Assembly (NCBI GenBank): GCA_015488885.1
Contig: WFMW01000018.1
Span: forward strand, 1-64,000
DNA: 64,000 nt
Reading direction: 5' to 3'
Source: Gammaproteobacteria bacterium
GTDB taxonomy: Bacteria; Pseudomonadota; Gammaproteobacteria; SZUA-229
The position numbers and the translations under genes were made by a program. Positions 1-64,000 of this stretch are shown here, piece after piece (positions within the stretch are counted from its first letter, which is position 1; each line of letters starts with the position of its first letter). Below the pieces are notes generated by a model. The model worked only from the letters and a program-made list of their open reading frames with translations. It made no database searches and was not told the origin of the DNA.

Positions 1-146
1 CCCGGATCCACATTGATGTAAGGATCCAGTTTCATCATTTTAACCTTGAGACCTCGATTTTCGAGAATGGCACCGATAGCTGCTGATGCCAGCCCTTTGC
101 CTAATGAGGAAACAACACCGCCGGTGATAAAGATAAAACGTGTCAT
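1..146 (-). CDS. pyrG: CTP synthase, N-terminal fragment (cut by window edge)
   Basis: Only the first 48 codons are in the window, starting at the ATG at 146 and running off the left end. The translation begins [18 protein letters not shown], followed by [17 protein letters not shown]. This is the highly conserved ATP-binding start of the CTP synthase synthetase domain, with its P-loop-like [10 protein letters not shown]. The enzyme makes CTP from UTP, glutamine and ATP in the cytoplasm. The gene reads leftwards, away from the small gene at 420. The identification is secure for such a short piece because the motif is nearly invariant. Confidence 0.95.
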
Positions 147-283
147 GAAAACAGACCCATATACTTAACATCATATATAATATTAATTGAAAGAATGACA
201 TAGAGTGGAGGAATATCCGAACCGGAATGGCGAACGAAATAACCTGCCTCTGCTCGGATAGCTATCATAACAAAGATGTCGAG

Positions 284-311
284 TATCAACAATCAGCTAT
301 CAACAATCAGC
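284..311. repeat. 14-bp perfect tandem duplication
   Basis: The unit tatcaacaatcagc occurs twice in tandem (284-297, 298-311). A 14-bp duplication would shift a reading frame, so this stretch is probably not coding. That favours the later start (420) for the downstream small gene. It is one of many similar short duplications in the window. Confidence 0.9.
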
Positions 312-419
312 AGATTCCTTGCAGCCAGTTATAGCAAAGAAAAGATAATCAATGTTAGAATTACTATCGACACTGACTCATTATTTCATCCCGGCATAAA
401 ACCGGGTAATAAGCCTGTT

Positions 420-623
420 ATGCCATTTGAAACGCTCAGTCCCGCTGTTCAGATAAAAATTGAAGCTTTGTGTGCCAGTGGCTGCAAGCAGGTTAACCGG
501 ATCATCCAGCGTGGTCAGGAACAACGCCCCCTTGCCGAACTCGATGGTTTCAGCCAGGAAGAAACCCGGCAGATTCTGGCTGTATTAACCGAGATTATGG
601 CGGTTTATGATAATAAAGGATGA
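420..623 (+). CDS. Small protein of unknown function (67 aa)
   Basis: The frame is open from 276, but I place the start at the ATG at 420 (MPFETLSPAVQIKIEALC). The upstream part contains a 14-bp tandem duplication and reads like non-coding sequence, whereas the last 67 residues look like a compact, mostly helical small cytoplasmic protein. There are two cysteines (IEALCASGCKQ) and a C-terminal helix ending in MAVYDNKG. No signal peptide or membrane segment is seen. No clear Shine-Dalgarno precedes 420, so the start is not certain. It lies alone between pyrG (divergent) and a MITE-like element that begins 7 bp after its stop. I do not recognise the family. Confidence 0.6.
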   Translation: MPFETLSPAVQIKIEALCASGCKQVNRIIQRGQEQRPLAELDGFSQEETRQILAVLTEIMAVYDNKG

Positions 624-629
624 CGGGGA

Positions 630-800
630 ATTAAGGAACTTCTGAATAAGTCTGGGTGCAGCAGATTGAGAGCCAGAATTTTTCAGAGCAAGGCGCTAAG
701 TGATTGGAATAGTTATTTTATTTTAATTGCTTAGTAACGTTGCTATGAGAACACTGGACTTATAAAGATGTATCCACGACTTATTCAGAGGTTCCTTAAT
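630..800. mobile_element. MITE-like element, 171 bp, with 23-bp terminal inverted repeats
   Basis: The outer 23 bases (630-652, starting attaaggaacttctgaataa) are repeated in inverted orientation at 778-800 with a single mismatch. The 125-bp interior has no open reading frame of note. The size, the long near-perfect terminal repeats and the absence of a transposase fit a non-autonomous miniature element. It fills the gap between the small gene ending at 623 and the end of rbgA at 814. As RNA it would fold into a long hairpin and could terminate transcription from either side. A direct target duplication is not obvious. Confidence 0.7.
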
Positions 801-813
801 CATCTATCGTACT

Positions 814-1674
814 TTACTGTATTTCCTGCATTATCATTTCAGGTGTTTCAAAACTTATTCTACCCAGCGTACCACGTCGAATTTCGTGAATAAGAATTTC
901 CGCCGCACGCGAGCGGTCGACTCTGCCGCCTGAACGTAAACAGCCACGCTTGCGCCCTATTGCATCCAGTAGCTCAACGGATGATTCAGGCAGTTTTTGC
1001 AAACGAAACCGTTTCTTTAATCCTTGCGGGCAGGCATGTAACAGATAAGCGGCGGCATAATCGGCAATATCTTCGAAATCAATCGCGGTATTTTTTATTG
1101 CCCCGGTTATAGCCAGACGATAACTGCTGTTCTCATTGTCTATTTTAGGCCAGAGTATGCCCGGCGTGTCGGCCAGGCTGATGCCGTCACCGAGCATAAT
1201 ACGCTGTTGTGGTAATGAAACATTTTTGGTCACTGCCGGTTCATCACCGACTTTTGCCGCGACCTTACCGGCCAGTATATTAATGATGGTTGACTTGCCG
1301 ACATTGGGAATGCCCATTACCATCAAGCGAATATTTTTTGCTGCCGTGTTACGCTGTGGCAGCATTTTCTGACATAAAGCCGGTATTTTTTTTATTGCTG
1401 CCGGTGCCTGCATGGATACGGCCAGGGCTTTAACCCCCTGCTGTTTTTCCAGATATTGCAACCAGCGTTGGGTGATAAGCGGGTCGGCCAGGTCATATTT
1501 ATTTAATAATTTAATGCAGGGGCGGTGTTTGCGTAACGCGGCAACCATCGGGTTTTCACTGCTGAATGGAATACGCGCATCCATGACCTCAATTACCAGA
1601 TCAATATCGGGCATGGTTTCAGCGATTTTGCGGCGGGCTTTATGCATATGCCCTGGATACCATTGTACAGCCAT
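814..1674 (-). CDS. rbgA: Ribosome biogenesis GTPase YlqF/RbgA
   Basis: This is a circularly permuted GTPase that in its family acts late in 50S subunit assembly. The start is set at the ATG at 1674, giving MAVQWYPGHMHKARR, the standard N-terminus of the family; a TTG four codons upstream is the only other in-frame choice. The permuted motif order is visible: G4-like NKYD near residue 58, then G1 GIPNVGKST near residue 120, then G3 DTPG. The C-terminal region carries the usual helical RNA-binding extension. The length of 286 aa is normal. It lies 39 bp downstream of maeB on the same strand and may share its transcript. Confidence 0.93.
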   Translation of the reverse strand: MAVQWYPGHMHKARRKIAETMPDIDLVIEVMDARIPFSSENPMVAALRKHRPCIKLLNKYDLADPLITQRWLQYLEKQQGVKALAVSMQAPAAIKKIPALCQKMLPQRNTAAKNIRLMVMGIPNVGKSTIINILAGKVAAKVGDEPAVTKNVSLPQQRIMLGDGISLADTPGILWPKIDNENSSYRLAITGAIKNTAIDFEDIADYAAAYLLHACPQGLKKRFRLQKLPESSVELLDAIGRKRGCLRSGGRVDRSRAAEILIHEIRRGTLGRISFETPEMIMQEIQ

Positions 1675-1713
1675 AAAATTTTGCAACAGAAAGTGAAGGA
1701 TGAAATATTCGGC

Positions 1714-3984
1714 TTAACGAGTTTGCCGCATAGTATGTTCTATGGCAATGGCACTCATATTAACCAGACCACGAACCGTGGTAGATTGTGCCACAACATG
1801 GACAGACTTTTCCATCCCCATCAACACCGGGCCGATAAGCACACCACCACCAAGTATTTTCAATAGATTGGCAGCTATATTTGCCGCGTCCACATTAGGC
1901 ATAACCAGCAGGTTGGCACTGCCCTTGAGTTTTGAACCCGGATAAAAGCGCCTGCGAATTGTTTCAGACAAAGCTGCATCGGCATGCATTTCACCATCCA
2001 CTTCCAGCGTGGGAGCAAGCTGATGCAGTTTAATCACAGCCTGCCTGACTTTTATGGCCGACTCATCGGCCAGTGAACCAAAATTGGAATGCGAAACCAG
2101 GGCGACTTTAGGGGTAATCCCAAAATGTCGAATTTCTTCAGCTGCCAGCAATGTCGCTTCGACCAGTTCATCCGGGGACGGGTTGCTGGTGACATGAACA
2201 TCACACAGAAACAGGGTTTTGCCAGGTAACAAATGTGCCACCAGTGTCGATGCCTGCGTCACCCCCGGCGCTTTATCAATAACTGCCATGATCGCATTAA
2301 GATGATGTCGGAAGCGACCAACCACGCCTGCAATCATCGCATCGGCATAACCTTCCCTGACCAGCAAGGCGGCAAATACCGCCGTGGTGTTGCGCACGAC
2401 ATATTCCGCCGCTTCCGGGGGTACGCCATTACGCCCCATTAACCGGTGATAGGTGGCAACATAATGGTTTAAGCCGGAAAAGGTCTGTGGATCGATAATT
2501 TCAATATCTTTATCCACGTTGATACGCAGGCCGAGTTTATGCATACGTTTCACAATAATTTCTTTATGGCCAATCAGTACAGGGCGGGCAATACGATTAT
2601 CAACAACCTGCTGGGCAGCCTGTAAGACACGGTTATCTTCACCTTCTGCAAACACCAGTTTCCTGCCACTATCACAGACATGATCAAATATCGGGCGCAT
2701 AAAAAACCCGCTATGATAATTAAAGTTTTGCAGCTTGAGGCGATATTCATATAAATTTTTAATGGGCCGGGTTGCCACGCCGCTATCCATGGCTGCCCGG
2801 GCGACCGCGCATGGCAGTTCCACCATCAGCCGGGGATCAAAAGGTTTGGGAATCAGATAGTCGCGGCCAAAGATATCCGCCTTGCCACCATACGCCTTGA
2901 TGACCTGCTCTGAACTTTCCTGTTGCACCAGCCTGGACAACGCATTAACACAGGCAAGTTTCATGGCTTCATTAATGGTGGTCGCGCCTACATCCAGCGC
3001 GCCACGAAAGATAAACGGAAAGCACAGCACATTATTGACCTGGTTGGGATAATCGGAACGACCGGTACAGATCAAGGCATCCGGGCGGGTCTGCCTGACC
3101 AGTTCGGGAGATATTTCCGGATCCGGGTTTGCCAGTGCCAACACCAATGGATCTTTGGCCATTTTTTTCAGCATGGCGGGTTTTAATACATTGGCTGCCG
3201 ACAAACCCAGAAAAATATCCGCACCTGCAATCACCTCATCCAGGGTGCGTGCATCGGTATCGACAGCAAATGCCGATTTCCATTTATCCATTTGCTGCGT
3301 GCGCCCCTGATAGACCACGCCGACAATATCGGTAACAATAATATTTTCGCGGGGCAAACCCGCACTGAGCAGCTGATTTAAACAGGCCAGCGCGGCCGCA
3401 CCGGCACCTGAAGTCACCAGGCGAATATCACTAATGGTTTTATTAACCACCTTCAATGCACTTAATACGGCTGCCGCAACAATAATGGCCGTGCCGTGCT
3501 GGTCATCGTGAAACACCGGAATATGCATCCGCTCACGTAACGCCTGCTCAATTTCAAAACATTCGGGTGCTTTAATATCTTCCAGATTAATACCGCCAAA
3601 GGTTGGCTCAAGACTTGATACCGTTTCTACGAATTGTTCTATATTGGGTTGATTTATTTCAATATCAAAGACATCAATACCGGAGAATTTTTTGAATAGA
3701 ACCGCTTTGCCTTCCATCACCGGTTTGGCTGCCAGTGGGCCAATATTGCCCAGACCAAGCACCGCACTGCCATTGGTAATCACCCCGACCAGATTGGAAC
3801 GAATGGTAAAATGCGCGACCTGACTGGCATCCGCCATAATCGCTTCACAGGTGGCGGCAACACCGGGGGAATAGGCCAGCCCTAAATCATGTTGATTCGC
3901 CAGTGGTTTGGTCGAGCTGATTTCCAGCTTACCTGGAGTCGGGTATTGATGATAGTCCAGTGCGTCCTGATCCAGCTCTGACAT
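1714..3984 (-). CDS. maeB: NADP-dependent malic enzyme with phosphotransacetylase-like C-terminal domain
   Basis: This protein converts malate to pyruvate and CO2 with reduction of NADP, linking the TCA cycle to pyruvate and supplying NADPH. At 756 aa it has the large MaeB layout: malic enzyme domains in roughly residues 1-430 and a phosphate acetyl/butyryltransferase-like domain after about 435. Visible malic enzyme landmarks are [10 protein letters not shown], the NAD(P)-fold region [13 protein letters not shown], and the HDDQHGTA metal/substrate motif near residue 160. The second domain ([18 protein letters not shown] onwards) is generally regulatory rather than catalytic in this family. 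It starts at the ATG at 3984 and is followed by rbgA. Confidence 0.95.
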
Positions 3985-4072
3985 AGCGTGCCCTCTACCT
4001 GATATTGATCATACCCTGTTAGTGTAGAAGTTTATTGACAAGTTTTTGAGATCGGGAAAATAAATAAGACAT

Positions 4073-4097
4073 TCTGACTGAGTTTTATTCAGTCAGA
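4073..4097 (-). terminator. Hairpin downstream of the acyl carrier protein gene
   Basis: A perfect 9-bp inverted repeat (tctgactga at 4073-4081, tcagtcaga at 4089-4097) with a 7-base loop lies 70 bp past the acp stop. On the minus strand the stem is followed by a T-rich but interrupted tract. This is a plausible terminator between acp and maeB, though not a textbook one. Confidence 0.5.
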
Positions 4098-4166
4098 TTT
4101 ATTCATCCCTGCTCCATTCATCCTGGCTCCATTATGGCAGGCTGTTAACGGCACCATAAAGATGCA

Positions 4167-4406
4167 TCAGGCCGCTGCATTCTGACGTAATTCATCAATT
4201 TTTACCACAATATCATTTACTGTTTGCATTTTTTCTATCAACTCATTGGGTATTTCAATGTCGTACTCTTCTTCAAGATCATAAAGAACAGTAATGGCCT
4301 TCAGTGAATCAAGACCGAGTGATGCCAATGGTGAATCAGGTTTTATTTTCTCAACGGGGCAATTGGCGGTAGTACTTATTATTTCGGCTACTTTGGAAAA
4401 TATCAT
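4167..4406 (-). CDS. Acyl carrier protein (specialised, not the fab-cluster copy)
   Basis: A 79-aa acidic helical protein with the phosphopantetheine attachment motif GLDSLKA; the modified serine would be Ser34. The flanking sequence LYDLEEEYDIEIPNE matches helix II/III of AcpP-like carriers. It carries acyl chains as thioesters for a partner enzyme in the cytoplasm. It is not surrounded by fabD, fabG or fabF, as the housekeeping AcpP normally is. Instead it stands divergently to an RpfF-like DSF synthase, whose known family substrates are acyl-ACPs, so it may be the dedicated carrier for signal synthesis. That role is inference. A hairpin lies behind it. Confidence 0.9.
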   Translation of the reverse strand: MIFSKVAEIISTTANCPVEKIKPDSPLASLGLDSLKAITVLYDLEEEYDIEIPNELIEKMQTVNDIVVKIDELRQNAAA

Positions 4407-4766
4407 GGTTTTTTACATCGCTATCATTTCATTATATTAAGAGCATAAAAATATAATAACAATTCATTATTGAATCTTTTAAAGATTAGATGCATTATTA
4501 TATTCAGCAATATTAACATTGAAAATAAAAATAACAAAGAAATTTACATCTATTTACATTTTAAACTTAACGTTTTACTTAAACAGCATAACCTTAACAT
4601 TGTTTTATAAAATATTGATTATATTCCCTTGACATCAGTTATGAAAAAGCGTTTTATAACACATAGGGATTAATCTAAAATAAGTGTATAGCCCAATCCA
4701 ATAAGGAATCTCTAAATAAATATTGAGCAGAATTTTAAAGTTAGTTTAGTAAAGAGCATAAGATTC
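4407..4766. other. AT-rich divergent promoter region between acp and the rpfF-like gene
   Basis: This 360-bp non-coding region is very AT-rich and must hold the promoters of both divergent genes. A TTGACA at 4629-4634 and a TATAAC at 4655-4660 could serve the rightward gene, but the 20-bp spacing is long. A pair of TTTACAT heptamers lies at 4543-4559. No small ORF with a ribosome binding site was found. Confidence 0.6.
4543..4559. promoter_or_regulatory. Paired TTTACAT direct repeat (10-bp period)
   Basis: TTTACAT occurs at 4543-4549 and again at 4553-4559, one helical turn apart. A near-identical 17-mer (15 of 17 bases) is found at 11238-11254 in front of the large secreted protein gene. 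This spacing suits a dimeric regulator binding one DNA face. In such AT-rich DNA chance occurrence is possible. Confidence 0.3.
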
Positions 4767-5813
4767 ATGAATTTTGATTCCGACTCGTTATCTTCACACA
4801 GTGAAATTGATAACAATGGCAAGTTAACAACCAATGTCAACTTTACCCAGTTCAGCACACGCTATGACTGTAAAACCCGAACCATCTGGTGCTGGTTACA
4901 GCCCAAACCTCGCCCCTGTCTTAACCCGACCCTGATAAGTGAACTTGAGCAACTACAGTGCCGCTTAAAAAATATTTATACGCATCAGCGAGATAATTCA
5001 GCCTGGCAGTTTAAACATCTCATCCTGGCTTCACGCTCGCCGGATATTTTTAATCTCGGTGGCGACCTGGGTTTATTCAAGGAACTCATTGTTAAAAAAG
5101 ATGAAATTAACCTGCAGCAATATGCCTATCGTTGTATTCAGTTGCTGCACCAGAATATTATTAACCTGGACCTGCCCATTACGATTATCTCACTGATTCA
5201 GGGTCAGGCATTGGGTGGTGGCTTTGAATGCGCACTTTCCTGTGATGTTATTATTGCCGAACGGGGTACGCAGATGGGCTTTCCGGAAATTCTGTTTAAC
5301 CTGTTCCCGGGTATGGGTGCCTATAACTTGCTCGCCAGGCGTATTGGCCCCGGCCTTGCTGAGCGTATGATATTAAGTGGCCAGACCTATAGCGCAGAAG
5401 AGTTATATGAAATGGGTGTTGTGGATGTACTGGCTGATAAAAATCAGGGCATTAAAGCTACTGAACGTTATTTAAAACATCACCAACATGCGCACAACAC
5501 CATAGAATCAATAAAAAAAGTCAGCAAAATTGTACAGCCTGTCACTGAACAGGATTTAATAGCGATTGTGGATATATGGGTGGAATCTGCACTGCAATTA
5601 ACCGATAAAGATCTGAATAAGATGCAGCGCCTTATTGATGCACAAAATACCCTGCATCAAAATAAAATCCATGCGCAGTCAAAACGGGTTATTCGACAGG
5701 GAGAATGGCGTAAAAACGATACCGTCGATTTCCCGTTATTAACACATTTGGGCGAAACAGTTTTACATAATCGCCGCCACAATCAGGCTGGCCGCCGGGC
5801 CGGTAATTTTTAA
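4767..5813 (+). CDS. rpfF: RpfF-like DSF (cis-2-unsaturated fatty acid signal) synthase
   Basis: A 348-aa crotonase-fold protein. The core reads GQALGGGFECALSCDVIIAE then MGFPEILFNLFPGMGAYNLL, which is much closer to RpfF of Xanthomonas and relatives than to fatty-acid-oxidation hydratases. The two catalytic glutamates of RpfF (141 and 161 in Xanthomonas, from memory) correspond to Glu154 and Glu174 with the same 20-residue spacing. The oxyanion-hole motif NLGGDLGLF lies near 96-104. RpfF dehydrates 3-hydroxyacyl-ACP and cleaves the thioester to release the diffusible signal factor. The protein is longer than the usual ~290 aa, with extra residues at both ends. It is divergent from an acyl carrier protein gene. 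No rpfC or rpfG is in the window. Confidence 0.85.
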   Translation: MNFDSDSLSSHSEIDNNGKLTTNVNFTQFSTRYDCKTRTIWCWLQPKPRPCLNPTLISELEQLQCRLKNIYTHQRDNSAWQFKHLILASRSPDIFNLGGDLGLFKELIVKKDEINLQQYAYRCIQLLHQNIINLDLPITIISLIQGQALGGGFECALSCDVIIAERGTQMGFPEILFNLFPGMGAYNLLARRIGPGLAERMILSGQTYSAEELYEMGVVDVLADKNQGIKATERYLKHHQHAHNTIESIKKVSKIVQPVTEQDLIAIVDIWVESALQLTDKDLNKMQRLIDAQNTLHQNKIHAQSKRVIRQGEWRKNDTVDFPLLTHLGETVLHNRRHNQAGRRAGNF

Positions 5814-5869
5814 GCCCTATACTTTGCCCGGAGAAAAGTACCAATAATGGCAGCACGCAGCAAAAATAA

Positions 5870-6232
5870 ATGTCTGCCTTAATTTTCAGGCTGAATAATG
5901 TTCCCGAGGACGAAGCTGTCGATGTCCGACAGCTATTGGATGATAACGATATAGATTATTATGAAACCTCGGCAGGTAACTGGGGGATTTCCATGCCTGC
6001 CATCTGGGTCAGACAAAAAAATCAGGTCGATCAGGCAAAACGGCTTATTGAGAACTATGAACAACAGCGTTACCTGCAGGCACAGCAGGATTATCAAAAC
6101 AGAAAAAACCATGGCCAACAGCAAACATTATTAACCAGCTTTTTACAGGCACCCATACGTTTTCTTGTTTATTTTTCTGCTATTATTTTAATATTATATT
6201 TATCGTTTAAATTTATTTATGAACTGGCATAA
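5870..6232 (+). CDS. Small membrane-anchored protein, DUF6164-like
   Basis: 120 aa. The N-terminal ~70 residues (LIFRLNNVPEDEAVDVRQLL, then IDYYETSAGNWGISMPAIWV) form a small alpha/beta domain of the DUF2007/DUF6164 type. A polar Gln-rich linker follows, then one C-terminal transmembrane helix (about residues 97-117, ending FKFIYELA). It lies 56 bp after the rpfF-like gene on the same strand and could be co-transcribed. The function of this family is not known to me. It is convergent with the ftr operon, whose last gene ends at 6285. Confidence 0.75.
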   Translation: MSALIFRLNNVPEDEAVDVRQLLDDNDIDYYETSAGNWGISMPAIWVRQKNQVDQAKRLIENYEQQRYLQAQQDYQNRKNHGQQQTLLTSFLQAPIRFLVYFSAIILILYLSFKFIYELA

Positions 6233-6284
6233 TAGTAAATAGCTTTATTTTATCCAGAGCTATAGAACGTTTATTACTGGCGGT

Positions 6285-7676
6285 TTACCAGACAAAGAAC
6301 ATCATTACCCAGCTCAAACCCACCAGGCTGCTAGTTGTCATAATAACTGCCCAGGCAGCCAGTTGTTGCCTGCTGGTAGCTTTGCTTTGTATCAGTTTCT
6401 GCCTTAACAGGTAACCACTCCAGAGATAAGCCAGCACTAACAGCGCTATGCGTAAAGCCGGTACGCCCATCAATACAATATGTTCACTTTTTATCATACT
6501 CAACGTTAACCCGGTCAAACCAAGAAAAACGCTGAGGCCAGCCAGTGGCGTAAGTGCATAACCCAGTGACCAGGGAATCGGCTTTTTATATTTCAGAATA
6601 CGAGCGGCCAGCCACAGGCCAGCAAAAATAAGCCCGCCTACACAGATTGTAGTGCCAGCCAGGTATAATAATATACTGAGGCCATCGAGCCAGCTAAACA
6701 CATCGTTGGTTTGCGGGTAGTGTGTCAGCAACCACCATGGGGCATTATCATCCAGCATCCACATTATATTATGATTGATCAGCCAGGCTGCCAGGCTTTG
6801 TTTCATTGCCACAAACCAGGGTGATGCTGACCACTGAAAAGCACCGGTGGCAACACCTAACATGCCAAATAATAATAAGAAAATATCCCAGTGACTGGAT
6901 GTTTTGTCATCAATGGAAAGTATTTCTGTATTGGCTGAGCGTGCCTGTAGCGCTACCGCATCACGATGGCCGCTGCAACGCCCACACATATGGCAGGCAC
7001 TATCACCCGTCATGGTACGAATACTGATTAACGGTGCACAATCCACCGCTGGTGTCCGTCGAGGAGCTTGATCCCAGGCCTCACGATCAACCTGAAAATG
7101 CACGGGTGCCAAACGCGATAACAGTGAAAAGACCCCATTTGCCGGGCACAGGGAACGACACCATACACGTTTGCCACGTCCGTAAATAAAACCAACGATC
7201 ATTGCCGCCACCGTCGAACCACCAAGAATCAATAATGCTGCTTTGGGGTATTCGTATACACTGATTAACTGGCCATAAATCGTTGTCGTCATAAAAGCAA
7301 CAAACGGCCAGCCACCCCAGCGCATCCAGCGAGGGATCGCCCGTCCCAGACCATGACGGCTCGACCACTCACTCAACGCCCCTTCGGGACAGAAGACACC
7401 ACACCAGACCCGCCCCAGCAGAACCATACTGAGCATGACAAATGGCCACCAGATTCCCCAGAATATAAACTGCGCAAACAAAACCATGTTTTGATAAAAG
7501 TGTACATAATCTTTTGGCATTGGTAGCAACGCCGGCCAGATCAGCAAACCAAGATAGAAGACAACAACAGCCCACTGTATGCTCTGAATCAGACCACGCC
7601 TGGCTTGCATAAAGTCACCCAGTCGTTGCAGTAACGGCCGCGGCTGACAGGGTAATTGTGTTGTCATTTCGTTCAT
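6285..7676 (-). CDS. ftrD: FtrD-like polyferredoxin (4Fe-4S membrane protein of ferrous iron uptake)
   Basis: A membrane protein of 463 aa with several transmembrane helices and cysteine motifs of the NapH/YccM type: WCGVFCPEGAL near 92-98, WCRSLCPANG near 172-179, and a Cys cluster CHMCGRC near 228-234. A further Cys about 15 residues earlier may be the fourth cluster ligand, because the position after CxxCxxC is His rather than Cys. In FtrABCD systems this subunit is thought to pass electrons for iron release or reoxidation with the FTR1 permease. The start is the ATG at 7676, which overlaps the ftrC stop as ATGA; a TTG two codons earlier is less likely. It is the last gene of the operon. 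Confidence 0.85.
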   Translation of the reverse strand: MNEMTTQLPCQPRPLLQRLGDFMQARRGLIQSIQWAVVVFYLGLLIWPALLPMPKDYVHFYQNMVLFAQFIFWGIWWPFVMLSMVLLGRVWCGVFCPEGALSEWSSRHGLGRAIPRWMRWGGWPFVAFMTTTIYGQLISVYEYPKAALLILGGSTVAAMIVGFIYGRGKRVWCRSLCPANGVFSLLSRLAPVHFQVDREAWDQAPRRTPAVDCAPLISIRTMTGDSACHMCGRCSGHRDAVALQARSANTEILSIDDKTSSHWDIFLLLFGMLGVATGAFQWSASPWFVAMKQSLAAWLINHNIMWMLDDNAPWWLLTHYPQTNDVFSWLDGLSILLYLAGTTICVGGLIFAGLWLAARILKYKKPIPWSLGYALTPLAGLSVFLGLTGLTLSMIKSEHIVLMGVPALRIALLVLAYLWSGYLLRQKLIQSKATSRQQLAAWAVIMTTSSLVGLSWVMMFFVW

Positions 7677-8542
7677 GAACAACCCCGTTTTTTCACCGAG
7701 GCGGACTGACTGGAACGCTGTAACAAAACACCAACCACAATCCAGTAGCTAATATAAGTTAGCAATATTGTTAATGCCGGTTGTGAGCGATATCCGGTGA
7801 AAGATGCCACAACGCCACCCAAACGACTACTGTCATCCAGTAAAAAACTGCTGTTCCATACAGGATCAATCACTGCAGGAATCCAGCCAAGACCAATCAT
7901 TCTGTCTACCCCGTCAATAACTAATGCAGCAGCCAGTAGTAACAATAAAGTTTCACTAAAACGGAAAAATAATCGCCAGGAAAAAAAACGGGTACTGCGT
8001 GATAATAGCCAGAAAGTAAGAAAGGCAAGCATAAAACCACTGGCCGCCGACACAATAAAAGACATTAAACCATGGTTATTAGCCAGCCCGGCACCGTATA
8101 GAAAAATGACTGTTTCAGCCCCTTCCCGGCCAACTGCAATAGCAGCCAGCGTAGACATACCCCACCAGTTTGCCTGCTCACGTGCTCGTTGCAAACCCGA
8201 TTCAAGATCGCTTTTAAGGGTACGACCGTGGCGGCGCATCCATAACACCATTTGCACAATCAAAACTGCAGCAATGAGCATAATGGCAATCTGGAAGTCT
8301 TCCAGTGCTTCACCTGCCAGTTCACTTTGTATGCTTAACATTATAAAAGCCAGAGCAGACGCTAAAACGATGCCGGCCACGACTCCTGCCCACAAAAAAC
8401 GCATGCCTGTTCTGGCTTCTACTGGATTATCACAGGCCTGATTTTTTAACCAGGTATATAAAATGCCAATAACCAGCATAGCCTCAATACTTTCGCGCCA
8501 GACAATAAAAATTGTGTTACTCATAAAAAAAGTATTACTCAT
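7673..8542 (-). CDS. ftrC: FTR1-family high-affinity iron permease
   Basis: 289 aa with about seven transmembrane helices. Both signature REXXE motifs of FTR1/EfeU are present: WRESIEAML near residues 15-22 and VGREGAETVIFLYG near 137-150. These glutamates are the iron ligands of the permease family. It sits between the cupredoxin gene and the polyferredoxin gene, as in FtrABCD operons, and overlaps ftrD by four bases. The N-terminus shows an 18-bp imperfect tandem duplication (MSNTFF MSNTIF), so the second Met at 8524 could also be the start. Confidence 0.93.
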   Translation of the reverse strand: MSNTFFMSNTIFIVWRESIEAMLVIGILYTWLKNQACDNPVEARTGMRFLWAGVVAGIVLASALAFIMLSIQSELAGEALEDFQIAIMLIAAVLIVQMVLWMRRHGRTLKSDLESGLQRAREQANWWGMSTLAAIAVGREGAETVIFLYGAGLANNHGLMSFIVSAASGFMLAFLTFWLLSRSTRFFSWRLFFRFSETLLLLLAAALVIDGVDRMIGLGWIPAVIDPVWNSSFLLDDSSRLGGVVASFTGYRSQPALTILLTYISYWIVVGVLLQRSSQSASVKKRGCS

Positions 8543-8565
8543 AAAATTTAACTCAACAATAAACC

Positions 8566-8901
8566 TTATTTAACAAAAATAATGCCCTGTGCTGTTTGCA
8601 TATGAAACTCACCAAAAAATCGGTATCGACCCGGTTTTAATGGCGCAAAGACCACCGAACGGGTGACTCCCTGAGCAATCACTGACTCCTTGCGCAGCGC
8701 TTTACTTTCAAATTCCTCAGGCCCGGGCCCAAGATTTGAAATTACAATTTTAAAACGTGTATGAGCAGGTACAGTAATCGTTTCCGGCTGAAAATATCCT
8801 GCTTTAATAATCAATTTATAAGCAGGCAAACCCGCCTGGGAAACAGAGCTGAAAAATACGCCGCTAAACAACAAAAATAGTACTGGATAAATTTTTTTCA
8901 T
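8566..8901 (-). CDS. ftrB: FtrB-like periplasmic cupredoxin
   Basis: A 111-aa exported protein: signal peptide MKKIYPVLFLLFSGVFFSSV, cleavage probably after SQA, then a single cupredoxin domain. The sequence RFKIVISNLGPGPEEFES and the C-terminal RYRFFGEFHMQTAQGIIFVK match the FtrB group of cupredoxin_1 proteins, which accompany P19 and FTR1 and are proposed to oxidise Fe2+ or relay electrons. It lies 24 bp upstream of ftrC and 91 bp downstream of the porin gene. The His and Met near the C-terminus are candidate copper ligands. Confidence 0.85.
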   Translation of the reverse strand: MKKIYPVLFLLFSGVFFSSVSQAGLPAYKLIIKAGYFQPETITVPAHTRFKIVISNLGPGPEEFESKALRKESVIAQGVTRSVVFAPLKPGRYRFFGEFHMQTAQGIIFVK

Positions 8902-8991
8902 TATTCATTAACCTGTCTATACATTTCAGAAAAACTACTTTGCAATAATAATATTGAACAATCCGTTTAAAATTATCCTGAAGACCCAAAA

Positions 8992-10404
8992 TTAAAAATT
9001 CAGCTGGGTTCGCAATCCATAGGCGGTTAGGGTAGTGGCAAGCTGATTACCACCAGGATGGCGAATAAACTGCAAATCGGGTGAAACCGTAAACTGCCTG
9101 TTAATCCGGTAACGGTAAAAAAGCTCAACAAGCTGTTCAGCACCACTGCGATGAAACCCCACAGGTGTCGTTGATGCCTGTTTGTATGCATCACTAATGA
9201 ATAAGCCACCAACCGCCAGACCTATCGCATCATTGCCCCGATTCCAGTAACTTCCTCCAACATCAACACCAATGGTTAAAGCCCGGTCAAATTTCACCTG
9301 ACCTTCAGTTTGCTGTCCATAACGGGCAAACAGAGTTGCATAGTCAGCAACCTTCTGGTCAATGCTTAATCCCAGACCCGCGTGCGTTTGTCGTTCACCA
9401 TACAAATTTTCACCCCGACCATTCTGCCAGTAATACACACGATAGTTACCACTCAGACCGACAAAGGGATTCTGATGCGTTGTTGCCTGCACAATAACAA
9501 AAGGTCTGGATAACGAGTTTTCAAAACTGGCGCCTTCACCGGCACCAAAAACCCCTATCGACAATGTGTATTGCTCAGGTTTTAATTTATTATTAACCCA
9601 CGCCAGGCGAAAACCCGGGGTAAAACCAAAATCATCAACACCAATATCGCCACCCACATCCAGCAACGGATTATGAAGAAATGCCTGGTTAATAAAACCC
9701 TGTGTTTCATCATCAGCAATAGTATTCTGATCAAAAAAAACGAATGGGTCGATTTTGCCAAAGTTAAATTCCAGATGTTGGCGTGAAAGATCTGAATTAC
9801 CCCCCAGAGGTAAGGGTACTTTTAACTGATACCATAACTGTGCCAGCAATACCGTACTGTCTGAAGTATCCGTCCCCGGGCGTTGAAAACTGGTGCTGTT
9901 AACGGAAGCAAACGCACCACCCGGATTTTCTAAACCGGTTCCCTGCCCCATACGAAAATGGGTAAATAGAAAACCTTCTGCTGAACCAATACTCCCGGCA
10001 GGTAAACTCACGGTTACATCTCCACGATAATTTAATTGTGAAGGTTTATGGTTGACAGCAGGTTCACCCGATACGCCCTGTGCAGCCATAGTAAAACCGG
10101 CACTGGCCTCTATACCCTGAAGAGTTTCAATCGTCCGTGCCGCTTTCCGATGACTATTCGCCAGTGACTCAACCGCTTTTAGACGGGCTGAAAGTTCGGG
10201 CTCATCATTACTGATATACGGTTTATCCAGTGATTTATTTAGTTGGACATTTTCTGACTCCAGTTTTTTGATGCGCTGTTCCATCTGTCGAAGTCGTTTT
10301 TCCAGTGTGGTCGGTGAATTTTCCGCCATTACCGGCAGACTCAGACTGATCATCAATACAACGGTAATAATGCTGAACAGATTGCGCTGAGACAAACATA
10401 GCAT
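8992..10404 (-). CDS. OprB-like outer-membrane porin inside the ftr operon
   Basis: 470 aa. A signal peptide ends near VMAENS, a short coiled-coil segment follows (LEKRLRQMEQRIKKLESEN), then a long beta-rich domain with the features of carbohydrate-selective porin OprB, ending in the classical outer-membrane C-terminal phenylalanine (RTQLNF). It starts two bases after the P19 stop, so the two are tightly coupled. A porin between ftrA and ftrB is not part of the standard four-gene system. It may let ferrous iron or an iron chelate through the outer membrane, or a co-transported anion; substrate cannot be read from the sequence. Confidence 0.85.
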   Translation of the reverse strand: MLCLSQRNLFSIITVVLMISLSLPVMAENSPTTLEKRLRQMEQRIKKLESENVQLNKSLDKPYISNDEPELSARLKAVESLANSHRKAARTIETLQGIEASAGFTMAAQGVSGEPAVNHKPSQLNYRGDVTVSLPAGSIGSAEGFLFTHFRMGQGTGLENPGGAFASVNSTSFQRPGTDTSDSTVLLAQLWYQLKVPLPLGGNSDLSRQHLEFNFGKIDPFVFFDQNTIADDETQGFINQAFLHNPLLDVGGDIGVDDFGFTPGFRLAWVNNKLKPEQYTLSIGVFGAGEGASFENSLSRPFVIVQATTHQNPFVGLSGNYRVYYWQNGRGENLYGERQTHAGLGLSIDQKVADYATLFARYGQQTEGQVKFDRALTIGVDVGGSYWNRGNDAIGLAVGGLFISDAYKQASTTPVGFHRSGAEQLVELFYRYRINRQFTVSPDLQFIRHPGGNQLATTLTAYGLRTQLNF

Positions 10405-10406
10405 GA

Positions 10407-10964
10407 TTAATAACCGCCACGTTTACCAATGCCGGCGTAGATAAAGTTATATTCCACATCAAATGTTTTGAACCACGGACGAACACCGGTAAGGCGATCT
10501 GTATGGCGTCCAAAATGTTCACAACCGGGTTTAACATCTGCATTAGGCGGGTAAATAGTGAATTTAACTTTGTATTTACCCGGCCCCATCAACTTGACAT
10601 TATCACCATAATGCGGGCCATCATTCGCCACCATTGGCATAAAATCACCTTTTATATGTTTATCAGAACCCTGTTTAGTGACATCATATTTCACATGTAG
10701 ATAAGGTATCCAGTCGCCCTCAGCAAATCCATTAGCGTTAATATCAAGCGCATGAATATCGGCTTCCAGATGAATATCTGATTTTTCAGAAGGCCGCATC
10801 ATCCCCGCGGGTTCCATACGTACTGGCTGCAAATAAATGGCGGCAATTTCCATACCATTACGCTGCTCCGGGACACCAACCGGATATTCTACTGACCATG
10901 CTGGCATACCAATAGAATATAAACAGAGTGTTAACAGAACATTTTTAATATTAAAGTAAGACAT
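10407..10964 (-). CDS. ftrA: P19/FtrA-type periplasmic iron-binding protein
   Basis: 185 aa with a signal peptide (cleavage after PAWS) and the immunoglobulin-like P19/Tp34 fold. Conserved landmarks include EADIHALD, GDWIPYLHVKYDV, GDFMPMVANDGPHYG and CEHFGRHTDRLTGVRPWF, which contain the His, Met and Glu residues that bind iron/copper in the P19 family. It is the first gene of the operon ftrA-porin-ftrB-ftrC-ftrD. A Fur-box-like sequence lies 27-48 bp upstream of its ATG, which fits iron-starvation control. Confidence 0.92.
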   Translation of the reverse strand: MSYFNIKNVLLTLCLYSIGMPAWSVEYPVGVPEQRNGMEIAAIYLQPVRMEPAGMMRPSEKSDIHLEADIHALDINANGFAEGDWIPYLHVKYDVTKQGSDKHIKGDFMPMVANDGPHYGDNVKLMGPGKYKVKFTIYPPNADVKPGCEHFGRHTDRLTGVRPWFKTFDVEYNFIYAGIGKRGGY

Positions 10965-10990
10965 AACACAGCTCCATAAATACGAATATA

Positions 10991-11012
10991 CATGATAATT
11001 ATTATCGTTCGT
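10991..11012 (-). promoter_or_regulatory. Fur-box-like operator of the ftr operon
   Basis: On the minus strand the sequence reads acgaacgataataattatcat, closely resembling the 6-1-6 Fur box (consensus built from GATAAT hexamers). It lies just upstream of ftrA in an AT-rich promoter region. A wider imperfect symmetry (tacgaa at 10981-10986 and ttcgta at 11008-11013) encloses it. Regulation by Fur is inferred from sequence and from the iron-uptake context. Confidence 0.65.
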
Positions 11013-11107
11013 ATATTATAGATTAATGATATATTTGTCAAACAGACTGATAGAGTAAGGTGTAATTAGCACCAGTTCAAAATGCCAACTATATGTAACA
11101 AGCCTTA

Positions 11108-11177
11108 CCGTTAACTTAAGCCCAAGCGGTTAACTTAAGCCCAAGCGGTTAACTTAAGCACAGGCGGTTAACTTAAG
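11108..11177. repeat. Four 19-bp direct repeats (iteron-like)
   Basis: The core ggttaacttaag (first copy cgttaacttaag) starts at 11108, 11127, 11146 and 11165, an exact 19-bp period. The 6-bp spacers are cccaag, cccaag and cacagg. Each core contains two palindromic hexamers, GTTAAC and CTTAAG. The array lies about 120-190 bp upstream of the large secreted protein gene. It could be an operator array or simply a slippage-born repeat. Confidence 0.9.
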
Positions 11178-11237
11178 TCCGATAATTGAAACAGTCGCCT
11201 TCTCTCACAAATCAACTATAATTAGACTGATTGTCTA

Positions 11238-11254
11238 TTTACAAATATTTACAT
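11238..11254. promoter_or_regulatory. Paired TTTACAA/TTTACAT direct repeat (10-bp period)
   Basis: TTTACAA at 11238-11244 and TTTACAT at 11248-11254 repeat the arrangement found at 4543-4559. It lies 43 bp before the proposed start of the GEVED protein gene, where an activator site or -35 region would be expected. Confidence 0.3.
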
Positions 11255-11297
11255 AAAAAATTCATAATAAAAATAATTGGTTATATCTATAAGAACG

Positions 11298-14200
11298 ATG
11301 AGAATGCGAAACAATTATCGCCTGCGGGTATGGTTAGCCGGTATCTGTCTGCTTTTCAGCCAGAATATTCTAGCTATTAATGTGGTGGATGTTGCCACCG
11401 GCGGGATTACCCCTGCCATGCTGGCATCGGTATTACAGGGTGGTGGCGTAACCATTTCTAATCTTACAGTTACCCATGTGGCAGGGTGCAATTCAAACGC
11501 TGGTGTGGGGATATTTACACAGGGTACCTCTCCAACCGGCCCCGGACCTGTCCTGGCTGTGCCAACGGGGGTTATCATTTCAAATGGAGCATTTAATGCT
11601 TCAGTAAACCCGTTGAACTCAGCAAATAACAGAGCAGATTCAACTAACCTTTTATGTTCAGGCACAGCCAGTGATACCGATATGAGATCACTGGAACCCG
11701 CAACGGTTAATGGTGAATATGCCGCCATTGAATTTGATGTTACTCCTCAGTATGCAACATTAGCTATTCCATTTCAGTTTGGTTCAGATGAATTTCCTGA
11801 ATATGTCTGTACCGCTTTTAATGATGTTGTCGGTATTTTTGTCAGCGGAATGGGTATTAACGGGCCCTATTCTGGTAGTTTAAAAGCAGAGAATTTTGCT
11901 AAAACAGCTTCCGGTGATTTATCATCGATCAACTGGGTAAACACAGGTGTTGTTGGACAGTATGGAAACATTACTTCCTGCGGCAGTTTGCTGAATGCCC
12001 CCTATTACACCGATAATAGCAATGGTAATCCACTTGGTGGAAATACAACGGTTGCAACGACTAACACAAATCTTCAGGTTGATGGCTATACCAATACCTT
12101 ATATAAACCGATTAGCGTTGTACCCGGTCAGACCTACCACGTTAAAATAGCCGTTGCAGATGCGGGCGATCGGATCTATGACTCATCTGCTTTCATTCAG
12201 CCAATCTTTAGCAGTGGTACATTTAGTGGTTTTGATTTTGGCGACGCTCCGAACAGTTATCAGACATTAACATCAAATGGTGGAGCCAGCCACGGTATTA
12301 ACGGTGCTATCTATATGGGAAATAATGCGCCGGATACAGAGGTTACCGGCTCACCTTCCATCAATGCAGATGCGGATGATATTAGCGGAATTGATGATGA
12401 AGATGGTATTAGTTCTTTTCCGTTGCTGACCACCTCAGCAAGCAGTTATAGCGTAACGGTAAAAGTTACTAATAACACAGGAAAAAATGCCCGGCTTGTC
12501 GGCTGGATAGATTTTAATAAAAACGGTCGCTTTGATGCAACGGAAGGTGCTAGTCTGTTTGTACCCAGCGGGATGAACGGTACTAATGTCACCCTGAACT
12601 GGACGGGTTTAACCGGCCTGGTTGCCGGTAAAACCTATGCACGTTTTCGGCTATCTACCGACAATAATTTATCAACCTTATTGCCAGGCAGCACCCTGTC
12701 TGATGGTGAGGTGGAAGATTATCCGGTTACTATTTATGGGGTAAAATTCACTAAATATACCAGTACTAACCCCACCTGTAATGATACCCTGACAACCTTA
12801 ACTGTTGCACCCGGCAGCAGTATTTATTATTGCTACACAGTAACGAATCCGAATACTATTCCGTTTACGATAAACCCCGGTAATACCAGCGACGATCATG
12901 GGCATAATCTGTCTGCGCTGGAGCAGAACTATTCGCCTGGTGCCAGTAAAACAGTAATTATTGGCCCTATTCTGGCAGGCAGTAGCCAGTTGCCTGATGG
13001 CGGTACCACGGTTAATACGGCACAGGTAATTGCGACATTCGGCAGCAATAATACGACCCACATTGCGAGCGCAACGGTGACCGTTATTAAAAACCCACCA
13101 GCCAGTGGTATCAAACAGCTTTACCTTGATACGCTTAATGGCACACCTGAACTTACCCGAGTGGTTCCCCAGAATAATACCCGAAGCAGTAATATAAATG
13201 CAGGCCAGTCAATGAGCATTAATCAGCTTATTCATTTTCAACTTCCTTTTGTTATTAGTAGCGGCAGTACGGTAAATATTAAATTATGGTTGCGTAATCG
13301 TGGCGGCAGTGGCAATCGTACAGCACAGGTGACTTTGTATCATGGTCAAACCGGTACTTTGATTGGCAGTGCCTCACAAACCTGGACAGGACGACAATAT
13401 TTAAGCTTTCCCGTCAGTATCACAGGTGCCCAAACTTTTGCCAAGGGTGATTTTATCCGGCTTGTTATTAAAAACATTAGTAGTAATGGTCGGGATATTC
13501 GCATCGAATCCATAAAAAACGGTAATATTTCACAATTGCAGATACAGACAACAACCGTCATTAATGTTGATAGTATAAAAGTCTATTCAACCGCATGGCC
13601 AGCAACAACGAGCTTTCCCTCCTATAAACCGGGTAGTACGGTATTTATCCGTGCATCTGTCAGTGATCCGTTTGGTTATGCCGATATCAATAGTGCTACC
13701 ATGACATTAACTGATTCTGCGGCGGGGCTTGTGCTGAATAATGTGAGCATGACATCAGTTGCTACCCCATCTGGTTCAAGCCGGGTGTATGAATACGCCT
13801 ACACGATTCCAGCCGCACCACAGGGAATCTGGACAATTAAGGTTAAGGCGAATGAAGGCACAGAAGGAAAAATTTCACACACAGCTCAGGCTACCATGGT
13901 TGTTGGATTACCAGCCATTACTATCAGTAAAAATACCGCAGTGTTATCCGACCCGGTTAATACCTCAAAACCAAAATCCATACCTGGTTCAATTATAGAA
14001 TATACGGTTAATATCAAAAACTCGGGGTTTGGTTATGTGGATGCAAATTCAATTGTTATTACCGACCCTGTGCCGGCAGGTACAACTTTTTATTTTGGTA
14101 ACCCACTAAAGCCGGTTACGTTTATTGATGGAGCAACGCCAAGTGGAATCAGTGGAATCAACATTAGCAGTCTGGCCAGCACCACAGATGATATTGATTT

Positions 14201-14372
14201 CTCCAATGATGGTGGTACAACATTTATAACGCCACAGGTTGACAGTAATGGTTTTGATATAACAGCACCGCCAATTAATTTTATTCGTATAAACCCTAAG
14301 GGTATATTTAATGGTAGTGACGGTATTAATCAACCATCAATGAACATCAAGTTTAGAGTTCGGGTAAATTAA
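11298..14372 (+). CDS. Large secreted protein: choice-of-anchor L, GEVED and DUF11-like domains
   Basis: About 1024 aa from the ATG at 11298 (an upstream TTG and an ATG at 11304 are alternatives). A signal peptide (VWLAGICLLFSQNILA) leads into a choice-of-anchor-L type domain over roughly residues 20-300, with the typical IEFDVTPQYATLAIPFQFGS and SDEFPEYVC region. Next comes a GEVED domain (FDFGDAPNSY to LSDGEVEDYP, about 315-480). The middle is beta-rich and unassigned. The C-terminus resembles a DUF11/isopeptide-type repeat (SIPGSIIEYTVNIKNSG, ITDPVPAGT). No transmembrane or PEP-CTERM tail is visible, so the protein is probably released or exported by another route. Likely surface or matrix role; the exact function is unknown. 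Confidence 0.8.
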   Translation: MRMRNNYRLRVWLAGICLLFSQNILAINVVDVATGGITPAMLASVLQGGGVTISNLTVTHVAGCNSNAGVGIFTQGTSPTGPGPVLAVPTGVIISNGAFNASVNPLNSANNRADSTNLLCSGTASDTDMRSLEPATVNGEYAAIEFDVTPQYATLAIPFQFGSDEFPEYVCTAFNDVVGIFVSGMGINGPYSGSLKAENFAKTASGDLSSINWVNTGVVGQYGNITSCGSLLNAPYYTDNSNGNPLGGNTTVATTNTNLQVDGYTNTLYKPISVVPGQTYHVKIAVADAGDRIYDSSAFIQPIFSSGTFSGFDFGDAPNSYQTLTSNGGASHGINGAIYMGNNAPDTEVTGSPSINADADDISGIDDEDGISSFPLLTTSASSYSVTVKVTNNTGKNARLVGWIDFNKNGRFDATEGASLFVPSGMNGTNVTLNWTGLTGLVAGKTYARFRLSTDNNLSTLLPGSTLSDGEVEDYPVTIYGVKFTKYTSTNPTCNDTLTTLTVAPGSSIYYCYTVTNPNTIPFTINPGNTSDDHGHNLSALEQNYSPGASKTVIIGPILAGSSQLPDGGTTVNTAQVIATFGSNNTTHIASATVTVIKNPPASGIKQLYLDTLNGTPELTRVVPQNNTRSSNINAGQSMSINQLIHFQLPFVISSGSTVNIKLWLRNRGGSGNRTAQVTLYHGQTGTLIGSASQTWTGRQYLSFPVSITGAQTFAKGDFIRLVIKNISSNGRDIRIESIKNGNISQLQIQTTTVINVDSIKVYSTAWPATTSFPSYKPGSTVFIRASVSDPFGYADINSATMTLTDSAAGLVLNNVSMTSVATPSGSSRVYEYAYTIPAAPQGIWTIKVKANEGTEGKISHTAQATMVVGLPAITISKNTAVLSDPVNTSKPKSIPGSIIEYTVNIKNSGFGYVDANSIVITDPVPAGTTFYFGNPLKPVTFIDGATPSGISGINISSLASTTDDIDFSNDGGTTFITPQVDSNGFDITAPPINFIRINPKGIFNGSDGINQPSMNIKFRVRVN

Positions 14373-14402
14373 GTTGAGATAGTCTTATTTTTAATAATAT
14401 TC

Positions 14403-16901
14403 CTATGCAGCCAGTGAATGAATAACTTTTCCTAAAGCAAAATCGAAAGCAGAGTGATCGGCAATGAGTTTTGAGCGACCATCATTTAATTCTTCTATAA
14501 ATTGACTGGCATCTTTTTCTATTACCTTAACACCACGACGATCAACAAATATGAGTCTGGCCGATTCTGTTAAGATCACTGATAGTTTTAAGCGACGTAC
14601 AGCTCTACCTTCACCATTGTATATTTCATACCAGTCACCGGGACGTGCCTGGTTACCAAGTTGTGCAATTTTATCTTTTGCCAGATTGATTTTTTCCTGT
14701 ACAGTTTGAGCTTCACTGTCAAGAGCTTCATCATTATCCTTGATTTCGATAAATATTTTATCTTCATTGTCGTTATGTTGATTACCCGCTGAATCGCTGG
14801 TTTTATCAACAAATGACAGAACATTATCCAGAGACGATTCATCTGCAACAGATGATAATTGCTGGTCTTTTTCCTGAATAATCTTAAAGTCGTAATCATC
14901 AATCATATTTTTAAATATATGATCCAGTAAAGTTATCTGATGATTAACTTCTTTTTGTTCCTGATCGGTTTGAGACAGCTCATCATTCACCGCCTCTATA
15001 AGAGCCTGATGATTATTTTTTAATAACATATATTGTGTTTTTTCATTAACGGGTTGCACACATTTAAGAAGTAGTTTTAGTAAGAGTACCGATTGTAGCC
15101 ATTCAATACTATCTTTGCCTTTTTTGATATATTGATTTAACATCAATGTTGACCAGTGTTTTAACACCAGAGGACGAATTTTCCTCGGTAGTTTTTTTCG
15201 GGATGAAAGAATTTTCAGTTTACCCACCACGACTTCACGCGCATGCGCTTTGATAATGGCACGCTGTTCAGCCCGTTCAGTTTCTTTAACCAGTTTTTCC
15301 TCATTAGAAATTAATTGCTGTAGTGATTCAACCGCTTCTTCAAAGACAGCCATGTCAATGTCAAAGGTATCGATTATATGGTTTACAATAAGTTCTAGCT
15401 CACCATAAACGCGATCGGCTTCACTGGTTATGCCTTTACCAGCATCTGTCACCAGATTTAAAACATGTCGTGCTGGATGATTTTCGTGGGTAAATAAAGA
15501 CTGGTCAAGCATAGCAACTTTTATAACAGGTATCTGTAAGCGCATAATCAGACTACTAATAACCTTAGAGATACTTTCATCACTGGTAATGGCATTAAAC
15601 ATCATACCAACAAAATCGATACTTCTTTCATCAAGCACATTTACCTGTTTATCAACAATCCCACCGTTCTGTGTGCCAATGTCAGCAAGTAATTCACGTT
15701 TAATTGACTCCGCATCAATTAACTGAGTATTAATCGTTCTTTGTGGTATTTCTCCGTCAGTATTGTCTGATGTGGCTGTGGTTTCCTGCATTAAGTTATG
15801 TTGCAACCGAGATAAAGCCAGCATAACTTCATTACGTTTATAATAATGTTTTCCATCTGCTGCAGTCTGACTGGCTAATCTGGAGAAAGAATCAGGAATG
15901 CCGGGGCCCTGTATTACTGCATCACCATTTAAAAACTGGGTAATAACCTGGCTGGTTTTATTGTATAGCGGATTATTAACAAAACTATCCTGACTATTCT
16001 TAAATAGCCCCGCAGCAGTCTGATTATTGCATGATTCGTCGTTGTCTGAATGATTGCTTGCTGATGAAAAAGCTGATGCATTATGCTCTGTACTGGCAGA
16101 ACCACCATGATAATCTTTTTGTTGATGCTGGTTGATATTTTCGTTATATACTTCACCGGATTTTCTGACTACTTTTGGGGTGTTTTCTGTATCTTCCTCA
16201 TCGTCAAAAAAGACATCGTCTTTTGAGGTTTTAAGCACGATTTCAGGCAATACGCCTGCATCAATGAATAATTTATTTAATGCTTTATAGAGTACCCCAA
16301 GTTTACTGTTTATTGAATCATTATACAGGCGAAACAAAATTAATTTTGTTTCTATACTCTGATCCATGTCAATAAGTGTTCGAGAATATATTTCACATAA
16401 ACTTTTCGGTTCGATAGACGTTTTGTCAAACACATCAACAGCATTAATTTCCAGATATTCCAGACGTGCCTGGAGATGATTAATTTCATCACTGAATCTA
16501 TTCATTGCCTGTGAATGCATTGTGGTTATGGCCACCATTTCTTCCATCTCATCCTGACCGACCAGGCTAAGCTCATCATTACTGGAAGATGTTACCGGGG
16601 TTTCGTTATTTGCCCCGAGTGATTGATTTAAGGTAACGAAAAACTGGTTTTTTATTGTTGACTGATGTTTGTTGAGAAACTGAATGGTATCCAGATAAAG
16701 CATCTGTTTTTTATTGGAGCTGGCTTTTTCAGAAAGTCTGAATAAGCGGTCACCCGCTGTTTTAAGCATTTGATTTATTAAAATTATCAAATGCTCATTC
16801 AGGCAGGTATAAAGATTTTCAACCAGCGTGTTGTAGTCTTTCTGTACCGGCGTTGAAGTAGCTGAAGAGGTAAGTACCGACGATTGACTATATGGACTCA
16901 T
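14403..16901 (-). CDS. DUF1631 family protein (832 aa)
   Basis: A long, mostly helical cytoplasmic protein. The N-terminal part (LYTCLNEHLIILINQML, LFRLSEKASSNKKQMLYLD) and the block around VDKQVNVLDERSIDFVGMMF with LQIPVIKVAMLDQSLF are hallmarks of DUF1631. The C-terminal ~100 residues (RPGDWYEIYNGEGRAVRRLK, then RLIFVDRRGVKVIEKDA) resemble the PilZ-like beta domain often found at this family's end, which suggests but does not prove c-di-GMP binding. The start at the ATG at 16901 has a GGAG Shine-Dalgarno eight bases upstream. It is convergent with the GEVED gene, 30 bp apart. Confidence 0.8.
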   Translation of the reverse strand: MSPYSQSSVLTSSATSTPVQKDYNTLVENLYTCLNEHLIILINQMLKTAGDRLFRLSEKASSNKKQMLYLDTIQFLNKHQSTIKNQFFVTLNQSLGANNETPVTSSSNDELSLVGQDEMEEMVAITTMHSQAMNRFSDEINHLQARLEYLEINAVDVFDKTSIEPKSLCEIYSRTLIDMDQSIETKLILFRLYNDSINSKLGVLYKALNKLFIDAGVLPEIVLKTSKDDVFFDDEEDTENTPKVVRKSGEVYNENINQHQQKDYHGGSASTEHNASAFSSASNHSDNDESCNNQTAAGLFKNSQDSFVNNPLYNKTSQVITQFLNGDAVIQGPGIPDSFSRLASQTAADGKHYYKRNEVMLALSRLQHNLMQETTATSDNTDGEIPQRTINTQLIDAESIKRELLADIGTQNGGIVDKQVNVLDERSIDFVGMMFNAITSDESISKVISSLIMRLQIPVIKVAMLDQSLFTHENHPARHVLNLVTDAGKGITSEADRVYGELELIVNHIIDTFDIDMAVFEEAVESLQQLISNEEKLVKETERAEQRAIIKAHAREVVVGKLKILSSRKKLPRKIRPLVLKHWSTLMLNQYIKKGKDSIEWLQSVLLLKLLLKCVQPVNEKTQYMLLKNNHQALIEAVNDELSQTDQEQKEVNHQITLLDHIFKNMIDDYDFKIIQEKDQQLSSVADESSLDNVLSFVDKTSDSAGNQHNDNEDKIFIEIKDNDEALDSEAQTVQEKINLAKDKIAQLGNQARPGDWYEIYNGEGRAVRRLKLSVILTESARLIFVDRRGVKVIEKDASQFIEELNDGRSKLIADHSAFDFALGKVIHSLAA

Positions 16902-17297
16902 ATCAAATGCTCCAAAACAACTTGATTACAAAGTAACCATAAATATTCTGGTAAAATATTAAAAAATAGCTGAAATCGCTATTTATAATTTAATAATCCA
17001 GTCAAATATTTAATGATTATTTATTGTTTTAAGCATTTTTTCTGTTTGTTGTGAGGGTTCGTTCAAACAGATGTAAGTAATGAATTACGTTAACTCTACT
17101 TTGTATATTATTGATATTTAATGATTATACTTATTTTAAAGGCAGTTGAAACTAAAAGGCCACCTGTTAATGTAGTAACTATAGAGAAACCTTGACGAAA
17201 TTTCAACAAAAATTGTGAATACTCAACAGCTATTTCACGATGAACTGACAGACGGTATATAACTGATAAATAATCCGACAGTTTTTATGATTAATGA
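16902..17297. other. AT-rich intergenic region, no gene seen
   Basis: This 396-bp stretch lies between the DUF1631 gene and the SemiSWEET gene, both on the minus strand. It is strongly AT-rich and stops are frequent in all frames. It should contain the promoter of the DUF1631 gene near its left end. I see no convincing hairpin, repeat or small ORF. Confidence 0.5.
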
Positions 17298-17555
17298 TTA
17301 ATTATTCTTATCAAATAAAAATTTAAAAATAATCAACAATGTACTCATTAAAAAAATTAGTGCAGCACCAACCAGTAACGGTGTATTACCAGTTATGGAA
17401 GCCTGCAATACCCAGAAGCCATTACCAATAACCGATAATATGAGCATCGATAGAGAAAGATCACGAGTCTTTCTGCTTTGTAATGCCTTAATGATTTGTG
17501 GTACCAGAATCAAGGTACAAAAAAATGATGCCAGCCAGCCAGATATAACTTCCAT
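17298..17555 (-). CDS. SemiSWEET-type PQ-loop small transporter
   Basis: 85 aa, three predicted transmembrane helices. The first helix contains the PQ motif (LILVPQIIKALQSRKTRDLS) that defines the PQ-loop/SemiSWEET family, and the second carries SVIGNGFWVLQASI. Bacterial SemiSWEETs work as dimers and move sugars passively across the inner membrane. The length matches the family (85-100 aa). It stands alone, divergent from the AgcS symporter gene 136 bp away. Confidence 0.88.
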   Translation of the reverse strand: MEVISGWLASFFCTLILVPQIIKALQSRKTRDLSLSMLILSVIGNGFWVLQASITGNTPLLVGAALIFLMSTLLIIFKFLFDKNN

Positions 17556-17690
17556 AAATTTTCTCTTAGAAATAGAACAGGCTAATAATACTAAAATTAA
17601 CAGTATCTATTTCATCTATTTTTAATGGCTAATTAAATGATAGGATACGAATAAAATTAACATCGTCTGAAAACTTAAATAAACCTTCTG

Positions 17691-19028
17691 ATGCAAACAA
17701 TTAGTCATTTTATTCAGCAACTTAATGCCCTTGTATGGGGGCCAGCAATGCTGGTGCTTATTTTAGGTACGGGTCTGTATTTAATGACAGGCTTGAAACT
17801 GCTGCCATTACGCCGACTGAAATATGGCTTCAGCATGTTGTGGCAGGGGCGTTCTTCTTCGGGCGATGGTGACATTGCGCCCTTTAATGCACTGATGACT
17901 TCCTTATCCGCTACCATTGGTACCGGAAATATTGCTGGTGTTGCCACGGCCATCTTTCTGGGTGGTCCTGGCGCTCTGTTCTGGATGTGGTGTACCGCAC
18001 TGGTAGGAATGGCCACCAAATATGCTGAAGCGGTTCTTGCAGTGCACTTCAGAGAAGTAGATGCCAATGGGAATTTTATTGGTGGGCCTATGTTTTACAT
18101 CAAAAATGGTCTGGGTACCCACTGGAAATGGTTGGGCACAGGCTTTGCCATATTTGGCGGTATTGCCGGCTTTGGTATTGGCAATACCATTCAGGCCAAT
18201 TCTGTTGCTGATGCACTGCAACGTCAATTTGAAATCCCCCCTTTTTTAACCGGACTGGTAATGGCAGGCCTGGTTGCACTGGTTTTAATTGGTGGTATTC
18301 GTCGGATTGCTGACGTAGCAGGTAAGCTGGTGCCGGTAATGGCAATCAGTTATTTCATTGCGGGTATTGTAGTGCTGGCGCTGAAGTTTAATAACCTGCC
18401 TGCCGCTTTCGATTTAATTCTTAGCCATGCTTTTACGCCGGTTGCCGCCAGTGGCGGTTTTGCTGGTGCAGCGGTCTGGGCGGCGATTCGGTTCGGGGTG
18501 GCACGGGGTATTTTTTCTAACGAAGCTGGTCTGGGTAGTGCGCCAATTGCTCATGCCGCCGCTGCCACGGATAATGCGGTGCGTCAGGGAACGATTGCCA
18601 TGCTGGGCACCTTTATTGATACGATTATCATCTGCTCGATTACCGGTCTGGTTATTATTGTCAGTGGCAGCTGGAACAGTGGTGCAACGGGTGCAAGCTT
18701 ATCAACACAGGCATTTGAACACATACTGCCGGGTATTGGTGGTTATATTGTTTCATTGGGATTAGCCGTATTTGCTTTTACCACGGTTATTGGCTGGAGT
18801 TTTTATGGCGAGAAATGCAGTGAATATCTGTTTGGCATTCGTGCCATTATTCCTTTTAGAATTCTCTGGGTACTGGTTATACCGCTGGGTGCCAGTGCGA
18901 ATCTATCATTTATCTGGCTGATAGCTGATACTCTGAACGCACTGATGGCTATACCTAATCTGATTGCATTGATTTTATTAAGTCCTGTTGTATTTAAATT
19001 ATCACAGGTTTATTTTCAAAAGCATTGA
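17691..19028 (+). CDS. Sodium:alanine/amino acid symporter (AgcS family)
   Basis: 445 aa with about ten transmembrane helices. Family signatures are FNALMTSLSATIGTGNIAGV near residues 64-83, GPGALFWMWCTALVGMATKY near 92-111, and the conserved FSNEAGLGSAPIAHAAA near 275-290. AgcS carriers import alanine or glycine with Na+. It starts at the ATG at 17691. It is the last gene before the two-component cluster and has no obvious operon partner. Confidence 0.93.
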   Translation: MQTISHFIQQLNALVWGPAMLVLILGTGLYLMTGLKLLPLRRLKYGFSMLWQGRSSSGDGDIAPFNALMTSLSATIGTGNIAGVATAIFLGGPGALFWMWCTALVGMATKYAEAVLAVHFREVDANGNFIGGPMFYIKNGLGTHWKWLGTGFAIFGGIAGFGIGNTIQANSVADALQRQFEIPPFLTGLVMAGLVALVLIGGIRRIADVAGKLVPVMAISYFIAGIVVLALKFNNLPAAFDLILSHAFTPVAASGGFAGAAVWAAIRFGVARGIFSNEAGLGSAPIAHAAAATDNAVRQGTIAMLGTFIDTIIICSITGLVIIVSGSWNSGATGASLSTQAFEHILPGIGGYIVSLGLAVFAFTTVIGWSFYGEKCSEYLFGIRAIIPFRILWVLVIPLGASANLSFIWLIADTLNALMAIPNLIALILLSPVVFKLSQVYFQKH

Positions 19029-19057
19029 CTTTGTATATTTAATTGACGTATTAAACC

Positions 19058-19075
19058 GTTCAGCTTTCGTTCAGC
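19058..19075 (+). promoter_or_regulatory. Direct-repeat operator GTTCAGC-N4-GTTCAGC (PhoP-box-like)
   Basis: Two perfect GTTCAGC heptamers (19058-19064 and 19069-19075) are spaced one helical turn apart (11-bp period), the geometry used by OmpR/PhoP-family regulators. A GATAAT -10-like hexamer follows at 19084. An almost identical copy lies at 22044-22061 in front of the gene after the sensor kinase. This strongly suggests control by the regulator encoded between them. Confidence 0.65.
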
Positions 19076-19141
19076 CGTTTAACGATAATCTACCTGCATC
19101 GGGTAATCACCCGGTATGAATATGATTATTGGAGAATGGTT

Positions 19142-19564
19142 ATGAACATTATCAAAGCATCTAAATATAACGCTAAAATCCTGTCTGCCAGTGCGCTGCT
19201 ACTTGCCGTTGCCAGCCTGATATTTACACCCCTGACTGTATCGGCGCATGAACATGAAGACCATCATGGCAGGCAGACAGCGAATTATGGTCATCACGGA
19301 CACAGAATCGGGCATGTTAATCAACAGCACCACTGGCATAAAAAGGCGCATAACAGGTATAATCGCCACAATAGAAGACATCATTCATATAAACATTATG
19401 TACGCAATGAGTATTATTATCCACGTCCCCGCTACATTGATCGTGATGATTATATTATTATTGAGCATAATGATTACTACCCACGTTCCTACCGTTTACT
19501 CGATCGTCTGGGCTTTTCACTGGGTTTGTATGGCGATGATTTTGATATTATTCTGCATGATTAA
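19142..19564 (+). CDS. Exported histidine/tyrosine-rich protein of unknown function
   Basis: 140 aa from the ATG at 19142, which has GGAG seven bases upstream; the ATG at 19136 overlaps that ribosome binding site. A signal peptide ends near LTVSAHEHEDHH. The mature protein is extremely rich in His, Arg, Tyr and Asn (HHGHRIGHVNQQHHWHKKAH, then YKHYVRNEYYYPRPRY), suggesting metal binding in the periplasm. The C-terminus RLLDRLGFSLGLYGDDFDII is better structured. It is the first gene of a cluster with a PepSY protein and a two-component system, and a direct-repeat operator lies upstream. I do not know a family name. Confidence 0.75.
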   Translation: MNIIKASKYNAKILSASALLLAVASLIFTPLTVSAHEHEDHHGRQTANYGHHGHRIGHVNQQHHWHKKAHNRYNRHNRRHHSYKHYVRNEYYYPRPRYIDRDDYIIIEHNDYYPRSYRLLDRLGFSLGLYGDDFDIILHD

Positions 19565-19604
19565 AATGGCGCCAGTTAAGGCAGCTCTGAATACGATAAT
19601 TTTT

Positions 19605-19640
19605 ACCGGGGATGCCCTGACTGATCAGAGTATCCCCGGT
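19605..19640 (+). terminator. Hairpin between the His-rich gene and the PepSY gene
   Basis: A perfect 9-bp GC-rich stem (accggggat at 19605-19613, atccccggt at 19632-19640) has an 18-base loop and a short U-poor tail (ttatttc). It may reduce read-through so that the abundant exported protein is made in excess over the downstream regulators. Confidence 0.5.
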
Positions 19641-19672
19641 TTATTTCAACGGGTTAAATACCCCTTACTGTA

Positions 19673-19921
19673 ATGAAATCCAGGCTATATTGTTTTTTTC
19701 TCTTGCTGGTATTGGCCGCTCCGGCAATCTCTGCACAGACAGATTTACTGAGCAAACAGCAGGCTGTAAATATAGCCAGACAAGTTTATCCCGGGCGTGT
19801 GCTGGCAGTAAAACAAAACGGTACTATATTCAGGGTTAAAACGCTTAGTAAAAATGGCGATGTCCACATTATTATTATTGATGCTCGCAGTGGTGAAGTC
19901 ATCAATCATCCTGATGACTAA
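19673..19921 (+). CDS. Small exported PepSY-domain protein
   Basis: 82 aa: signal peptide (LVLAAPAISAQT), then a single PepSY domain with LLSKQQAVNIARQVYPGRVL, FRVKTLSKNGDVHIIIID and the terminal ARSGEVI motif. PepSY proteins in this context are often found beside PhoP/PhoQ-type systems and may modulate a sensor or protease. It lies directly upstream of the response regulator gene (42 bp) and is probably co-transcribed with it. Confidence 0.88.
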   Translation: MKSRLYCFFLLLVLAAPAISAQTDLLSKQQAVNIARQVYPGRVLAVKQNGTIFRVKTLSKNGDVHIIIIDARSGEVINHPDD

Positions 19922-19963
19922 TGCGGATACTGTACAGCAGTAACGACTTTTGAGGGATTCTCA

Positions 19964-20650
19964 GTGCGTATTCTTGTTATTGAAGATGAACCGGCGTTAC
20001 TGGCAGCGATAAAAAATCGTCTCCAGGCTGAAGCCTACATGGTCGATACCAGTAATGACGGCAATGAAGGCTATTATTTTGCCACTGAATATCCACTGGA
20101 TGCCGCGATTATCGATATTGGTCTGCCCGGCATGTCCGGCATTGAGATTATAAAGAAACTCCGTGCTGAGGGTAACCTGCTTCCTGTCTTGATTCTGACA
20201 GCACGTAGTCGCTGGCAGGAAAAGGTAGAAGGACTGGAAGCCGGCGCTGATGATTATCTGGTCAAACCTTTCCAGACAGAAGAACTGTTGGCACGTCTGA
20301 AGGCACTGTTACGCCGCGCCAGCAGGAGTCCTACCACCGAGTTAAGCTGTCGTGGCATTACGCTTAAACCTGATACGCAACAGGTTTTCCGCGATATCTC
20401 TCAGCACCGGCAACCGATTGAGGTGACTGCGTTTGAATATCGTCTGCTGGAATACCTTATGCGCCACTCAAATGAAGCGGTATCCAAAATCAGGTTAGCG
20501 GATTATCTCTACCCGCATGACGATGATCGGGACAGCAATGTTATTGAAGTATTAATCGGGCGTTTGCGTAAAAAACTGGACCCTGATGGTAGTCTGTTAC
20601 CGATTGAAACCCTGCGTAACCGGGGCTATCGTTTCACACTGTGTGATTAA
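19964..20650 (+). CDS. Response regulator, OmpR/PhoP family
   Basis: 228 aa. The receiver domain begins MRILVIEDEP with the acidic pair and has the phospho-acceptor Asp51 in AAIIDIGLPG; Thr and Lys switch residues appear in LILTARS and DDYLVKPF. The C-terminal winged helix (about 130-226) contains VTAFEYRLLEYLM and SNVIEVLIGRLRKKLD. The start is GTG at 19964, supported by a TGAGGG Shine-Dalgarno about seven bases before it. It is paired with the sensor kinase 37 bp downstream. The conserved operator at 19058 and 22044 is its likely target. Confidence 0.93.
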   Translation: MRILVIEDEPALLAAIKNRLQAEAYMVDTSNDGNEGYYFATEYPLDAAIIDIGLPGMSGIEIIKKLRAEGNLLPVLILTARSRWQEKVEGLEAGADDYLVKPFQTEELLARLKALLRRASRSPTTELSCRGITLKPDTQQVFRDISQHRQPIEVTAFEYRLLEYLMRHSNEAVSKIRLADYLYPHDDDRDSNVIEVLIGRLRKKLDPDGSLLPIETLRNRGYRFTLCD

Positions 20651-20687
20651 AATGAAATTTACCAGCCTGACCTGACAATCGCCGTTT

Positions 20688-22025
20688 ATGTCACTTAGAA
20701 AACGCATTATTATTAGCGCAAGCCTGGTGCTGGCTGTTTTTATCAGCCTCACTGTTATGGCGCTTGACCGGGCTTTTATCGACAGCACCGAAAGTGCATT
20801 GCACGATAAGCTGGTCAGTCAGGTGTATGCTTTAATGGCTGCCGCCGATATCACTGATAACAGCATACAGATGCCATCAAACCAGCTCGATGCCCTGCTC
20901 GGCCTGCCTGCTTCGGGCATGTATGCATTCATTACCGATGCCCATAATACTGTCCTCTGGAAATCCGCCTCCGCGCTGAATGCCACACCACCCCGGCCGC
21001 TCAGTCTGGCAAAAGGTCAGCATTTATTTAAAAGAATCAGTCACAACCATAACAATTATTACCTGTATGCCTACGGCGTGAACTGGATTACGCAACAGCA
21101 GCCACTGGCATTGACCTTTAATATTATCACCGATACAAAAAGTTTTACCAGGCAGATTAATCACTATCGGAAAACTTTATGGAGCTGGTTACTGGCGATG
21201 GCTGTGCTGCTATTGGTCAGCCAGGCAATCATCCTGCGCTGGGGATTATCGCCATTAATGCAGGTTAGTGATGAACTGAGCGCCATTGAATCCGGCAAAC
21301 AGCAACACATAATACAGCAATATCCGCAGGAAATTAAAAGACTTAGCAATAAGATCAATAGCCTGTTAAAGCACGAGCGGGAGCAGAAAACCCGCTATCG
21401 AAATGCTCTGGGTGATCTGGCGCACAGTTTAAAAACCCCGCTGGCTATTTTACAAAACAGTATCAATGACATGTCTATCGAGCAGATAGAAAACAGCAGG
21501 CAGCAAATCAGCCGGATGAATACCATTATTGAGTACCAGCTACAACGTGCTGCCACCAGCGGTGCAACCGGCAGTAGCAAAAATGTCAATCTGGAAAAGG
21601 CCGTTACCCGGATTACTGATGCTTTACAGAAAGTCTACCGGGATAAAAACATTCATGTTGACATCCAGGTAGACAAGGCCCTGTTTTTTTATGGTGATGA
21701 GGAGGATCTCATGGAGTTGCTGGGTAACCTGCTGGATAACGCATTCAAATGGGCCAGGCATAACGTCGACATACAGGCCCGGCAAAACACACAGGATCAA
21801 AACCTTGTAATACACATCAGTGATGATGGCCCTGGTATCAAATCCGCACAGATAAATAGCATATTACAGCGCGGCATACGCGCCGACCAGTGTACTGCCG
21901 GACAGGGTATTGGTCTGTCCATAGTGAAGGATATCGTCGATGCTTACAATGGACGTTTAATAATTGAAAAAAGCCAGCCGGGTGGCGCCAGAATAATAAT
22001 CACACTGCCACTATTATCGCACTGA
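20688..22025 (+). CDS. PhoQ-like sensor histidine kinase
   Basis: 445 aa. An N-terminal transmembrane helix (about 7-27), a periplasmic sensor of ~130 residues, a second helix (about 164-186), then a HAMP-like linker. The dimerisation box reads LGDLAHSLKTPLAILQ, with the phospho-accepting His near residue 248. The ATPase domain has the N box (ELLGNLLDNAFKWARH) and G boxes (ISDDGPGI, GQGIGLSIVKDIV). The Asn/Asp/Pro pattern and the His box are typical of PhoQ relatives. The ligand is not evident; the His-rich and PepSY neighbours hint at metal or envelope stress. Confidence 0.92.
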   Translation: MSLRKRIIISASLVLAVFISLTVMALDRAFIDSTESALHDKLVSQVYALMAAADITDNSIQMPSNQLDALLGLPASGMYAFITDAHNTVLWKSASALNATPPRPLSLAKGQHLFKRISHNHNNYYLYAYGVNWITQQQPLALTFNIITDTKSFTRQINHYRKTLWSWLLAMAVLLLVSQAIILRWGLSPLMQVSDELSAIESGKQQHIIQQYPQEIKRLSNKINSLLKHEREQKTRYRNALGDLAHSLKTPLAILQNSINDMSIEQIENSRQQISRMNTIIEYQLQRAATSGATGSSKNVNLEKAVTRITDALQKVYRDKNIHVDIQVDKALFFYGDEEDLMELLGNLLDNAFKWARHNVDIQARQNTQDQNLVIHISDDGPGIKSAQINSILQRGIRADQCTAGQGIGLSIVKDIVDAYNGRLIIEKSQPGGARIIITLPLLSH

Positions 22026-22043
22026 TACTCTGCAATACATTCT

Positions 22044-22061
22044 GTTCAGCCTTCATTCAGC
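22044..22061 (+). promoter_or_regulatory. Direct-repeat operator GTTCAGC-N4-ATTCAGC, second copy
   Basis: GTTCAGC (22044-22050) and ATTCAGC (22055-22061) repeat the 11-bp-period arrangement at 19058-19075; 16 of 18 bases are identical between the two sites, including the CTTC/TTTC spacer. It lies 74 bp before the choice-of-anchor-H gene. A third, weaker half (GTTCATGC) follows at 22064. Confidence 0.65.
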
Positions 22062-22134
22062 TAGTTCATGCTGAAATAACCACGTCGTTAATATGAATCA
22101 CTGGATTCATTATATCTAATCGTGGAGAAAAATC

Positions 22135-22992
22135 ATGGCTAACAAAATGATGGTTAACAAAATAACAACTCACAGATTCACAACTCAGGTAATAATAAAA
22201 ATTATTGTATGGACCGTTTTTTTTGTTTTTCTTGCTCTTAGCGCGATGCCTTTAATAGCTCGGGCTGGTATTGATACAATATCACAGGCACGAATATCAA
22301 AATCTATCAGTTTTACCCTTAATACCGGCATTAATGCAGCAACCAGAGACACGCTATTGCAACAGGCAAAACCAGATATATGGGCAGCACTTGTCAAGCA
22401 GGGTTATCGTAATGAAACAAAAGTCATGGCGGCTTTAACGGTTAATACCGATTACACGACAGGCAATGAGATTAGTATTTATAATGTGAGTATGGATTTA
22501 ATCAGCGATCTTAACGAGGATGGTTTTTATCATCGTTTCAGTATTGCTATTGATGCCGATACCCTTTATGACAGTATTTATGTTTATGCAAAAGTCTATT
22601 TAAGTTTTGAAGGTGGCCCGTGGAATGAATATGCCAGTAGTGATATCTATCAACTGCACAGGGATACGTCTGCGGACAGCTTTACCATTGAAACCGAACT
22701 GGCTGATGGTTTTTCACCGGGTTATTATGATATTCGGATAGAACTTTATGATGCAGATACTGATCAATGGTTATTAACGTATGATGCCAATGATAATCCA
22801 TCACTCAGTGCCCTGCCTCTGGAAGACAGTTATTATGATAACAGTGAACTGGCTGTGGTTGTTCCGGCCCAGACGGATCTGATTGTAAGTGGCCAGGGTT
22901 CGGTAAACGGGGGGGGATTACTGATAGTGGCGGCAGTATTATTTTTGCTGAGAAGAATGAAAAAACAGCCAGAGATTAACGCTACACTGTAA
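22135..22992 (+). CDS. Choice-of-anchor-H surface protein with C-terminal sorting tail
   Basis: 285 aa. The start at the ATG at 22135 has GGAG seven bases upstream. A hydrophobic signal segment (about 20-42) is followed by a beta-rich region with acidic repeats such as MDLISDLNEDGFYHRFSIAI and VYAKVYLSFEGGPWNEYASS, typical of choice-of-anchor-H proteins. The C-terminus has Gly-Gly-Gly, a hydrophobic helix (LLIVAAVLFLL) and basic RRMKK: the tripartite GlyGly-CTERM-like tail recognised by rhombosortase in other species. The first ten codons contain a 15-bp tandem duplication. The shared operator suggests control by the adjacent two-component system. Confidence 0.78.
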   Translation: MANKMMVNKITTHRFTTQVIIKIIVWTVFFVFLALSAMPLIARAGIDTISQARISKSISFTLNTGINAATRDTLLQQAKPDIWAALVKQGYRNETKVMAALTVNTDYTTGNEISIYNVSMDLISDLNEDGFYHRFSIAIDADTLYDSIYVYAKVYLSFEGGPWNEYASSDIYQLHRDTSADSFTIETELADGFSPGYYDIRIELYDADTDQWLLTYDANDNPSLSALPLEDSYYDNSELAVVVPAQTDLIVSGQGSVNGGGLLIVAAVLFLLRRMKKQPEINATL

Positions 22993-22996
22993 AACT

Positions 22997-23707
22997 TTAT
23001 GTTGTTTTCTGTAATAAATCCACACGCATAGGCATGAGAAAATGCGCACCATCATTCCCCAGGTGAGATTCAAATTTCTGTTTTACCTGTTGATACAGTT
23101 TATCATCCAGTGAATGCGGACTGTGAGTTACGTTAATGGTTTTAGTTTCAAATTCAGCAAAACTTTCAAACCGCATGCTGGCATTAAAAAAAACTTCTTC
23201 AACAAGTTTAAATAAACCGCTATCGACCGCTTTTTTCAGGGCATTGAAAGCTGCTTCACGTACTTTCTGTTCGTCATGAAAGAGACGTAAAATATCGTTA
23301 AACTCCCCGGCAAAAATCGGCTCGGAGATATATGCAGAACCACCGGTTTTTAATACTCGTTTAATTTCCTGCATGGCGGTATCCATTAGCTCAACAGGTA
23401 CGTGATGCAGGGACTTGAACATAAAGACCACATCAACGGATTCATCCTCCAGCGGAATAGATTGCGCACCGGATAATTTAAAACTTACATTGGGTAAATC
23501 AGTGAGCTGCTGGTTTTTCTGGTGAGCGATTTCATCAACTTCCAGTGCAGTAATCTGCCGCTCGCTACCAGCACTGGCAATCTTGCGGGTAATTTCAGCA
23601 CTGCCGCAACCCAGCTCAAGAATCTGTTTGTTATCAAGCGATAATAAACGGTTGTAGAGATCGGCTTCATTATAGTTTAAGTAGATATTGTCAGCACTGA
23701 TTTTCAA
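22997..23707 (-). CDS. Class I SAM-dependent methyltransferase
   Basis: 236 aa with the Rossmann methyltransferase motifs: motif I ILELGCGSAEITRKIA, acidic loop ALEVDEI, and motif IV-like VDVVFMFKSLHHVP, followed by the EIKRVLKTGGSAYISEPIF strand. The substrate cannot be read from the sequence. No ATG lies near the N-terminus, so a TTG start (MKISADNIYL) is assumed. It ends five bases after the end of the choice-of-anchor-H gene, convergent with it. Confidence 0.85.
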   Translation of the reverse strand: MKISADNIYLNYNEADLYNRLLSLDNKQILELGCGSAEITRKIASAGSERQITALEVDEIAHQKNQQLTDLPNVSFKLSGAQSIPLEDESVDVVFMFKSLHHVPVELMDTAMQEIKRVLKTGGSAYISEPIFAGEFNDILRLFHDEQKVREAAFNALKKAVDSGLFKLVEEVFFNASMRFESFAEFETKTINVTHSPHSLDDKLYQQVKQKFESHLGNDGAHFLMPMRVDLLQKTT

Positions 23708-23813
23708 TTTTTTAAGCTCTTTAATCTTATATGTTTATCATCATGATATTGCGATATTTTTGTGTTGATTTCAAGCTGTTTCTATTTTTAGCTGTTCCAT
23801 TCACTGGTCGGGG

Positions 23814-24788
23814 TTAACCATTCGGGCAGATTATCTTCATCACTGCTGCCGCCTGTTCCCCGGCCTTTTCCATTAACGCAGGCAGGATAGTTAAATCCAG
23901 CCCAATAACGTTTAAAGTTTCTGGTTCAAATGCAATCATGTTTTCCAGCAGATGTTCATCAACAGGAGCACCCGGTTCCAGTGAATTAACGATGGCATCA
24001 GCAATGTGTAAAATTGCCGTTTCCAGAGGATAAAGTTTGGCGTTTAATGGTGTGTGATGGTAAGTGATTATTTCTTTTAGCGTATCAGGTAAACCCCAGG
24101 CCTCCATCAGTGCACCACCAACGGCTGCATGAGTAAAGCCAATAATTGCTTTCTCCGCCTGGTACAGCATACCATTAGCTTCAGCTGCCTGTATCAGTAC
24201 CTGCTCACTCAGTTGCGGTTCTTTATAATACAGAATCAACTTACCGATATCATGTAACATACCGGCAATAAACAGGCGTTCACCATGGAGAATATTGCAA
24301 TGACGGGCAAGCAGGCGAGCGATAATACCGGTATAAATACTGTGTTGCCAGAACTGATTAATATTTAGTAACTGATTAGGAATACGTGCCAGCGTTTCTA
24401 CTGTCGATGTCGCCAGCACCAGATTGCGCAGTTCATCTTCCCCAAGTAAAGGAATCGCCCTGCTGACCAGTTCGACTTTAACCGCCAGCGCATAATAAGC
24501 ACTGTTAACAATTCGCAATACACGCGCAGTTAATGCCGGGTCATGCCCGATTAACTCACCCAGTTGCTGTGCATTATGCTCAGGATCTTCGATTAATTGA
24601 TTAACACGTAAATAAATTTCGGGTAAGGAGATAAGATCTACGACACCATTAACCATGTCTTTTGCAGAGTCTTTTGCAGAGGCTATCATTGTATTTGTAT
24701 TCCGTTTATCTGTGGTTATGGCTATATCATTATTCATATTGAACCATTTATAGTAAATGACGGTCAGGTGTATTGATAAGCCTGTCAT
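23814..24788 (-). CDS. HDOD domain protein
   Basis: 324 aa. From about residue 45 it holds an HDOD domain: LPEIYLRVNQLIEDPEHNA, IGHDPALTARVLRIVNSAYY, then GMLHDIGKLILYY (HD-like) and later HTAAV/AWGLP segments. HDOD proteins act as signalling scaffolds, often around c-di-GMP or motility. The start at the ATG at 24788 is backed by an AGGAG seven bases upstream, though the Met at codon 18 is a reasonable alternative. Codons for SAKD are duplicated in tandem (24657-24680). An inverted repeat spans the start codon. Confidence 0.88.
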   Translation of the reverse strand: MTGLSIHLTVIYYKWFNMNNDIAITTDKRNTNTMIASAKDSAKDMVNGVVDLISLPEIYLRVNQLIEDPEHNAQQLGELIGHDPALTARVLRIVNSAYYALAVKVELVSRAIPLLGEDELRNLVLATSTVETLARIPNQLLNINQFWQHSIYTGIIARLLARHCNILHGERLFIAGMLHDIGKLILYYKEPQLSEQVLIQAAEANGMLYQAEKAIIGFTHAAVGGALMEAWGLPDTLKEIITYHHTPLNAKLYPLETAILHIADAIVNSLEPGAPVDEHLLENMIAFEPETLNVIGLDLTILPALMEKAGEQAAAVMKIICPNG

Positions 24789-24797
24789 GGACAGGCT
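24779..24797. promoter_or_regulatory. Inverted repeat covering the HDOD start codon and ribosome binding site
   Basis: agcctgtc (24779-24786) and gacaggct (24790-24797) form a perfect 8-bp stem around the start ATG at 24786-24788. In the mRNA this hairpin would include the start codon and reach into the AGGAG. It could lower translation or be a protein binding site. The right half plus the next bases resembles the end of the element at 28784-28805. Confidence 0.4.
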
Positions 24798-24827
24798 CCT
24801 AGACCGTTAAACATCAGGAAGCTAATT

Positions 24828-25412
24828 ATGCACCGTATTTTTCACACTACCCGTTTATACATGATACTGCTACTCTGTAGTGGACTGGCAAGTTTTACAT
24901 CATCAGCGCTGGCTGCAAACGGGCATTCGACAGGTGTAGCTGAAAAAATACTGGCCAATATCGAGCAGACAACCGGAATTCAGGAAGGAAAAAATCATCG
25001 CGTTGTTTATATCTTCTTTGACCCCAACTGCCCTTATTGCCACCGCTTATATGTTAATACACGCAACTGGGTGAGACAGAACACCATCACATTCCGCTGG
25101 ATTCCAGTCGGTATTCTAACAACAACCAGTTTTGGCAAGGCAGCCGCTATTCTCGATGCTAAAAACCCATTGAAGGCATTTTATCGGAATGAAGCACACT
25201 ATGCGATGAAAAAAGGTGGTGGCGGTATTGATGAAACACTGGCATTAGACAAAACAGAAAACGAGCTGAACATAAACGCGAAGGTGTTGAATCTAAGTGG
25301 TTCCAGTGCAGTACCATTAATGTTATTTCGTGCTACCAATGGCCAGGCAATTATGATTCATGGTGCCCCGCCTATAAAGAGGCTTAAGCAGGTTTTACAT
25401 TATGTCAAATAA
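24828..25412 (+). CDS. Periplasmic DsbG/DsbC-like thioredoxin-fold protein
   Basis: 194 aa. A signal peptide (about 1-30, ending SALAAN) is followed by a thioredoxin fold with active site FFDPNCPYCHRLY (Cys68, Cys71) and the cis-Pro region SSAVPLMLF. The text after the motif (FRWIPVGIL, GKAAAILDAKNPLKAF) is characteristic of DsbG-type disulfide isomerases. The N-terminal dimerisation domain of DsbC/DsbG is missing, so it is probably monomeric. Role in periplasmic disulfide isomerisation or reduction is inferred. It is convergent with a TlpA-like gene 9 bp away. Confidence 0.85.
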   Translation: MHRIFHTTRLYMILLLCSGLASFTSSALAANGHSTGVAEKILANIEQTTGIQEGKNHRVVYIFFDPNCPYCHRLYVNTRNWVRQNTITFRWIPVGILTTTSFGKAAAILDAKNPLKAFYRNEAHYAMKKGGGGIDETLALDKTENELNINAKVLNLSGSSAVPLMLFRATNGQAIMIHGAPPIKRLKQVLHYVK

Positions 25413-25421
25413 CCCTGAGCT

Positions 25422-25943
25422 TTATTTTGATTTTGACAACGCTTTTATTTTATTAATCAAGGTATTATCGTCCCAGTTTACACCACCGAATAAGGTATAG
25501 CGTATCTTACCCTGTGGGTCAATAATAAAATTCGAGGGTACGGCAAAGACTTTCCAGCTGGTAATACTATCGCCCGCTTCGTCCAGCAGTATAGTGAATC
25601 TGGGCTTGACTTCACTAACAAATTTTTTAACCTCTGCTTTGCTTTCACCCATGTCAACAGCCAGAATTTTAAATGGCACAGACCCCATTTTTTTCATCAT
25701 CTTATTCATCGTAGGCATTTCCTGACGACATGGACCGCAGTAAGTTGCCCAGAACTGTACCACAACCACCTTACCCTTATAATCACGCAAATCATGTGTT
25801 TTACCCTGTAAATCCTGCAAAATCAGAGGTGGTGGTACGGGATTACCGCTGAATGCTTTTAATTCAGCGGCCTGCAACAAACCACAGAAACATAACAATA
25901 AAATAAAAGCAGATAACGTCTTTTTCAATAACCAATTTTTCAT
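25422..25943 (-). CDS. TlpA-like exported thiol-disulfide reductase
   Basis: 173 aa. A signal peptide/anchor (residues 1-26) leads to an AhpC/TSA-Redoxin type domain with the active site VQFWATYCGPCRQEMP (Cys69, Cys72) and a later KVFAVPSNFIIDPQGKI containing the cis-Pro and the TlpA insertion. Such proteins keep apo-cytochrome or other cysteines reduced in the periplasm. It overlaps the upstream hydrolase-like gene by four bases (ATGA), so the two are translationally coupled. Confidence 0.88.
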   Translation of the reverse strand: MKNWLLKKTLSAFILLLCFCGLLQAAELKAFSGNPVPPPLILQDLQGKTHDLRDYKGKVVVVQFWATYCGPCRQEMPTMNKMMKKMGSVPFKILAVDMGESKAEVKKFVSEVKPRFTILLDEAGDSITSWKVFAVPSNFIIDPQGKIRYTLFGGVNWDDNTLINKIKALSKSK

Positions 25944-26686
25944 TTTTCATATTCCTTAATGTAAAATAAACTAACTTTAATTAGACCAGCCATTTGTGAG
26001 GTAACAACCTCCTCGGTACGGTTATTATCCTTGCTGGAGAATAAATGACCACGTATTTCGGGGATGATTTTTGAGATTACCTTACTACCACCTTTTTCCA
26101 GTGCCTGCTTTAAAGGGGTCAATTCCCACCGGGCAGGCGTATGCCCGCCTTCCAGCAACATAATGGGTAGCCGTGTGGTGCCAACTGCATCAACATACTG
26201 TGGCATTCTACCTGGATCAGGTTCACCTTTAAACAGGCGAGGAAAAATCAGGATGGCGCCCGCTAATGGCGTTTTATGTTGTCTTGACCATTGTGCAGCA
26301 CCACGCAATACTAACCGGGTATGCGGGCCACTGGCGACCAGATAAACCTTTTTTCCAGTTTTAACCGCTGCGCTTATTATCGCCAGTAAAGCAGCACTGG
26401 GAATGTCTGCCAGGCTACTGCGTAAATTGGGTAACATAAAGGCTGATAACATATCAGGCATCCAGACTTCAATGCCATCTTCTGCCAGTGCGGCAGCCGT
26501 TTTTTCTTCAGTAATGCTCTTGCCTTCATCACAGGCAAACCCCAGTAACAGCGTATCTCCTTTTGCGGAAAAAATGCGCACATCAATATCTGTATCGCCA
26601 GCGTTTATAGTTCGAAGTGTTTTAGCCTCTGCCGAGAGACTGAAAACAAGTACAAGAAAAACAAGAAAGTTACTTAAAATATTCAT
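25940..26686 (-). CDS. Exported alpha/beta-hydrolase-like protein, unassigned
   Basis: 248 aa with a signal peptide (LVFLVLVFSLSAEA). The body looks like an alpha/beta-hydrolase fold: DTLLLGFACDEGKS, VYLVASGPHTRLVLRGAAQW in the nucleophile-elbow position, and LPIMLLEGGHTPARWE followed by a terminal GHLFSS histidine. The elbow reads ASGPH rather than a clear GxSxG, so catalytic activity is uncertain. Its stop overlaps the start of the TlpA-like gene, which suggests a joint periplasmic task. I do not recognise a named family. Confidence 0.7.
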   Translation of the reverse strand: MNILSNFLVFLVLVFSLSAEAKTLRTINAGDTDIDVRIFSAKGDTLLLGFACDEGKSITEEKTAAALAEDGIEVWMPDMLSAFMLPNLRSSLADIPSAALLAIISAAVKTGKKVYLVASGPHTRLVLRGAAQWSRQHKTPLAGAILIFPRLFKGEPDPGRMPQYVDAVGTTRLPIMLLEGGHTPARWELTPLKQALEKGGSKVISKIIPEIRGHLFSSKDNNRTEEVVTSQMAGLIKVSLFYIKEYEK

Positions 26687-26935
26687 GGTTTTGTTAGTAT
26701 GACGCTATGTTTAATTTTACGTTGAATTTAAATAATGTATAACGATTCAGCAAGTATTCAAGCTTAACAGTAAGCACTCAGATTGACGCTGAAAATTAGT
26801 CAGGTCAGGGCAAAAATTCTGATGGACAAGTGTCAATGTCCGTTTTTCACCGTAGAGCTGGCGGATTTCATCGATTAGCTGAGTAGTTACGATAATGTTA
26901 AGCTATAAAGATTCAGGCATTATAGATAAATATAT

Positions 26936-27616
26936 ATGAAAAAACAGAATTTTATAACCGGTTTACTTTTACCCGGTTTGTTTTTACTCAGTTTGCTTTT
27001 ATTTTGTGTTACTGCCAGTGCGACTGAGAAAATACCGCATACTCCACCAGTTGCCAACAACAAACTAAGCCAGGCCATCGCTCTGCCTGCTGATATTGAA
27101 CGGGGCAGAAAAATTTATCGTTTATGTGCCAGCTGCCACCTGAAAAATGGCTGGGGTAAAAAAGATGGCAGTTTCCCGGTTATTGCTGGCCAGCATCGTA
27201 ATGTGCTGATAAAGCAACTGGAGGATATACGCTCAAAAAACCGGGATAATCCTACCATGTATCCATTTACTGAACCGGGTTCAATTGGTGGTTTACAGGG
27301 GATTGCTGATGTCACTGCCTATATTGCATTGCTGCCAGCCGATCCAGATCCCGGAGTGGGTAGCGGGCATCATCTGGCGCTGGGTAAACGTATTTATCGG
27401 CAGTACTGTTTACAATGCCATGGTAAAGATGCACTGGGTAATAATGCGGCTTTTTTTCCGCGTTTAAAAGGCCAGCATTATGCCTATTTATTACGTCAGT
27501 TAAAGTGGATACAAAATGGTTACAGAAAAAACGCTAACCCGGAGATGATTCGCCGGGTAAAAACCCTGTCTGATACCGATCTGGATGCGGTGGCAGATTA
27601 TTTATCACGCCGTTAA
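26936..27616 (+). CDS. Di-haem cytochrome c4
   Basis: 226 aa. A signal peptide (1-30) precedes two class I cytochrome c domains with haem motifs CASCH (64-68) and CLQCH (158-162). The repeated FPVIAGQH / FPRLKGQHYAYLLRQL segments and distal Met regions (NPTMYPF, NPEMIR) are typical of cytochrome c4, an electron donor to terminal oxidases in the periplasm. The signal peptide is encoded by three imperfect 15-bp repeats (26959-27003). It is convergent with the mutarotase gene. Confidence 0.9.
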   Translation: MKKQNFITGLLLPGLFLLSLLLFCVTASATEKIPHTPPVANNKLSQAIALPADIERGRKIYRLCASCHLKNGWGKKDGSFPVIAGQHRNVLIKQLEDIRSKNRDNPTMYPFTEPGSIGGLQGIADVTAYIALLPADPDPGVGSGHHLALGKRIYRQYCLQCHGKDALGNNAAFFPRLKGQHYAYLLRQLKWIQNGYRKNANPEMIRRVKTLSDTDLDAVADYLSRR

Positions 27617-27631
27617 TTCATTTTAACCCCG

Positions 27632-28555
27632 TTAATCACGCGCATATTGCACCCATAAATGGTGGTCTTTACCGGGTTCAATGGTTACAACATCCTCAGC
27701 GGCATTACTGGACTCGACACAGAGCATTTTTTTATACCCCTGCTCACCTAAATCCCCCATTCTTCTCGCCGTTTCTTCCCACGGATTCCACACCACGGTT
27801 GAATGACTACCACATTTTATAATGATTATATTGCGCTTGAGGTGTTTATCCTCCAGCACACAATCGGTGGTAGTATCGAGATAGATTCGATCAACTTCCT
27901 TATCAATGACAATCGGGCCATGTTGATGTTTACGTTTAAAATCATCCAGTTTATCCAGATAATCAGTATCTGCCAGCCCGTGTAATATGACCTGACTGAT
28001 ATCTCCTACTTTAAAGTAGGTATGAAATGCCTGACCAATGGTAATCATTTCAGTACCATGATTATGCGTAATCAGTTCTATTTCAAGTTTTTTACCAATA
28101 GTTATCTGTACTAACACACTGGTTTGTGACGGCCACATCTCGACATTTTCAGGCCGTGGTTCCATGGTTAAACAAATTCGGCTACTGCCATCATCCAGAG
28201 TTAGTGTACTTTCAATTTGCCAGCGTGTGGTACGTGCAAACCCATGTGCCGGGAAGTTTTTACGGGTTGAATGAGGGCCAAACCAGGGCCAGCAGATGGG
28301 GATACCACCACGTACGGATTTGCCGGGTAGAAAACTGGCCTTATCTGATACCCAGATAACTTCTTCAAATTCACCTGTAGCTGTCTTTGGTGCCCAGCTC
28401 AACACTTGCGCACCCTGCAGGCTGATACTGGCTTTTGCCTGAGAATTTTTTATATTAATCAGTGGGATACCACCTTCACCAGTGATAAAAACAAGTTGCT
28501 GGTCGATCCCGTGCTGTGCATTAAGTTGATCCTGATGCATATTTTTCTCTGCCAT
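27632..28555 (-). CDS. D-hexose-6-phosphate mutarotase (YeaD-like)
   Basis: 307 aa with a galactose-mutarotase-like beta-sandwich. Markers are the RGGIPICWPWFGPH motif, HGFARTTRW with the general-acid His, a conserved HNHGTEMITIGQAFHTYF block and the C-terminal VVWNPW with ESSNA. The YeaD group interconverts anomers of glucose-6-phosphate. The start is the ATG at 28555; a second Met five codons later is possible. A MITE-like element lies just upstream. Confidence 0.9.
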   Translation of the reverse strand: MAEKNMHQDQLNAQHGIDQQLVFITGEGGIPLINIKNSQAKASISLQGAQVLSWAPKTATGEFEEVIWVSDKASFLPGKSVRGGIPICWPWFGPHSTRKNFPAHGFARTTRWQIESTLTLDDGSSRICLTMEPRPENVEMWPSQTSVLVQITIGKKLEIELITHNHGTEMITIGQAFHTYFKVGDISQVILHGLADTDYLDKLDDFKRKHQHGPIVIDKEVDRIYLDTTTDCVLEDKHLKRNIIIIKCGSHSTVVWNPWEETARRMGDLGEQGYKKMLCVESSNAAEDVVTIEPGKDHHLWVQYARD

Positions 28556-28638
28556 TGTTGTTATGATGCGTGACAGTATTATGCCTCAGGCCTTATACTG
28601 TAAGATAGTCATTTATAAGAAAATACAGGGCATTTTAG

Positions 28639-28805
28639 CTAGGAGTCTGTCGGACTTAACACAACCTGCTGCGTAAAAGCCGAATTTGGCCATATTTCCC
28701 GTTATTTTTCGTTAAATAGTCGTACTATTCGCCTCAAAATAACGAAAAATCTGTCTCAAATCGGCTTTTCCTCGCTACGATTGGTTAAGTCCGACAGACT
28801 CCTAG
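28639..28805. mobile_element. MITE-like element, 167 bp, with 22-bp perfect terminal inverted repeats
   Basis: The left 22 bases (28639-28660, starting ctaggagtctgtcggactta) and right 22 bases (28784-28805) are perfect inverted copies. Further inverted segments lie inside: aaaagccga (28675-28683) with tcggctttt (28761-28769), and atttttcgtta with taacgaaaaat nearer the centre. The whole element can fold into a long interrupted hairpin. It has no ORF. The ends are CTAG on both sides. It separates the mutarotase gene from the TIGR02647 gene. Confidence 0.75.
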
Positions 28806-28858
28806 CCTGAAATAATCAGGGTTAAATAGCGTATCCACATATTAATTAAGGGGAAAGT

Positions 28859-29107
28859 ATGAATTTTACACAGCAACAAACCGCCGAACTAAATGTACTG
28901 ATCAATTTTAATCTGGACTCAACCCTTAATGGTATTAAAGTTCATTCTACTGCGACAACCGAAATGCGTGATGCCGTAAAACGCCTGTATCAGAAAGGGA
29001 TGTTATCGTCCATTGATGGTGGTTATTTAACCAGCCTTGGTCATACTGCAGCAGAACATGCGCAGACATTACGATTATTACTGGCTAATACCGAACAGCT
29101 TGCATAA
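28859..29107 (+). CDS. TIGR02647 family small protein
   Basis: 82 aa, helical. The pattern FTQQQTAELNVLINFNLDST, then GIKVH, RLYQKGMLSSIDGGYLTSLG and AAEHAQTLRLLL fits the TIGR02647 family of small, probably DNA-binding proteins of gammaproteobacteria. The start at the ATG at 28859 has an AAGGGGA Shine-Dalgarno five bases upstream. Its cellular role is not established. Confidence 0.85.
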   Translation: MNFTQQQTAELNVLINFNLDSTLNGIKVHSTATTEMRDAVKRLYQKGMLSSIDGGYLTSLGHTAAEHAQTLRLLLANTEQLA

Positions 29108-29178
29108 AACAGCTATTATAAGACAGGTCGCAAACAACAGCTGGCTGTTTGTGCTTGATGTCCAGCTTACATAGGTTC

Positions 29179-29197
29179 TTGTGTGATAGCGACACAA
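29179..29197. promoter_or_regulatory. Crp/Fnr-type palindrome in front of the Crp/Fnr gene
   Basis: ttgtgt (29179-29184) and acacaa (29192-29197) form a perfect 6-bp inverted repeat with a 7-bp centre, similar to TGTGA-N6-TCACA sites. It lies 13 bp before the proposed start of the Crp/Fnr gene, so it may be an autoregulatory (repressing) site. Confidence 0.4.
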
Positions 29198-29210
29198 AAG
29201 AAAAAACACC

Positions 29211-29918
29211 ATGATTTTACAGATATCCATGACAGATAAATATACAGACAATACTATTAAAACAAGCCTGAAACAGCACCATCTTTTTTCCAGACTGACC
29301 AGTTTACAACTTGGCAGGGTCATTCGGTACAGCAAAATTCAGCATCTAGATGAAAGTGCAAATCTGTTTAATCAGGGTGAAACCGTGGCCGGATTTTATA
29401 TGGTTTTAAGCGGTAAAATGAAGTTATTCCGCATCTCCCCTGACGGTCAGGAAAAAATTATCGAAATTATAAAAACCGGGGAAGTCTTTGCTGAAGCATT
29501 AATGTTTACCGATCAGACCGACTACCCGGTTAGTGCGGCTGCACTGGCAGAAACTGAAGTGCTAAAAATTGATGCAAAAAAATTCAAACACATGTTATGG
29601 GATTCACCGGATACCTGTTTTTTGCTTTTGGGTGCAATGAGTGTACGCTTAAGGGGGCTGGTGGAAGAGATTGATACCCTTACTTTACACAGTGGAACCT
29701 GCCGGGTAGCTACCTATCTGATACATGAAATGCCGGAAAATACGGATCGATTTGAACTCGATACAGCTAAAAATGTTATTGCTGCACGCTTGTCTATAAA
29801 ACCGGAAACGTTCTCCAGAATCATTAAAAATCTGAAAAATGAGGGCGTGTTGACCATTGAAGGTAATACCGTCTGTATTTATGATATAGCTGGTTTAAAA
29901 GAACACAGTATTATCTAA
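29211..29918 (+). CDS. Crp/Fnr family transcriptional regulator
   Basis: 235 aa: a cyclic-nucleotide-binding-like beta barrel (about 25-140: LFNQGETVAGFYMVLSGKMK, GEVFAEALMF) followed by a Crp-type winged helix with recognition segment AARLSIKPETFSRIIKNLKN. The Cys cluster of FNR is absent and the phosphate-binding cassette of CRP is not conserved, so it is neither a classical FNR nor CRP; it is closest in layout to DNR/NnrR-like regulators. The ATG at 29229 is an alternative start. It is convergent with the CnoX-like gene. Confidence 0.9.
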   Translation: MILQISMTDKYTDNTIKTSLKQHHLFSRLTSLQLGRVIRYSKIQHLDESANLFNQGETVAGFYMVLSGKMKLFRISPDGQEKIIEIIKTGEVFAEALMFTDQTDYPVSAAALAETEVLKIDAKKFKHMLWDSPDTCFLLLGAMSVRLRGLVEEIDTLTLHSGTCRVATYLIHEMPENTDRFELDTAKNVIAARLSIKPETFSRIIKNLKNEGVLTIEGNTVCIYDIAGLKEHSII

Positions 29919-29930
29919 GGAAGCTCAGAA

Positions 29931-30791
29931 TCAGTTTCCCGGGTTATTAAGTTCCAGTAAACGCTGCCGATACGTCTGTACCCGTTCATCGTCTTTTCCA
30001 AGCATAATAAACAGGCCGTGCATACATAAACTGGCTAACTGATTATTCCAGTTTCTATCCTGCCTGATTATGCCAAGCAGGAGATTCATGGCAGAAGAAT
30101 AATCACTCTCCAGCATTTTATAGCTACATAGCTGGAACAGTTTATTAATACTCTGCTTATGTTCAAGTGCTTCTTCCAGCTTATCCACCGCTTCTGAAGT
30201 TTGTTGTGTGGCCAGAAAAATGGCATTTGTCATCAGTACAACTGCCTCATCACTTTCCTCTCTTAAAGGCGTTTTTTCAAGCAGATCAAATGCCTGTTGA
30301 TAAGCCTGTTCACGCATTAATAGCTTGGCATACGTTAAAAATATGCGATTATTTTCCGGATCAATAAAAACCAGTTTATTTAAATGGTCAAAAGCAGACT
30401 GTTTATTTCCCTGCTGATAATCTGCCACCGCCGCTGCAAGCATTTTATCCGACTCACGTGCCAGGTATTTATCTAACATCTTTTTAAAGCTATCTGCTGA
30501 GTCATAGCCGTAAATCTGCTCAACAACCTCACCATTGATAAAAAGCTTTACTGCAGGTACGCTGGTTACGCCATAATCATGTGCAAGTTGTCTATTTTTA
30601 TCGGTATTGATATTAACCAGTAAAAACTGCCCGGCATAGTCATTTGCCAGTTTTTCGAGTACCGGCCATAAACGCAGACACGGCCCGGCATTTTTTGACC
30701 AGTAATTTACCATCACCGGACCTTTGTGAGAGTTACTCAGCACTACATCAGTAAAATTTTCCTGTGTTACATCAAGAATAAACTGACTCAT
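29931..30791 (-). CDS. CnoX/YbbN-like thioredoxin-TPR protein
   Basis: 286 aa. The N-terminal thioredoxin domain (1-110) has an altered active site: NYWSKNAGPCLRLWP, where the first Cys is replaced by Ala35 and only Cys38 remains. The C-terminal part (about 120-280) is made of TPR-like helices (QGNKQSAFDHLNKLVFIDPE, LLEKTPLREESDEAVV). This is the architecture of CnoX (YbbN), a holdase that cooperates with GroEL and protects cysteines from over-oxidation. It overlaps the upstream pentapeptide-repeat gene by four bases. Confidence 0.88.
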   Translation of the reverse strand: MSQFILDVTQENFTDVVLSNSHKGPVMVNYWSKNAGPCLRLWPVLEKLANDYAGQFLLVNINTDKNRQLAHDYGVTSVPAVKLFINGEVVEQIYGYDSADSFKKMLDKYLARESDKMLAAAVADYQQGNKQSAFDHLNKLVFIDPENNRIFLTYAKLLMREQAYQQAFDLLEKTPLREESDEAVVLMTNAIFLATQQTSEAVDKLEEALEHKQSINKLFQLCSYKMLESDYSSAMNLLLGIIRQDRNWNNQLASLCMHGLFIMLGKDDERVQTYRQRLLELNNPGN

Positions 30792-31561
30792 TCACATACT
30801 CCAATTGAATCACTGCTACAACGTTTATAATTTGACCAGATGGTACCTTTCAAAACAGCCTGTTTGAATATAGATTCTTCAATTCTAGCATCTCGAAATG
30901 AAGCCTGCGCTAAACTGGCATGACTGAAATCTGTATATCGGCAATTGCTACCATCAAATACTGCCTTATCAAGCATAGCGGCCTGAAAATTTGCCGACAG
31001 CAGACGAGCACCTGTTAATACTGCATTTAACATTTTTGCATGGCTAAAAACCGCCCGTGTTAAGTTTGCCTGTTCAAAGTCAGATTGCTGTAAGTCAGCT
31101 GCTGAAAAATTGGCCTGTTTTAGTTGTGACTGGTAAAAATTAGCCCCTTTCAAATGTGCCCGAATAAAAACTGTTTGATTAAGCTGTGCGCGTGCAAACC
31201 TGGTTTTTTGCAGATAAGCACCACTGAAATTAGCTGAATTTGCTTTAGCAGCGATCAGGATTGCCTTATTCATCCATACACGGCTGAAGTTTGCTTTTTC
31301 CAGTTTGGCAAAACTAAGATCTACTCTGGCCATTTGTGCCCCGGTAAGATTTGCCCCACTCAGATTAATACCCGTCAGTGTGGCTTCAGTCAGGTCAGCT
31401 GATGCCAGATTAAGCCCGGCTTTATCACAATTACTCCAGTTAACGCGGGGAGCAGGTTTATCATTACAGGCTGCATACACATAAGACTGGCACTGTCCCG
31501 TAGCCAGCAAAAAAACGATCAATGATAATTTTATAGAGGGAAAAACCCTGTTTTTTCTCAT
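30788..31561 (-). CDS. Exported pentapeptide-repeat protein
   Basis: 257 aa. An N-terminal signal peptide (about 1-31) precedes some 35 tandem pentapeptides of the A(D/N)LxX type, for example LNLASADLTEATLTGINLSG and ANFSGAYLQKTRFARAQL, which fold into a right-handed beta-helix. Cys residues lie at both ends of the repeat domain (CNDKPAP/NCDKAG and CSSDSIGVCE). The function of exported members is generally unknown. The stop overlaps the start of the CnoX-like gene (ATGA), an unusual pairing of a periplasmic and a cytoplasmic protein. Confidence 0.88.
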   Translation of the reverse strand: MRKNRVFPSIKLSLIVFLLATGQCQSYVYAACNDKPAPRVNWSNCDKAGLNLASADLTEATLTGINLSGANLTGAQMARVDLSFAKLEKANFSRVWMNKAILIAAKANSANFSGAYLQKTRFARAQLNQTVFIRAHLKGANFYQSQLKQANFSAADLQQSDFEQANLTRAVFSHAKMLNAVLTGARLLSANFQAAMLDKAVFDGSNCRYTDFSHASLAQASFRDARIEESIFKQAVLKGTIWSNYKRCSSDSIGVCE

Positions 31562-31616
31562 AATTTATATAAAAACCTAATTAAAACTGATTACTTGCCG
31601 ATAAACTCCAGAAGAA

Positions 31617-31644
31617 GATGATTTTACTCAGATGATTTTACTCA
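31617..31644. repeat. 14-bp perfect tandem duplication
   Basis: gatgattttactca occurs at 31617-31630 and 31631-31644 in the divergent region between the pentapeptide-repeat gene and the peroxidase gene. Confidence 0.9.
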
Positions 31645-31722
31645 ATTGAACATAAAGATTCAGTTATTTATTACTGGCATGCAAGCATGCTCTTATTGAG
31701 GCAATATAAATAGTGGTACTGT

Positions 31723-32715
31723 ATGAATAATTTGATGTATATATTAACAAATAAACTAGCCTGGCTGTTATACATGATGGTATTGATTTATACCTTTATT
31801 TATACCTTTAATTGTGAAGCAGATCCTCTTGTCGCTTTACCGTTATCAACATCAAAAGCATTAAACATGGACAAGGTTAAGTTAGGTGGAAAATTATTTA
31901 ATAATAAAGCCCTGCTAAAAGCTAAATCAAGCTGTGCAAGTTGCCACCAGCTGTCTCAGGGGGGTGATAGTGGGCATCAAAAAGATATGTCACATGGACA
32001 ATTTTCCTATTTAATTAATACGCCAAGTATTTTTAATGTCCGCTACAATTTCAGACAGGACTGGGATGGATCTGATCATTCACTTAAAAGTCAGCTTGAA
32101 AAAATATTTAATAATCCAGCTCTGGTAGATAATCAGCATTTAATTATCCGTCGATTAAAACAGGATGCTGAAATTAATGCCAGCTTTAATCATATTTACA
32201 GACAGGGAATAACTATTGCAACTATCATTGACAGCCTTGTGGAATTCGAAAAATCACTGGTTACACCCAATTCCAGGTTTGACCAGTACCTAAATGGAAA
32301 CAAACATGCATTAACGGATGATGAAATAGCTGGCTATCATCTTTTCAGGGAGCTGGGATGTGTTTCATGTCATCAGGGTATCAATATTGGGGGAAATTTA
32401 TTCCAGAAATTCGGTATTTTTTATAATTATCTAGCGCAACGCGGCCATATTAACCATGCAGACTATGGAAGATTCAATATTACCGGCCGAAAAATGGATA
32501 AATTTGTTTTTAAGGTGCCATCATTACGTAATGTGGCAGTTACCGCACCCTATTTACACGATGGCAGTGCAAAAACACTGGAACAGGCAATATTGATAGT
32601 CGGTCGTACGCAACTTGGTAGAAATCTTGATACCTATCAGATCCATCTGTTAAAAACATTTCTGTTAACACTCACCGGTCAATACAATAATAGATTTCTG
32701 GTTGATGATCAATGA
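31723..32715 (+). CDS. Di-haem cytochrome c peroxidase (CcpA/MauG family)
   Basis: 330 aa. A signal/anchor segment (10-30) leads to two c-haem sites: CASCHQ (71-76) and CVSCHQG (213-219). Conserved peroxidase segments are GGKLFNNKAL, LINTPSIFNVRYNFRQDWDG and, near the end, VPSLRNVAVTAPYLHDGSAK. The family reduces hydrogen peroxide in the periplasm with electrons from small c-type cytochromes; the MauG branch has other oxidative roles. The gene overlaps the following DAHL-GGDEF-EAL gene by four bases (ATGA). Its signal region contains a 12-bp tandem duplication (31786-31809). Confidence 0.9.
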   Translation: MNNLMYILTNKLAWLLYMMVLIYTFIYTFNCEADPLVALPLSTSKALNMDKVKLGGKLFNNKALLKAKSSCASCHQLSQGGDSGHQKDMSHGQFSYLINTPSIFNVRYNFRQDWDGSDHSLKSQLEKIFNNPALVDNQHLIIRRLKQDAEINASFNHIYRQGITIATIIDSLVEFEKSLVTPNSRFDQYLNGNKHALTDDEIAGYHLFRELGCVSCHQGINIGGNLFQKFGIFYNYLAQRGHINHADYGRFNITGRKMDKFVFKVPSLRNVAVTAPYLHDGSAKTLEQAILIVGRTQLGRNLDTYQIHLLKTFLLTLTGQYNNRFLVDDQ

Positions 32716-35700
32716 ATATAAAAAGAAAAGTAAATCATTGGACGGGTATTATTCTGCTGATTTCAGTAATATGTTTTTTATTTTATAAAAGCGTATTAAA
32801 TGAAACCCCATTTTCAGATGCACTCAATTCAATAGAAATCATTAATAATTTACAGGTTCAACTACATCGTGATTTATTGAGATACAGAAATAACCAGATA
32901 CAGCAATATGATTTACTCAATAATACAATCAGTAAGTTACGCCAGCATATAAATGCTATGCTGAAAAACAAGGTTATGCAAACCAGTATATCACCATACA
33001 AACTCGATTCATTAAACACCTGTATACATAACGAAGAAAAACTCATTGAAGATTTTAAAACCCATCTTTCAATTGTAAAAAATTCGCTATCCTATCTATA
33101 CAAAGCGGCAAATACGATATATTCCGAAGAAAACCTGTATAAAAAAATACCCACAGACAATACTTCTTCCGAATTAATTACTTTATTACTGGAATACAAT
33201 AACAACCCAAAAACAAGTATCGCCAAAAGAATCTATCCGCTTATCGACCATTTAAATCATAACCCTGATATTGACACAAATTCATTGATTATCCATAGTT
33301 TGTTAATGATTGAGAGACTACCCGTTATCGACAATATATTAAATAATTTCAACACATTAAATACAGAGAAACAAATTATTAATATAAAAAATACAATCAT
33401 CAAACTACAGAAAAAACAAAATGAACAATCGCATATTTATAACAGTCTGCTATTTCTTTTTAGTTTTTTTCTTATCGGATATATCGCCTATATTTTTATT
33501 CGCCTGAGGAAAAACAGGCTGCACTTATCGACTATAAATAATCGATTAAATAATGAAGTCAAACAACGCACACAAACTGAAAACGCACTCTACAAACTTG
33601 TTGAAATAGATGACATAAATAATAATGAAGATGATGATATTAAAAACCTGTTAAATGCTATCTGTAATGCATTAAATGTATGTTGTGCTTACATAAGCCT
33701 TATTGATAAATCAGAAAAAAATGGTGAGATCGTTGGGATTGTATGCAATCATACTTATTCTACCAATATACCTTTTAAGCTTAGGGGCACCCCATGTGAA
33801 GATGTGATGAAAAAAGACAGACTGGTATTTAATAAAGATATCCAAAAATATTATCCAGACTGGGATTTTAACTACCTTTCATCACCAGAAGGCTATATAG
33901 GCGTTTCACTTAATGATAAAAATAGAAAGATATATGGTTTATTAACCGTTGTTGATAATAAAGAAATATTTGATACTGTACTGATGGAAGGGATTTTAGG
34001 TTTAGCAGCTCCCAGAGCTATTATTGAGTTACATAAACAAATTGAATCAAACAATACTTTACGTTATCAACGTGGTCTAAAACTGATTGATGAGTGGATA
34101 GTAAAGATTATCAGTAATGGTTTTAACCAGAAAAAGTTCTATGAGAATATCTGTATTGCAGCCAGTGAAATTACGCAATCTCAATTAGCGGTATTTCCAG
34201 TTATTAAAAAATCAGTACACGAATGCTATTTTATTTCCGCAGCAGGAATAGATGCTAATCAACTGTATAATACCCGCCTGCCGCTTAAAGCTGATGGTTT
34301 ATGTGCATGGACAATAAATAACAACAGCAATTTGTTGCTTAATAATCTTGATACTGATCCAAGAACAGAACAGATATTTATAGATAATATTAAAATGAAA
34401 TCTGCTTTATTTACACCTGTCAGCATAAAAGGTGATCCTTATGGTGCCATTGGTGTTTTCAGAAATAATCAGGATTTTGATACAATTGATGAACAACTTA
34501 TTACCCAGTTCAGCCAGAGCGTACAAATGGCTATTATTAATATGCAACTGGTTAATGACGTTCAATCTGAACGTGAACGCGCAGAAGTTACTCTACATTC
34601 AATTGCTGATGCAGTTATAACCACGAATATTAACGGCAATATTGAATATATGAACCAGGCTGCAGAAACAATAACTGCCTGGAAATTTGAAGATATAAAA
34701 AATAAGGCAATACAGGATATTTTTCGTATTCTTGATATTGATACACGTGAACCTTTTCATGATATTGTTAAATCATGTCTTAACGAAGGCATAAGTATCA
34801 ATAAAAGTAAACTTATCCTGCTTACCAGAAACGATAATGAAAAAGATATTGAAAGTTCAATATCACCTATCTTAAATTCGTCCGGTCAGGTTGAGGGAAT
34901 TGTTATTGTCTTTCATGATGAAACTCAGCGTCGCCAGCTTGAAAATACCATTATACACCAGGCTTCACATGACCCGCTTACCGATTTGTTAAATCGTGCT
35001 TCATTTGATCAGGAATTAAACAGACACGTCTTTGATGTAAGAAATTCGGACAGGATACATATATTATGTTATCTTGATCTGGATCGTTTTAAACTGGTCA
35101 ATGACACAGCCGGACACTGCGCAGGTGATCAGTGTCTGATTGAAATTGCATCGCTTATTCAGTTATCAACCCGCGGTGATGATATCTTTGCACGCCTGGG
35201 CGGTGATGAATTCGGCCTTATTCTAAGAAACTGTAATATTGATGCAGCAGTTAAAATAACAAATAATATTATCAATGCGGTAAAATCATTCCAGTTTAAC
35301 TGGGATGCCTGTGATTACAATCTTGGCGTCAGTATTGGTATTGTTCCCATCAGTCAATCCACAAAAGATCCGGCAGAAGCGATACGTAAAGCAGACCTGG
35401 CCTGTTATACGGCAAAAGATCAGGGACGTGGGCAGGTTTATGTTTATGAGGAACAGGATAATGAACTTATCAAACGCCAGAAGGAAGCATATTGGGCCAG
35501 TCGTATGCGTGAGGTGCTGGATAATGATCGTATTAAATTATATGCCCAACCTATTGTACCATTAAGTAATAAACTCCCGCAGAGCAGACATTTTGAAATA
35601 CTGGTGCGTCTGGTTGATGAGAATAAACAGCTTATTCAGCCAGATGCGTTCATTCCCGCAGCTGAACGATATAACCTGATGCATGATATAGATAAGCGTA

Positions 35701-36305
35701 TCATACACGACACTTTTAAATTTATCAGCGAGCAAAAAACGGTCTGTAATAATAGCCAGTTTTCAATCAATCTTTCAGGTAATTCACTTAGCGAAGGTGA
35801 TATCGCTGCTTATATTGAATTATTACTTAACCAGTATGATATTAACGCCAGAAAGATCTGTTTTGAAATAACAGAAACTGCGGCAATAAAAAACATGAAA
35901 ACCACCATGCAGTTAATCAGAAAATTAAAATCCATTGGTTGTCAGTTTGCACTGGATGATTTTGGTACAGGTCTGTCATCATTTCAGTACCTGAAGAATA
36001 TGCATGTTGACTACCTTAAAATAGACGGCAGCTTTGTGCATGATATGGTAAATAATAAAATCGATCAGGCAATGGTTGCTGCTATTAATCAGGTTGGCCA
36101 TATTATGGGAATAAAAACTATTGCCGAATATGTTGAGAATGATGATATTATCCATATACTTAAACAACTTAATGTTGATTATGCTCAAGGATATGGCATT
36201 AAAAAACCTCAGCCACTGGCTGATTTTTTTGTCGGAGCTGAAAAAAGAACTGCCATCAATATTCAACCAGCACCTACGCTCAAACTGGTTAAAAATAAAT
36301 CTTGA
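32712..36305 (+). CDS. DAHL-GAF-GAF-PAS-GGDEF-EAL c-di-GMP turnover protein
   Basis: 1197 aa. A first transmembrane helix (about 11-27), a helical periplasmic sensor resembling the DAHL domain (28-244) and a second helix (245-264) are followed by GAF-like domains (about 290-440 and 450-615), a PAS domain (about 625-745), GGDEF (about 750-910) and EAL (about 930-1180). The GGDEF site is intact (RLGGDEFGLIL near 828-838), with an RGDD inhibitory site five residues earlier. The EAL site keeps the first Glu (FEILVRL), ITET, DDFGTG, KIDGSF and YAQGY, so both activities look possible. It is translationally coupled to the peroxidase. Confidence 0.9.
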   Translation: MNIKRKVNHWTGIILLISVICFLFYKSVLNETPFSDALNSIEIINNLQVQLHRDLLRYRNNQIQQYDLLNNTISKLRQHINAMLKNKVMQTSISPYKLDSLNTCIHNEEKLIEDFKTHLSIVKNSLSYLYKAANTIYSEENLYKKIPTDNTSSELITLLLEYNNNPKTSIAKRIYPLIDHLNHNPDIDTNSLIIHSLLMIERLPVIDNILNNFNTLNTEKQIINIKNTIIKLQKKQNEQSHIYNSLLFLFSFFLIGYIAYIFIRLRKNRLHLSTINNRLNNEVKQRTQTENALYKLVEIDDINNNEDDDIKNLLNAICNALNVCCAYISLIDKSEKNGEIVGIVCNHTYSTNIPFKLRGTPCEDVMKKDRLVFNKDIQKYYPDWDFNYLSSPEGYIGVSLNDKNRKIYGLLTVVDNKEIFDTVLMEGILGLAAPRAIIELHKQIESNNTLRYQRGLKLIDEWIVKIISNGFNQKKFYENICIAASEITQSQLAVFPVIKKSVHECYFISAAGIDANQLYNTRLPLKADGLCAWTINNNSNLLLNNLDTDPRTEQIFIDNIKMKSALFTPVSIKGDPYGAIGVFRNNQDFDTIDEQLITQFSQSVQMAIINMQLVNDVQSERERAEVTLHSIADAVITTNINGNIEYMNQAAETITAWKFEDIKNKAIQDIFRILDIDTREPFHDIVKSCLNEGISINKSKLILLTRNDNEKDIESSISPILNSSGQVEGIVIVFHDETQRRQLENTIIHQASHDPLTDLLNRASFDQELNRHVFDVRNSDRIHILCYLDLDRFKLVNDTAGHCAGDQCLIEIASLIQLSTRGDDIFARLGGDEFGLILRNCNIDAAVKITNNIINAVKSFQFNWDACDYNLGVSIGIVPISQSTKDPAEAIRKADLACYTAKDQGRGQVYVYEEQDNELIKRQKEAYWASRMREVLDNDRIKLYAQPIVPLSNKLPQSRHFEILVRLVDENKQLIQPDAFIPAAERYNLMHDIDKRIIHDTFKFISEQKTVCNNSQFSINLSGNSLSEGDIAAYIELLLNQYDINARKICFEITETAAIKNMKTTMQLIRKLKSIGCQFALDDFGTGLSSFQYLKNMHVDYLKIDGSFVHDMVNNKIDQAMVAAINQVGHIMGIKTIAEYVENDDIIHILKQLNVDYAQGYGIKKPQPLADFFVGAEKRTAINIQPAPTLKLVKNKS

Positions 36306-36444
36306 TGGATGAATCAGTCTGGTAATGGTAAAATTCACCACTGGTGATAAACCCCACTGCATCACTACTGGAGTAATATCTGTCATCATAATATTTTCTG
36401 AATAGTTTCCAGAATTCATAAACACATTATAAAACATCATCACT

Positions 36445-37164
36445 ATGTCACTTGAAAATAAAACTCTGTTAATTACCGGGGCCAGCGATGGTATCGGCAA
36501 AGCTGTCTCGATGCGTGCTGCTGCACAAGGTGCTACTGTTATAATCCATGGCAGAAACCAGCCTAAACTTGAAAAATTATATGATGATATTGTTGCACAG
36601 AATTACCCTGAACCCGTTATTTACCCCCTTGATCTGGAAAAGGCGACGCCAGACGACTTCGGCACTATGCAACAGGCAATTGAAAAAGAATTTGGCGAAC
36701 TTGATGGATTGATCAATAATGCCGGCTGGTTTGGTGCTTCGACACCAGTGCAGCATTTTGATGTTTCACTCTGGCACCGTGTTATACAGGTTAATCTCAA
36801 TGCTGCATTTATGCTTACCCAGGCATGTTTGCCCTTATTAAACAGAGCCAGCGAAGCATCAATTATTTTTACGGTTGATAATAAAAGCACGGCTTACTGG
36901 GGCGCTTATGGTGTCGCCAAGGCCGGGCTGATAGCCTTTATGCAGATTCTTAATGACGAAACTGAAAATACCGGTATTCGTGTTAATGCAATAAACCCGG
37001 GGACGATAAGAACCTCTTTTAGAAGCCGTGCTTTTCCCGGTGAAGACCCTGGGCAGCACCCTCTTCCAGAAACCGTCGCACCCTTTTATATACGCCTGCT
37101 GGGCGATGAGTTTAAAACCAGCCGAGGCAGAATTTTTGAGTTAGAAAAAATGGATTCAAAATAG
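36445..37164 (+). CDS. Short-chain dehydrogenase/reductase, YciK-like
   Basis: 239 aa Rossmann protein with the cofactor motif TGASDGIGKA (11-20), NNAG (91-94), Asn118, and the Tyr155-x3-Lys159 pair in WGAYGVAK. The context around WGAY and the C-terminal INPGTIRTSFRSRAFPGEDP match YciK of enterobacteria. The usual serine about 13 residues before Tyr is missing: the strand reads SIIFTVDNKSTAYWG, three residues shorter than in YciK. Activity may be altered. The stop codon lies inside a 14-bp tandem duplication (37154-37181). Confidence 0.87.
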   Translation: MSLENKTLLITGASDGIGKAVSMRAAAQGATVIIHGRNQPKLEKLYDDIVAQNYPEPVIYPLDLEKATPDDFGTMQQAIEKEFGELDGLINNAGWFGASTPVQHFDVSLWHRVIQVNLNAAFMLTQACLPLLNRASEASIIFTVDNKSTAYWGAYGVAKAGLIAFMQILNDETENTGIRVNAINPGTIRTSFRSRAFPGEDPGQHPLPETVAPFYIRLLGDEFKTSRGRIFELEKMDSK

Positions 37165-37181
37165 ATAATTCAAAATAGGTA
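37154..37181. repeat. 14-bp tandem duplication across the SDR stop codon
   Basis: attcaaaatagata (37154-37167) is followed by attcaaaataggta (37168-37181), one base different. The first copy contains the stop codon TAG of the SDR gene, so the copy number does not affect the protein. Confidence 0.85.
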
Positions 37182-37317
37182 GAGGGACGCAAACTAATAT
37201 TCCCTCACTACGGTTTTACTGGTTCCCACGCTCTGCGCGGCCACCCAATACCTTAGTTAGACTTTTCCCGCTCAGGAATGACGATAAAATATAAAGAGAC
37301 CTTTTGTTCAATACGCC

Positions 37318-38376
37318 CTATTCCATTAGATTAATTTTAACACCCTGTTTCCGTAAGCGGTTAGCCCTGCTTTCTACATAACGCTGAAAATTGGCTTGTG
37401 TTTTATAACTGTTTGATGATATATAATCCATGACCGATTGTGTATGAAAGGCTTTAAGATAGGCGTCGGTACGAAAGACCTCCTTGCCATGTGCATCAAA
37501 ATAAAGCATAGCAGGTACAAAATTAATGTTCTTTTTACTTGCCCATTCTCTAACTGTCGCGCTCGCGCCGTCAGGGGTAATAATCCTTTTATTTGACCAC
37601 CTGTCCAGCACTACAATATTAAAATGCTTTAATAGTTTTTTACTGATAGCACGTTGTAAAACATCCTGATGTAATTTATCACAGGCTGCACATTGCTTCT
37701 GTTCAAACATCACCAGCAGGTGTTTGTTCTTACTTAAGGCCTGCTGCAGGTTGTTTGGGTTTGATATATTTGTCAGTTTTGAATGCAATTTACCCGTTGC
37801 CGCTTCCGGTGAAACGTTTGCCAGATAATCAAGGAAAGATAATCGGGATTCTTTGTGTTGGCCGATATAATCGAGTACCACATTAAATTTTTCAGGTAAG
37901 TAATAACCATTTTCACGAAATACTGCCTTATGTTTTTCATTGAAAAAAATCAGGGTTGGCGTGTACTGCACCTTTAGAGCTTCAGCAAATTTCTTTTCAG
38001 TATAAGTATGATTACCCACCGTTACTTCCCGATCCCCCCATATATTGATCGCAATAACATCAAAATATTTCTGTGTTTTTTCTACAATATTACGTTGGGT
38101 GAAATTATCTTCCAGTAATTTTTTACAGTAGGGACATCCATCCTGATAAAAAAAAAGTATTACCCGTTTGTGGTTTTCAGTGGCTTCATCAATATCCTCA
38201 AACAGGTTAAGAAAACTGACTTTGAACCAGCCGGGTTGTTGCTCGTGACCGGGGTTTTCCAGGGCTGGTGTTAATGAACCTTCCTGCCTGGCCTGTGTTG
38301 AGAAATTAACCAGCATTAAAAATAACACGCATATGACAGGTGGGGAAAAATGACTTATAAATGTTGGCTTTTTCAT
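37318..38376 (-). CDS. Exported protein with two thioredoxin-like domains
   Basis: 352 aa with a signal peptide (about 12-29). Domain 1 (about 45-175) has the active site FYQDGCPYCKKLL (Cys81, Cys84) and a cis-Pro in VQYTPTLIFF. Domain 2 (about 205-330) has FEQKQCAACDKLH (Cys229, Cys232) and cis-Pro in INFVPAMLYF. Each resembles the SoxW/thioredoxin_2 type that handles thiols in the periplasm. Tandem, differently tuned CXXC sites (CPYC and CAAC) suggest an electron relay or dual-substrate reductase. It is the last gene after rluB, 9 bp away. Confidence 0.87.
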   Translation of the reverse strand: MKKPTFISHFSPPVICVLFLMLVNFSTQARQEGSLTPALENPGHEQQPGWFKVSFLNLFEDIDEATENHKRVILFFYQDGCPYCKKLLEDNFTQRNIVEKTQKYFDVIAINIWGDREVTVGNHTYTEKKFAEALKVQYTPTLIFFNEKHKAVFRENGYYLPEKFNVVLDYIGQHKESRLSFLDYLANVSPEAATGKLHSKLTNISNPNNLQQALSKNKHLLVMFEQKQCAACDKLHQDVLQRAISKKLLKHFNIVVLDRWSNKRIITPDGASATVREWASKKNINFVPAMLYFDAHGKEVFRTDAYLKAFHTQSVMDYISSNSYKTQANFQRYVESRANRLRKQGVKINLME

Positions 38377-38385
38377 GGTATGCGC

Positions 38386-39249
38386 CTATCGGTGTCTTTT
38401 TTTATGGTTCTGGTTATGCCCTGTTTTTTTATGTTTTAAGCCAGTACTGACTTTTTTCAATGATCGATTTTCGCCCCATATCGATCTGCTATGCTCTACT
38501 GTTCGTTCGACCCATTGAAGATTAACCTGCTGAAATAACGTCTTGATTTCATCTAATGATAATTCAAGACGATGCTTCTGTCTTAGACTACGTGGTAGTA
38601 AAACGTTCGCATAGCGCACACGAATCAGACGGCTGACACGTATATCCTGCGACTGCCAGATACGACGTATTTCGCGGTTTCTGCCTTCGTGTAAAATAAC
38701 ATGGTACCAGTGATTAGCACCCTGTCCGCCGGCATCCGTAATGCGATCAAATTTCGCCATGCCATCTTCAAGTTCTACCCCTGTCAGCAGTTGCTTCAGG
38801 ATTTCTGCGGTGACTTCTCCATTAACCCGAACCGCATATTCACGTTCTACTTCGGTTGAAGGATGCATCAGGCGATTTGCCAGTTCCCCGTGATTGGTGA
38901 ATAATAGTAAACCACTGGAATTAATATCCAGTCGGCCAACACATATCCAGCGGCCATGATGGGGGTCGCTCAGCCTGTCGAAAACGGTTGGCCGTCCTTT
39001 TTCATCGTTGCGTGTACAGATTTCACCTTCGGGTTTGTTGTATACCAGCACACGTATGCGTGAAGCAGCCGGGCTGATAATGACGCGCTGGCTGCCAATA
39101 TTGATTTTATCTCCTTCATTAACACACGCACCTGGTTCCGCCTGCTGCCCGTTAATACGGATGTGGCCATTTTTTATCAATGCCTCAATTTTACGGCGTG
39201 AGCCAAAACCCATACGTGCCAGTGCTTTTTGAACACGTTCTGCAGCCAT
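38386..39249 (-). CDS. rluB: 23S rRNA pseudouridine(2605) synthase RluB
   Basis: 287 aa. An S4 RNA-binding domain (VQKALARMGFGSRRKIEALI) precedes the RsuA-type synthase domain with catalytic Asp in VGRLDINSSGLLLFTNHGEL; VLHEGRNREIRRIW follows. The C-terminal tail is basic and low complexity (KKTGHNQNHKKRHR). The enzyme makes pseudouridine 2605 of 23S rRNA. It follows scpB by 18 bp in the conserved scpA-scpB-rluB order. Confidence 0.94.
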   Translation of the reverse strand: MAAERVQKALARMGFGSRRKIEALIKNGHIRINGQQAEPGACVNEGDKINIGSQRVIISPAASRIRVLVYNKPEGEICTRNDEKGRPTVFDRLSDPHHGRWICVGRLDINSSGLLLFTNHGELANRLMHPSTEVEREYAVRVNGEVTAEILKQLLTGVELEDGMAKFDRITDAGGQGANHWYHVILHEGRNREIRRIWQSQDIRVSRLIRVRYANVLLPRSLRQKHRLELSLDEIKTLFQQVNLQWVERTVEHSRSIWGENRSLKKVSTGLKHKKTGHNQNHKKRHR

Positions 39250-39267
39250 TTTTTTACTCCGAATTAA

Positions 39268-39981
39268 TCAGTGAAGTCGAGTTGCTGCTGGTCGAATTTT
39301 TTTATCATTTACCCTGGTTTCTGCATTGATTGTCTGCTTAATATCCACATTACTGTCTGTCAGTGAGCTGATTTCGGTTGTCTGTGTATCTGTATCAGCC
39401 GATTCATCTACTTCAATATCCTCATTCAGGGCCAGTTCAGGATGAATGCTATCCAGATCTTTTATTTCTGCCAGGGTAGGTAACTCATCCAGTGATTTAA
39501 GATTAAAATAATCCAGAAATTTAGCGGTGGTGCCATATAAAGCAGGTTTTCCTGGCACATCTTTATGCCCCAGTAGTTTTATCCATTCACGTTCCAGTAA
39601 TGTTTTGATTATACTGGAACTAACACTGACGCCGCGAACTTCTTCAATTTCACCACGAGTAATGGGTTGTCGATAGGCGATCAGTGCAATGGTTTCCAGT
39701 AATGCACGGGTATACCGGACAGGTTTATCCTCCCATAAACGTTCAACCCATTTTACATAATCCTGCCTGACCTGCAGGCGAAAACCACTGGCTACCTGTT
39801 TTAATTCGTAGCCGCGCTGCTGATAATCGTCAGTCATTTCGTGTAATGCCTGACGAATTTCATCACGACTAGGGCGGTCATCATCCTGTTCAAATAATGC
39901 ATCCAGCTGTAATACACTTAGGTTATGCTCGCTCGCCAGTAAAACCGCTTCGAGTATTTTTTTTAATTGCTTAATCTGCAT
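39268..39981 (-). CDS. scpB: Segregation and condensation protein B
   Basis: 237 aa: two winged-helix domains ([20 protein letters not shown] at the start; [20 protein letters not shown] in the middle; [20 protein letters not shown]) followed by an acidic, variable tail ([17 protein letters not shown]). ScpB dimers bind ScpA and SMC in chromosome condensation. It is flanked by scpA and rluB, as in most gammaproteobacteria with SMC-ScpAB. Confidence 0.95.
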
Positions 39982-40070
39982 GTTATTACCTGTTTGTGGT
40001 TATACCTTTATTATCCACTACTATTATCCTCTATCTGTTTTATATCATGTTCAGAGGTTTCTTAAGTCGT

Positions 40071-40931
40071 TTAACCTGGCGGTATGGTTATTTGCTGGGA
40101 TGATGAAGCCGCTTTGATATGAATGGGAGCAAATGCCTCTGCCTGCACCAGATCAACCAGCTGTTCTTTTACCAGTTCGAGTATTGCCAGCAATGTCACC
40201 ACCACACCACGACGACCTTCATCAATACTAAACAAGCTGGTATAGTCGGTAAAATCGTCCGCACTGATTGCCGACAGAACCCGAGTCATACGCTCACGTA
40301 CGGAAAGCGCCTCGCGTTGAATATGGTGATGACTATACATCTGTGCACGTGCCATTGCATCCTTGAACGCAAATAGCACATCCTGCAAATCAACCTCGGG
40401 CAATGGCCGTGAACAGGCTAAAACCGGAGGTTCAATCTGAGGGAGATAAATTTCACGACCAACTCTTGGCAGTTCATCAATAACCACTGCAGCTTGCTTA
40501 AAACGTTCGTATTCCTGCAATCGACGTACCAGTTCAGCACGTGGATCATCTTCTTCTTCACTTTCAGCTGGCCGGGGCAATAACATGCGTGATTTAATTT
40601 CTGCCAGCATGGCAGCCATTAACAAATATTCTGCTGCCAGTTCAATACGCATATTCTGCATTAATTCTATATACTGCATATATTGCCGGGTGGTTTCTTC
40701 CAGAGGTATTTCCAGAATGTTCAGATTCTGCCGTTTTATCAGATAGAGCAATAAATCCAGTGGCCCCTCGAATGCCTCCAGAATGACTTCCAGTGCATCA
40801 GGTGGAATATATAAATCCTGAGGGATGACGGTAAGCGGTTCGCCCTGCACCAGGGCAAAAGGCATTTCCACCTGCTTACTACTGGTTTCGGTGCCTGTGT
40901 GCTGAACTGAAGATTTATCTGAGATGGCCAT
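40071..40931 (-). CDS. scpA: Segregation and condensation protein A
   Basis: 286 aa kleisin subunit. The signature EAFEGPLDLLLYLIKRQNLN with IPLEETTRQYMQYIELM lies near residues 50-90, and YLLMAAMLAEIKSRMLLPRP follows. The C-terminal winged helix begins VVTLLAILELVKEQLVDLVQ. It bridges SMC heads with ScpB. The ATG at 40931 has no Shine-Dalgarno: it is preceded directly by an AT-only tandem repeat. Confidence 0.95.
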   Translation of the reverse strand: MAISDKSSVQHTGTETSSKQVEMPFALVQGEPLTVIPQDLYIPPDALEVILEAFEGPLDLLLYLIKRQNLNILEIPLEETTRQYMQYIELMQNMRIELAAEYLLMAAMLAEIKSRMLLPRPAESEEEDDPRAELVRRLQEYERFKQAAVVIDELPRVGREIYLPQIEPPVLACSRPLPEVDLQDVLFAFKDAMARAQMYSHHHIQREALSVRERMTRVLSAISADDFTDYTSLFSIDEGRRGVVVTLLAILELVKEQLVDLVQAEAFAPIHIKAASSSQQITIPPG

Positions 40932-40936
40932 ATATA

Positions 40937-40984
40937 TTTATATTATTTATTTATATTATTTATTTATATTATTTATATTATTTA
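40937..40984. repeat. 13-bp AT-only tandem repeat in the scpA leader
   Basis: Three perfect copies of tttatattattta (40937-40949, 40950-40962, 40963-40975) and a partial fourth end only six bases before the scpA start codon. The repeat replaces any ribosome binding site and leaves an unstructured A/U-rich leader. Confidence 0.9.
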
Positions 40985-41051
40985 ATTATCAGTGAAATGG
41001 ATGTGAAAAATATCTGCCAGACAGGTTAAATATTCGGGTTAAATATCTAAA

Positions 41052-42269
41052 TTAGATATAGTTAATACCCATGGCTTTCCTTACATCCTCAAGTGTATCA
41101 TGGGCAACCTCTCTGGCATTTTCATTGCCTTCATTGATAATGGCTTTGACCGTACTCATGTCTTCTTCATATTCTTTTGCCCTGGCCTGAATCGGTTTTA
41201 ATTCTGCAAGTACATGATCAATAACCGGTTGTTTACAATCCACACAACCTATTGAAGCACTATGACAGCCATTTCTCACCCAGTCACAGGTAGATTCATC
41301 GGAATAGATTTTGTGAAACTGCCATACCGGGCATTTTTCAGGATCGCCCGGATCAGTACGGCGGATACGTGCCGGATCCGTTGGCATTGTACGTAGTTTT
41401 TTCACCACGGTATCAACATCATCACGTAGAGAAATAGTGTTGTGATAGGATTTGGACATTTTACGTCCGTCAAGCCCGGGCATTTTTGCCGCTGGTGTTA
41501 ATAAGGCCTGTGGTTCAGGTAGAATAATTTTACCCGAACCTTCAAGATAACCGAATAAACGTTCCTTATCGCCAATAGAAATATTCTGTTGTGAATCAAT
41601 TAAGGCACGTGCAACTTTTATCGCTTCCTGATCACCTTTTTCCTGAAATCTTTTACGATAGTCACGAAACATACGCGCATTTTTTTTGCCCATTTTTACA
41701 ACGGCCTGCTCAGCCTTGTCTTCAAAACCCGGTTCACGTCCATAAAGATGATTAAAGCGGCGTGCAACTTCCCGGGTTAATTCCACATGTGCAACCTGAT
41801 CTTCACCTACGGGTACCAGTCCGGCTTTATACACTAGAATGTCAGCACTCTGTAATAATGGATATCCCAGAAAACCGTAGGTTGCCAGATCTTTTTCTTT
41901 CAGAGCTTCCTGCTGATCTTTATAGGTGGGTACGCGTTCGAGCCAGCCCAATGGGGTAATCATTGACAGTAATGTGTGTAACTCGGCATGTTCAGGTACC
42001 TGTGACTGGATAAACAACTTGGCTGACCCCGGGCTGATACCTGCAGCCAGCCAGTCAACCACCATATTCCAGACACTTTTTTCGATAATCGACGGATCTT
42101 CATAATGCGTTGTTAAGGCATGCCAGTCTGCCACAAAAAAGAAGCATTCATACTCATGTTGAAGCTTTACCCAGTTTTTGAGTACCCCGTGATAATGCCC
42201 CAGATGTAAAAGCCCGGTAGGCCGCATCCCCGATAATACCCGCTGATGCTGTATTGCAACTGTATTCAA
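41052..42269 (-). CDS. trpS: Tryptophan-tRNA ligase, long form with cysteine cluster
   Basis: 405 aa class I synthetase. The HIGH-type motif LLHLGHYHG (20-28) and KMSKS (270-274) are present, as is YPLLQSADIL. An insertion of about 60 residues near 190-255 distinguishes it from short (330-aa) TrpRS. A C-terminal cysteine set Cys313-x21-Cys335-x6-Cys342-x2-Cys345 resembles the 4Fe-4S motif described for Thermotoga TrpRS (C-x22-C-x6-C-x2-C, from memory). The start is TTG at 42269 with AGGAAG six bases upstream. Confidence 0.94.
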   Translation of the reverse strand: MNTVAIQHQRVLSGMRPTGLLHLGHYHGVLKNWVKLQHEYECFFFVADWHALTTHYEDPSIIEKSVWNMVVDWLAAGISPGSAKLFIQSQVPEHAELHTLLSMITPLGWLERVPTYKDQQEALKEKDLATYGFLGYPLLQSADILVYKAGLVPVGEDQVAHVELTREVARRFNHLYGREPGFEDKAEQAVVKMGKKNARMFRDYRKRFQEKGDQEAIKVARALIDSQQNISIGDKERLFGYLEGSGKIILPEPQALLTPAAKMPGLDGRKMSKSYHNTISLRDDVDTVVKKLRTMPTDPARIRRTDPGDPEKCPVWQFHKIYSDESTCDWVRNGCHSASIGCVDCKQPVIDHVLAELKPIQARAKEYEEDMSTVKAIINEGNENAREVAHDTLEDVRKAMGINYI

Positions 42270-42378
42270 AATAGCTTCCTAAATGTAATGTATATTATTA
42301 AGTTTATTATGTAAATATACTGTTATATATTTATTCTATATATATTTATTCATATTAATACTTGTGCCGGGCATGTTG

Positions 42379-43032
42379 TTAAACACCAAAAACAAAGCCA
42401 ATAAGTTTAATGAAATGAATCACCATCGGCCACATTATTTTACCCAGAATTCCACTAACAAGTAAGAGTACAATAATTATCAGACCGTAGGGTTCAAGTT
42501 TCATAAAACTGGTTGCTATATTACGTGGTAACAGGCCAGCTAAAACCCTGCCGCCATCCAGTGGTGGAACAGGCAACAGGTTTAATACCAGTAAAATAAC
42601 ATTAATGAGAATCCCGTTATGCCCCATGCGTACCAGGAAAACACCCGTTTCAGTCTGTCCGGCCAGTTTCAGGCTTAGCATTGCAAATAATGCCCAGACA
42701 CAGGCCATTAAGAAATTTGATAACGGGCCAGCCACTGCAACAATGGCCATATCCAGTAATGGTGACTTAAAATAGCGTGGATCAACAGGAACCGGTTTGG
42801 CCCAGCCAAAGACAAAACCACCGGCTAAATAGGTAATTATCGGAATGACAATCGTACCCATTATATCAATATGATTGATCGGGTTAACCGTAATACGGCC
42901 AAGTTTCTGTGCGGTAGGGTCACCCAGTTTTGAAGCCACCCAGCCATGAGCCGCTTCGTGTAAAGTAATGGCGAATAACACCGGAAATAACCAAACGGCC
43001 AGGTTGTAAATAAATTGTGCTAAGGATGGCAT
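42379..43032 (-). CDS. Site-2 protease family (M50) membrane metalloprotease
   Basis: 217 aa, about six transmembrane helices. The zinc motif LHEAAHG (His25, Glu26, His29) is in the first membrane region, and the second motif LNLLPVPPLDGGRVL contains the conserved Asp. This is the compact Rip/YwhC-type M50 family that lies next to trpS, scpA and yciO in many bacteria. Its substrates are unknown. It starts three bases after the yciO-like stop. Confidence 0.92.
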   Translation of the reverse strand: MPSLAQFIYNLAVWLFPVLFAITLHEAAHGWVASKLGDPTAQKLGRITVNPINHIDIMGTIVIPIITYLAGGFVFGWAKPVPVDPRYFKSPLLDMAIVAVAGPLSNFLMACVWALFAMLSLKLAGQTETGVFLVRMGHNGILINVILLVLNLLPVPPLDGGRVLAGLLPRNIATSFMKLEPYGLIIIVLLLVSGILGKIMWPMVIHFIKLIGFVFGV

Positions 43033-43035
43033 AGA

Positions 43036-43656
43036 TTAATCCAGCCCATGATCCCGGCCTTTCCCCTGTCGGCGAATTTCTGGGGCATCATCGGTCATAC
43101 GAATAACGGTAGTCGGTTCAATACCACACGGCCCGGCATCAATAATTAAATCAACATGTTTTTCCAGCTTGCGACGTATCTCATCGGTTTCAGTTTCTGG
43201 TAGATCCTCCCCGGGCATAATCAATGTACAGCTCATCAATGGCTGTTCCAGTTCACTCAGTAATGCATTCACCACCGGGTGATCAACCACCCGAATACCG
43301 ATGGTACGACGTTTTGGATGCATCAGTCGTCGTGGTACTTCGCTGGTTCCTTTAAGTAAAAAAGTATATGGCCCTGGTGTTAGCGATTTTAATAGACGAT
43401 AATCACTGTTAGTCACTTTTGCGTAAATGGAAAGCTCAGATAAATCACGACATACCAGAGTAAGGTTACGTTTTTCATCAATCTGTCGAATACGACGGAT
43501 ACGTTGCATGGCATTTTTATCACCAAGATGACAACCCAGCGCATAACTGGAATCTGTAGGATACACAATCACCCCGCCCCGGTGAATAATATCCACGGCC
43601 TGTTTAATTAAACGTGGTTGTGGATTTTGTGGGTGAATCTCAAAATACTGGCTCAT
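43036..43656 (-). CDS. yciO: YciO-type Sua5/YrdC-like protein
   Basis: 206 aa with the Sua5/YrdC fold: IHRGGVIVYPTDSSYALGC, the KRNLTLVCRDLSEL core and LTPGPYTFLLKGT. The gene order yciO-M50-trpS-scpA matches YciO rather than TsaC. TsaC makes the threonylcarbamoyl-AMP for tRNA t6A; YciO paralogues are similar, but their physiological role is less clear. The start is the ATG at 43656. Confidence 0.9.
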   Translation of the reverse strand: MSQYFEIHPQNPQPRLIKQAVDIIHRGGVIVYPTDSSYALGCHLGDKNAMQRIRRIRQIDEKRNLTLVCRDLSELSIYAKVTNSDYRLLKSLTPGPYTFLLKGTSEVPRRLMHPKRRTIGIRVVDHPVVNALLSELEQPLMSCTLIMPGEDLPETETDEIRRKLEKHVDLIIDAGPCGIEPTTVIRMTDDAPEIRRQGKGRDHGLD

Positions 43657-43666
43657 TGTCGTCTAA

Positions 43667-43700
43667 ACTATAACTGTATCGTAACTATAATTGTATCGTA
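43667..43700. repeat. 17-bp tandem duplication
   Basis: actataactgtatcgta (43667-43683) is repeated as actataattgtatcgta (43684-43700), one base different, starting 10 bp upstream of the yciO start codon in the divergent yciO/yciB region. Confidence 0.88.
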
Positions 43701-43756
43701 ACTACCTGGATATCTGAGTAGTTGCTGTTAATTTTAACTACTCACAGAGTAGTTAC
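43698..43756. promoter_or_regulatory. Nested alternative hairpins between yciO and yciB
   Basis: gagtagtt occurs at 43716-43723 and 43747-43754, and its complement aactactc at 43736-43743, so the middle arm can pair with either side (loops of 12 or 3 bases). An outer pair gtaactac (43698-43705) / gtagttac (43749-43756) competes as well. Such mutually exclusive stems are typical of attenuators or of multi-site operators. Confidence 0.45.
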
Positions 43757-43897
43757 ACTGTATCAAGCATATAGTTTAACCGAAATAGTGAACGAATAGT
43801 CTGACGATACGAGCGACATTTAGGTATAATCCTGAATTAATCGCTTATGGAAGACATGTACAACCATCAACATATAATTAGACATTACTTAAGATAA

Positions 43898-44539
43898 ATG
43901 AAATTACTCTTTGATTTCTTTCCAATTATCCTGTTTTTTATCAGTTATTATCAGGCTCATTTTCTTATCGATAATACCTTTATTGGGCAACTGATTAATC
44001 CTGATAAACCTGATTTTATTAATGCTACCATTGTGGCAACGGCGGTTGCTATTATCGCCAGCTTTATCCAGGTTGGCTATAACTGGTTCAGTCAGCATAA
44101 ACTGGAAAAAATGCACCTGTTCTCGTTAGTGCTCATTTCAGTCCTTGGCGGTATTACGATTATGCTAGGTAACCCTGCTTTTATCCAGTGGAAACCCACC
44201 GTACTCAACTGGTTGTTCGCTATTGTCTTTTTTGGCAGTCAGTTTATGGGTAATAAGCCATTGATTCAGCGGGCAATGGACAAACAGATTGAATTACCCG
44301 CAGCCATCTGGAAGCGGCTTAATTTCGCCTGGGTGATATTCTTTTTTATCAGTGGCGCAGCTAATCTTTATGTCGCCTTTTATTATCATACCGAACGCCT
44401 CGCCAGTGTGCGTATGGATACCTGGGTAAACTTTAAACTGTTTGGTCTAATGGGGCTTACCATTGCTTTTGTTATTCTCCAGGCGATTTATCTGGCTCGC
44501 TACATCCCTCAGGATGATGATGAGACATCCGATCAGTAA
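43898..44539 (+). CDS. yciB: Inner-membrane septation protein A (YciB/IspZ family)
   Basis: 213 aa, five to six transmembrane helices. The start MKLLFDFFPIILFFISYYQA, the WKPTVLNWLFAIVFFGSQF segment and the N-terminal half of helix 4 (LNFAWVIFFFISGAANLYVA) are characteristic. In E. coli YciB links peptidoglycan and division machineries. It is followed by yciI 57 bp downstream, the usual order. Confidence 0.93.
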   Translation: MKLLFDFFPIILFFISYYQAHFLIDNTFIGQLINPDKPDFINATIVATAVAIIASFIQVGYNWFSQHKLEKMHLFSLVLISVLGGITIMLGNPAFIQWKPTVLNWLFAIVFFGSQFMGNKPLIQRAMDKQIELPAAIWKRLNFAWVIFFFISGAANLYVAFYYHTERLASVRMDTWVNFKLFGLMGLTIAFVILQAIYLARYIPQDDDETSDQ

Positions 44540-44596
44540 GCAGGTGTCAACAAGCAAGCTGATTCAGTTGAGTAATTAAACCGGGATATACCAACA

Positions 44597-44896
44597 ATGT
44601 TATACGCTATTATTGCTGAGGATGTTATCGATAGTCTGGCCGACAGACTGAAAGCAAGGCCCGCACATCTAGCACGATTATTAACATTGCAGAATGAAGG
44701 CCGCCTGATACTGGCTGGCCCTAATCCTGCTATTGATACTGAAGATCCGGGCGCAGCGGGCTTTAGCGGTAGCCTGATAGTAGCTGAATTTGACAGTCTG
44801 GCAGCAGCCCAGCAATGGGCAGATAGCGACCCCTATGTGGCGGCGGGGGTTTACAGCAGCACTCAGATTAAACCTTTTAAACAGGTATTCCCATAA
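44597..44896 (+). CDS. yciI: YciI family protein
   Basis: 99 aa ferredoxin-like (dimeric alpha-beta barrel) protein: [37 protein letters not shown], then the conserved [20 protein letters not shown] and [13 protein letters not shown]. The His and Asp in these motifs form the putative active site; the reaction is unknown in most members. It follows yciB. Confidence 0.92.
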
Positions 44897-45479
44897 GCCT
44901 TTCCTGATACATCCAGGCGATTGTTTTTTTATACATTAAGACCAGCAGCCCCCCCTGATAGTTATAAAAACGTCTTAACAACCAGATAAGTCATTGCTAT
45001 GATCAATGACCACGCAGCTATCTCAGTAAATATGACCTCTTTATGATTCTTTTTTTTGTATTTCATTAAATTAATCTCCTAAAAAAATTATTTTTTTATC
45101 TGTCAGCTCAGTTAAAGCAAAGCTCATGCCAGAAAAATAATTTTATGTAGAAAATAATAAATGAATAGTGACGCTATCGTAATGCTTATGCTGTGGGGGT
45201 TTAGCTGACGCAATAATTAATCAGTAAGCTTGAATTTTTTATACCAGTTTAAATATTTGAGAATGCTATAAGCTAACATGTCTGTTTTTAGTCAAAGCTG
45301 TCGCAGACATGACAATGACTAAACAGTTATGTTAACTTCTACTAATTTGTATGCTCTGCCTTTGGGTGACCCTATACCTGGTACCCCTATATTTTTGCGA
45401 CCCTATACGCTGTATCATCTTTCAGAATCAGCGGCAGTGAATATTCCCTATAAAAGTCAGCTTCATGGAAATATCTTTA
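44897..45479. other. 583-bp intergenic region between yciI and prsR
   Basis: This region is convergent between yciI (plus) and prsR (minus). A weak stem followed by a seven-T run (about 44898-44930) may end yciI. One small minus-strand gene with a good ribosome binding site lies at 44962-45066. The rest (45080-45479) shows the direct repeat gaccctatac (two copies near 45367 and 45400) but no convincing gene. Confidence 0.5.
44962..45066 (-). CDS. Putative 34-aa single-span membrane protein
   Basis: An ATG at 45066 is preceded by AGGAG nine bases upstream. The predicted protein starts with a strongly basic stretch (MKYKKKNHKEV), followed by one hydrophobic helix (EIAAWSLIIAMTYLVVKTFL) to its end. 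The layout (N-in positive charges, single TM) is that of small bacterial membrane proteins that regulate larger complexes. It lies 413 bp downstream of prsR on the same strand. I know no family for it; support rests on the ribosome binding site and on the composition. Confidence 0.5.
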   Translation of the reverse strand: MKYKKKNHKEVIFTEIAAWSLIIAMTYLVVKTFL

Positions 45480-46829
45480 TTAAACGGCTATTTTCAACTT
45501 TTTGATCAGATCGTACAATGTAGGACGACTAACACCCAATAGTTCTGCTGCAGGCGCGACTTTACCATTAACATTTGTAAGTGCACGTAATATTGCCTGA
45601 CGCTCGGCTTTTTCCCGAATCTCTCTGAGATTAAAATTCATGGCTTTAGTCGCAGTTTTGTCCAGCTCCAGATCGGTCGCTGAAATCTGTTTGCCGTCTG
45701 ACATAATGACGGCACGTTTAATTCGATTCTGAAGTTCACGTACATTACCCGGCCAGGAATAAGAGTCCATCGTACTTAAGGCATCTTTAGTGAAACCGCG
45801 TAACTTCCTGCCATGATCCTGATTAAATTTACCAAAAAAGAAGCGAGCCAGTACAATAATATCGCCTTCACGATCTCTTAATGGTGGAATTTCTAGTGGA
45901 ATTTCACTTATCCGATAAAACAGATCTTCTCTAAATTCACCCTGCTCTATTTTAGCCCGTAGATTCTGGTGTGTGGCACAGACCACGCGCACATTGACCG
46001 GAATAGAGGCATGTCCGCCGACACGCTCGATGACACGCTCCTGTAAAAAGCGCAAGAGTTTAGCCTGTAACACCATGGGCAAATCACCCATTTCATCAAG
46101 AAACAGCGTACCACCTTCAGCATATTCAATTTTACCCACAGTCTGCCTGTTTGCACCGGTAAATGCGCCCTTTTCATAACCAAATAATTCACTCTCCAGC
46201 AATGTTTCCGGGATTGCAGCACAATTAATGGCAACAAAATTACCACTTTTATTCCGCCCAAGACTATGCAAAGCCCTGGCACAAAGTTCCTTACCTGTAC
46301 CACTCTCACCAAGCAGTAAAATAGTTGCATCAGACGGTGCAATTTTCTCAACCGCTTTACAGACACTTTGCATTTGTGGACTACAGGCAATAACACCATC
46401 AAAAGGTTCGTGAACCTCTCCCTGTTGAAGACGTTGGTTATCGTTTTCGAGTTCCTGAAGGCGAAAAGCACGGTTAACAATCAGGCTGATAATTTCTGGT
46501 TCAAAGGGTTTCGCATAAAAATCATAGGCGCCCAGTCCAATCGCCTTTACTGCATTTTCTCGATCATCCTGTCCGGTAACGACAATCACTTTTACCGCTG
46601 GGTCAATATCCAGAATCTGCTCCAGAGTAGCCAGCCCCTCTGTCGGATCATCTTCATGAGGAGGAAGCCCCAGGTCTAAAGTTACCACCGCTGGCTGATG
46701 TTTTTTTACCTGTTCCAGCGCCGATTCGCGGTCATCAGCAAGAAATACTTCGTAATTTTCGAAACACCATTTTATCTGGCTTTGTAAACCCAGATCATCC
46801 TCTACCACCAGTAATTTATTATTATTCAT
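45480..46829 (-). CDS. prsR: PEP-CTERM-box sigma-54 response regulator PrsR
   Basis: 449 aa NtrC-type regulator: receiver domain with Asp52 (AVVTLDLGLPPHED, unusually with a short acidic insertion after the DLGLP), AAA+ domain with Walker A LLGESGTGKE, the sigma-54 contact loop GAFTGA and Walker B GGTLFLDEMG, and a Fis-type helix-turn-helix at the end (GKVAPAAELLGVSRPTLYDL). The match in architecture and the pairing with a PrsK-like kinase identify PrsR of XrtA/PEP-CTERM systems, which activates sigma-54 promoters of sorted proteins and EPS genes. Confidence 0.92.
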   Translation of the reverse strand: MNNNKLLVVEDDLGLQSQIKWCFENYEVFLADDRESALEQVKKHQPAVVTLDLGLPPHEDDPTEGLATLEQILDIDPAVKVIVVTGQDDRENAVKAIGLGAYDFYAKPFEPEIISLIVNRAFRLQELENDNQRLQQGEVHEPFDGVIACSPQMQSVCKAVEKIAPSDATILLLGESGTGKELCARALHSLGRNKSGNFVAINCAAIPETLLESELFGYEKGAFTGANRQTVGKIEYAEGGTLFLDEMGDLPMVLQAKLLRFLQERVIERVGGHASIPVNVRVVCATHQNLRAKIEQGEFREDLFYRISEIPLEIPPLRDREGDIIVLARFFFGKFNQDHGRKLRGFTKDALSTMDSYSWPGNVRELQNRIKRAVIMSDGKQISATDLELDKTATKAMNFNLREIREKAERQAILRALTNVNGKVAPAAELLGVSRPTLYDLIKKLKIAV

Positions 46830-46955
46830 AGGTGCCTATATATAACATATTTTTGTTTAAAATGTCGAAATATCTTACACCAGTTTGTCAATGTTGACAT
46901 GTTTAATTGCCAGAAAACCCGTCAATTATTTAGCAGCATAATAATTTTTAACTGA

Positions 46956-49016
46956 TTATTTTGCTGGAGGAAAGGTTAGTTTGAATCGTGTGCCTTCACC
47001 GGGTTGACTAAAAACTTCAATATCACCTCCTAATGCATAAACAATTTCTCTGGATTCATAAACGCCAATACCCATGCCTTTACTGCCTTTCGTTGTTTTA
47101 AAGGGTTTGAACAGCTGGTTTTTAACAAAGCTTTCATCCATTCCACAACCATTATCAATAATTTCAATAATAACGTTGCCTTCACCCTGTTTCTGTATAA
47201 TGGATATTTTACCGTCATCATCGGTTGCATCCTGTGCATTCTGAACCAGATGACCAAGTATTGCCAATAACTGGTTTTTATCTGCTTTAACAGAATAGGT
47301 ATGTGATGCACAGTTAAGTACCGGCACGGGTTTACCACCTGCTACTTCACGCTGATGAACCAGTTCTTCGAGTACGCCGATAATGTTTACTTCCCTCGAA
47401 TGCGTAACATCCGTTTTATTATTCAGTACCCCCATCATTTTATTCATTTTTGTAACCGAGTTATTGATGGTTTTAAAAACATCCAGCATAAAAAGCGGAT
47501 TATCTTTATGCTTTTCAGCATTGCTGGCAATAAGGGTTAACTGTGCAATCAGGTTCTTGATATCATGCACAACATAAGTTGAAACCTTATTAAAACTTTC
47601 AAATTGTCTGGCTTCTGCCAGTGCATTGGATGCATTAATCTGTTCCAGAAATGTTGCTACCTGTCTGGCGGCTGTTTTGAGTAAATCACTGTCTTCCCAG
47701 TTAAAGGTTTTCTGCCTTGCTGGTGAACTATCCAGCACAATAAAACCAATTAATAATTCATTATTGATTAATGGCACGATTAACCAGGGGTGCAGTTCTT
47801 TTATCCAGTCAGGTAATTCGAGAAATCCAAGTCGATTGTAAACTTCGGGTTTTTCTTCAAATTCATCAACACTGATAACAAATTCATTTTCCTGCATAAA
47901 GACAGGAAATGAACTACCCCCAGGTTCTCTTATATTTATTACCGGCATTTTCCAGGCTTCTACACAATGAAAAAAACCATTATTTTGTCTTAACCAGAGC
48001 ATGCCTCCAGGGCTATCAATAATCTGTGCAATAGATTTTATGCTTTGTTGATAAATAGATTCATCATTGTTTTTTGTCGATAAAGTATGAATAAAACGTA
48101 ACCACTCTTCTCTATAGTCATATTTATACGGATAAAAATGTTTATTCAACAACACATAAACACGAGCACGAATTCTTCTTGAGGTAATAAATATAATCAG
48201 GGTAAGGATAGTGGCGAATAAAAGGATAGCCTGTGCGACCAGCCCCCAGCTTCCGCCATACTCTCTTACGTAATAACCGGCAAATCCCATTACCATGAGA
48301 TAAATACCACTGCTTAGTAAAGCCGTTGTATGAAAGACAACTCGCCGAGAAATAAAAATCTCCGGTGACCATAAAGGATCACGGGATACACTTATACCAA
48401 GCAATGGTACAATCAATGCGTAGACAAATCCACGTGACTGCCATAAAACCGGGTCAAGACGCTGGTAAAGAAGGCTGTCGGAATACATATAAAAGTCAAA
48501 CACACTCATGCCCAGTAAACCCAGGCAGAGATATTTAATTGCCCATTTTTGCTCAGTGCGTGTATTGCGATAAATTTGCTCTATCATGGCGATATTCAAA
48601 ACCGCTAACAGTAAAAATATAGAACTTAGATAGTTAATATTTTTTATATAAGGAATGGTATCCAGATAGGGTTTAAATAACACGGGCAAAAAAAGAATAC
48701 TCAGAAAAACCATGAATATAGTTTTAAGCCGATGTCTCATTGCCAAATTATATCGTTCACGATAAGTAAGGCTGAGTAGTCGTCCCAGAAAGAAAAGCCA
48801 GCTGACACTTTTTATATATTCAAAAACATCAGGAGAAAAACTGTCCATGCTTTCAGGTGAAAGATAAACAAGAAAAAACGACCATAAACAGCTAACAGCT
48901 ACCGCAATCAGTAATGCCTGCTTGGTTGAGCCTTGATGTTTATCCGTTAGCAGAATGGCAAAGAAAACCAGAAAAGTAAAAGCGCTTACGGAATAACTGA
49001 TTGCGCCTAAATTCAT
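46956..49016 (-). CDS. prsK: XrtA/PEP-CTERM system histidine kinase PrsK
   Basis: 686 aa. Eight or so N-terminal transmembrane helices (1-285), a GAF-like domain (about 305-455), a His box with VVHDIKNLIAQLTLI near residue 480, and a GHKL ATPase domain (EIIDNGCGMDE, KGMGIGVYESREIVYALGGD). This long multi-span sensor is the PrsK type. It is 126 bp upstream of prsR and reads in the same direction. The signal sensed is unknown. The terminator at 49067-49122 separates it from prsT, so it needs its own promoter. Confidence 0.92.
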   Translation of the reverse strand: MNLGAISYSVSAFTFLVFFAILLTDKHQGSTKQALLIAVAVSCLWSFFLVYLSPESMDSFSPDVFEYIKSVSWLFFLGRLLSLTYRERYNLAMRHRLKTIFMVFLSILFLPVLFKPYLDTIPYIKNINYLSSIFLLLAVLNIAMIEQIYRNTRTEQKWAIKYLCLGLLGMSVFDFYMYSDSLLYQRLDPVLWQSRGFVYALIVPLLGISVSRDPLWSPEIFISRRVVFHTTALLSSGIYLMVMGFAGYYVREYGGSWGLVAQAILLFATILTLIIFITSRRIRARVYVLLNKHFYPYKYDYREEWLRFIHTLSTKNNDESIYQQSIKSIAQIIDSPGGMLWLRQNNGFFHCVEAWKMPVINIREPGGSSFPVFMQENEFVISVDEFEEKPEVYNRLGFLELPDWIKELHPWLIVPLINNELLIGFIVLDSSPARQKTFNWEDSDLLKTAARQVATFLEQINASNALAEARQFESFNKVSTYVVHDIKNLIAQLTLIASNAEKHKDNPLFMLDVFKTINNSVTKMNKMMGVLNNKTDVTHSREVNIIGVLEELVHQREVAGGKPVPVLNCASHTYSVKADKNQLLAILGHLVQNAQDATDDDGKISIIQKQGEGNVIIEIIDNGCGMDESFVKNQLFKPFKTTKGSKGMGIGVYESREIVYALGGDIEVFSQPGEGTRFKLTFPPAK

Positions 49017-49040
49017 CGTACTAAACTCATTTAAATTAAA

Positions 49041-49066
49041 TTGACAGTTATTTTTGACAGTTATTT
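49041..49066. repeat. 13-bp perfect tandem duplication
   Basis: ttgacagttattt occurs at 49041-49053 and 49054-49066, just upstream of prsK and beside the prsT terminator. Each copy contains TTGACA, a consensus -35 hexamer, although on the strand opposite to prsK. Confidence 0.88.
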
Positions 49067-49122
49067 AAAAAAAATTAAGGATGCACTAATCAAGCAGAGA
49101 TAGTTAATTAGTGCATCCTTAA
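49067..49122 (-). terminator. Strong rho-independent terminator of prsT
   Basis: A perfect 16-bp stem (ttaaggatgcactaat at 49075-49090; attagtgcatccttaa at 49107-49122) with a 16-base loop is followed, on the minus strand, by eight T residues (49067-49074). This ends the prsT transcript 34 bp past its stop codon. Confidence 0.88.
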
Positions 49123-49155
49123 CAGACGCTGTCTCCAGCCGCTGATTAATGCTTA

Positions 49156-51537
49156 TTAAAGACTCTTTATGGCCTCCTCAGCTTTGCCTCTGGCAGCAAA
49201 GTTTTTATTATTACTCAGACTTTTTTCCAGGTAATGTCTGGCATTTTTTTTATCACCTGCAGCTTTATAAGCCATACCAAGATGATAATTAAAAACATTG
49301 ATATTTGGTGCAGTTGTAACCGCCTGATTCAGGCTAACAATAGCTGTTTTGTAATCGCCGTTTTTATAATATACCCAGCCGACCGTATCCTGAATAACCG
49401 GTTGCTTAACCACCTTGAGCTTATCGGCTAATGTTTTAGCGCGATTCAAGCTGCTTTTATCCTGTCGATGATCCGATAAAATAGATGCCAGATTATTCAT
49501 CGCCAGCAGATTATCTTTATGTTTTGTAAGTATCGACTCATATACATTGATAGCTTTATCATACTGACCTTTTGACTCATATATGATAGCCAGTGCCATT
49601 GAAAGTTTAATATTATCAGTAGCTTGACTCCCTGTTTCCAGAATCTTCAGCCTTTTATCTTTTTTGCCCTGTTTGTTATATATATCGGCTAATAACATAT
49701 AGGCTTCGGCAGTATCTGGCTTTTGCTGAATAATCGCTTTCAGCTCGGTTTCAGCATTTGTATTATTTTTATTGGCCATATGAATTTTGGCTAATAACAG
49801 TTTAAGGTCAATATCATCCGGGTGTTTTTTAATTGCCATTTGAACCCGATTTAAAGCTTCCTGAGTATTGCCCATTGACACCTGTATAGATGTTAACAAC
49901 TTAAGTATCTGACGATTATTTTTAACTTTTGCATAGCCCTGTTTTAATAAACTAACGGCCTGTTTGGTCTTTTTACTGTTTGCCAGATAGGGAACCGACT
50001 GTATATAGCCATTGGCCTTATCAGAGAATTGCTTTACCAGTTTTATTGCTATGGGTTTTACCGCATCAAATTTCTTTTGTTTGTTTAATAGTGCCGCTTT
50101 CATCGATAGAACTTCATAATTTGAGTCATTGATGGCGAGATAACTATCAAGCATTTTTTCGGTCTTTGCCATATCCTTGATACTGGCATAATACTTGGCC
50201 AGCTTGATTAACGCACCAGGATTAGATCGGTTATTTTCAAATGCATTATTTAATACGGCTTTTGCCTGTTCTTTTTCCCCTAATGCCTGGTGTGTGGCTG
50301 CGAGTAGAAAATAGGCTTCAATATTTTCCGGTGCTTCCTTTACCACAATACGTAAAGCGATGACTGCGTTCTGATAATCTTTATCGACTATATCAATCCT
50401 GGCGAGCAGAAAATTAACTTTCGGGTTATTGGGTGAGATAGCGATTGCATCGTGTAATTCCTTCAAGGCTTTCTGTTTTTGTTTCTCCTGCATGTATAAT
50501 GTTGCCAGTGCAATCCTTGAATTAATACCGGTAACATCTTCAGAGAAATCTTTTACTGCTGCCTGGAAAACCTGCTTTGCCTGATCAATTTTCCTGTCTA
50601 GTACATATAAATTTCCCAGTATAAGCCTGAGTTTGCCCATAGCAGGTGATTTTTTAATTAAAGCTGTTAACTCGGTTTCTGCCGCCTTATTACTTTTTAT
50701 TGACTGTATATATTTTACCAGCGTTAGCTGTCTGTCCACATCATCGGGTTTGTTTTCAATTGCTGCCCTGAGAGTAGCTTCTGCTTTTTCCTTATTACCT
50801 GTTATATTATAAAAAGCAGCAAGTTCAGTATAACTGACAAAATCATCTGGTTTTTTCTGTAATAAATCCTGGTAGATTTTTTCTGCTTTTGTATAACTTT
50901 TGTTTATAACCAGTATCTTTGCCAGTAAACGAGTTAACTGTATATTATGCTGATTTTTTTTCAGTGACTTTTCAAGAACTGTAACAGCCTTTTCATTCTG
51001 TTTTTTCTGCAGGTATAAACTGGCAAGAAAGCTGGCATTCTCAACGTGGGACGGATCTCGCTTAAAAATACTCTGTGATATCGAAAAAGCTTCATCTGGT
51101 TTTTTATTGAATATATCAATCCCGGCTTTTAGTAGTAAACCATCTATGTTCTTCGGGTCTTTATTGAGAATAAGATCACGTTTTTCTTCGGCCTTTTTTT
51201 TGTCATGAGCCAAAAGCAAATAAAAACGTCCCAGTTTTGCCTGAACCTTAAAGTTAGCCGGATCTAATTCAGCGGCTTTGGAATAATTACCAAAAGCCTG
51301 GCGGTAGTCTTTTTTCTGCTCATAGATTTTTCCAAGCTGGTAATAGGCATTAGCAAATTTTGGATCAATCTGTAAAACATTTTTTAATTCGATGCGGGCT
51401 TTTTCCAGATTGCCTGCTGCAATCGAGATTTTTGCTTTTTCAAGGTAAGCAGCTTTACGTTGATCAGCACCCCCACAGGCGGTAACAATGGATGCTAAAA
51501 AACTGATGAGAACAAAAATTTTAATAAAACGGGGCAT
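49156..51537 (-). CDS. prsT: XrtA/PEP-CTERM system TPR lipoprotein PrsT
   Basis: 793 aa lipoprotein (lipobox LASIVTACGG, Cys21) built of about twenty tetratricopeptide repeats, e.g. NAYYQLGKIYEQKKDYRQAF and AMNNLASILSDHRQDKSSLN. Its size and position next to PrsK/PrsR and EPS export genes match PrsT. In related systems it is thought to scaffold EPS secretion in the periplasm. It follows the PAPS-synthetase-like gene by 55 bp. Confidence 0.9.
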   Translation of the reverse strand: MPRFIKIFVLISFLASIVTACGGADQRKAAYLEKAKISIAAGNLEKARIELKNVLQIDPKFANAYYQLGKIYEQKKDYRQAFGNYSKAAELDPANFKVQAKLGRFYLLLAHDKKKAEEKRDLILNKDPKNIDGLLLKAGIDIFNKKPDEAFSISQSIFKRDPSHVENASFLASLYLQKKQNEKAVTVLEKSLKKNQHNIQLTRLLAKILVINKSYTKAEKIYQDLLQKKPDDFVSYTELAAFYNITGNKEKAEATLRAAIENKPDDVDRQLTLVKYIQSIKSNKAAETELTALIKKSPAMGKLRLILGNLYVLDRKIDQAKQVFQAAVKDFSEDVTGINSRIALATLYMQEKQKQKALKELHDAIAISPNNPKVNFLLARIDIVDKDYQNAVIALRIVVKEAPENIEAYFLLAATHQALGEKEQAKAVLNNAFENNRSNPGALIKLAKYYASIKDMAKTEKMLDSYLAINDSNYEVLSMKAALLNKQKKFDAVKPIAIKLVKQFSDKANGYIQSVPYLANSKKTKQAVSLLKQGYAKVKNNRQILKLLTSIQVSMGNTQEALNRVQMAIKKHPDDIDLKLLLAKIHMANKNNTNAETELKAIIQQKPDTAEAYMLLADIYNKQGKKDKRLKILETGSQATDNIKLSMALAIIYESKGQYDKAINVYESILTKHKDNLLAMNNLASILSDHRQDKSSLNRAKTLADKLKVVKQPVIQDTVGWVYYKNGDYKTAIVSLNQAVTTAPNINVFNYHLGMAYKAAGDKKNARHYLEKSLSNNKNFAARGKAEEAIKSL

Positions 51538-51592
51538 TTTTTCACCTTAATCGTTGCGGTAATTGAGTATATTCTACTTTATGTTTTAGCTA

Positions 51593-53311
51593 TTAGGTAA
51601 TGTATCCTTCACGTACAAGATACAGATATATCTCCTGAGCAGCCTGGATCGGGCTAAGATTTTCGGTATTGATACGCAGTTCCGGTAATTGTGGCGTTTC
51701 GTATGGATCGCTAATACCGGTAAATTCAGGAATAATACCTTTTCTGGCTTTTGCATAAAGCCCTTTTCTGTCGCGTTTTTCACATTCTTCCAGTGATGTG
51801 GCAACATGAATTTCAATAAATGCGCCATATTGCTCAATTTTATTACGTGCTTCACGCCGCATAACCGTATAAGGTGCTATTGGTGCGCAAATTGCGACGC
51901 CCTGATTTTTGGTGATTTCACTGGCAACATAGGCAATACGGCTCACATTTATCAGCCGATCTTTTCTGGAAAAACCAAGTTCACTGGAGAGATTCTGGCG
52001 CACGACATCACCATCCAGCAACGTAACCGGGCGTTGCCCTTCTTCAATAAATTTGGCATAAATGATTCTGGCCAGGGTTGATTTACCCGAACCTGACAAA
52101 CCGGTAAAAAACAGGGTAAAACCTTTTTTTGAACGTGGTGGACAAACTTTTTTCAGCACAGCCAGCACATCAGGAAAACTTACCCAATCAGGTATATCTT
52201 CATCTTTGGCTATTGCATCGATAATTTTTTTATTGGAGAAAGATAAACGACTGCAATGTGGATTATTTTCCAGTTTGCGTTCTATATAACGATTCTTTTC
52301 TTCATCAAAGCACAGTTCTTCCATGGCTATGACCTGTATTTCCAGTTCATCGGTAAATTGCTGAACATAACTTTGTGCACTTCCCGTAGCATAAAAACGC
52401 CCGGCATTATCGCGTACATTGGGTGGTGCCGCGTGTTCTGTACCTACAATATAATGTGTGCAACCATAATTTTGCCGGATAATGGTATTCATCAGGGCTT
52501 CTTTTGGTCCAGCCATACGCATGGCCATCGGTGACAATGACAGGGTAACAAGGCTTTGAGGGTAATGTTTAAGAATAGCCTGGTAACAATGCACCCTGGC
52601 ATAATATTGCAGATCCCCAGGTTTTGACATGCCAATAACAGGATGAATTAATATATGTGCATTGGCCTTTTTTGCAGCACGCATGGTCATTTCATAATGA
52701 ACACGATGCATCGGTTTGCTGGTATGAAAGGCAATAATATTAGACCAGCCTAATTTGACAAACTTTAAGCGTAAATCTTCAGGCGTATTACGTAATGTTT
52801 CAAAATCATAGGAAAAAGGTAATTGCAAACCTTCAATTGTGCCGCCAACATAAACGTTATTAACCGAATTAAATAAATAGTCAACACCGGGATGTGTCGG
52901 ATCCTGAGTACCATATATGGCCTGCGCTTCTTTTTGTTTATCAGCTACCCAGATACTTTCTACTGTCAGTACGGCTGGCATAAAACCTTCAGCATCCCGC
53001 AAAGCCAGACGACTACCAATCACCAGCTCTTCAGCCTGAACCTCAGAAATATCCAGATAATAGGGAATGGGCCATAACACACCATTAGGTAAGCGAGAAG
53101 ATTCCAGTACGCAATCATACACTTCTCTGGTCATAAAACCGCTTAATGGTGACAAGGCACCATTCATTAACATTTCGAGATCACATTGCTGTCGTTGCGA
53201 CAGGGTAATTGCCTGAAATTGCTCTGACTCAAGTTTTAGTGCTTCGGCGCTGGCTTCCTCCAGCAGGCAGTTTGTTAGTTTCCCCTGATAAGGTTTAATT
53301 AAGTGATCCAT
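51593..53311 (-). CDS. PAPS-synthetase-like protein: divergent ATP sulfurylase + APS kinase
   Basis: 572 aa. The N-terminal ~390 residues have the ATP sulfurylase fold; the C-terminal part (395-572) is an APS kinase with intact P-loop GLSGSGKST (404-412), LDGDVVR (432-438) and the DPYETP lid. The pair would make PAPS, the donor for sulfotransferases. However, the sulfurylase active site is unusual: the QTRNPxHRxH motif reads HTSKPMHRVH (196-205) and the GRDHA motif reads GTEHA (290-294), so sulfate and ATP contacts are altered. It lies inside the EPS operon between the BY-kinase gene and prsT, which suggests EPS sulfation. No sulfotransferase is in the window. Confidence 0.88.
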   Translation of the reverse strand: MDHLIKPYQGKLTNCLLEEASAEALKLESEQFQAITLSQRQQCDLEMLMNGALSPLSGFMTREVYDCVLESSRLPNGVLWPIPYYLDISEVQAEELVIGSRLALRDAEGFMPAVLTVESIWVADKQKEAQAIYGTQDPTHPGVDYLFNSVNNVYVGGTIEGLQLPFSYDFETLRNTPEDLRLKFVKLGWSNIIAFHTSKPMHRVHYEMTMRAAKKANAHILIHPVIGMSKPGDLQYYARVHCYQAILKHYPQSLVTLSLSPMAMRMAGPKEALMNTIIRQNYGCTHYIVGTEHAAPPNVRDNAGRFYATGSAQSYVQQFTDELEIQVIAMEELCFDEEKNRYIERKLENNPHCSRLSFSNKKIIDAIAKDEDIPDWVSFPDVLAVLKKVCPPRSKKGFTLFFTGLSGSGKSTLARIIYAKFIEEGQRPVTLLDGDVVRQNLSSELGFSRKDRLINVSRIAYVASEITKNQGVAICAPIAPYTVMRREARNKIEQYGAFIEIHVATSLEECEKRDRKGLYAKARKGIIPEFTGISDPYETPQLPELRINTENLSPIQAAQEIYLYLVREGYIT

Positions 53312-53362
53312 AGTTTTTTTGTTATTTATTCCACAGAATAACGACCTGATAGAAGGCAGGAT

Positions 53363-54145
53363 TTAATATTTAGACTTATTTAATACGGTGCCGATAATAT
53401 TGGTATTAGATAAATATTCGACTGCCGTTTTTAAATCAACTTCTCGCGTAACATCATCTTCGACAACCAGCAGGGTTGCATCGACACATGGAACAAAGGA
53501 CAGGGTATCAGCCGTACCTATAACTGCAGGTAAATCAAATAATACCATGCGCTTCGGGTAACGTTCTTTTAGTTCCTCAACCAGTGAACACATCTTCGGG
53601 GAAGATAACATTTCAGCAGAGTTCAACAAAGCCTGCCCAGCAGGTAATATGACGAAATGATCTATATTTTCCGGTTTAATTAAAATATCAGACAGATCAA
53701 TCCGGCCGTTTAAGTAATCACTTAAGCCATATTCTGGCTGAATACCAAAATATTTGTGCAGTGCTGGTTCACGTAAATTAGCATCTACAACCAGAACCGT
53801 ATACTCAACCTCTTTAGCAATACTTACTCCAAGGTTAATGGTTGTGGTGGTTGTCCCTGCCCCGCCACTGACACCGGCGACAGCAAGTGACTTCCAGTGA
53901 TTTTCTTCCATACGCTGAACAATCTGCGTACCCAGGATCTTAAATGCATCAGCATAAGCATTATGTATACCGAGATTTATAATACGATTTTCAATTTGCA
54001 AATCAACCGGGCTGTTAACCTGTTGTGTTTTTGTATACTTTATTGTTGCAGCGCTGTCGGTTGCATTTTTATGATGTGATTGACCATCCGGCTTGCCTTC
54101 TCTTGATGAACGTGCTTTATCAATGGCCTGTTGAATTTTTTCCAT
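53363..54145 (-). CDS. XrtA-associated CpsD/BY-kinase-like protein with altered Walker A
   Basis: 260 aa cytoplasmic P-loop protein of the CpsD/CapB/EpsG group, partner of the Wzz-like protein encoded upstream. Walker A' (TVLVVDANLREP, 116-127) and Walker B (MVLFDLPAVIGTADTL, 200-214) are in place. The Walker A loop reads GVSGGAGTTTTTINLG (91-106) instead of the usual GxGK(S/T): the invariant Lys is Thr98. The C-terminal Tyr cluster is reduced to a single final Tyr260. Kinase activity is therefore doubtful; it may work as a scaffold. Confidence 0.85.
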   Translation of the reverse strand: MEKIQQAIDKARSSREGKPDGQSHHKNATDSAATIKYTKTQQVNSPVDLQIENRIINLGIHNAYADAFKILGTQIVQRMEENHWKSLAVAGVSGGAGTTTTTINLGVSIAKEVEYTVLVVDANLREPALHKYFGIQPEYGLSDYLNGRIDLSDILIKPENIDHFVILPAGQALLNSAEMLSSPKMCSLVEELKERYPKRMVLFDLPAVIGTADTLSFVPCVDATLLVVEDDVTREVDLKTAVEYLSNTNIIGTVLNKSKY

Positions 54146-54204
54146 GACATAATTCTCAATAGTTGGTAGTAATCATTGCTTATAAATTAGTAAAAATAAT
54201 TGAA

Positions 54205-55962
54205 TCAGGAAGTAAGCAGTTCTATTTTACGCAGGATTCTGAACCATAATACATCTAAAGGTGAAATCACAAAATGAATAAATAATAAGGCAAGTATAAT
54301 AGTTAGAATGAATAAAATAATAATACGTTTTCGTATGCGTTTTTTTCTGCTTATGTCTGCAAGATTTAGCTCAAAAGGAATAATAGATAAGGGTAAAGCG
54401 CCAAGCAATGTCTGTATACTCTTTCCTCCTCGTACGGTTCCACTAATTGCATCGGAAACAAAGGCAAAACCGATTCCGCAGCCAGTAGCCAGCACAAAGC
54501 CAAGAAAAATAATAGCGGGACGATTAGGGCTGATCGGTTCTTCAGGCAGAGCGGCGGGATCAATCAGTGTAAAACGCTCGCCTTTACTTTCTGATTCAAG
54601 CTGTTTGGCAACATCTGCCTGCATTTTTTTGCCTTGAACATCCTGATATCGTGCTACTGCATTATCATAATCTCTTTTTAATACCAGGTAATTGCGTTCC
54701 ACCTGAGGCGTTTTATACAGATTTTGCTCCATTACCTTAATTTTTTTCTTAAGCTGTGTCTGCTGAATGGTAACGGCTTTTATCTGGCTATCGACGCCAT
54801 CCAGTTGAGCCTGAATCGTTAAATAGCCAGGGTTGTCCGGTTGTTGCTGGTAAGCCTGTTTCTCAACCGATTTTTTTGACTGTTGTTGATTCTGTTTGAG
54901 GGCTTTTTTCAGGGCTTTAGTTAAACTGGCAATCTTCTTTTTAAGGGCAATAACATCAGGGTGGTCAGGAGTATATTTCTTCTCATCCTGTTTTAGATCA
55001 TCACGCAGGCTGGACAGTTCATCTGCCAGTGCAGAGGTATCAACAACGTTATGTGTCTGTTTTTTCAGTAGATCAATAGCACGTCTAAGTCGGATAACAT
55101 CTGGATGCTGGCTGGAATATTTTGCCCTGGCTGTCGCATACTCTGCCTGCAGTGACTTTAATTGTGCCGCAGCATCTGGAATAGAGGGATTGCCTGGATT
55201 CATCTGTGCCAGTTGTCCACCTAAATAAAAGCGGCGCTCATTTAGTGAATTTAAATTTGTACTCAGGGTTGATAAATCGGTTTCCATCTTTTGCAGAACC
55301 TGCATATTCAGGGTTTGCAATTCAGGTAGTGAATTAGCGTTATCCTGCTTGAATTTAGCCAGTTTTGCTTCCAGTTTATTAATCTTCTTGCTTAATCGTG
55401 TTGACTCCTGTTGAAAGAATTTTGCTGTGTCAGCAGCTTTATGTGAACGCGTCGTTAAATTTTCATTTAAATATAATGAAGATAACTCACTGGCTACTTT
55501 CTGCACCTGCCCCGGATATTCACCTTCATATGAGACTGAAAAGGCAATCGTTGCAACAGTGGGACGTCCTGTTCTTGGATCAACCACATCTGCACTGATA
55601 ACATTCAGCCCTACATCATCCTGCATTTCCTCAATAATTTCATCGGTCGTTTTAAATTCACGCTCATTTTTATAGAGATTAAATTTATCAATAATTTTTA
55701 ATAGATTAGTTCGGGTCATTACCCGTGCCTGAATAGTCTGGATCTGCTGGTCTGCAAAACTGGTTACCGTTGACTGCACCAGGTCAGTGGGTATTTCCTG
55801 TTGTTCAATCAGTATGGTAGCACTGGACTTATAGTTAGGCGGTATGATAAATGCGATAACAACTGTTAGTAGAAATACGACTGAAATAATAGTAATAACA
55901 GCGGCTTTTCGTTTCTTTATCGCGATCAGGTAATCTTGTAGATCTTTAGTCTGTTCTTCCAT
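54205..55962 (-). CDS. XrtA-system polysaccharide chain-length determinant (Wzz/PCP type)
   Basis: 585 aa. Transmembrane helix 1 at about 18-38 (AAVITIISVVFLLTVVIAF), a large periplasmic coiled-coil domain (GNSLPELQTL..., with two similar HPDVIRL / HPDVIAL blocks), then the proline-rich helix region PEEPISPNRPAIIFLGFVLA near 480-500 typical of Wzz proteins, and an extra C-terminal helix (IIILFILTIILALLFIHFVI). It controls EPS chain length and forms the inner-membrane part of the export machine with the BY-kinase-like protein. Confidence 0.9.
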   Translation of the reverse strand: MEEQTKDLQDYLIAIKKRKAAVITIISVVFLLTVVIAFIIPPNYKSSATILIEQQEIPTDLVQSTVTSFADQQIQTIQARVMTRTNLLKIIDKFNLYKNEREFKTTDEIIEEMQDDVGLNVISADVVDPRTGRPTVATIAFSVSYEGEYPGQVQKVASELSSLYLNENLTTRSHKAADTAKFFQQESTRLSKKINKLEAKLAKFKQDNANSLPELQTLNMQVLQKMETDLSTLSTNLNSLNERRFYLGGQLAQMNPGNPSIPDAAAQLKSLQAEYATARAKYSSQHPDVIRLRRAIDLLKKQTHNVVDTSALADELSSLRDDLKQDEKKYTPDHPDVIALKKKIASLTKALKKALKQNQQQSKKSVEKQAYQQQPDNPGYLTIQAQLDGVDSQIKAVTIQQTQLKKKIKVMEQNLYKTPQVERNYLVLKRDYDNAVARYQDVQGKKMQADVAKQLESESKGERFTLIDPAALPEEPISPNRPAIIFLGFVLATGCGIGFAFVSDAISGTVRGGKSIQTLLGALPLSIIPFELNLADISRKKRIRKRIIILFILTIILALLFIHFVISPLDVLWFRILRKIELLTS

Positions 55963-56041
55963 TTTTATATTGCCCGGTCAATAAAAGTTTGTTTATTATT
56001 TTGATTCATTATAAGTAATTAATATAATAGCTTAAGAATAA

Positions 56042-57295
56042 TTAAAATGTAGATAAGGTTGGGAAATTATACGTCATGCCAAGATAAATCCGGTTAGAAT
56101 GCGGTACGCTACCACTGTTGTTTACATTGGTAAATTTTCGTTTCACATAACGATAGGAACCATTAACCGACCATTTTCTACTCAGTGCATAAGACATCAC
56201 GGTTTCAAAGAATAAAACCTGACGGTCTGTTGAGCGTGTCCCTGTGCTGATTGCGGTGACATTTTCATAGCGGGTATTTACTCGATACCGCCATAAATTA
56301 GACAACCGGTGATTATAATTGAGCTTTATTGTATCTACCTGATTAAGCCCTCCGAATGAGTTGGTGGTATTGTTCCGACTAATACGTGCATCGACTTCAC
56401 CACTCTCCAGTATTTGCTTAACCCCCGCATCAAGAACAAGGCCTCTGTTGGTTAAGTTAACCTCTCTGGTTTGTATAATAATATTACCAAAAAAACCAAA
56501 ACTTTGTGTAACCAGATTAGTGCTTTTCTGTCTCGATACACCAGCCAGAAAGTCTGCTGATAGCGTTTCCGAAAACTTGTGCTCGATACCAAAACGTGAA
56601 TCTAACAAAGTATAGGTAACCAGATCATTGCGGCTATTATAGTCAACACCCTGCAGGCTTAAGGTAAGTTTATCTTTTTCGGTCAGGTTGTAAATTAGTG
56701 AACCGGAAGCTGTCTGGGCAATATAGGGGGTAAATCCGGTGTTTTCTGCCTCCAGATAATCCACATCACTGTAACGATAGGAAAGAACCAGCGCCAGTCG
56801 CTCGGTCAGTAGCCGTGTATAGCCAGGGGAAAAGCTCTTTTTTCTGCTCTTCACTCTGCGCCCAACCAGGCCGAAATCACTGGATGCTGTATTCAGACTA
56901 CTATCCAGATCATAGTTGGCATTGAGGCTAAAGATATTACGCTCGCCATTGTATTTGCCGGTCAGATCAAAGAACTTGTCATTGCTATTGAGATTGTGAT
57001 CAGAATAGTTATTGCTTTGAATATGTGCATTAATATCAGCCTGCCACTGCGCTTCCTTGATAACACCATCAATAGATGGGATAAGAGTAAGCGCTGTGAC
57101 ACTGTTATGATCGGTATTGGTAACAAAAATATTATCGTCATATTCTGTACGCGCACTGATATCTGACTTAAAGGAATATTCGGCTGCATCAACCTGGCTT
57201 GTTGCCAGCAGGCAAAATAAGCATAGCAGGCAGTAAGTTATCAGGCTGATGGTTAGCCTGGTGAGAATACCGTGAGTCACAACAGATGGGGACAT
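56042..57295 (-). CDS. EPS-associated outer-membrane beta-barrel protein
   Basis: About 417 aa from the ATG at 57295 (an upstream TTG is less likely). A signal peptide ending near SQVDAAE is followed by a chain of amphipathic beta strands rich in aromatic and polar residues (DISARTEYDDNIFVTN, LVLSYRYSDVDYLEAENTG), ending in a barrel-type C-terminus (LGMTYNFPTLSTF). The protein fits the EpsL/PEP-CTERM-associated outer-membrane barrel group. It lies between the Wza-like lipoprotein and the Wzz-like gene, in a consistent export operon. Confidence 0.82.
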   Translation of the reverse strand: MSPSVVTHGILTRLTISLITYCLLCLFCLLATSQVDAAEYSFKSDISARTEYDDNIFVTNTDHNSVTALTLIPSIDGVIKEAQWQADINAHIQSNNYSDHNLNSNDKFFDLTGKYNGERNIFSLNANYDLDSSLNTASSDFGLVGRRVKSRKKSFSPGYTRLLTERLALVLSYRYSDVDYLEAENTGFTPYIAQTASGSLIYNLTEKDKLTLSLQGVDYNSRNDLVTYTLLDSRFGIEHKFSETLSADFLAGVSRQKSTNLVTQSFGFFGNIIIQTREVNLTNRGLVLDAGVKQILESGEVDARISRNNTTNSFGGLNQVDTIKLNYNHRLSNLWRYRVNTRYENVTAISTGTRSTDRQVLFFETVMSYALSRKWSVNGSYRYVKRKFTNVNNSGSVPHSNRIYLGMTYNFPTLSTF

Positions 57296-57327
57296 GAAAG
57301 CAATTAGCTGGAACAAAACAGCGTAAA

Positions 57328-57951
57328 TCAGGGCACAACAACCGTATCACCGGCTTTTAACACAATATTGGTTCCCAGTTGTTCACCGGATGCCACTTCA
57401 TCATAATCAAAGTGAAAGACTTTTGTGCCGGTAGACGTTCTTCTGACTATTTTTATTTCACTGGCATCGGCATACGGTGTTACCCCACCTGCCAGGCTTA
57501 ATACCTGCAGGACATCAAGATAACCCGTAGCTGTATATTCACCAGGACGGGCAACTTTACCAACCACATAGACCTTGTTGCTCAAGGACTGCAACACACT
57601 GACTGTCACAACCGGATCGGGAATATAACGTTTTAATTTGCTGACCAGTTTCTTACGTAACTGCTCAGTGGTTAAACCACTGGCCTTGATTTCGCCTGCA
57701 AGCGGATAACTAATGCTGCCATCAGGTGCAACCAGCACCTCAAGCTGCATATTGTCTTCCTTCCAGACTGAAATACTCAGATGATCACCTGGACCAATTA
57801 AATAAGAAGATGGCATACTGGCGGGCATTGTTTTACTTACTGTTTTACCTGTAGCCGGTCTGGTAGCTGCACAGGCTGAACACAATAAAGCCAGAAAGAT
57901 AAAACAGAAAGTAAAAGCTCGTAAACGGATAGCAGAGTGAATGAGTCTCAT
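57328..57951 (-). CDS. Wza/EpsE-like polysaccharide export lipoprotein
   Basis: 207 aa from the ATG at 57951. Lipobox ALLCSACAAT gives a lipidated Cys; then the polysaccharide export (Poly_export) domain: YLIGPGDHLSISVWKEDNMQ, VLVAPDGSISYPLAGEIKA and a SLBB domain (SNKVYVVGKVARPGEYTATG). It forms the outer-membrane channel for EPS. It is the first gene of the EPS block and 110 bp from the hipA-like gene. Confidence 0.92.
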   Translation of the reverse strand: MRLIHSAIRLRAFTFCFIFLALLCSACAATRPATGKTVSKTMPASMPSSYLIGPGDHLSISVWKEDNMQLEVLVAPDGSISYPLAGEIKASGLTTEQLRKKLVSKLKRYIPDPVVTVSVLQSLSNKVYVVGKVARPGEYTATGYLDVLQVLSLAGGVTPYADASEIKIVRRTSTGTKVFHFDYDEVASGEQLGTNIVLKAGDTVVVP

Positions 57952-58060
57952 AGTTTGTATAATCAATGATAAAGTATTAAAAGTTAATGTTCTTATAGAC
58001 CAGCTTATAAAACAATGCCAGTTTATCTACAGCAACGCCAGTTTATATTGTATAAGACAT

Positions 58061-59431
58061 TTATAAAGACATAAACTGCTGTCGCACACGCTGGTGAATT
58101 TGTATAAGGTTATTTTTATTTTCCAGAGGTAAAGACTGTAATGCCTGAACCTGGCGGGTATAGTCTTCGGTTACCTTTAACATGTGTTCGATACGATTAA
58201 ACAAGCGGTTTGAAGTAAGCCCCAGTCGTTTGGCAAATTGTTTAATTGCCGTTGCAAAATCAACAAACCCGTCATCTTTGGGGGAAATATCACCATAACC
58301 ACCAAAACTCATGCCCGGCGGGAACAGTTCATTATGAATAAAATAAGCCCGCATTGGCACCGGATCATATACCGGACTGAATGACAGTACACCGTTGGTA
58401 TCGATGATTGCAAGATTCTCCAGATGCAAATCACCATTACCCGATAAGATGGCAAGTATCAAACGGTCTAATAAATGCTGTTTGGCGGCTTTACGGTCTG
58501 TCACTAATTGTACATACGGATTATCCAGCGCACGACCGATATGATCATAGGTCGTGCTGTAATGGTGAGTAATTTTTGTGCTGCCTGAAGCCAGTATAGA
58601 ATAGATTGATTCCATAAAAACGGTACTGCCATTGGTGCTGCGATCAAAACGTTCAATCGCTAACGCCCGTAACCCTTTAATTATTACCGGCCAGAAGCGT
58701 GGCACCTCAAATCCCGCCTGTTTATGTATGTTCAACCCCAGTTGTTCCAGTTCGATAATACCCGGATAAACCGCACTATTCTCAAGCTTCAGTAAAATAT
58801 CGGTACGTCCACTATCACCAAAGCGCGTTGGCATACCAATATAACCATCCCAGCCTGAACGATTAATGGACAGAGGTATTTTTGGAATGGCACCGCCAAC
58901 GGTGGGGGTCGGGCCGAGCATATCAATAATCATTTCAGCATCACCATCAAACCAGGTCATAAATTCTTTCAGGCTAAAACCAAATTTTTCATCCAGCTCA
59001 ACCAGACCTTTTTTAGAGGGTGTTGCATACCACTGCTGTGCGGCTTCATCACTCTCAAACACATCAAGATGACCAATAGCACCGTGACCGGCCCGTAATA
59101 AAATCTGCCAGTCAGTATCAAATCCCGGTTGGGTATCCAGTTTAATATGTGCCAGATATTTTAATAACAAAGCACGCGTAAAATTGCGTGTTGAACGCGG
59201 CGGAATTAATGCCTGTAGAGGTGGATGTAAATCGAAGAATTCATTGCGCTCACGCACAATCGTGTTGTTAAAAGCCGCAGCAGGGTAAACCAGCCCCAGT
59301 CCACGTAAACCGGTTTTTTCATACGCCGATTCGTAGCTAAAGCGTGCCTGAGTGTCGGTCACCACCAGCGTACCCATTTTAACCGGTTGCGGGCCGAGCC
59401 TTGTCCAGATAACCGCGTATTGATCTTTCAT
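58061..59431 (-). CDS. HipA-family serine/threonine kinase toxin
   Basis: 456 aa from the ATG at 59431 (GGGTGA five bases upstream); a GTG three codons earlier is possible. The HipA fold is recognisable: an N-terminal HipA_N segment (GTLVVTDTQARFSYE), a nucleotide region around GGAIPKIPLS near 175, the catalytic loop GNGDLHLENLAII near 326-338 (Asp general base, Asn) and the metal Asp in SPVYDPVPM. HipA kinases phosphorylate glutamyl-tRNA synthetase and arrest growth. The gene lies directly downstream of a HipB-like regulator. Length and motifs are normal, so it may be active. Confidence 0.88.
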   Translation of the reverse strand: MKDQYAVIWTRLGPQPVKMGTLVVTDTQARFSYESAYEKTGLRGLGLVYPAAAFNNTIVRERNEFFDLHPPLQALIPPRSTRNFTRALLLKYLAHIKLDTQPGFDTDWQILLRAGHGAIGHLDVFESDEAAQQWYATPSKKGLVELDEKFGFSLKEFMTWFDGDAEMIIDMLGPTPTVGGAIPKIPLSINRSGWDGYIGMPTRFGDSGRTDILLKLENSAVYPGIIELEQLGLNIHKQAGFEVPRFWPVIIKGLRALAIERFDRSTNGSTVFMESIYSILASGSTKITHHYSTTYDHIGRALDNPYVQLVTDRKAAKQHLLDRLILAILSGNGDLHLENLAIIDTNGVLSFSPVYDPVPMRAYFIHNELFPPGMSFGGYGDISPKDDGFVDFATAIKQFAKRLGLTSNRLFNRIEHMLKVTEDYTRQVQALQSLPLENKNNLIQIHQRVRQQFMSL

Positions 59432-59443
59432 TATTTTCACCCA

Positions 59444-59473
59444 TATGGATTAACGGGTTATGGATTAACGGGT
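59444..59473. repeat. 15-bp perfect tandem duplication between hipB- and hipA-like genes
   Basis: tatggattaacgggt occurs at 59444-59458 and 59459-59473. It fills nearly the whole spacer between the antitoxin stop (59473-59475) and the toxin start (59431). Slippage would change that spacing in 15-bp steps. Confidence 0.92.
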
Positions 59474-59718
59474 TAAAACAATTCCCCCCTGCTCACCAGT
59501 GTTTGTATATCGGTATTATCATCGACCCAGATAAGTTTTTTGCCCAGTACCTTGCCCAGCTCTGTAAGTGTGCTTAACCGGGCATCATGAGCTTTTTTCA
59601 GGCGTGACAAGGCTACTTCGCCAATGGCAGAGGCCTGAGCCAGGTCTTTTTGTGAAAAACCGCGTGTTTTGGCCGCCTCAAGTGCTTCGGCCACTAATTG
59701 ATGTAATGATGTTACCAT
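59473..59718 (-). CDS. HipB-like helix-turn-helix antitoxin
   Basis: 81 aa Xre-type DNA-binding protein: RGFSQKDLAQASAIGEVALSR is the helix-turn-helix, followed by LSTLTELGKVLGKKLIWVDD. Directly upstream of the hipA-like gene, as antitoxin/repressor genes of type II hipBA modules are. It is shorter than the 88-aa E. coli HipB, lacking some of the C-terminal tail. It probably represses its own promoter in the 174-bp gap before rapA. Confidence 0.88.
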   Translation of the reverse strand: MVTSLHQLVAEALEAAKTRGFSQKDLAQASAIGEVALSRLKKAHDARLSTLTELGKVLGKKLIWVDDNTDIQTLVSRGELF

Positions 59719-59892
59719 AAATTAACCTATATGCTAATTCCTTGCCTGTATTATGGCATGCATTATCATATATGGCAATTTTAAATATTATAAATAAAGC
59801 TAATTGATGTTATTTTGGGGGATGTTTTCATCACATGTTCTTTGCTAATATACTCATCCATTTATCTATCGACTTAAAATCATCATCGTTTC

Positions 59893-62802
59893 ATGCCTGT
59901 CTCCAACTTTGATTTAAAACCCGGGCAACGCTGTATCAGTAATGCTGAACTCCAGATGGGGCTTGGCACAGTGCTTAGTGTTGCATCACGCACCATCACG
60001 GTGGTTTATCTGGCAACGGGCGAAACCCGTACCTACGCCAGGCAAAGCGCACCTCTCACTCGCGTTATATTTACCGTTGGTGATACTATTCAGAGCCATG
60101 AAGGCAGCCGCCTGAAAATTAACCAGGTTGATGAAGAAGATGACTTATTGTATTACACCGGTATGGATGACAAGGGCCGGAAAATCACCATTGGTGAATC
60201 ATCACTGGATAATTTTTTACAGCTTAACCGACCAGCTGAACGCCTGTTTAGCGGCCAGATTGATCAGGATAAATGGTTTGAATTACGTTATCAGACACTC
60301 GAGCAACGCAATCGTCTGTCACGTTCTGAACTGTATGGCCTGACTGGCTGCCGCACCAGTTTAATTGACCATCAGTTATACATCGCTCATGAAGTAGCAC
60401 GACGATACGCTCCCAGAGTCCTGCTGGCCGATGAGGTTGGCCTGGGAAAAACCATTGAGGCAGGGCTGATTCTGCATCATCAATTACTGACTGAACGTGC
60501 ACATCGCATCTTGATTGTTGTACCAGAAACCTTGCTACATCAATGGCTGGTGGAAATGCTGCGGCGTTTTAATCTACATTTCAAAATTTTTGACCAGAAT
60601 CGCTGCGAAAATATTGTTCAGGACGGCAATTTCAACAATGTATTTTTTTCAGAACAACTGGTTTTGTGCAGCCTGAAATTTCTCACGGATAATGAAACCA
60701 TATTTCAGCAATGCCTTGAAGCACAATGGGATTTAATGGTTGTTGATGAAGCTCACCACCTACAATGGACCCCTGTACACAGCAGCATCGAATATCAATG
60801 TATTGAACAACTTGCAGAGCAAACAAGAGGTGTTTTATTACTTACTGCAACCCCTGAACAACTGGGTAAGGAAGGCCATTTTGCGCGTCTTCGCCTGCTC
60901 GACTCAGACCGCTTTCCAGATTATACCCAGTTTATTGAAGAAGAAAAAAGCTATGCACCAATAGCACAGATTATTGAACATTTACTTGACAATAAACCCC
61001 TGCAGACCGACCAGTTAGCATTGCTACACGACACAATTGCCGATGACGACCAGCAATCATTGCTGGATACTATTTATCACAAAAACAATAATGAGGTTAA
61101 CGACAATAGTAACAGCAATATTGACCTGGCCAGCAGACAACTGGTTGAACATCTGCTAGATCGGCATGGAACAGGACGGGTATTATTCCGTAATACCCGG
61201 GCAGCTATTAGCGGTTTCCCACAACGCCTGTTACTTGCCAATGCCCTGCCCGCATGCCCTGACTACATAAATACAACGGATACAGATATAAGCAAACGGC
61301 TCAGCCCCGAGCTTGGCCATCCACCAGGCGACAAGCTGACTCATTGGCTCAATATTGATCCACGTATAAAATGGTTAACGGATACCCTGCTGCAACTGGC
61401 CCCGCAAAAGGTACTGGTGATTACCGCACACGCCACCACCGCACTGGCTCTGACCCGGTATATAAAGACAAAAACAGCAATACATGCAACCGCTTTTCAT
61501 CAGGGCTTAAGTATTATAGAGCGCGACCGGGCAGCCGCTTTTTTTGCCGATCAGATAACCGGAAGCCAGGTATTAATCTGTTCTGAAATCGGTAGCGAAG
61601 GACGTAATTTTCAGTTTGCTCATCATCTGATTATGTTCGATCTACCAGCCAATCCCGATTTACTTGAACAGCGTATCGGGCGACTGGATCGCATTGGCCA
61701 GACCGAGACCATTCATATTCATGTCCCCTACATTAAAAACAGCGCACAGGAAACACTGTTTCGCTGGTATCACGAGGGGCTACAGGTATTCGAGCACATT
61801 TGCCCCGCTGGTCAGACCATTTATCAACAGTTTAAACCCGCATTACAGCATCTATTAGTATCTCAGACGGATAACAATGCAACTGAAAAGCTGAATGCAT
61901 TGATAACAGAAACACAACAACAACAGCAACAACTTACTGCTGCTCTGCATCGGGGACGAGATCGACTGCTTGAATACAATTCGTGTCGCCCTGAAGCCGC
62001 CACACAACTCAAACAACAGGCATTAGCTGAAGATACGCAGACGACTATCAGCACCTATATGGAAAAGGTATTCGACAGTTTTGCTATCGACACTGAGATT
62101 CACAGCGAGGGTTGTTTTATTATTACCCCGACCGAACACATGATTAATCATTTCCCCGGCCTGAGCGATGATGGTTTAACCATTACTTATCAACGTGAAA
62201 CCGCACTCAGTTTCGAAGATACCCAGTTTATAACCTGGGAACACCCGCTATGCAGCAACGCAATGGAAATGGTATTGAGCAATGAAAATGGTAATACTGC
62301 GGTGACTGCAATGAAATATCCTGGCATAAAATCCGGTAGCATTCTGGTTGAATGCCTGTATGCGCTTGAAGCCGCACCAGTCGAAGCCCTGCAAACTCAC
62401 CGCTACCTGCCGCCAACCATGATCCGTGTTTTCTGTGATGAGCGCGGCGTTGATTATCACAAAAAATGCCCGCACGGGTATATCAATGACAATCATCAGT
62501 TTGTTGAAAGTGGCATTGGTAAAAAAATTGTTCATGCAAAGACTAAAATACTGAAAGCCATGATTAAGCATTGTGACGCTTATGCCGATACCCAGGCCAA
62601 ACAGATTCTGGCTCAGGCCAATAAAGATTCAAACGAAACAATATTAAATGAAATCAATAGGTTAAAATCATTATCTAAAGTTAATCATAACATAAGAGAT
62701 GATGAAATTAGTTTTTTTGAACAGCAACTGGCATCACTGAATCGCGTATTGAATTCGGCTAACTTACGTCTTGATGCCGTGCGGGTAGTGGTTATTATAT
62801 AG
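59893..62802 (+). CDS. rapA: RNA polymerase-associated ATPase RapA (HepA)
   Basis: 969 aa, the standard size. Tudor-like N-terminal domains (CISNAELQMGLGTVLSVASR), then the Swi2/Snf2 ATPase: VLLADEVGLGKTIEAGLI (motif I), MVVDEAHHLQW (DEAH), LLLTATPEQLGKEGHFARLR (motif III), GSEGRNFQFAHHLIMFDLP and EQRIGRLDRIGQTE (motifs V, VI). RapA recycles RNA polymerase. The 3' end overlaps the convergent DsrE-like gene by 8 bp. Confidence 0.96.
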   Translation: MPVSNFDLKPGQRCISNAELQMGLGTVLSVASRTITVVYLATGETRTYARQSAPLTRVIFTVGDTIQSHEGSRLKINQVDEEDDLLYYTGMDDKGRKITIGESSLDNFLQLNRPAERLFSGQIDQDKWFELRYQTLEQRNRLSRSELYGLTGCRTSLIDHQLYIAHEVARRYAPRVLLADEVGLGKTIEAGLILHHQLLTERAHRILIVVPETLLHQWLVEMLRRFNLHFKIFDQNRCENIVQDGNFNNVFFSEQLVLCSLKFLTDNETIFQQCLEAQWDLMVVDEAHHLQWTPVHSSIEYQCIEQLAEQTRGVLLLTATPEQLGKEGHFARLRLLDSDRFPDYTQFIEEEKSYAPIAQIIEHLLDNKPLQTDQLALLHDTIADDDQQSLLDTIYHKNNNEVNDNSNSNIDLASRQLVEHLLDRHGTGRVLFRNTRAAISGFPQRLLLANALPACPDYINTTDTDISKRLSPELGHPPGDKLTHWLNIDPRIKWLTDTLLQLAPQKVLVITAHATTALALTRYIKTKTAIHATAFHQGLSIIERDRAAAFFADQITGSQVLICSEIGSEGRNFQFAHHLIMFDLPANPDLLEQRIGRLDRIGQTETIHIHVPYIKNSAQETLFRWYHEGLQVFEHICPAGQTIYQQFKPALQHLLVSQTDNNATEKLNALITETQQQQQQLTAALHRGRDRLLEYNSCRPEAATQLKQQALAEDTQTTISTYMEKVFDSFAIDTEIHSEGCFIITPTEHMINHFPGLSDDGLTITYQRETALSFEDTQFITWEHPLCSNAMEMVLSNENGNTAVTAMKYPGIKSGSILVECLYALEAAPVEALQTHRYLPPTMIRVFCDERGVDYHKKCPHGYINDNHQFVESGIGKKIVHAKTKILKAMIKHCDAYADTQAKQILAQANKDSNETILNEINRLKSLSKVNHNIRDDEISFFEQQLASLNRVLNSANLRLDAVRVVVII

Positions 62803-63271
62803 CGATATAACTGTAGCCGGCTTCCTGTAACTGCATAATATCATCCACCCCGACCGGTACAACCATAGCCATATCCAGCAAATCAATTTTTTTCCAGCCC
62901 AATGATTTCATCGTGTTCGCGCAGGCGTGGAATTCAACCCCATACATGTCCAGTGACTGTACCCTTTGCTGATGAATTTTTTTTACCGGAAAAGTTGGGT
63001 TTTCACCAAGTAGTTGCAGACCAGGCCCAAAAGCAGCAACTACCACCTGTATATCATCGCCGTATTTTCTAATCATTTCGCCGACTGAAAATAGAATGTG
63101 GTTAAAATAGTCGTTGTCGGCCTTATTACACTGGTAAACCACCTGATGCGTGCTTCTGGTTTCAAAACGGTCATCAGTATTACCAGCCTGAGCCGCTTTT
63201 GATACCAGCCCGATACCACCCAGCCCCAGCAGAGAAACAAAACGACGACGAAATTTATTATGTGAATGCAT
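62795..63271 (-). CDS. Exported DsrE-like protein with twin-arginine-like signal
   Basis: 158 aa from the ATG at 63271 (GGGAG six bases upstream; an in-frame TTG further up overlaps that site). The N-terminus KFRRRFVSLLGLGGIGLVSK resembles a Tat signal. The mature domain is DsrE-like: VVYQCNKADNDYFNHILFSV, IQVVVAAFGPGLQLLGE and the conserved Cys in GVEFHACANTMKSLGW. DsrE relatives carry sulfur as persulfide; here a periplasmic thiol role is inferred. Confidence 0.85.
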   Translation of the reverse strand: MHSHNKFRRRFVSLLGLGGIGLVSKAAQAGNTDDRFETRSTHQVVYQCNKADNDYFNHILFSVGEMIRKYGDDIQVVVAAFGPGLQLLGENPTFPVKKIHQQRVQSLDMYGVEFHACANTMKSLGWKKIDLLDMAMVVPVGVDDIMQLQEAGYSYIAI

Positions 63272-63349
63272 CGCTACTCCCAACTATGTTAATGTTTACT
63301 GGTAAAATAAAATCATCCATTAATTTTTGATAACCCCATTAGATCCACT

Positions 63350-64000
63350 ATGTCTTTTTCAGCTTTCCTGTTGCACGATACCTTAAATGATGCCATCAAT
63401 AAAATGGGATTCAAACAGCCCACTGAAGTTCAGGCAGCCTGCCTGCCACCTGCGCTTGATTATAAAGATATACTGGTGAGCGCATCAACGGGTAGTGGCA
63501 AAACGCTGGCTTTTTTAATTCCCTTAATCCAGCATTTACTTGATGATACTACCGGAACTGGCAGCAGGATAAAAGCATTAATTCTAGTACCTACTCGTGA
63601 ACTCGGGCGACAGATAAATAAACAGGTTCAGTTATTAACGCAATTTACCAACCTGCACAGTGAACTTATTATGGGTGGTGAAGACCCAAAATATCAGCTT
63701 CTACGTCTAAAAAAACAAACACCGGATATTCTCATTGCGACCCCAGGTCGTTTGCTTGAACATATGTACCGCGAAACTATCGACCCCGGCAATATTCAGC
63801 TGCTGGTACTTGATGAAGCCGACCGCATGTTATCACTGGGCTTTATCGATCAGGTAAAGGAAATTATCGCTTACTGTAATCCACAGCGCCAGACCATGCT
63901 GTTTTCTGCCAGCCTCAATCATAAGCATTTCGAAAACCTGATCGAGCTGCTGCTCCATCAGCCTGAAAAAATTATTATTCATACCATCAGGCAAAAAAAT
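63350..64000 (+). CDS. DEAD-box RNA helicase, N-terminal part (cut by window edge)
   Basis: The first 217 codons are visible from the ATG at 63350. Q motif MGFKQPTEVQ, motif I SASTGSGKTLAF, Ia VPTRELGRQI, Ib ATPGRLLEH, motif II DEADRM and motif III as SAS (the usual form is SAT) are all present. It remodels RNA in the cytoplasm; whether it is SrmB- or RhlE-like needs the missing C-terminal half. Confidence 0.93.
   Translation, partial: MSFSAFLLHDTLNDAINKMGFKQPTEVQAACLPPALDYKDILVSASTGSGKTLAFLIPLIQHLLDDTTGTGSRIKALILVPTRELGRQINKQVQLLTQFTNLHSELIMGGEDPKYQLLRLKKQTPDILIATPGRLLEHMYRETIDPGNIQLLVLDEADRMLSLGFIDQVKEIIAYCNPQRQTMLFSASLNHKHFENLIELLLHQPEKIIIHTIRQKN

Follow-up and report, generated by a model that had tools for sequence, protein, structure and literature searches.

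The closest described module to the locus analysed here is DbfQRS of Vibrio cholerae (VC1637-VC1639), which likewise combines in one operon a small exported PepSY protein, an OmpR-type regulator and a PhoQ-like kinase, according to the available parts of the papers on it (PMC12714742, PMC7768729, PMC5636140). DbfQ is reported to bind DbfS and to shift it to phosphatase activity, and in V. cholerae phosphorylated DbfR is reported to raise dbfQRS expression (PMC12714742). The system is described as being activated by LPS defects and by polymyxin or membrane damage (PMC12714742, PMC5636140), and VC1638-1639 as controlling a periplasmic protein in response to polymyxin B (PMC5636140); its output in V. 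cholerae covers biofilm, motility and sipA. DbfQRS-like modules are reported to be widespread, and the route by which the regulator reaches its direct targets is not stated in those parts of the DbfQRS papers that were available to us. A PepSY gene also accompanies BqsRS (CarRS) of Pseudomonas aeruginosa, where PA2658 and PA2659 are given as PepSY neighbours (PMC12714742), as one does here.

We analysed a stretch of 64,000 nt (the window) from contig WFMW01000018.1 of Gammaproteobacteria bacterium (SZUA-229; GCA_015488885.1), a genome of 2.63 Mb in 72 contigs. From its sequence and that of its relatives we conclude that the window very probably encodes a DbfQRS-like envelope-sensing system with its own promoter type, whose regulator would activate both its own operon and the gene of a choice-of-anchor-H protein.

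Genes of the sensor operon and the anchor-H locus

ORF analysis and profile searches upheld the genes proposed in a first-pass annotation, namely those for a His-rich exported protein, a PepSY protein, an OmpR-type regulator, a PhoQ-like kinase and a choice-of-anchor-H protein (Table 1). The PepSY gene (PF03413), with its exported product, lies directly upstream of the regulator gene, inside the limit of four genes from kinase or regulator by which we recognize a DbfQRS-like unit, and the regulator is of the OmpR type with the phospho-acceptor D51 that such a unit carries. When the regulator and the kinase were compared with the enteric equivalogs (NF008078/NF008077), both stayed below the cut-offs, the regulator with 194.6 bits against the 336 required for PhoP and the kinase with 222 bits against the 497 required for PhoQ. 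The kinase has a periplasmic domain at about residues 35-150 and the H-box DLAHSLKTPLA; comparison of its predicted structure with the PDB returned the PhoQ kinase/catalytic domain as the match, and the model carried no information on ligand. For the His-rich exported protein the profile search gave no Pfam or NCBIfam match, and an alternative start of its gene, at 19142, agrees better both with the ribosome-binding site and with the relatives.

Table 1. Features of the locus, in coordinates of the window
Feature	Position	Strand	Basis or remark
Operator 1 (putative), GTTCAGCTTTCGTTCAGC: direct repeat GTTCAG-N5-GTTCAG, 11-bp period	19058..19075	+	sensor-operon promoter
-10 hexamer TAATCT, 11 nt past second RTTCAG, without -35	19086..19091	+	same offset in distant loci
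His-rich exported protein, 142 aa	19136..19564	+	ORF; family alignment, C-terminus conserved
Small exported PepSY protein, 82 aa, DbfQ-like position	19673..19921	+	PF03413, E 9.8e-8
OmpR/PhoP-type response regulator, 228 aa	19964..20650	+	PF00072 + PF00486; D8, D51, K101
PhoQ-like sensor histidine kinase, 445 aa	20688..22025	+	best NCBIfam match PhoQ; alignment; model
Operator 2 (putative), GTTCAGCCTTCATTCAGC: GTTCAG-N5-ATTCAG	22044..22061	+	anchor-H gene promoter
Extended -10 TGC-TGAAAT (TGCTGAAAT), 11 nt past second RTTCAG	22069..22077	+	offset shared by anchor-H promoters of the family
Choice-of-anchor-H (Sden1266 domain) protein, 285 aa	22135..22992	+	NF038116, 137.3 bits, cut-off 53

Two boxes, two promoters

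Both boxes noticed in the first-pass annotation were recovered on the + strand as exact copies of GTTCAGCN4RTTCAGC. Their near-identity was thus borne out, while a more apt description of the motif is a hexamer RTTCAG that recurs after 11 bp, with a -10 element 11 nt further on: each box forms the upstream half of a promoter RTTCAG-N5-RTTCAG-N11-TRNNNT in which a -35 element is absent. The earlier picture of two boxes bracketing the two-component unit had to be given up, as each box is instead placed to drive the gene on its right, promoter 1 leading into the operon His-rich/PepSY/regulator/kinase and promoter 2 into the anchor-H gene.

A scan of the window allowing up to two mismatches gave three matches against 0.67 expected, the exact ones being these two only. 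Many random copies in coding DNA across the genome had been named as a finding that would speak against an operator; the count gave five occurrences of RTTCAGN5RTTCAG, three inside coding DNA and two intergenic, and the latter are the two boxes. The genome matches the full pattern RTTCAKN5RTTCAKN11TRNNNT perfectly at two sites only, both at this locus, and among the 16 one-mismatch promoter matches that we inspected there was no convincing target. A large regulon in this genome was rejected on the exact and relaxed pattern searches, in which the other matches inspected were coding or unconvincing.

Conservation in the family and in distant loci

Relatives of the same family, whose kinases are 55-61% identical, retain the order His-rich, PepSY, regulator, kinase, anchor-H together with both boxes. 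Box 1 was present in all 19 family loci whose contig extends to it, and box 2 in all 16 that have anchor-H downstream of the kinase, while it was absent from the three that lack anchor-H there. The family's anchor-H promoters have TGAAAT or a similar hexamer as -10, with an extended TGn, at the same 11-nt offset. One relative (L078) has four tandem copies of TTCAGC in 11-bp steps; clusters of BqsR sites have been described that are comparable to it (PMC4682146). In five genomes of one genus of the family (g11) a cytochrome c gene stands behind the box, mostly followed by a DUF3187 gene; DUF3187 had no match in this genome, a result to be read with the family's equal lack of matches throughout the control searches.

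The wider sample consisted of 80 named loci with related kinases in bacterial genomes. In a count of perfect hexamer repeats upstream of the kinase, made without reference to the motif and over periods of 7-23, GTTCAG and TTCAGC at period 11 ranked first, with 14 and 12 loci, respectively, where the remainder of the loci gave 1-3. When one mismatch was allowed, 63 of 73 distant loci had TTCAG-N6-TTCAG in the upstream DNA in coding-strand orientation (74 sites at this spacing; other spacings gave 5-16 and the opposite strand 7). Methylobacter tundripaludum SV96, Microbulbifer hainanensis and Thiohalobacter thiocyanaticus are examples of cultivable, non-pathogenic relatives with the box at their locus. 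Among 62 aligned distant boxes, 58 have TAnnnT exactly 11 nt past the second RTTCAG, other offsets giving 0-10. The aligned boxes show no conserved -35, and its place is taken by the box.

Chance or a recent duplication might account for the two boxes, which would then have no regulatory role, and their being the only intergenic copies in the genome might be read in this way. We put the probability of this at practically nil and consider it ruled out by the conservation in the family, the distant loci and the class, by the period-11 count and by the fixed -10 offset: the sequences flanking the two boxes differ from each other, and the distance to the -10 is kept across family and class. The absent -35 also bears on the direction of control. 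A regulator that sits on the box covers the -35 place and could thereby block polymerase at both promoters, and the occupied -35 region would suit such repression; we nevertheless give this reading little credence, since the lack of a -35 and the exact distance from box to -10 are those of activated PhoP (PMC3335776) and BqsR promoters, and the reported effect of phosphorylated DbfR on dbfQRS in V. cholerae is an increase (PMC12714742). We favour activation from the box.

Association of the promoter with the kinase across the class

The exact promoter RTTCAGN5RTTCAGN11TANNNT was found in 131 of 369 gammaproteobacterial genomes, and the reversed control pattern in 2. Taking a profile match at E 1e-60 or better as presence of the kinase (197 of the 369 genomes), 126 genomes have both promoter and kinase, 71 the kinase only, 5 the promoter only and 167 neither (Fisher p 1.4e-39). 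The promoter of the operon itself contributes to this co-occurrence, which thus attests that system and box go together rather than that there are distant targets. The 71 genomes with kinase and no exact promoter are attributed to the strict pattern or to more distant paralogs. As far as genome sequences tell, the promoter type is fixed and has been retained across a large class of bacteria, and a promoter code that can be searched with so low a background makes the direct regulon predictable in any genome.

Another OmpR-family regulator could in principle read the boxes, the two-component genes being merely among its targets. Direct-repeat operators of 11-bp period are common to the OmpR family, BqsR and PhoP included, the reading of the box here comes from sequence, and a paralogous OmpR-type regulator could recognize RTTCAG. 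Against this stands the near confinement of the promoter to genomes with the kinase (5 of 131 lack it), and the most constant place of the box is upstream of the sensor operon itself. Moreover, the recognition helix of the window's type of regulator (DRDSNVIEVLIGRLRKKLD in the window; consensus DRDSNVxEVxxGRLRxKLDP) is near-invariant over the same loci, among 75 aligned regulators that include the window's. We regard such a foreign regulator as improbable and retain the regulator of the operon as the one that would act on the box.

Target genes

Of the 369 genomes, 24 have an anchor-H gene. When one mismatch was allowed, the raw scan placed a box on the coding strand upstream of anchor-H in all 24, in 22 of them at a plausible distance (the exceptions are G197 and G309). 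A clean anchor-H gene call was obtained in 16 loci, the other 8 resting on the raw box scan, and these 16 have 20 coding-strand sites versus 1 on the opposite strand, with other spacings giving 0-5. In most genomes outside the family the anchor-H gene is remote from the kinase gene rather than next to it, so linkage does not explain its box. Five genomes (G109, G245, G400, G206, G411) have, between box and anchor-H, a gene whose product is a small exported protein (91-116 aa), in most cases rich in His.

These results support the earlier proposal of one regulon in which a sensor controls a His-rich exported protein and a surface-sorted protein: both boxes are conserved in the family, promoter and system co-occur over 369 genomes, and anchor-H genes unlinked to the kinase bear the box, in the five genomes above with the small exported gene in between. 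The proposal had further called the regulon self-contained, which holds for this genome at the stringency used and fails for the class, as the promoter there also precedes genes for cytochrome c and glycine-zipper proteins. Anchor-H proteins, a family of unknown function, thereby gain a regulatory context: co-expression with an envelope-sensing system is probable, as it is with a small His-rich exported protein in several genomes.

Among the first genes behind class-wide copies of the promoter (n = 79), 27 encode glycine-zipper 2TM proteins, 7 c-type cytochromes and 3 PepSY proteins; most of the products begin with a signal-peptide-like stretch, as judged by eye and with a gene picker that itself gave weight to such a stretch. 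We think it likely that these genes belong to an undescribed class-wide envelope regulon of the Gammaproteobacteria (including the former Betaproteobacteria), in which PepSY-linked PhoQ-like kinases would control a rigid promoter RTTCAG-N5-RTTCAG-N11-TAnnnT and the conserved outputs would be the sensor operon, exported proteins of the glycine-zipper and His-rich kinds, c-type cytochromes and rhombosortase-type anchor-H proteins.

The same gene list bears on the signal. The anchor-H and His-rich proteins might serve metal or divalent-cation homeostasis under a PhoQ- or BqsS-like input, and not a response to envelope damage; the exported protein is rich in histidine, BqsR responds to iron(II) (PMC4682146) and PhoQ to Mg2+. 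Across the class, however, many first genes encode glycine-zipper envelope proteins (27 of 79) and several encode cytochromes c, rather than metal transporters, and the responses reported for the DbfQRS module are to LPS defects and polymyxin (PMC12714742, PMC5636140). We consider the metal role rather unlikely and keep envelope damage as the probable input.

Sorting of the anchor-H protein

The anchor-H protein starts with an N-terminal signal peptide and ends in a tripartite tail that is Gly-rich, hydrophobic and basic, and the tails of its relatives are mostly Gly-rich as well. A rhombosortase (TIGR03902; 149 bits, cut-off 84) is encoded elsewhere in this genome; such a tail and such a gene are the points of likeness to GlyGly-CTERM/rhombosortase sorting (PMC3237569, PMC6219818). 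In the genome search the GlyGly-CTERM model (TIGR03501) did not match the anchor-H tail at E up to 10, so that surface sorting is read from the shape of the tail and from the relatives' tails; on these grounds cleavage by rhombosortase and transfer to the cell surface are probable. AlphaFold predicts the structure of anchor-H with low confidence (mean pLDDT 58), and the PDB matches of this model are generic beta-sandwich domains. We found no published regulatory link between a GlyGly-CTERM-type substrate and this two-component system in the literature searched.

Proposed mechanism

Taking into consideration the layout of the promoters and the parallel with DbfQRS, we infer the following sequence of events for binding, activation and signal. 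By analogy with DbfQ and DbfS, the PepSY protein probably binds the periplasmic domain of the kinase and holds it in phosphatase mode, and envelope damage probably acts as the input that relieves this inhibition. The phosphorylated regulator would then bind the 11-bp direct repeat head-to-tail as a dimer, over the missing -35, and activate transcription, which would result in positive autoregulation of the sensor operon and in the joint induction of the His-rich exported protein and the anchor-H protein as outputs.

Comparison with known systems

In DbfQRS, the likeness of gene content extends to the regulator, as DbfR has D8, D51 and K101 at the same positions as the regulator of the window. 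Autoregulation of DbfQRS is published and reported as positive, and here a putative autoregulatory box is seen in the sequence. The differences lie in the His-rich gene that here precedes the PepSY gene, in the surface-protein gene that bears a second copy of the operator, and in the size of the PepSY protein (82 aa here, 135 aa in DbfQ). In addition, the available parts of the DbfQRS papers describe no operator for DbfR, in contrast to the RTTCAG box found here. The open-licence literature that we searched held no report of this box or of its link to anchor-H.

BqsR, which is autoregulated, binds a pentamer direct repeat with a 6-bp spacer that is often clustered and overlaps the -35 (PMC4682146). 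Its operator is TTAAG-N6-TTAAG against TTCAG-N6-TTCAG here; position 3 differs, so that the boxes do not match the BqsR operator, and the Fe(II)-responsive BqsRS has hundreds of genomic sites (PMC4682146) against two here. PhoP/PhoQ of enteric bacteria (PMC3335776) shares with this locus the subfamily of regulator and kinase and a hexamer direct repeat with a 5-nt spacer, and in class II PhoP promoters the box replaces the -35, as it does here (PMC3335776). The PhoP box reads (T/G)GTTTA-N5-(T/G)GTTTA against RTTCAG-N5-RTTCAG here, and the boxes of this locus are not PhoP boxes. Judged from its sequence, the promoter is PhoP- and BqsR-like in layout and different in its repeat.

Variant layouts of the box and the sensor operon

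At locus L368 (genome G191), the kinase operon and the choice-of-anchor-H gene are divergent, and each side has a separate box, the 11-bp direct repeat RTTCAG-N5-RTTCAG; at L078:4397-4435, four copies of TTCAGC stand in tandem, at 11-bp steps, ahead of the His-rich gene. Outside the window's family (L273-L362), the first gene of the sensor operon often encodes a glycine-zipper 2TM (PF05433) exported protein, which replaces the His-rich protein.

Other sites and genes near the box

The sodium:alanine symporter gene of the window gave no sign of belonging to the presumed regulon. The second entry in the table lies in coding DNA and is regarded as a chance occurrence.

Neighbouring gene and additional repeat in the window
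Feature	Position	Strand	Location
Sodium:alanine symporter gene	17691-19028	+ (as box 1)	Immediately upstream of box 1
TTCAGCN5TTCAGC without flanking R bases	49739-49755		Within TPR protein gene

Single promoter matches were observed near genes for YnbE/YdbL, an M48 peptidase, Lgt and DsbA (L347, L349, L282, L312, L280, L335); these are possibly additional envelope targets, or chance matches.

In five genomes of g11, a genus in the window's family, a c-type cytochrome gene lies downstream of the box (L185, L190, L215, L218, L262), followed at most of these loci by a DUF3187 gene; the cytochrome promoters carry CATAAT or GATAAT 11 nt past the second repeat.
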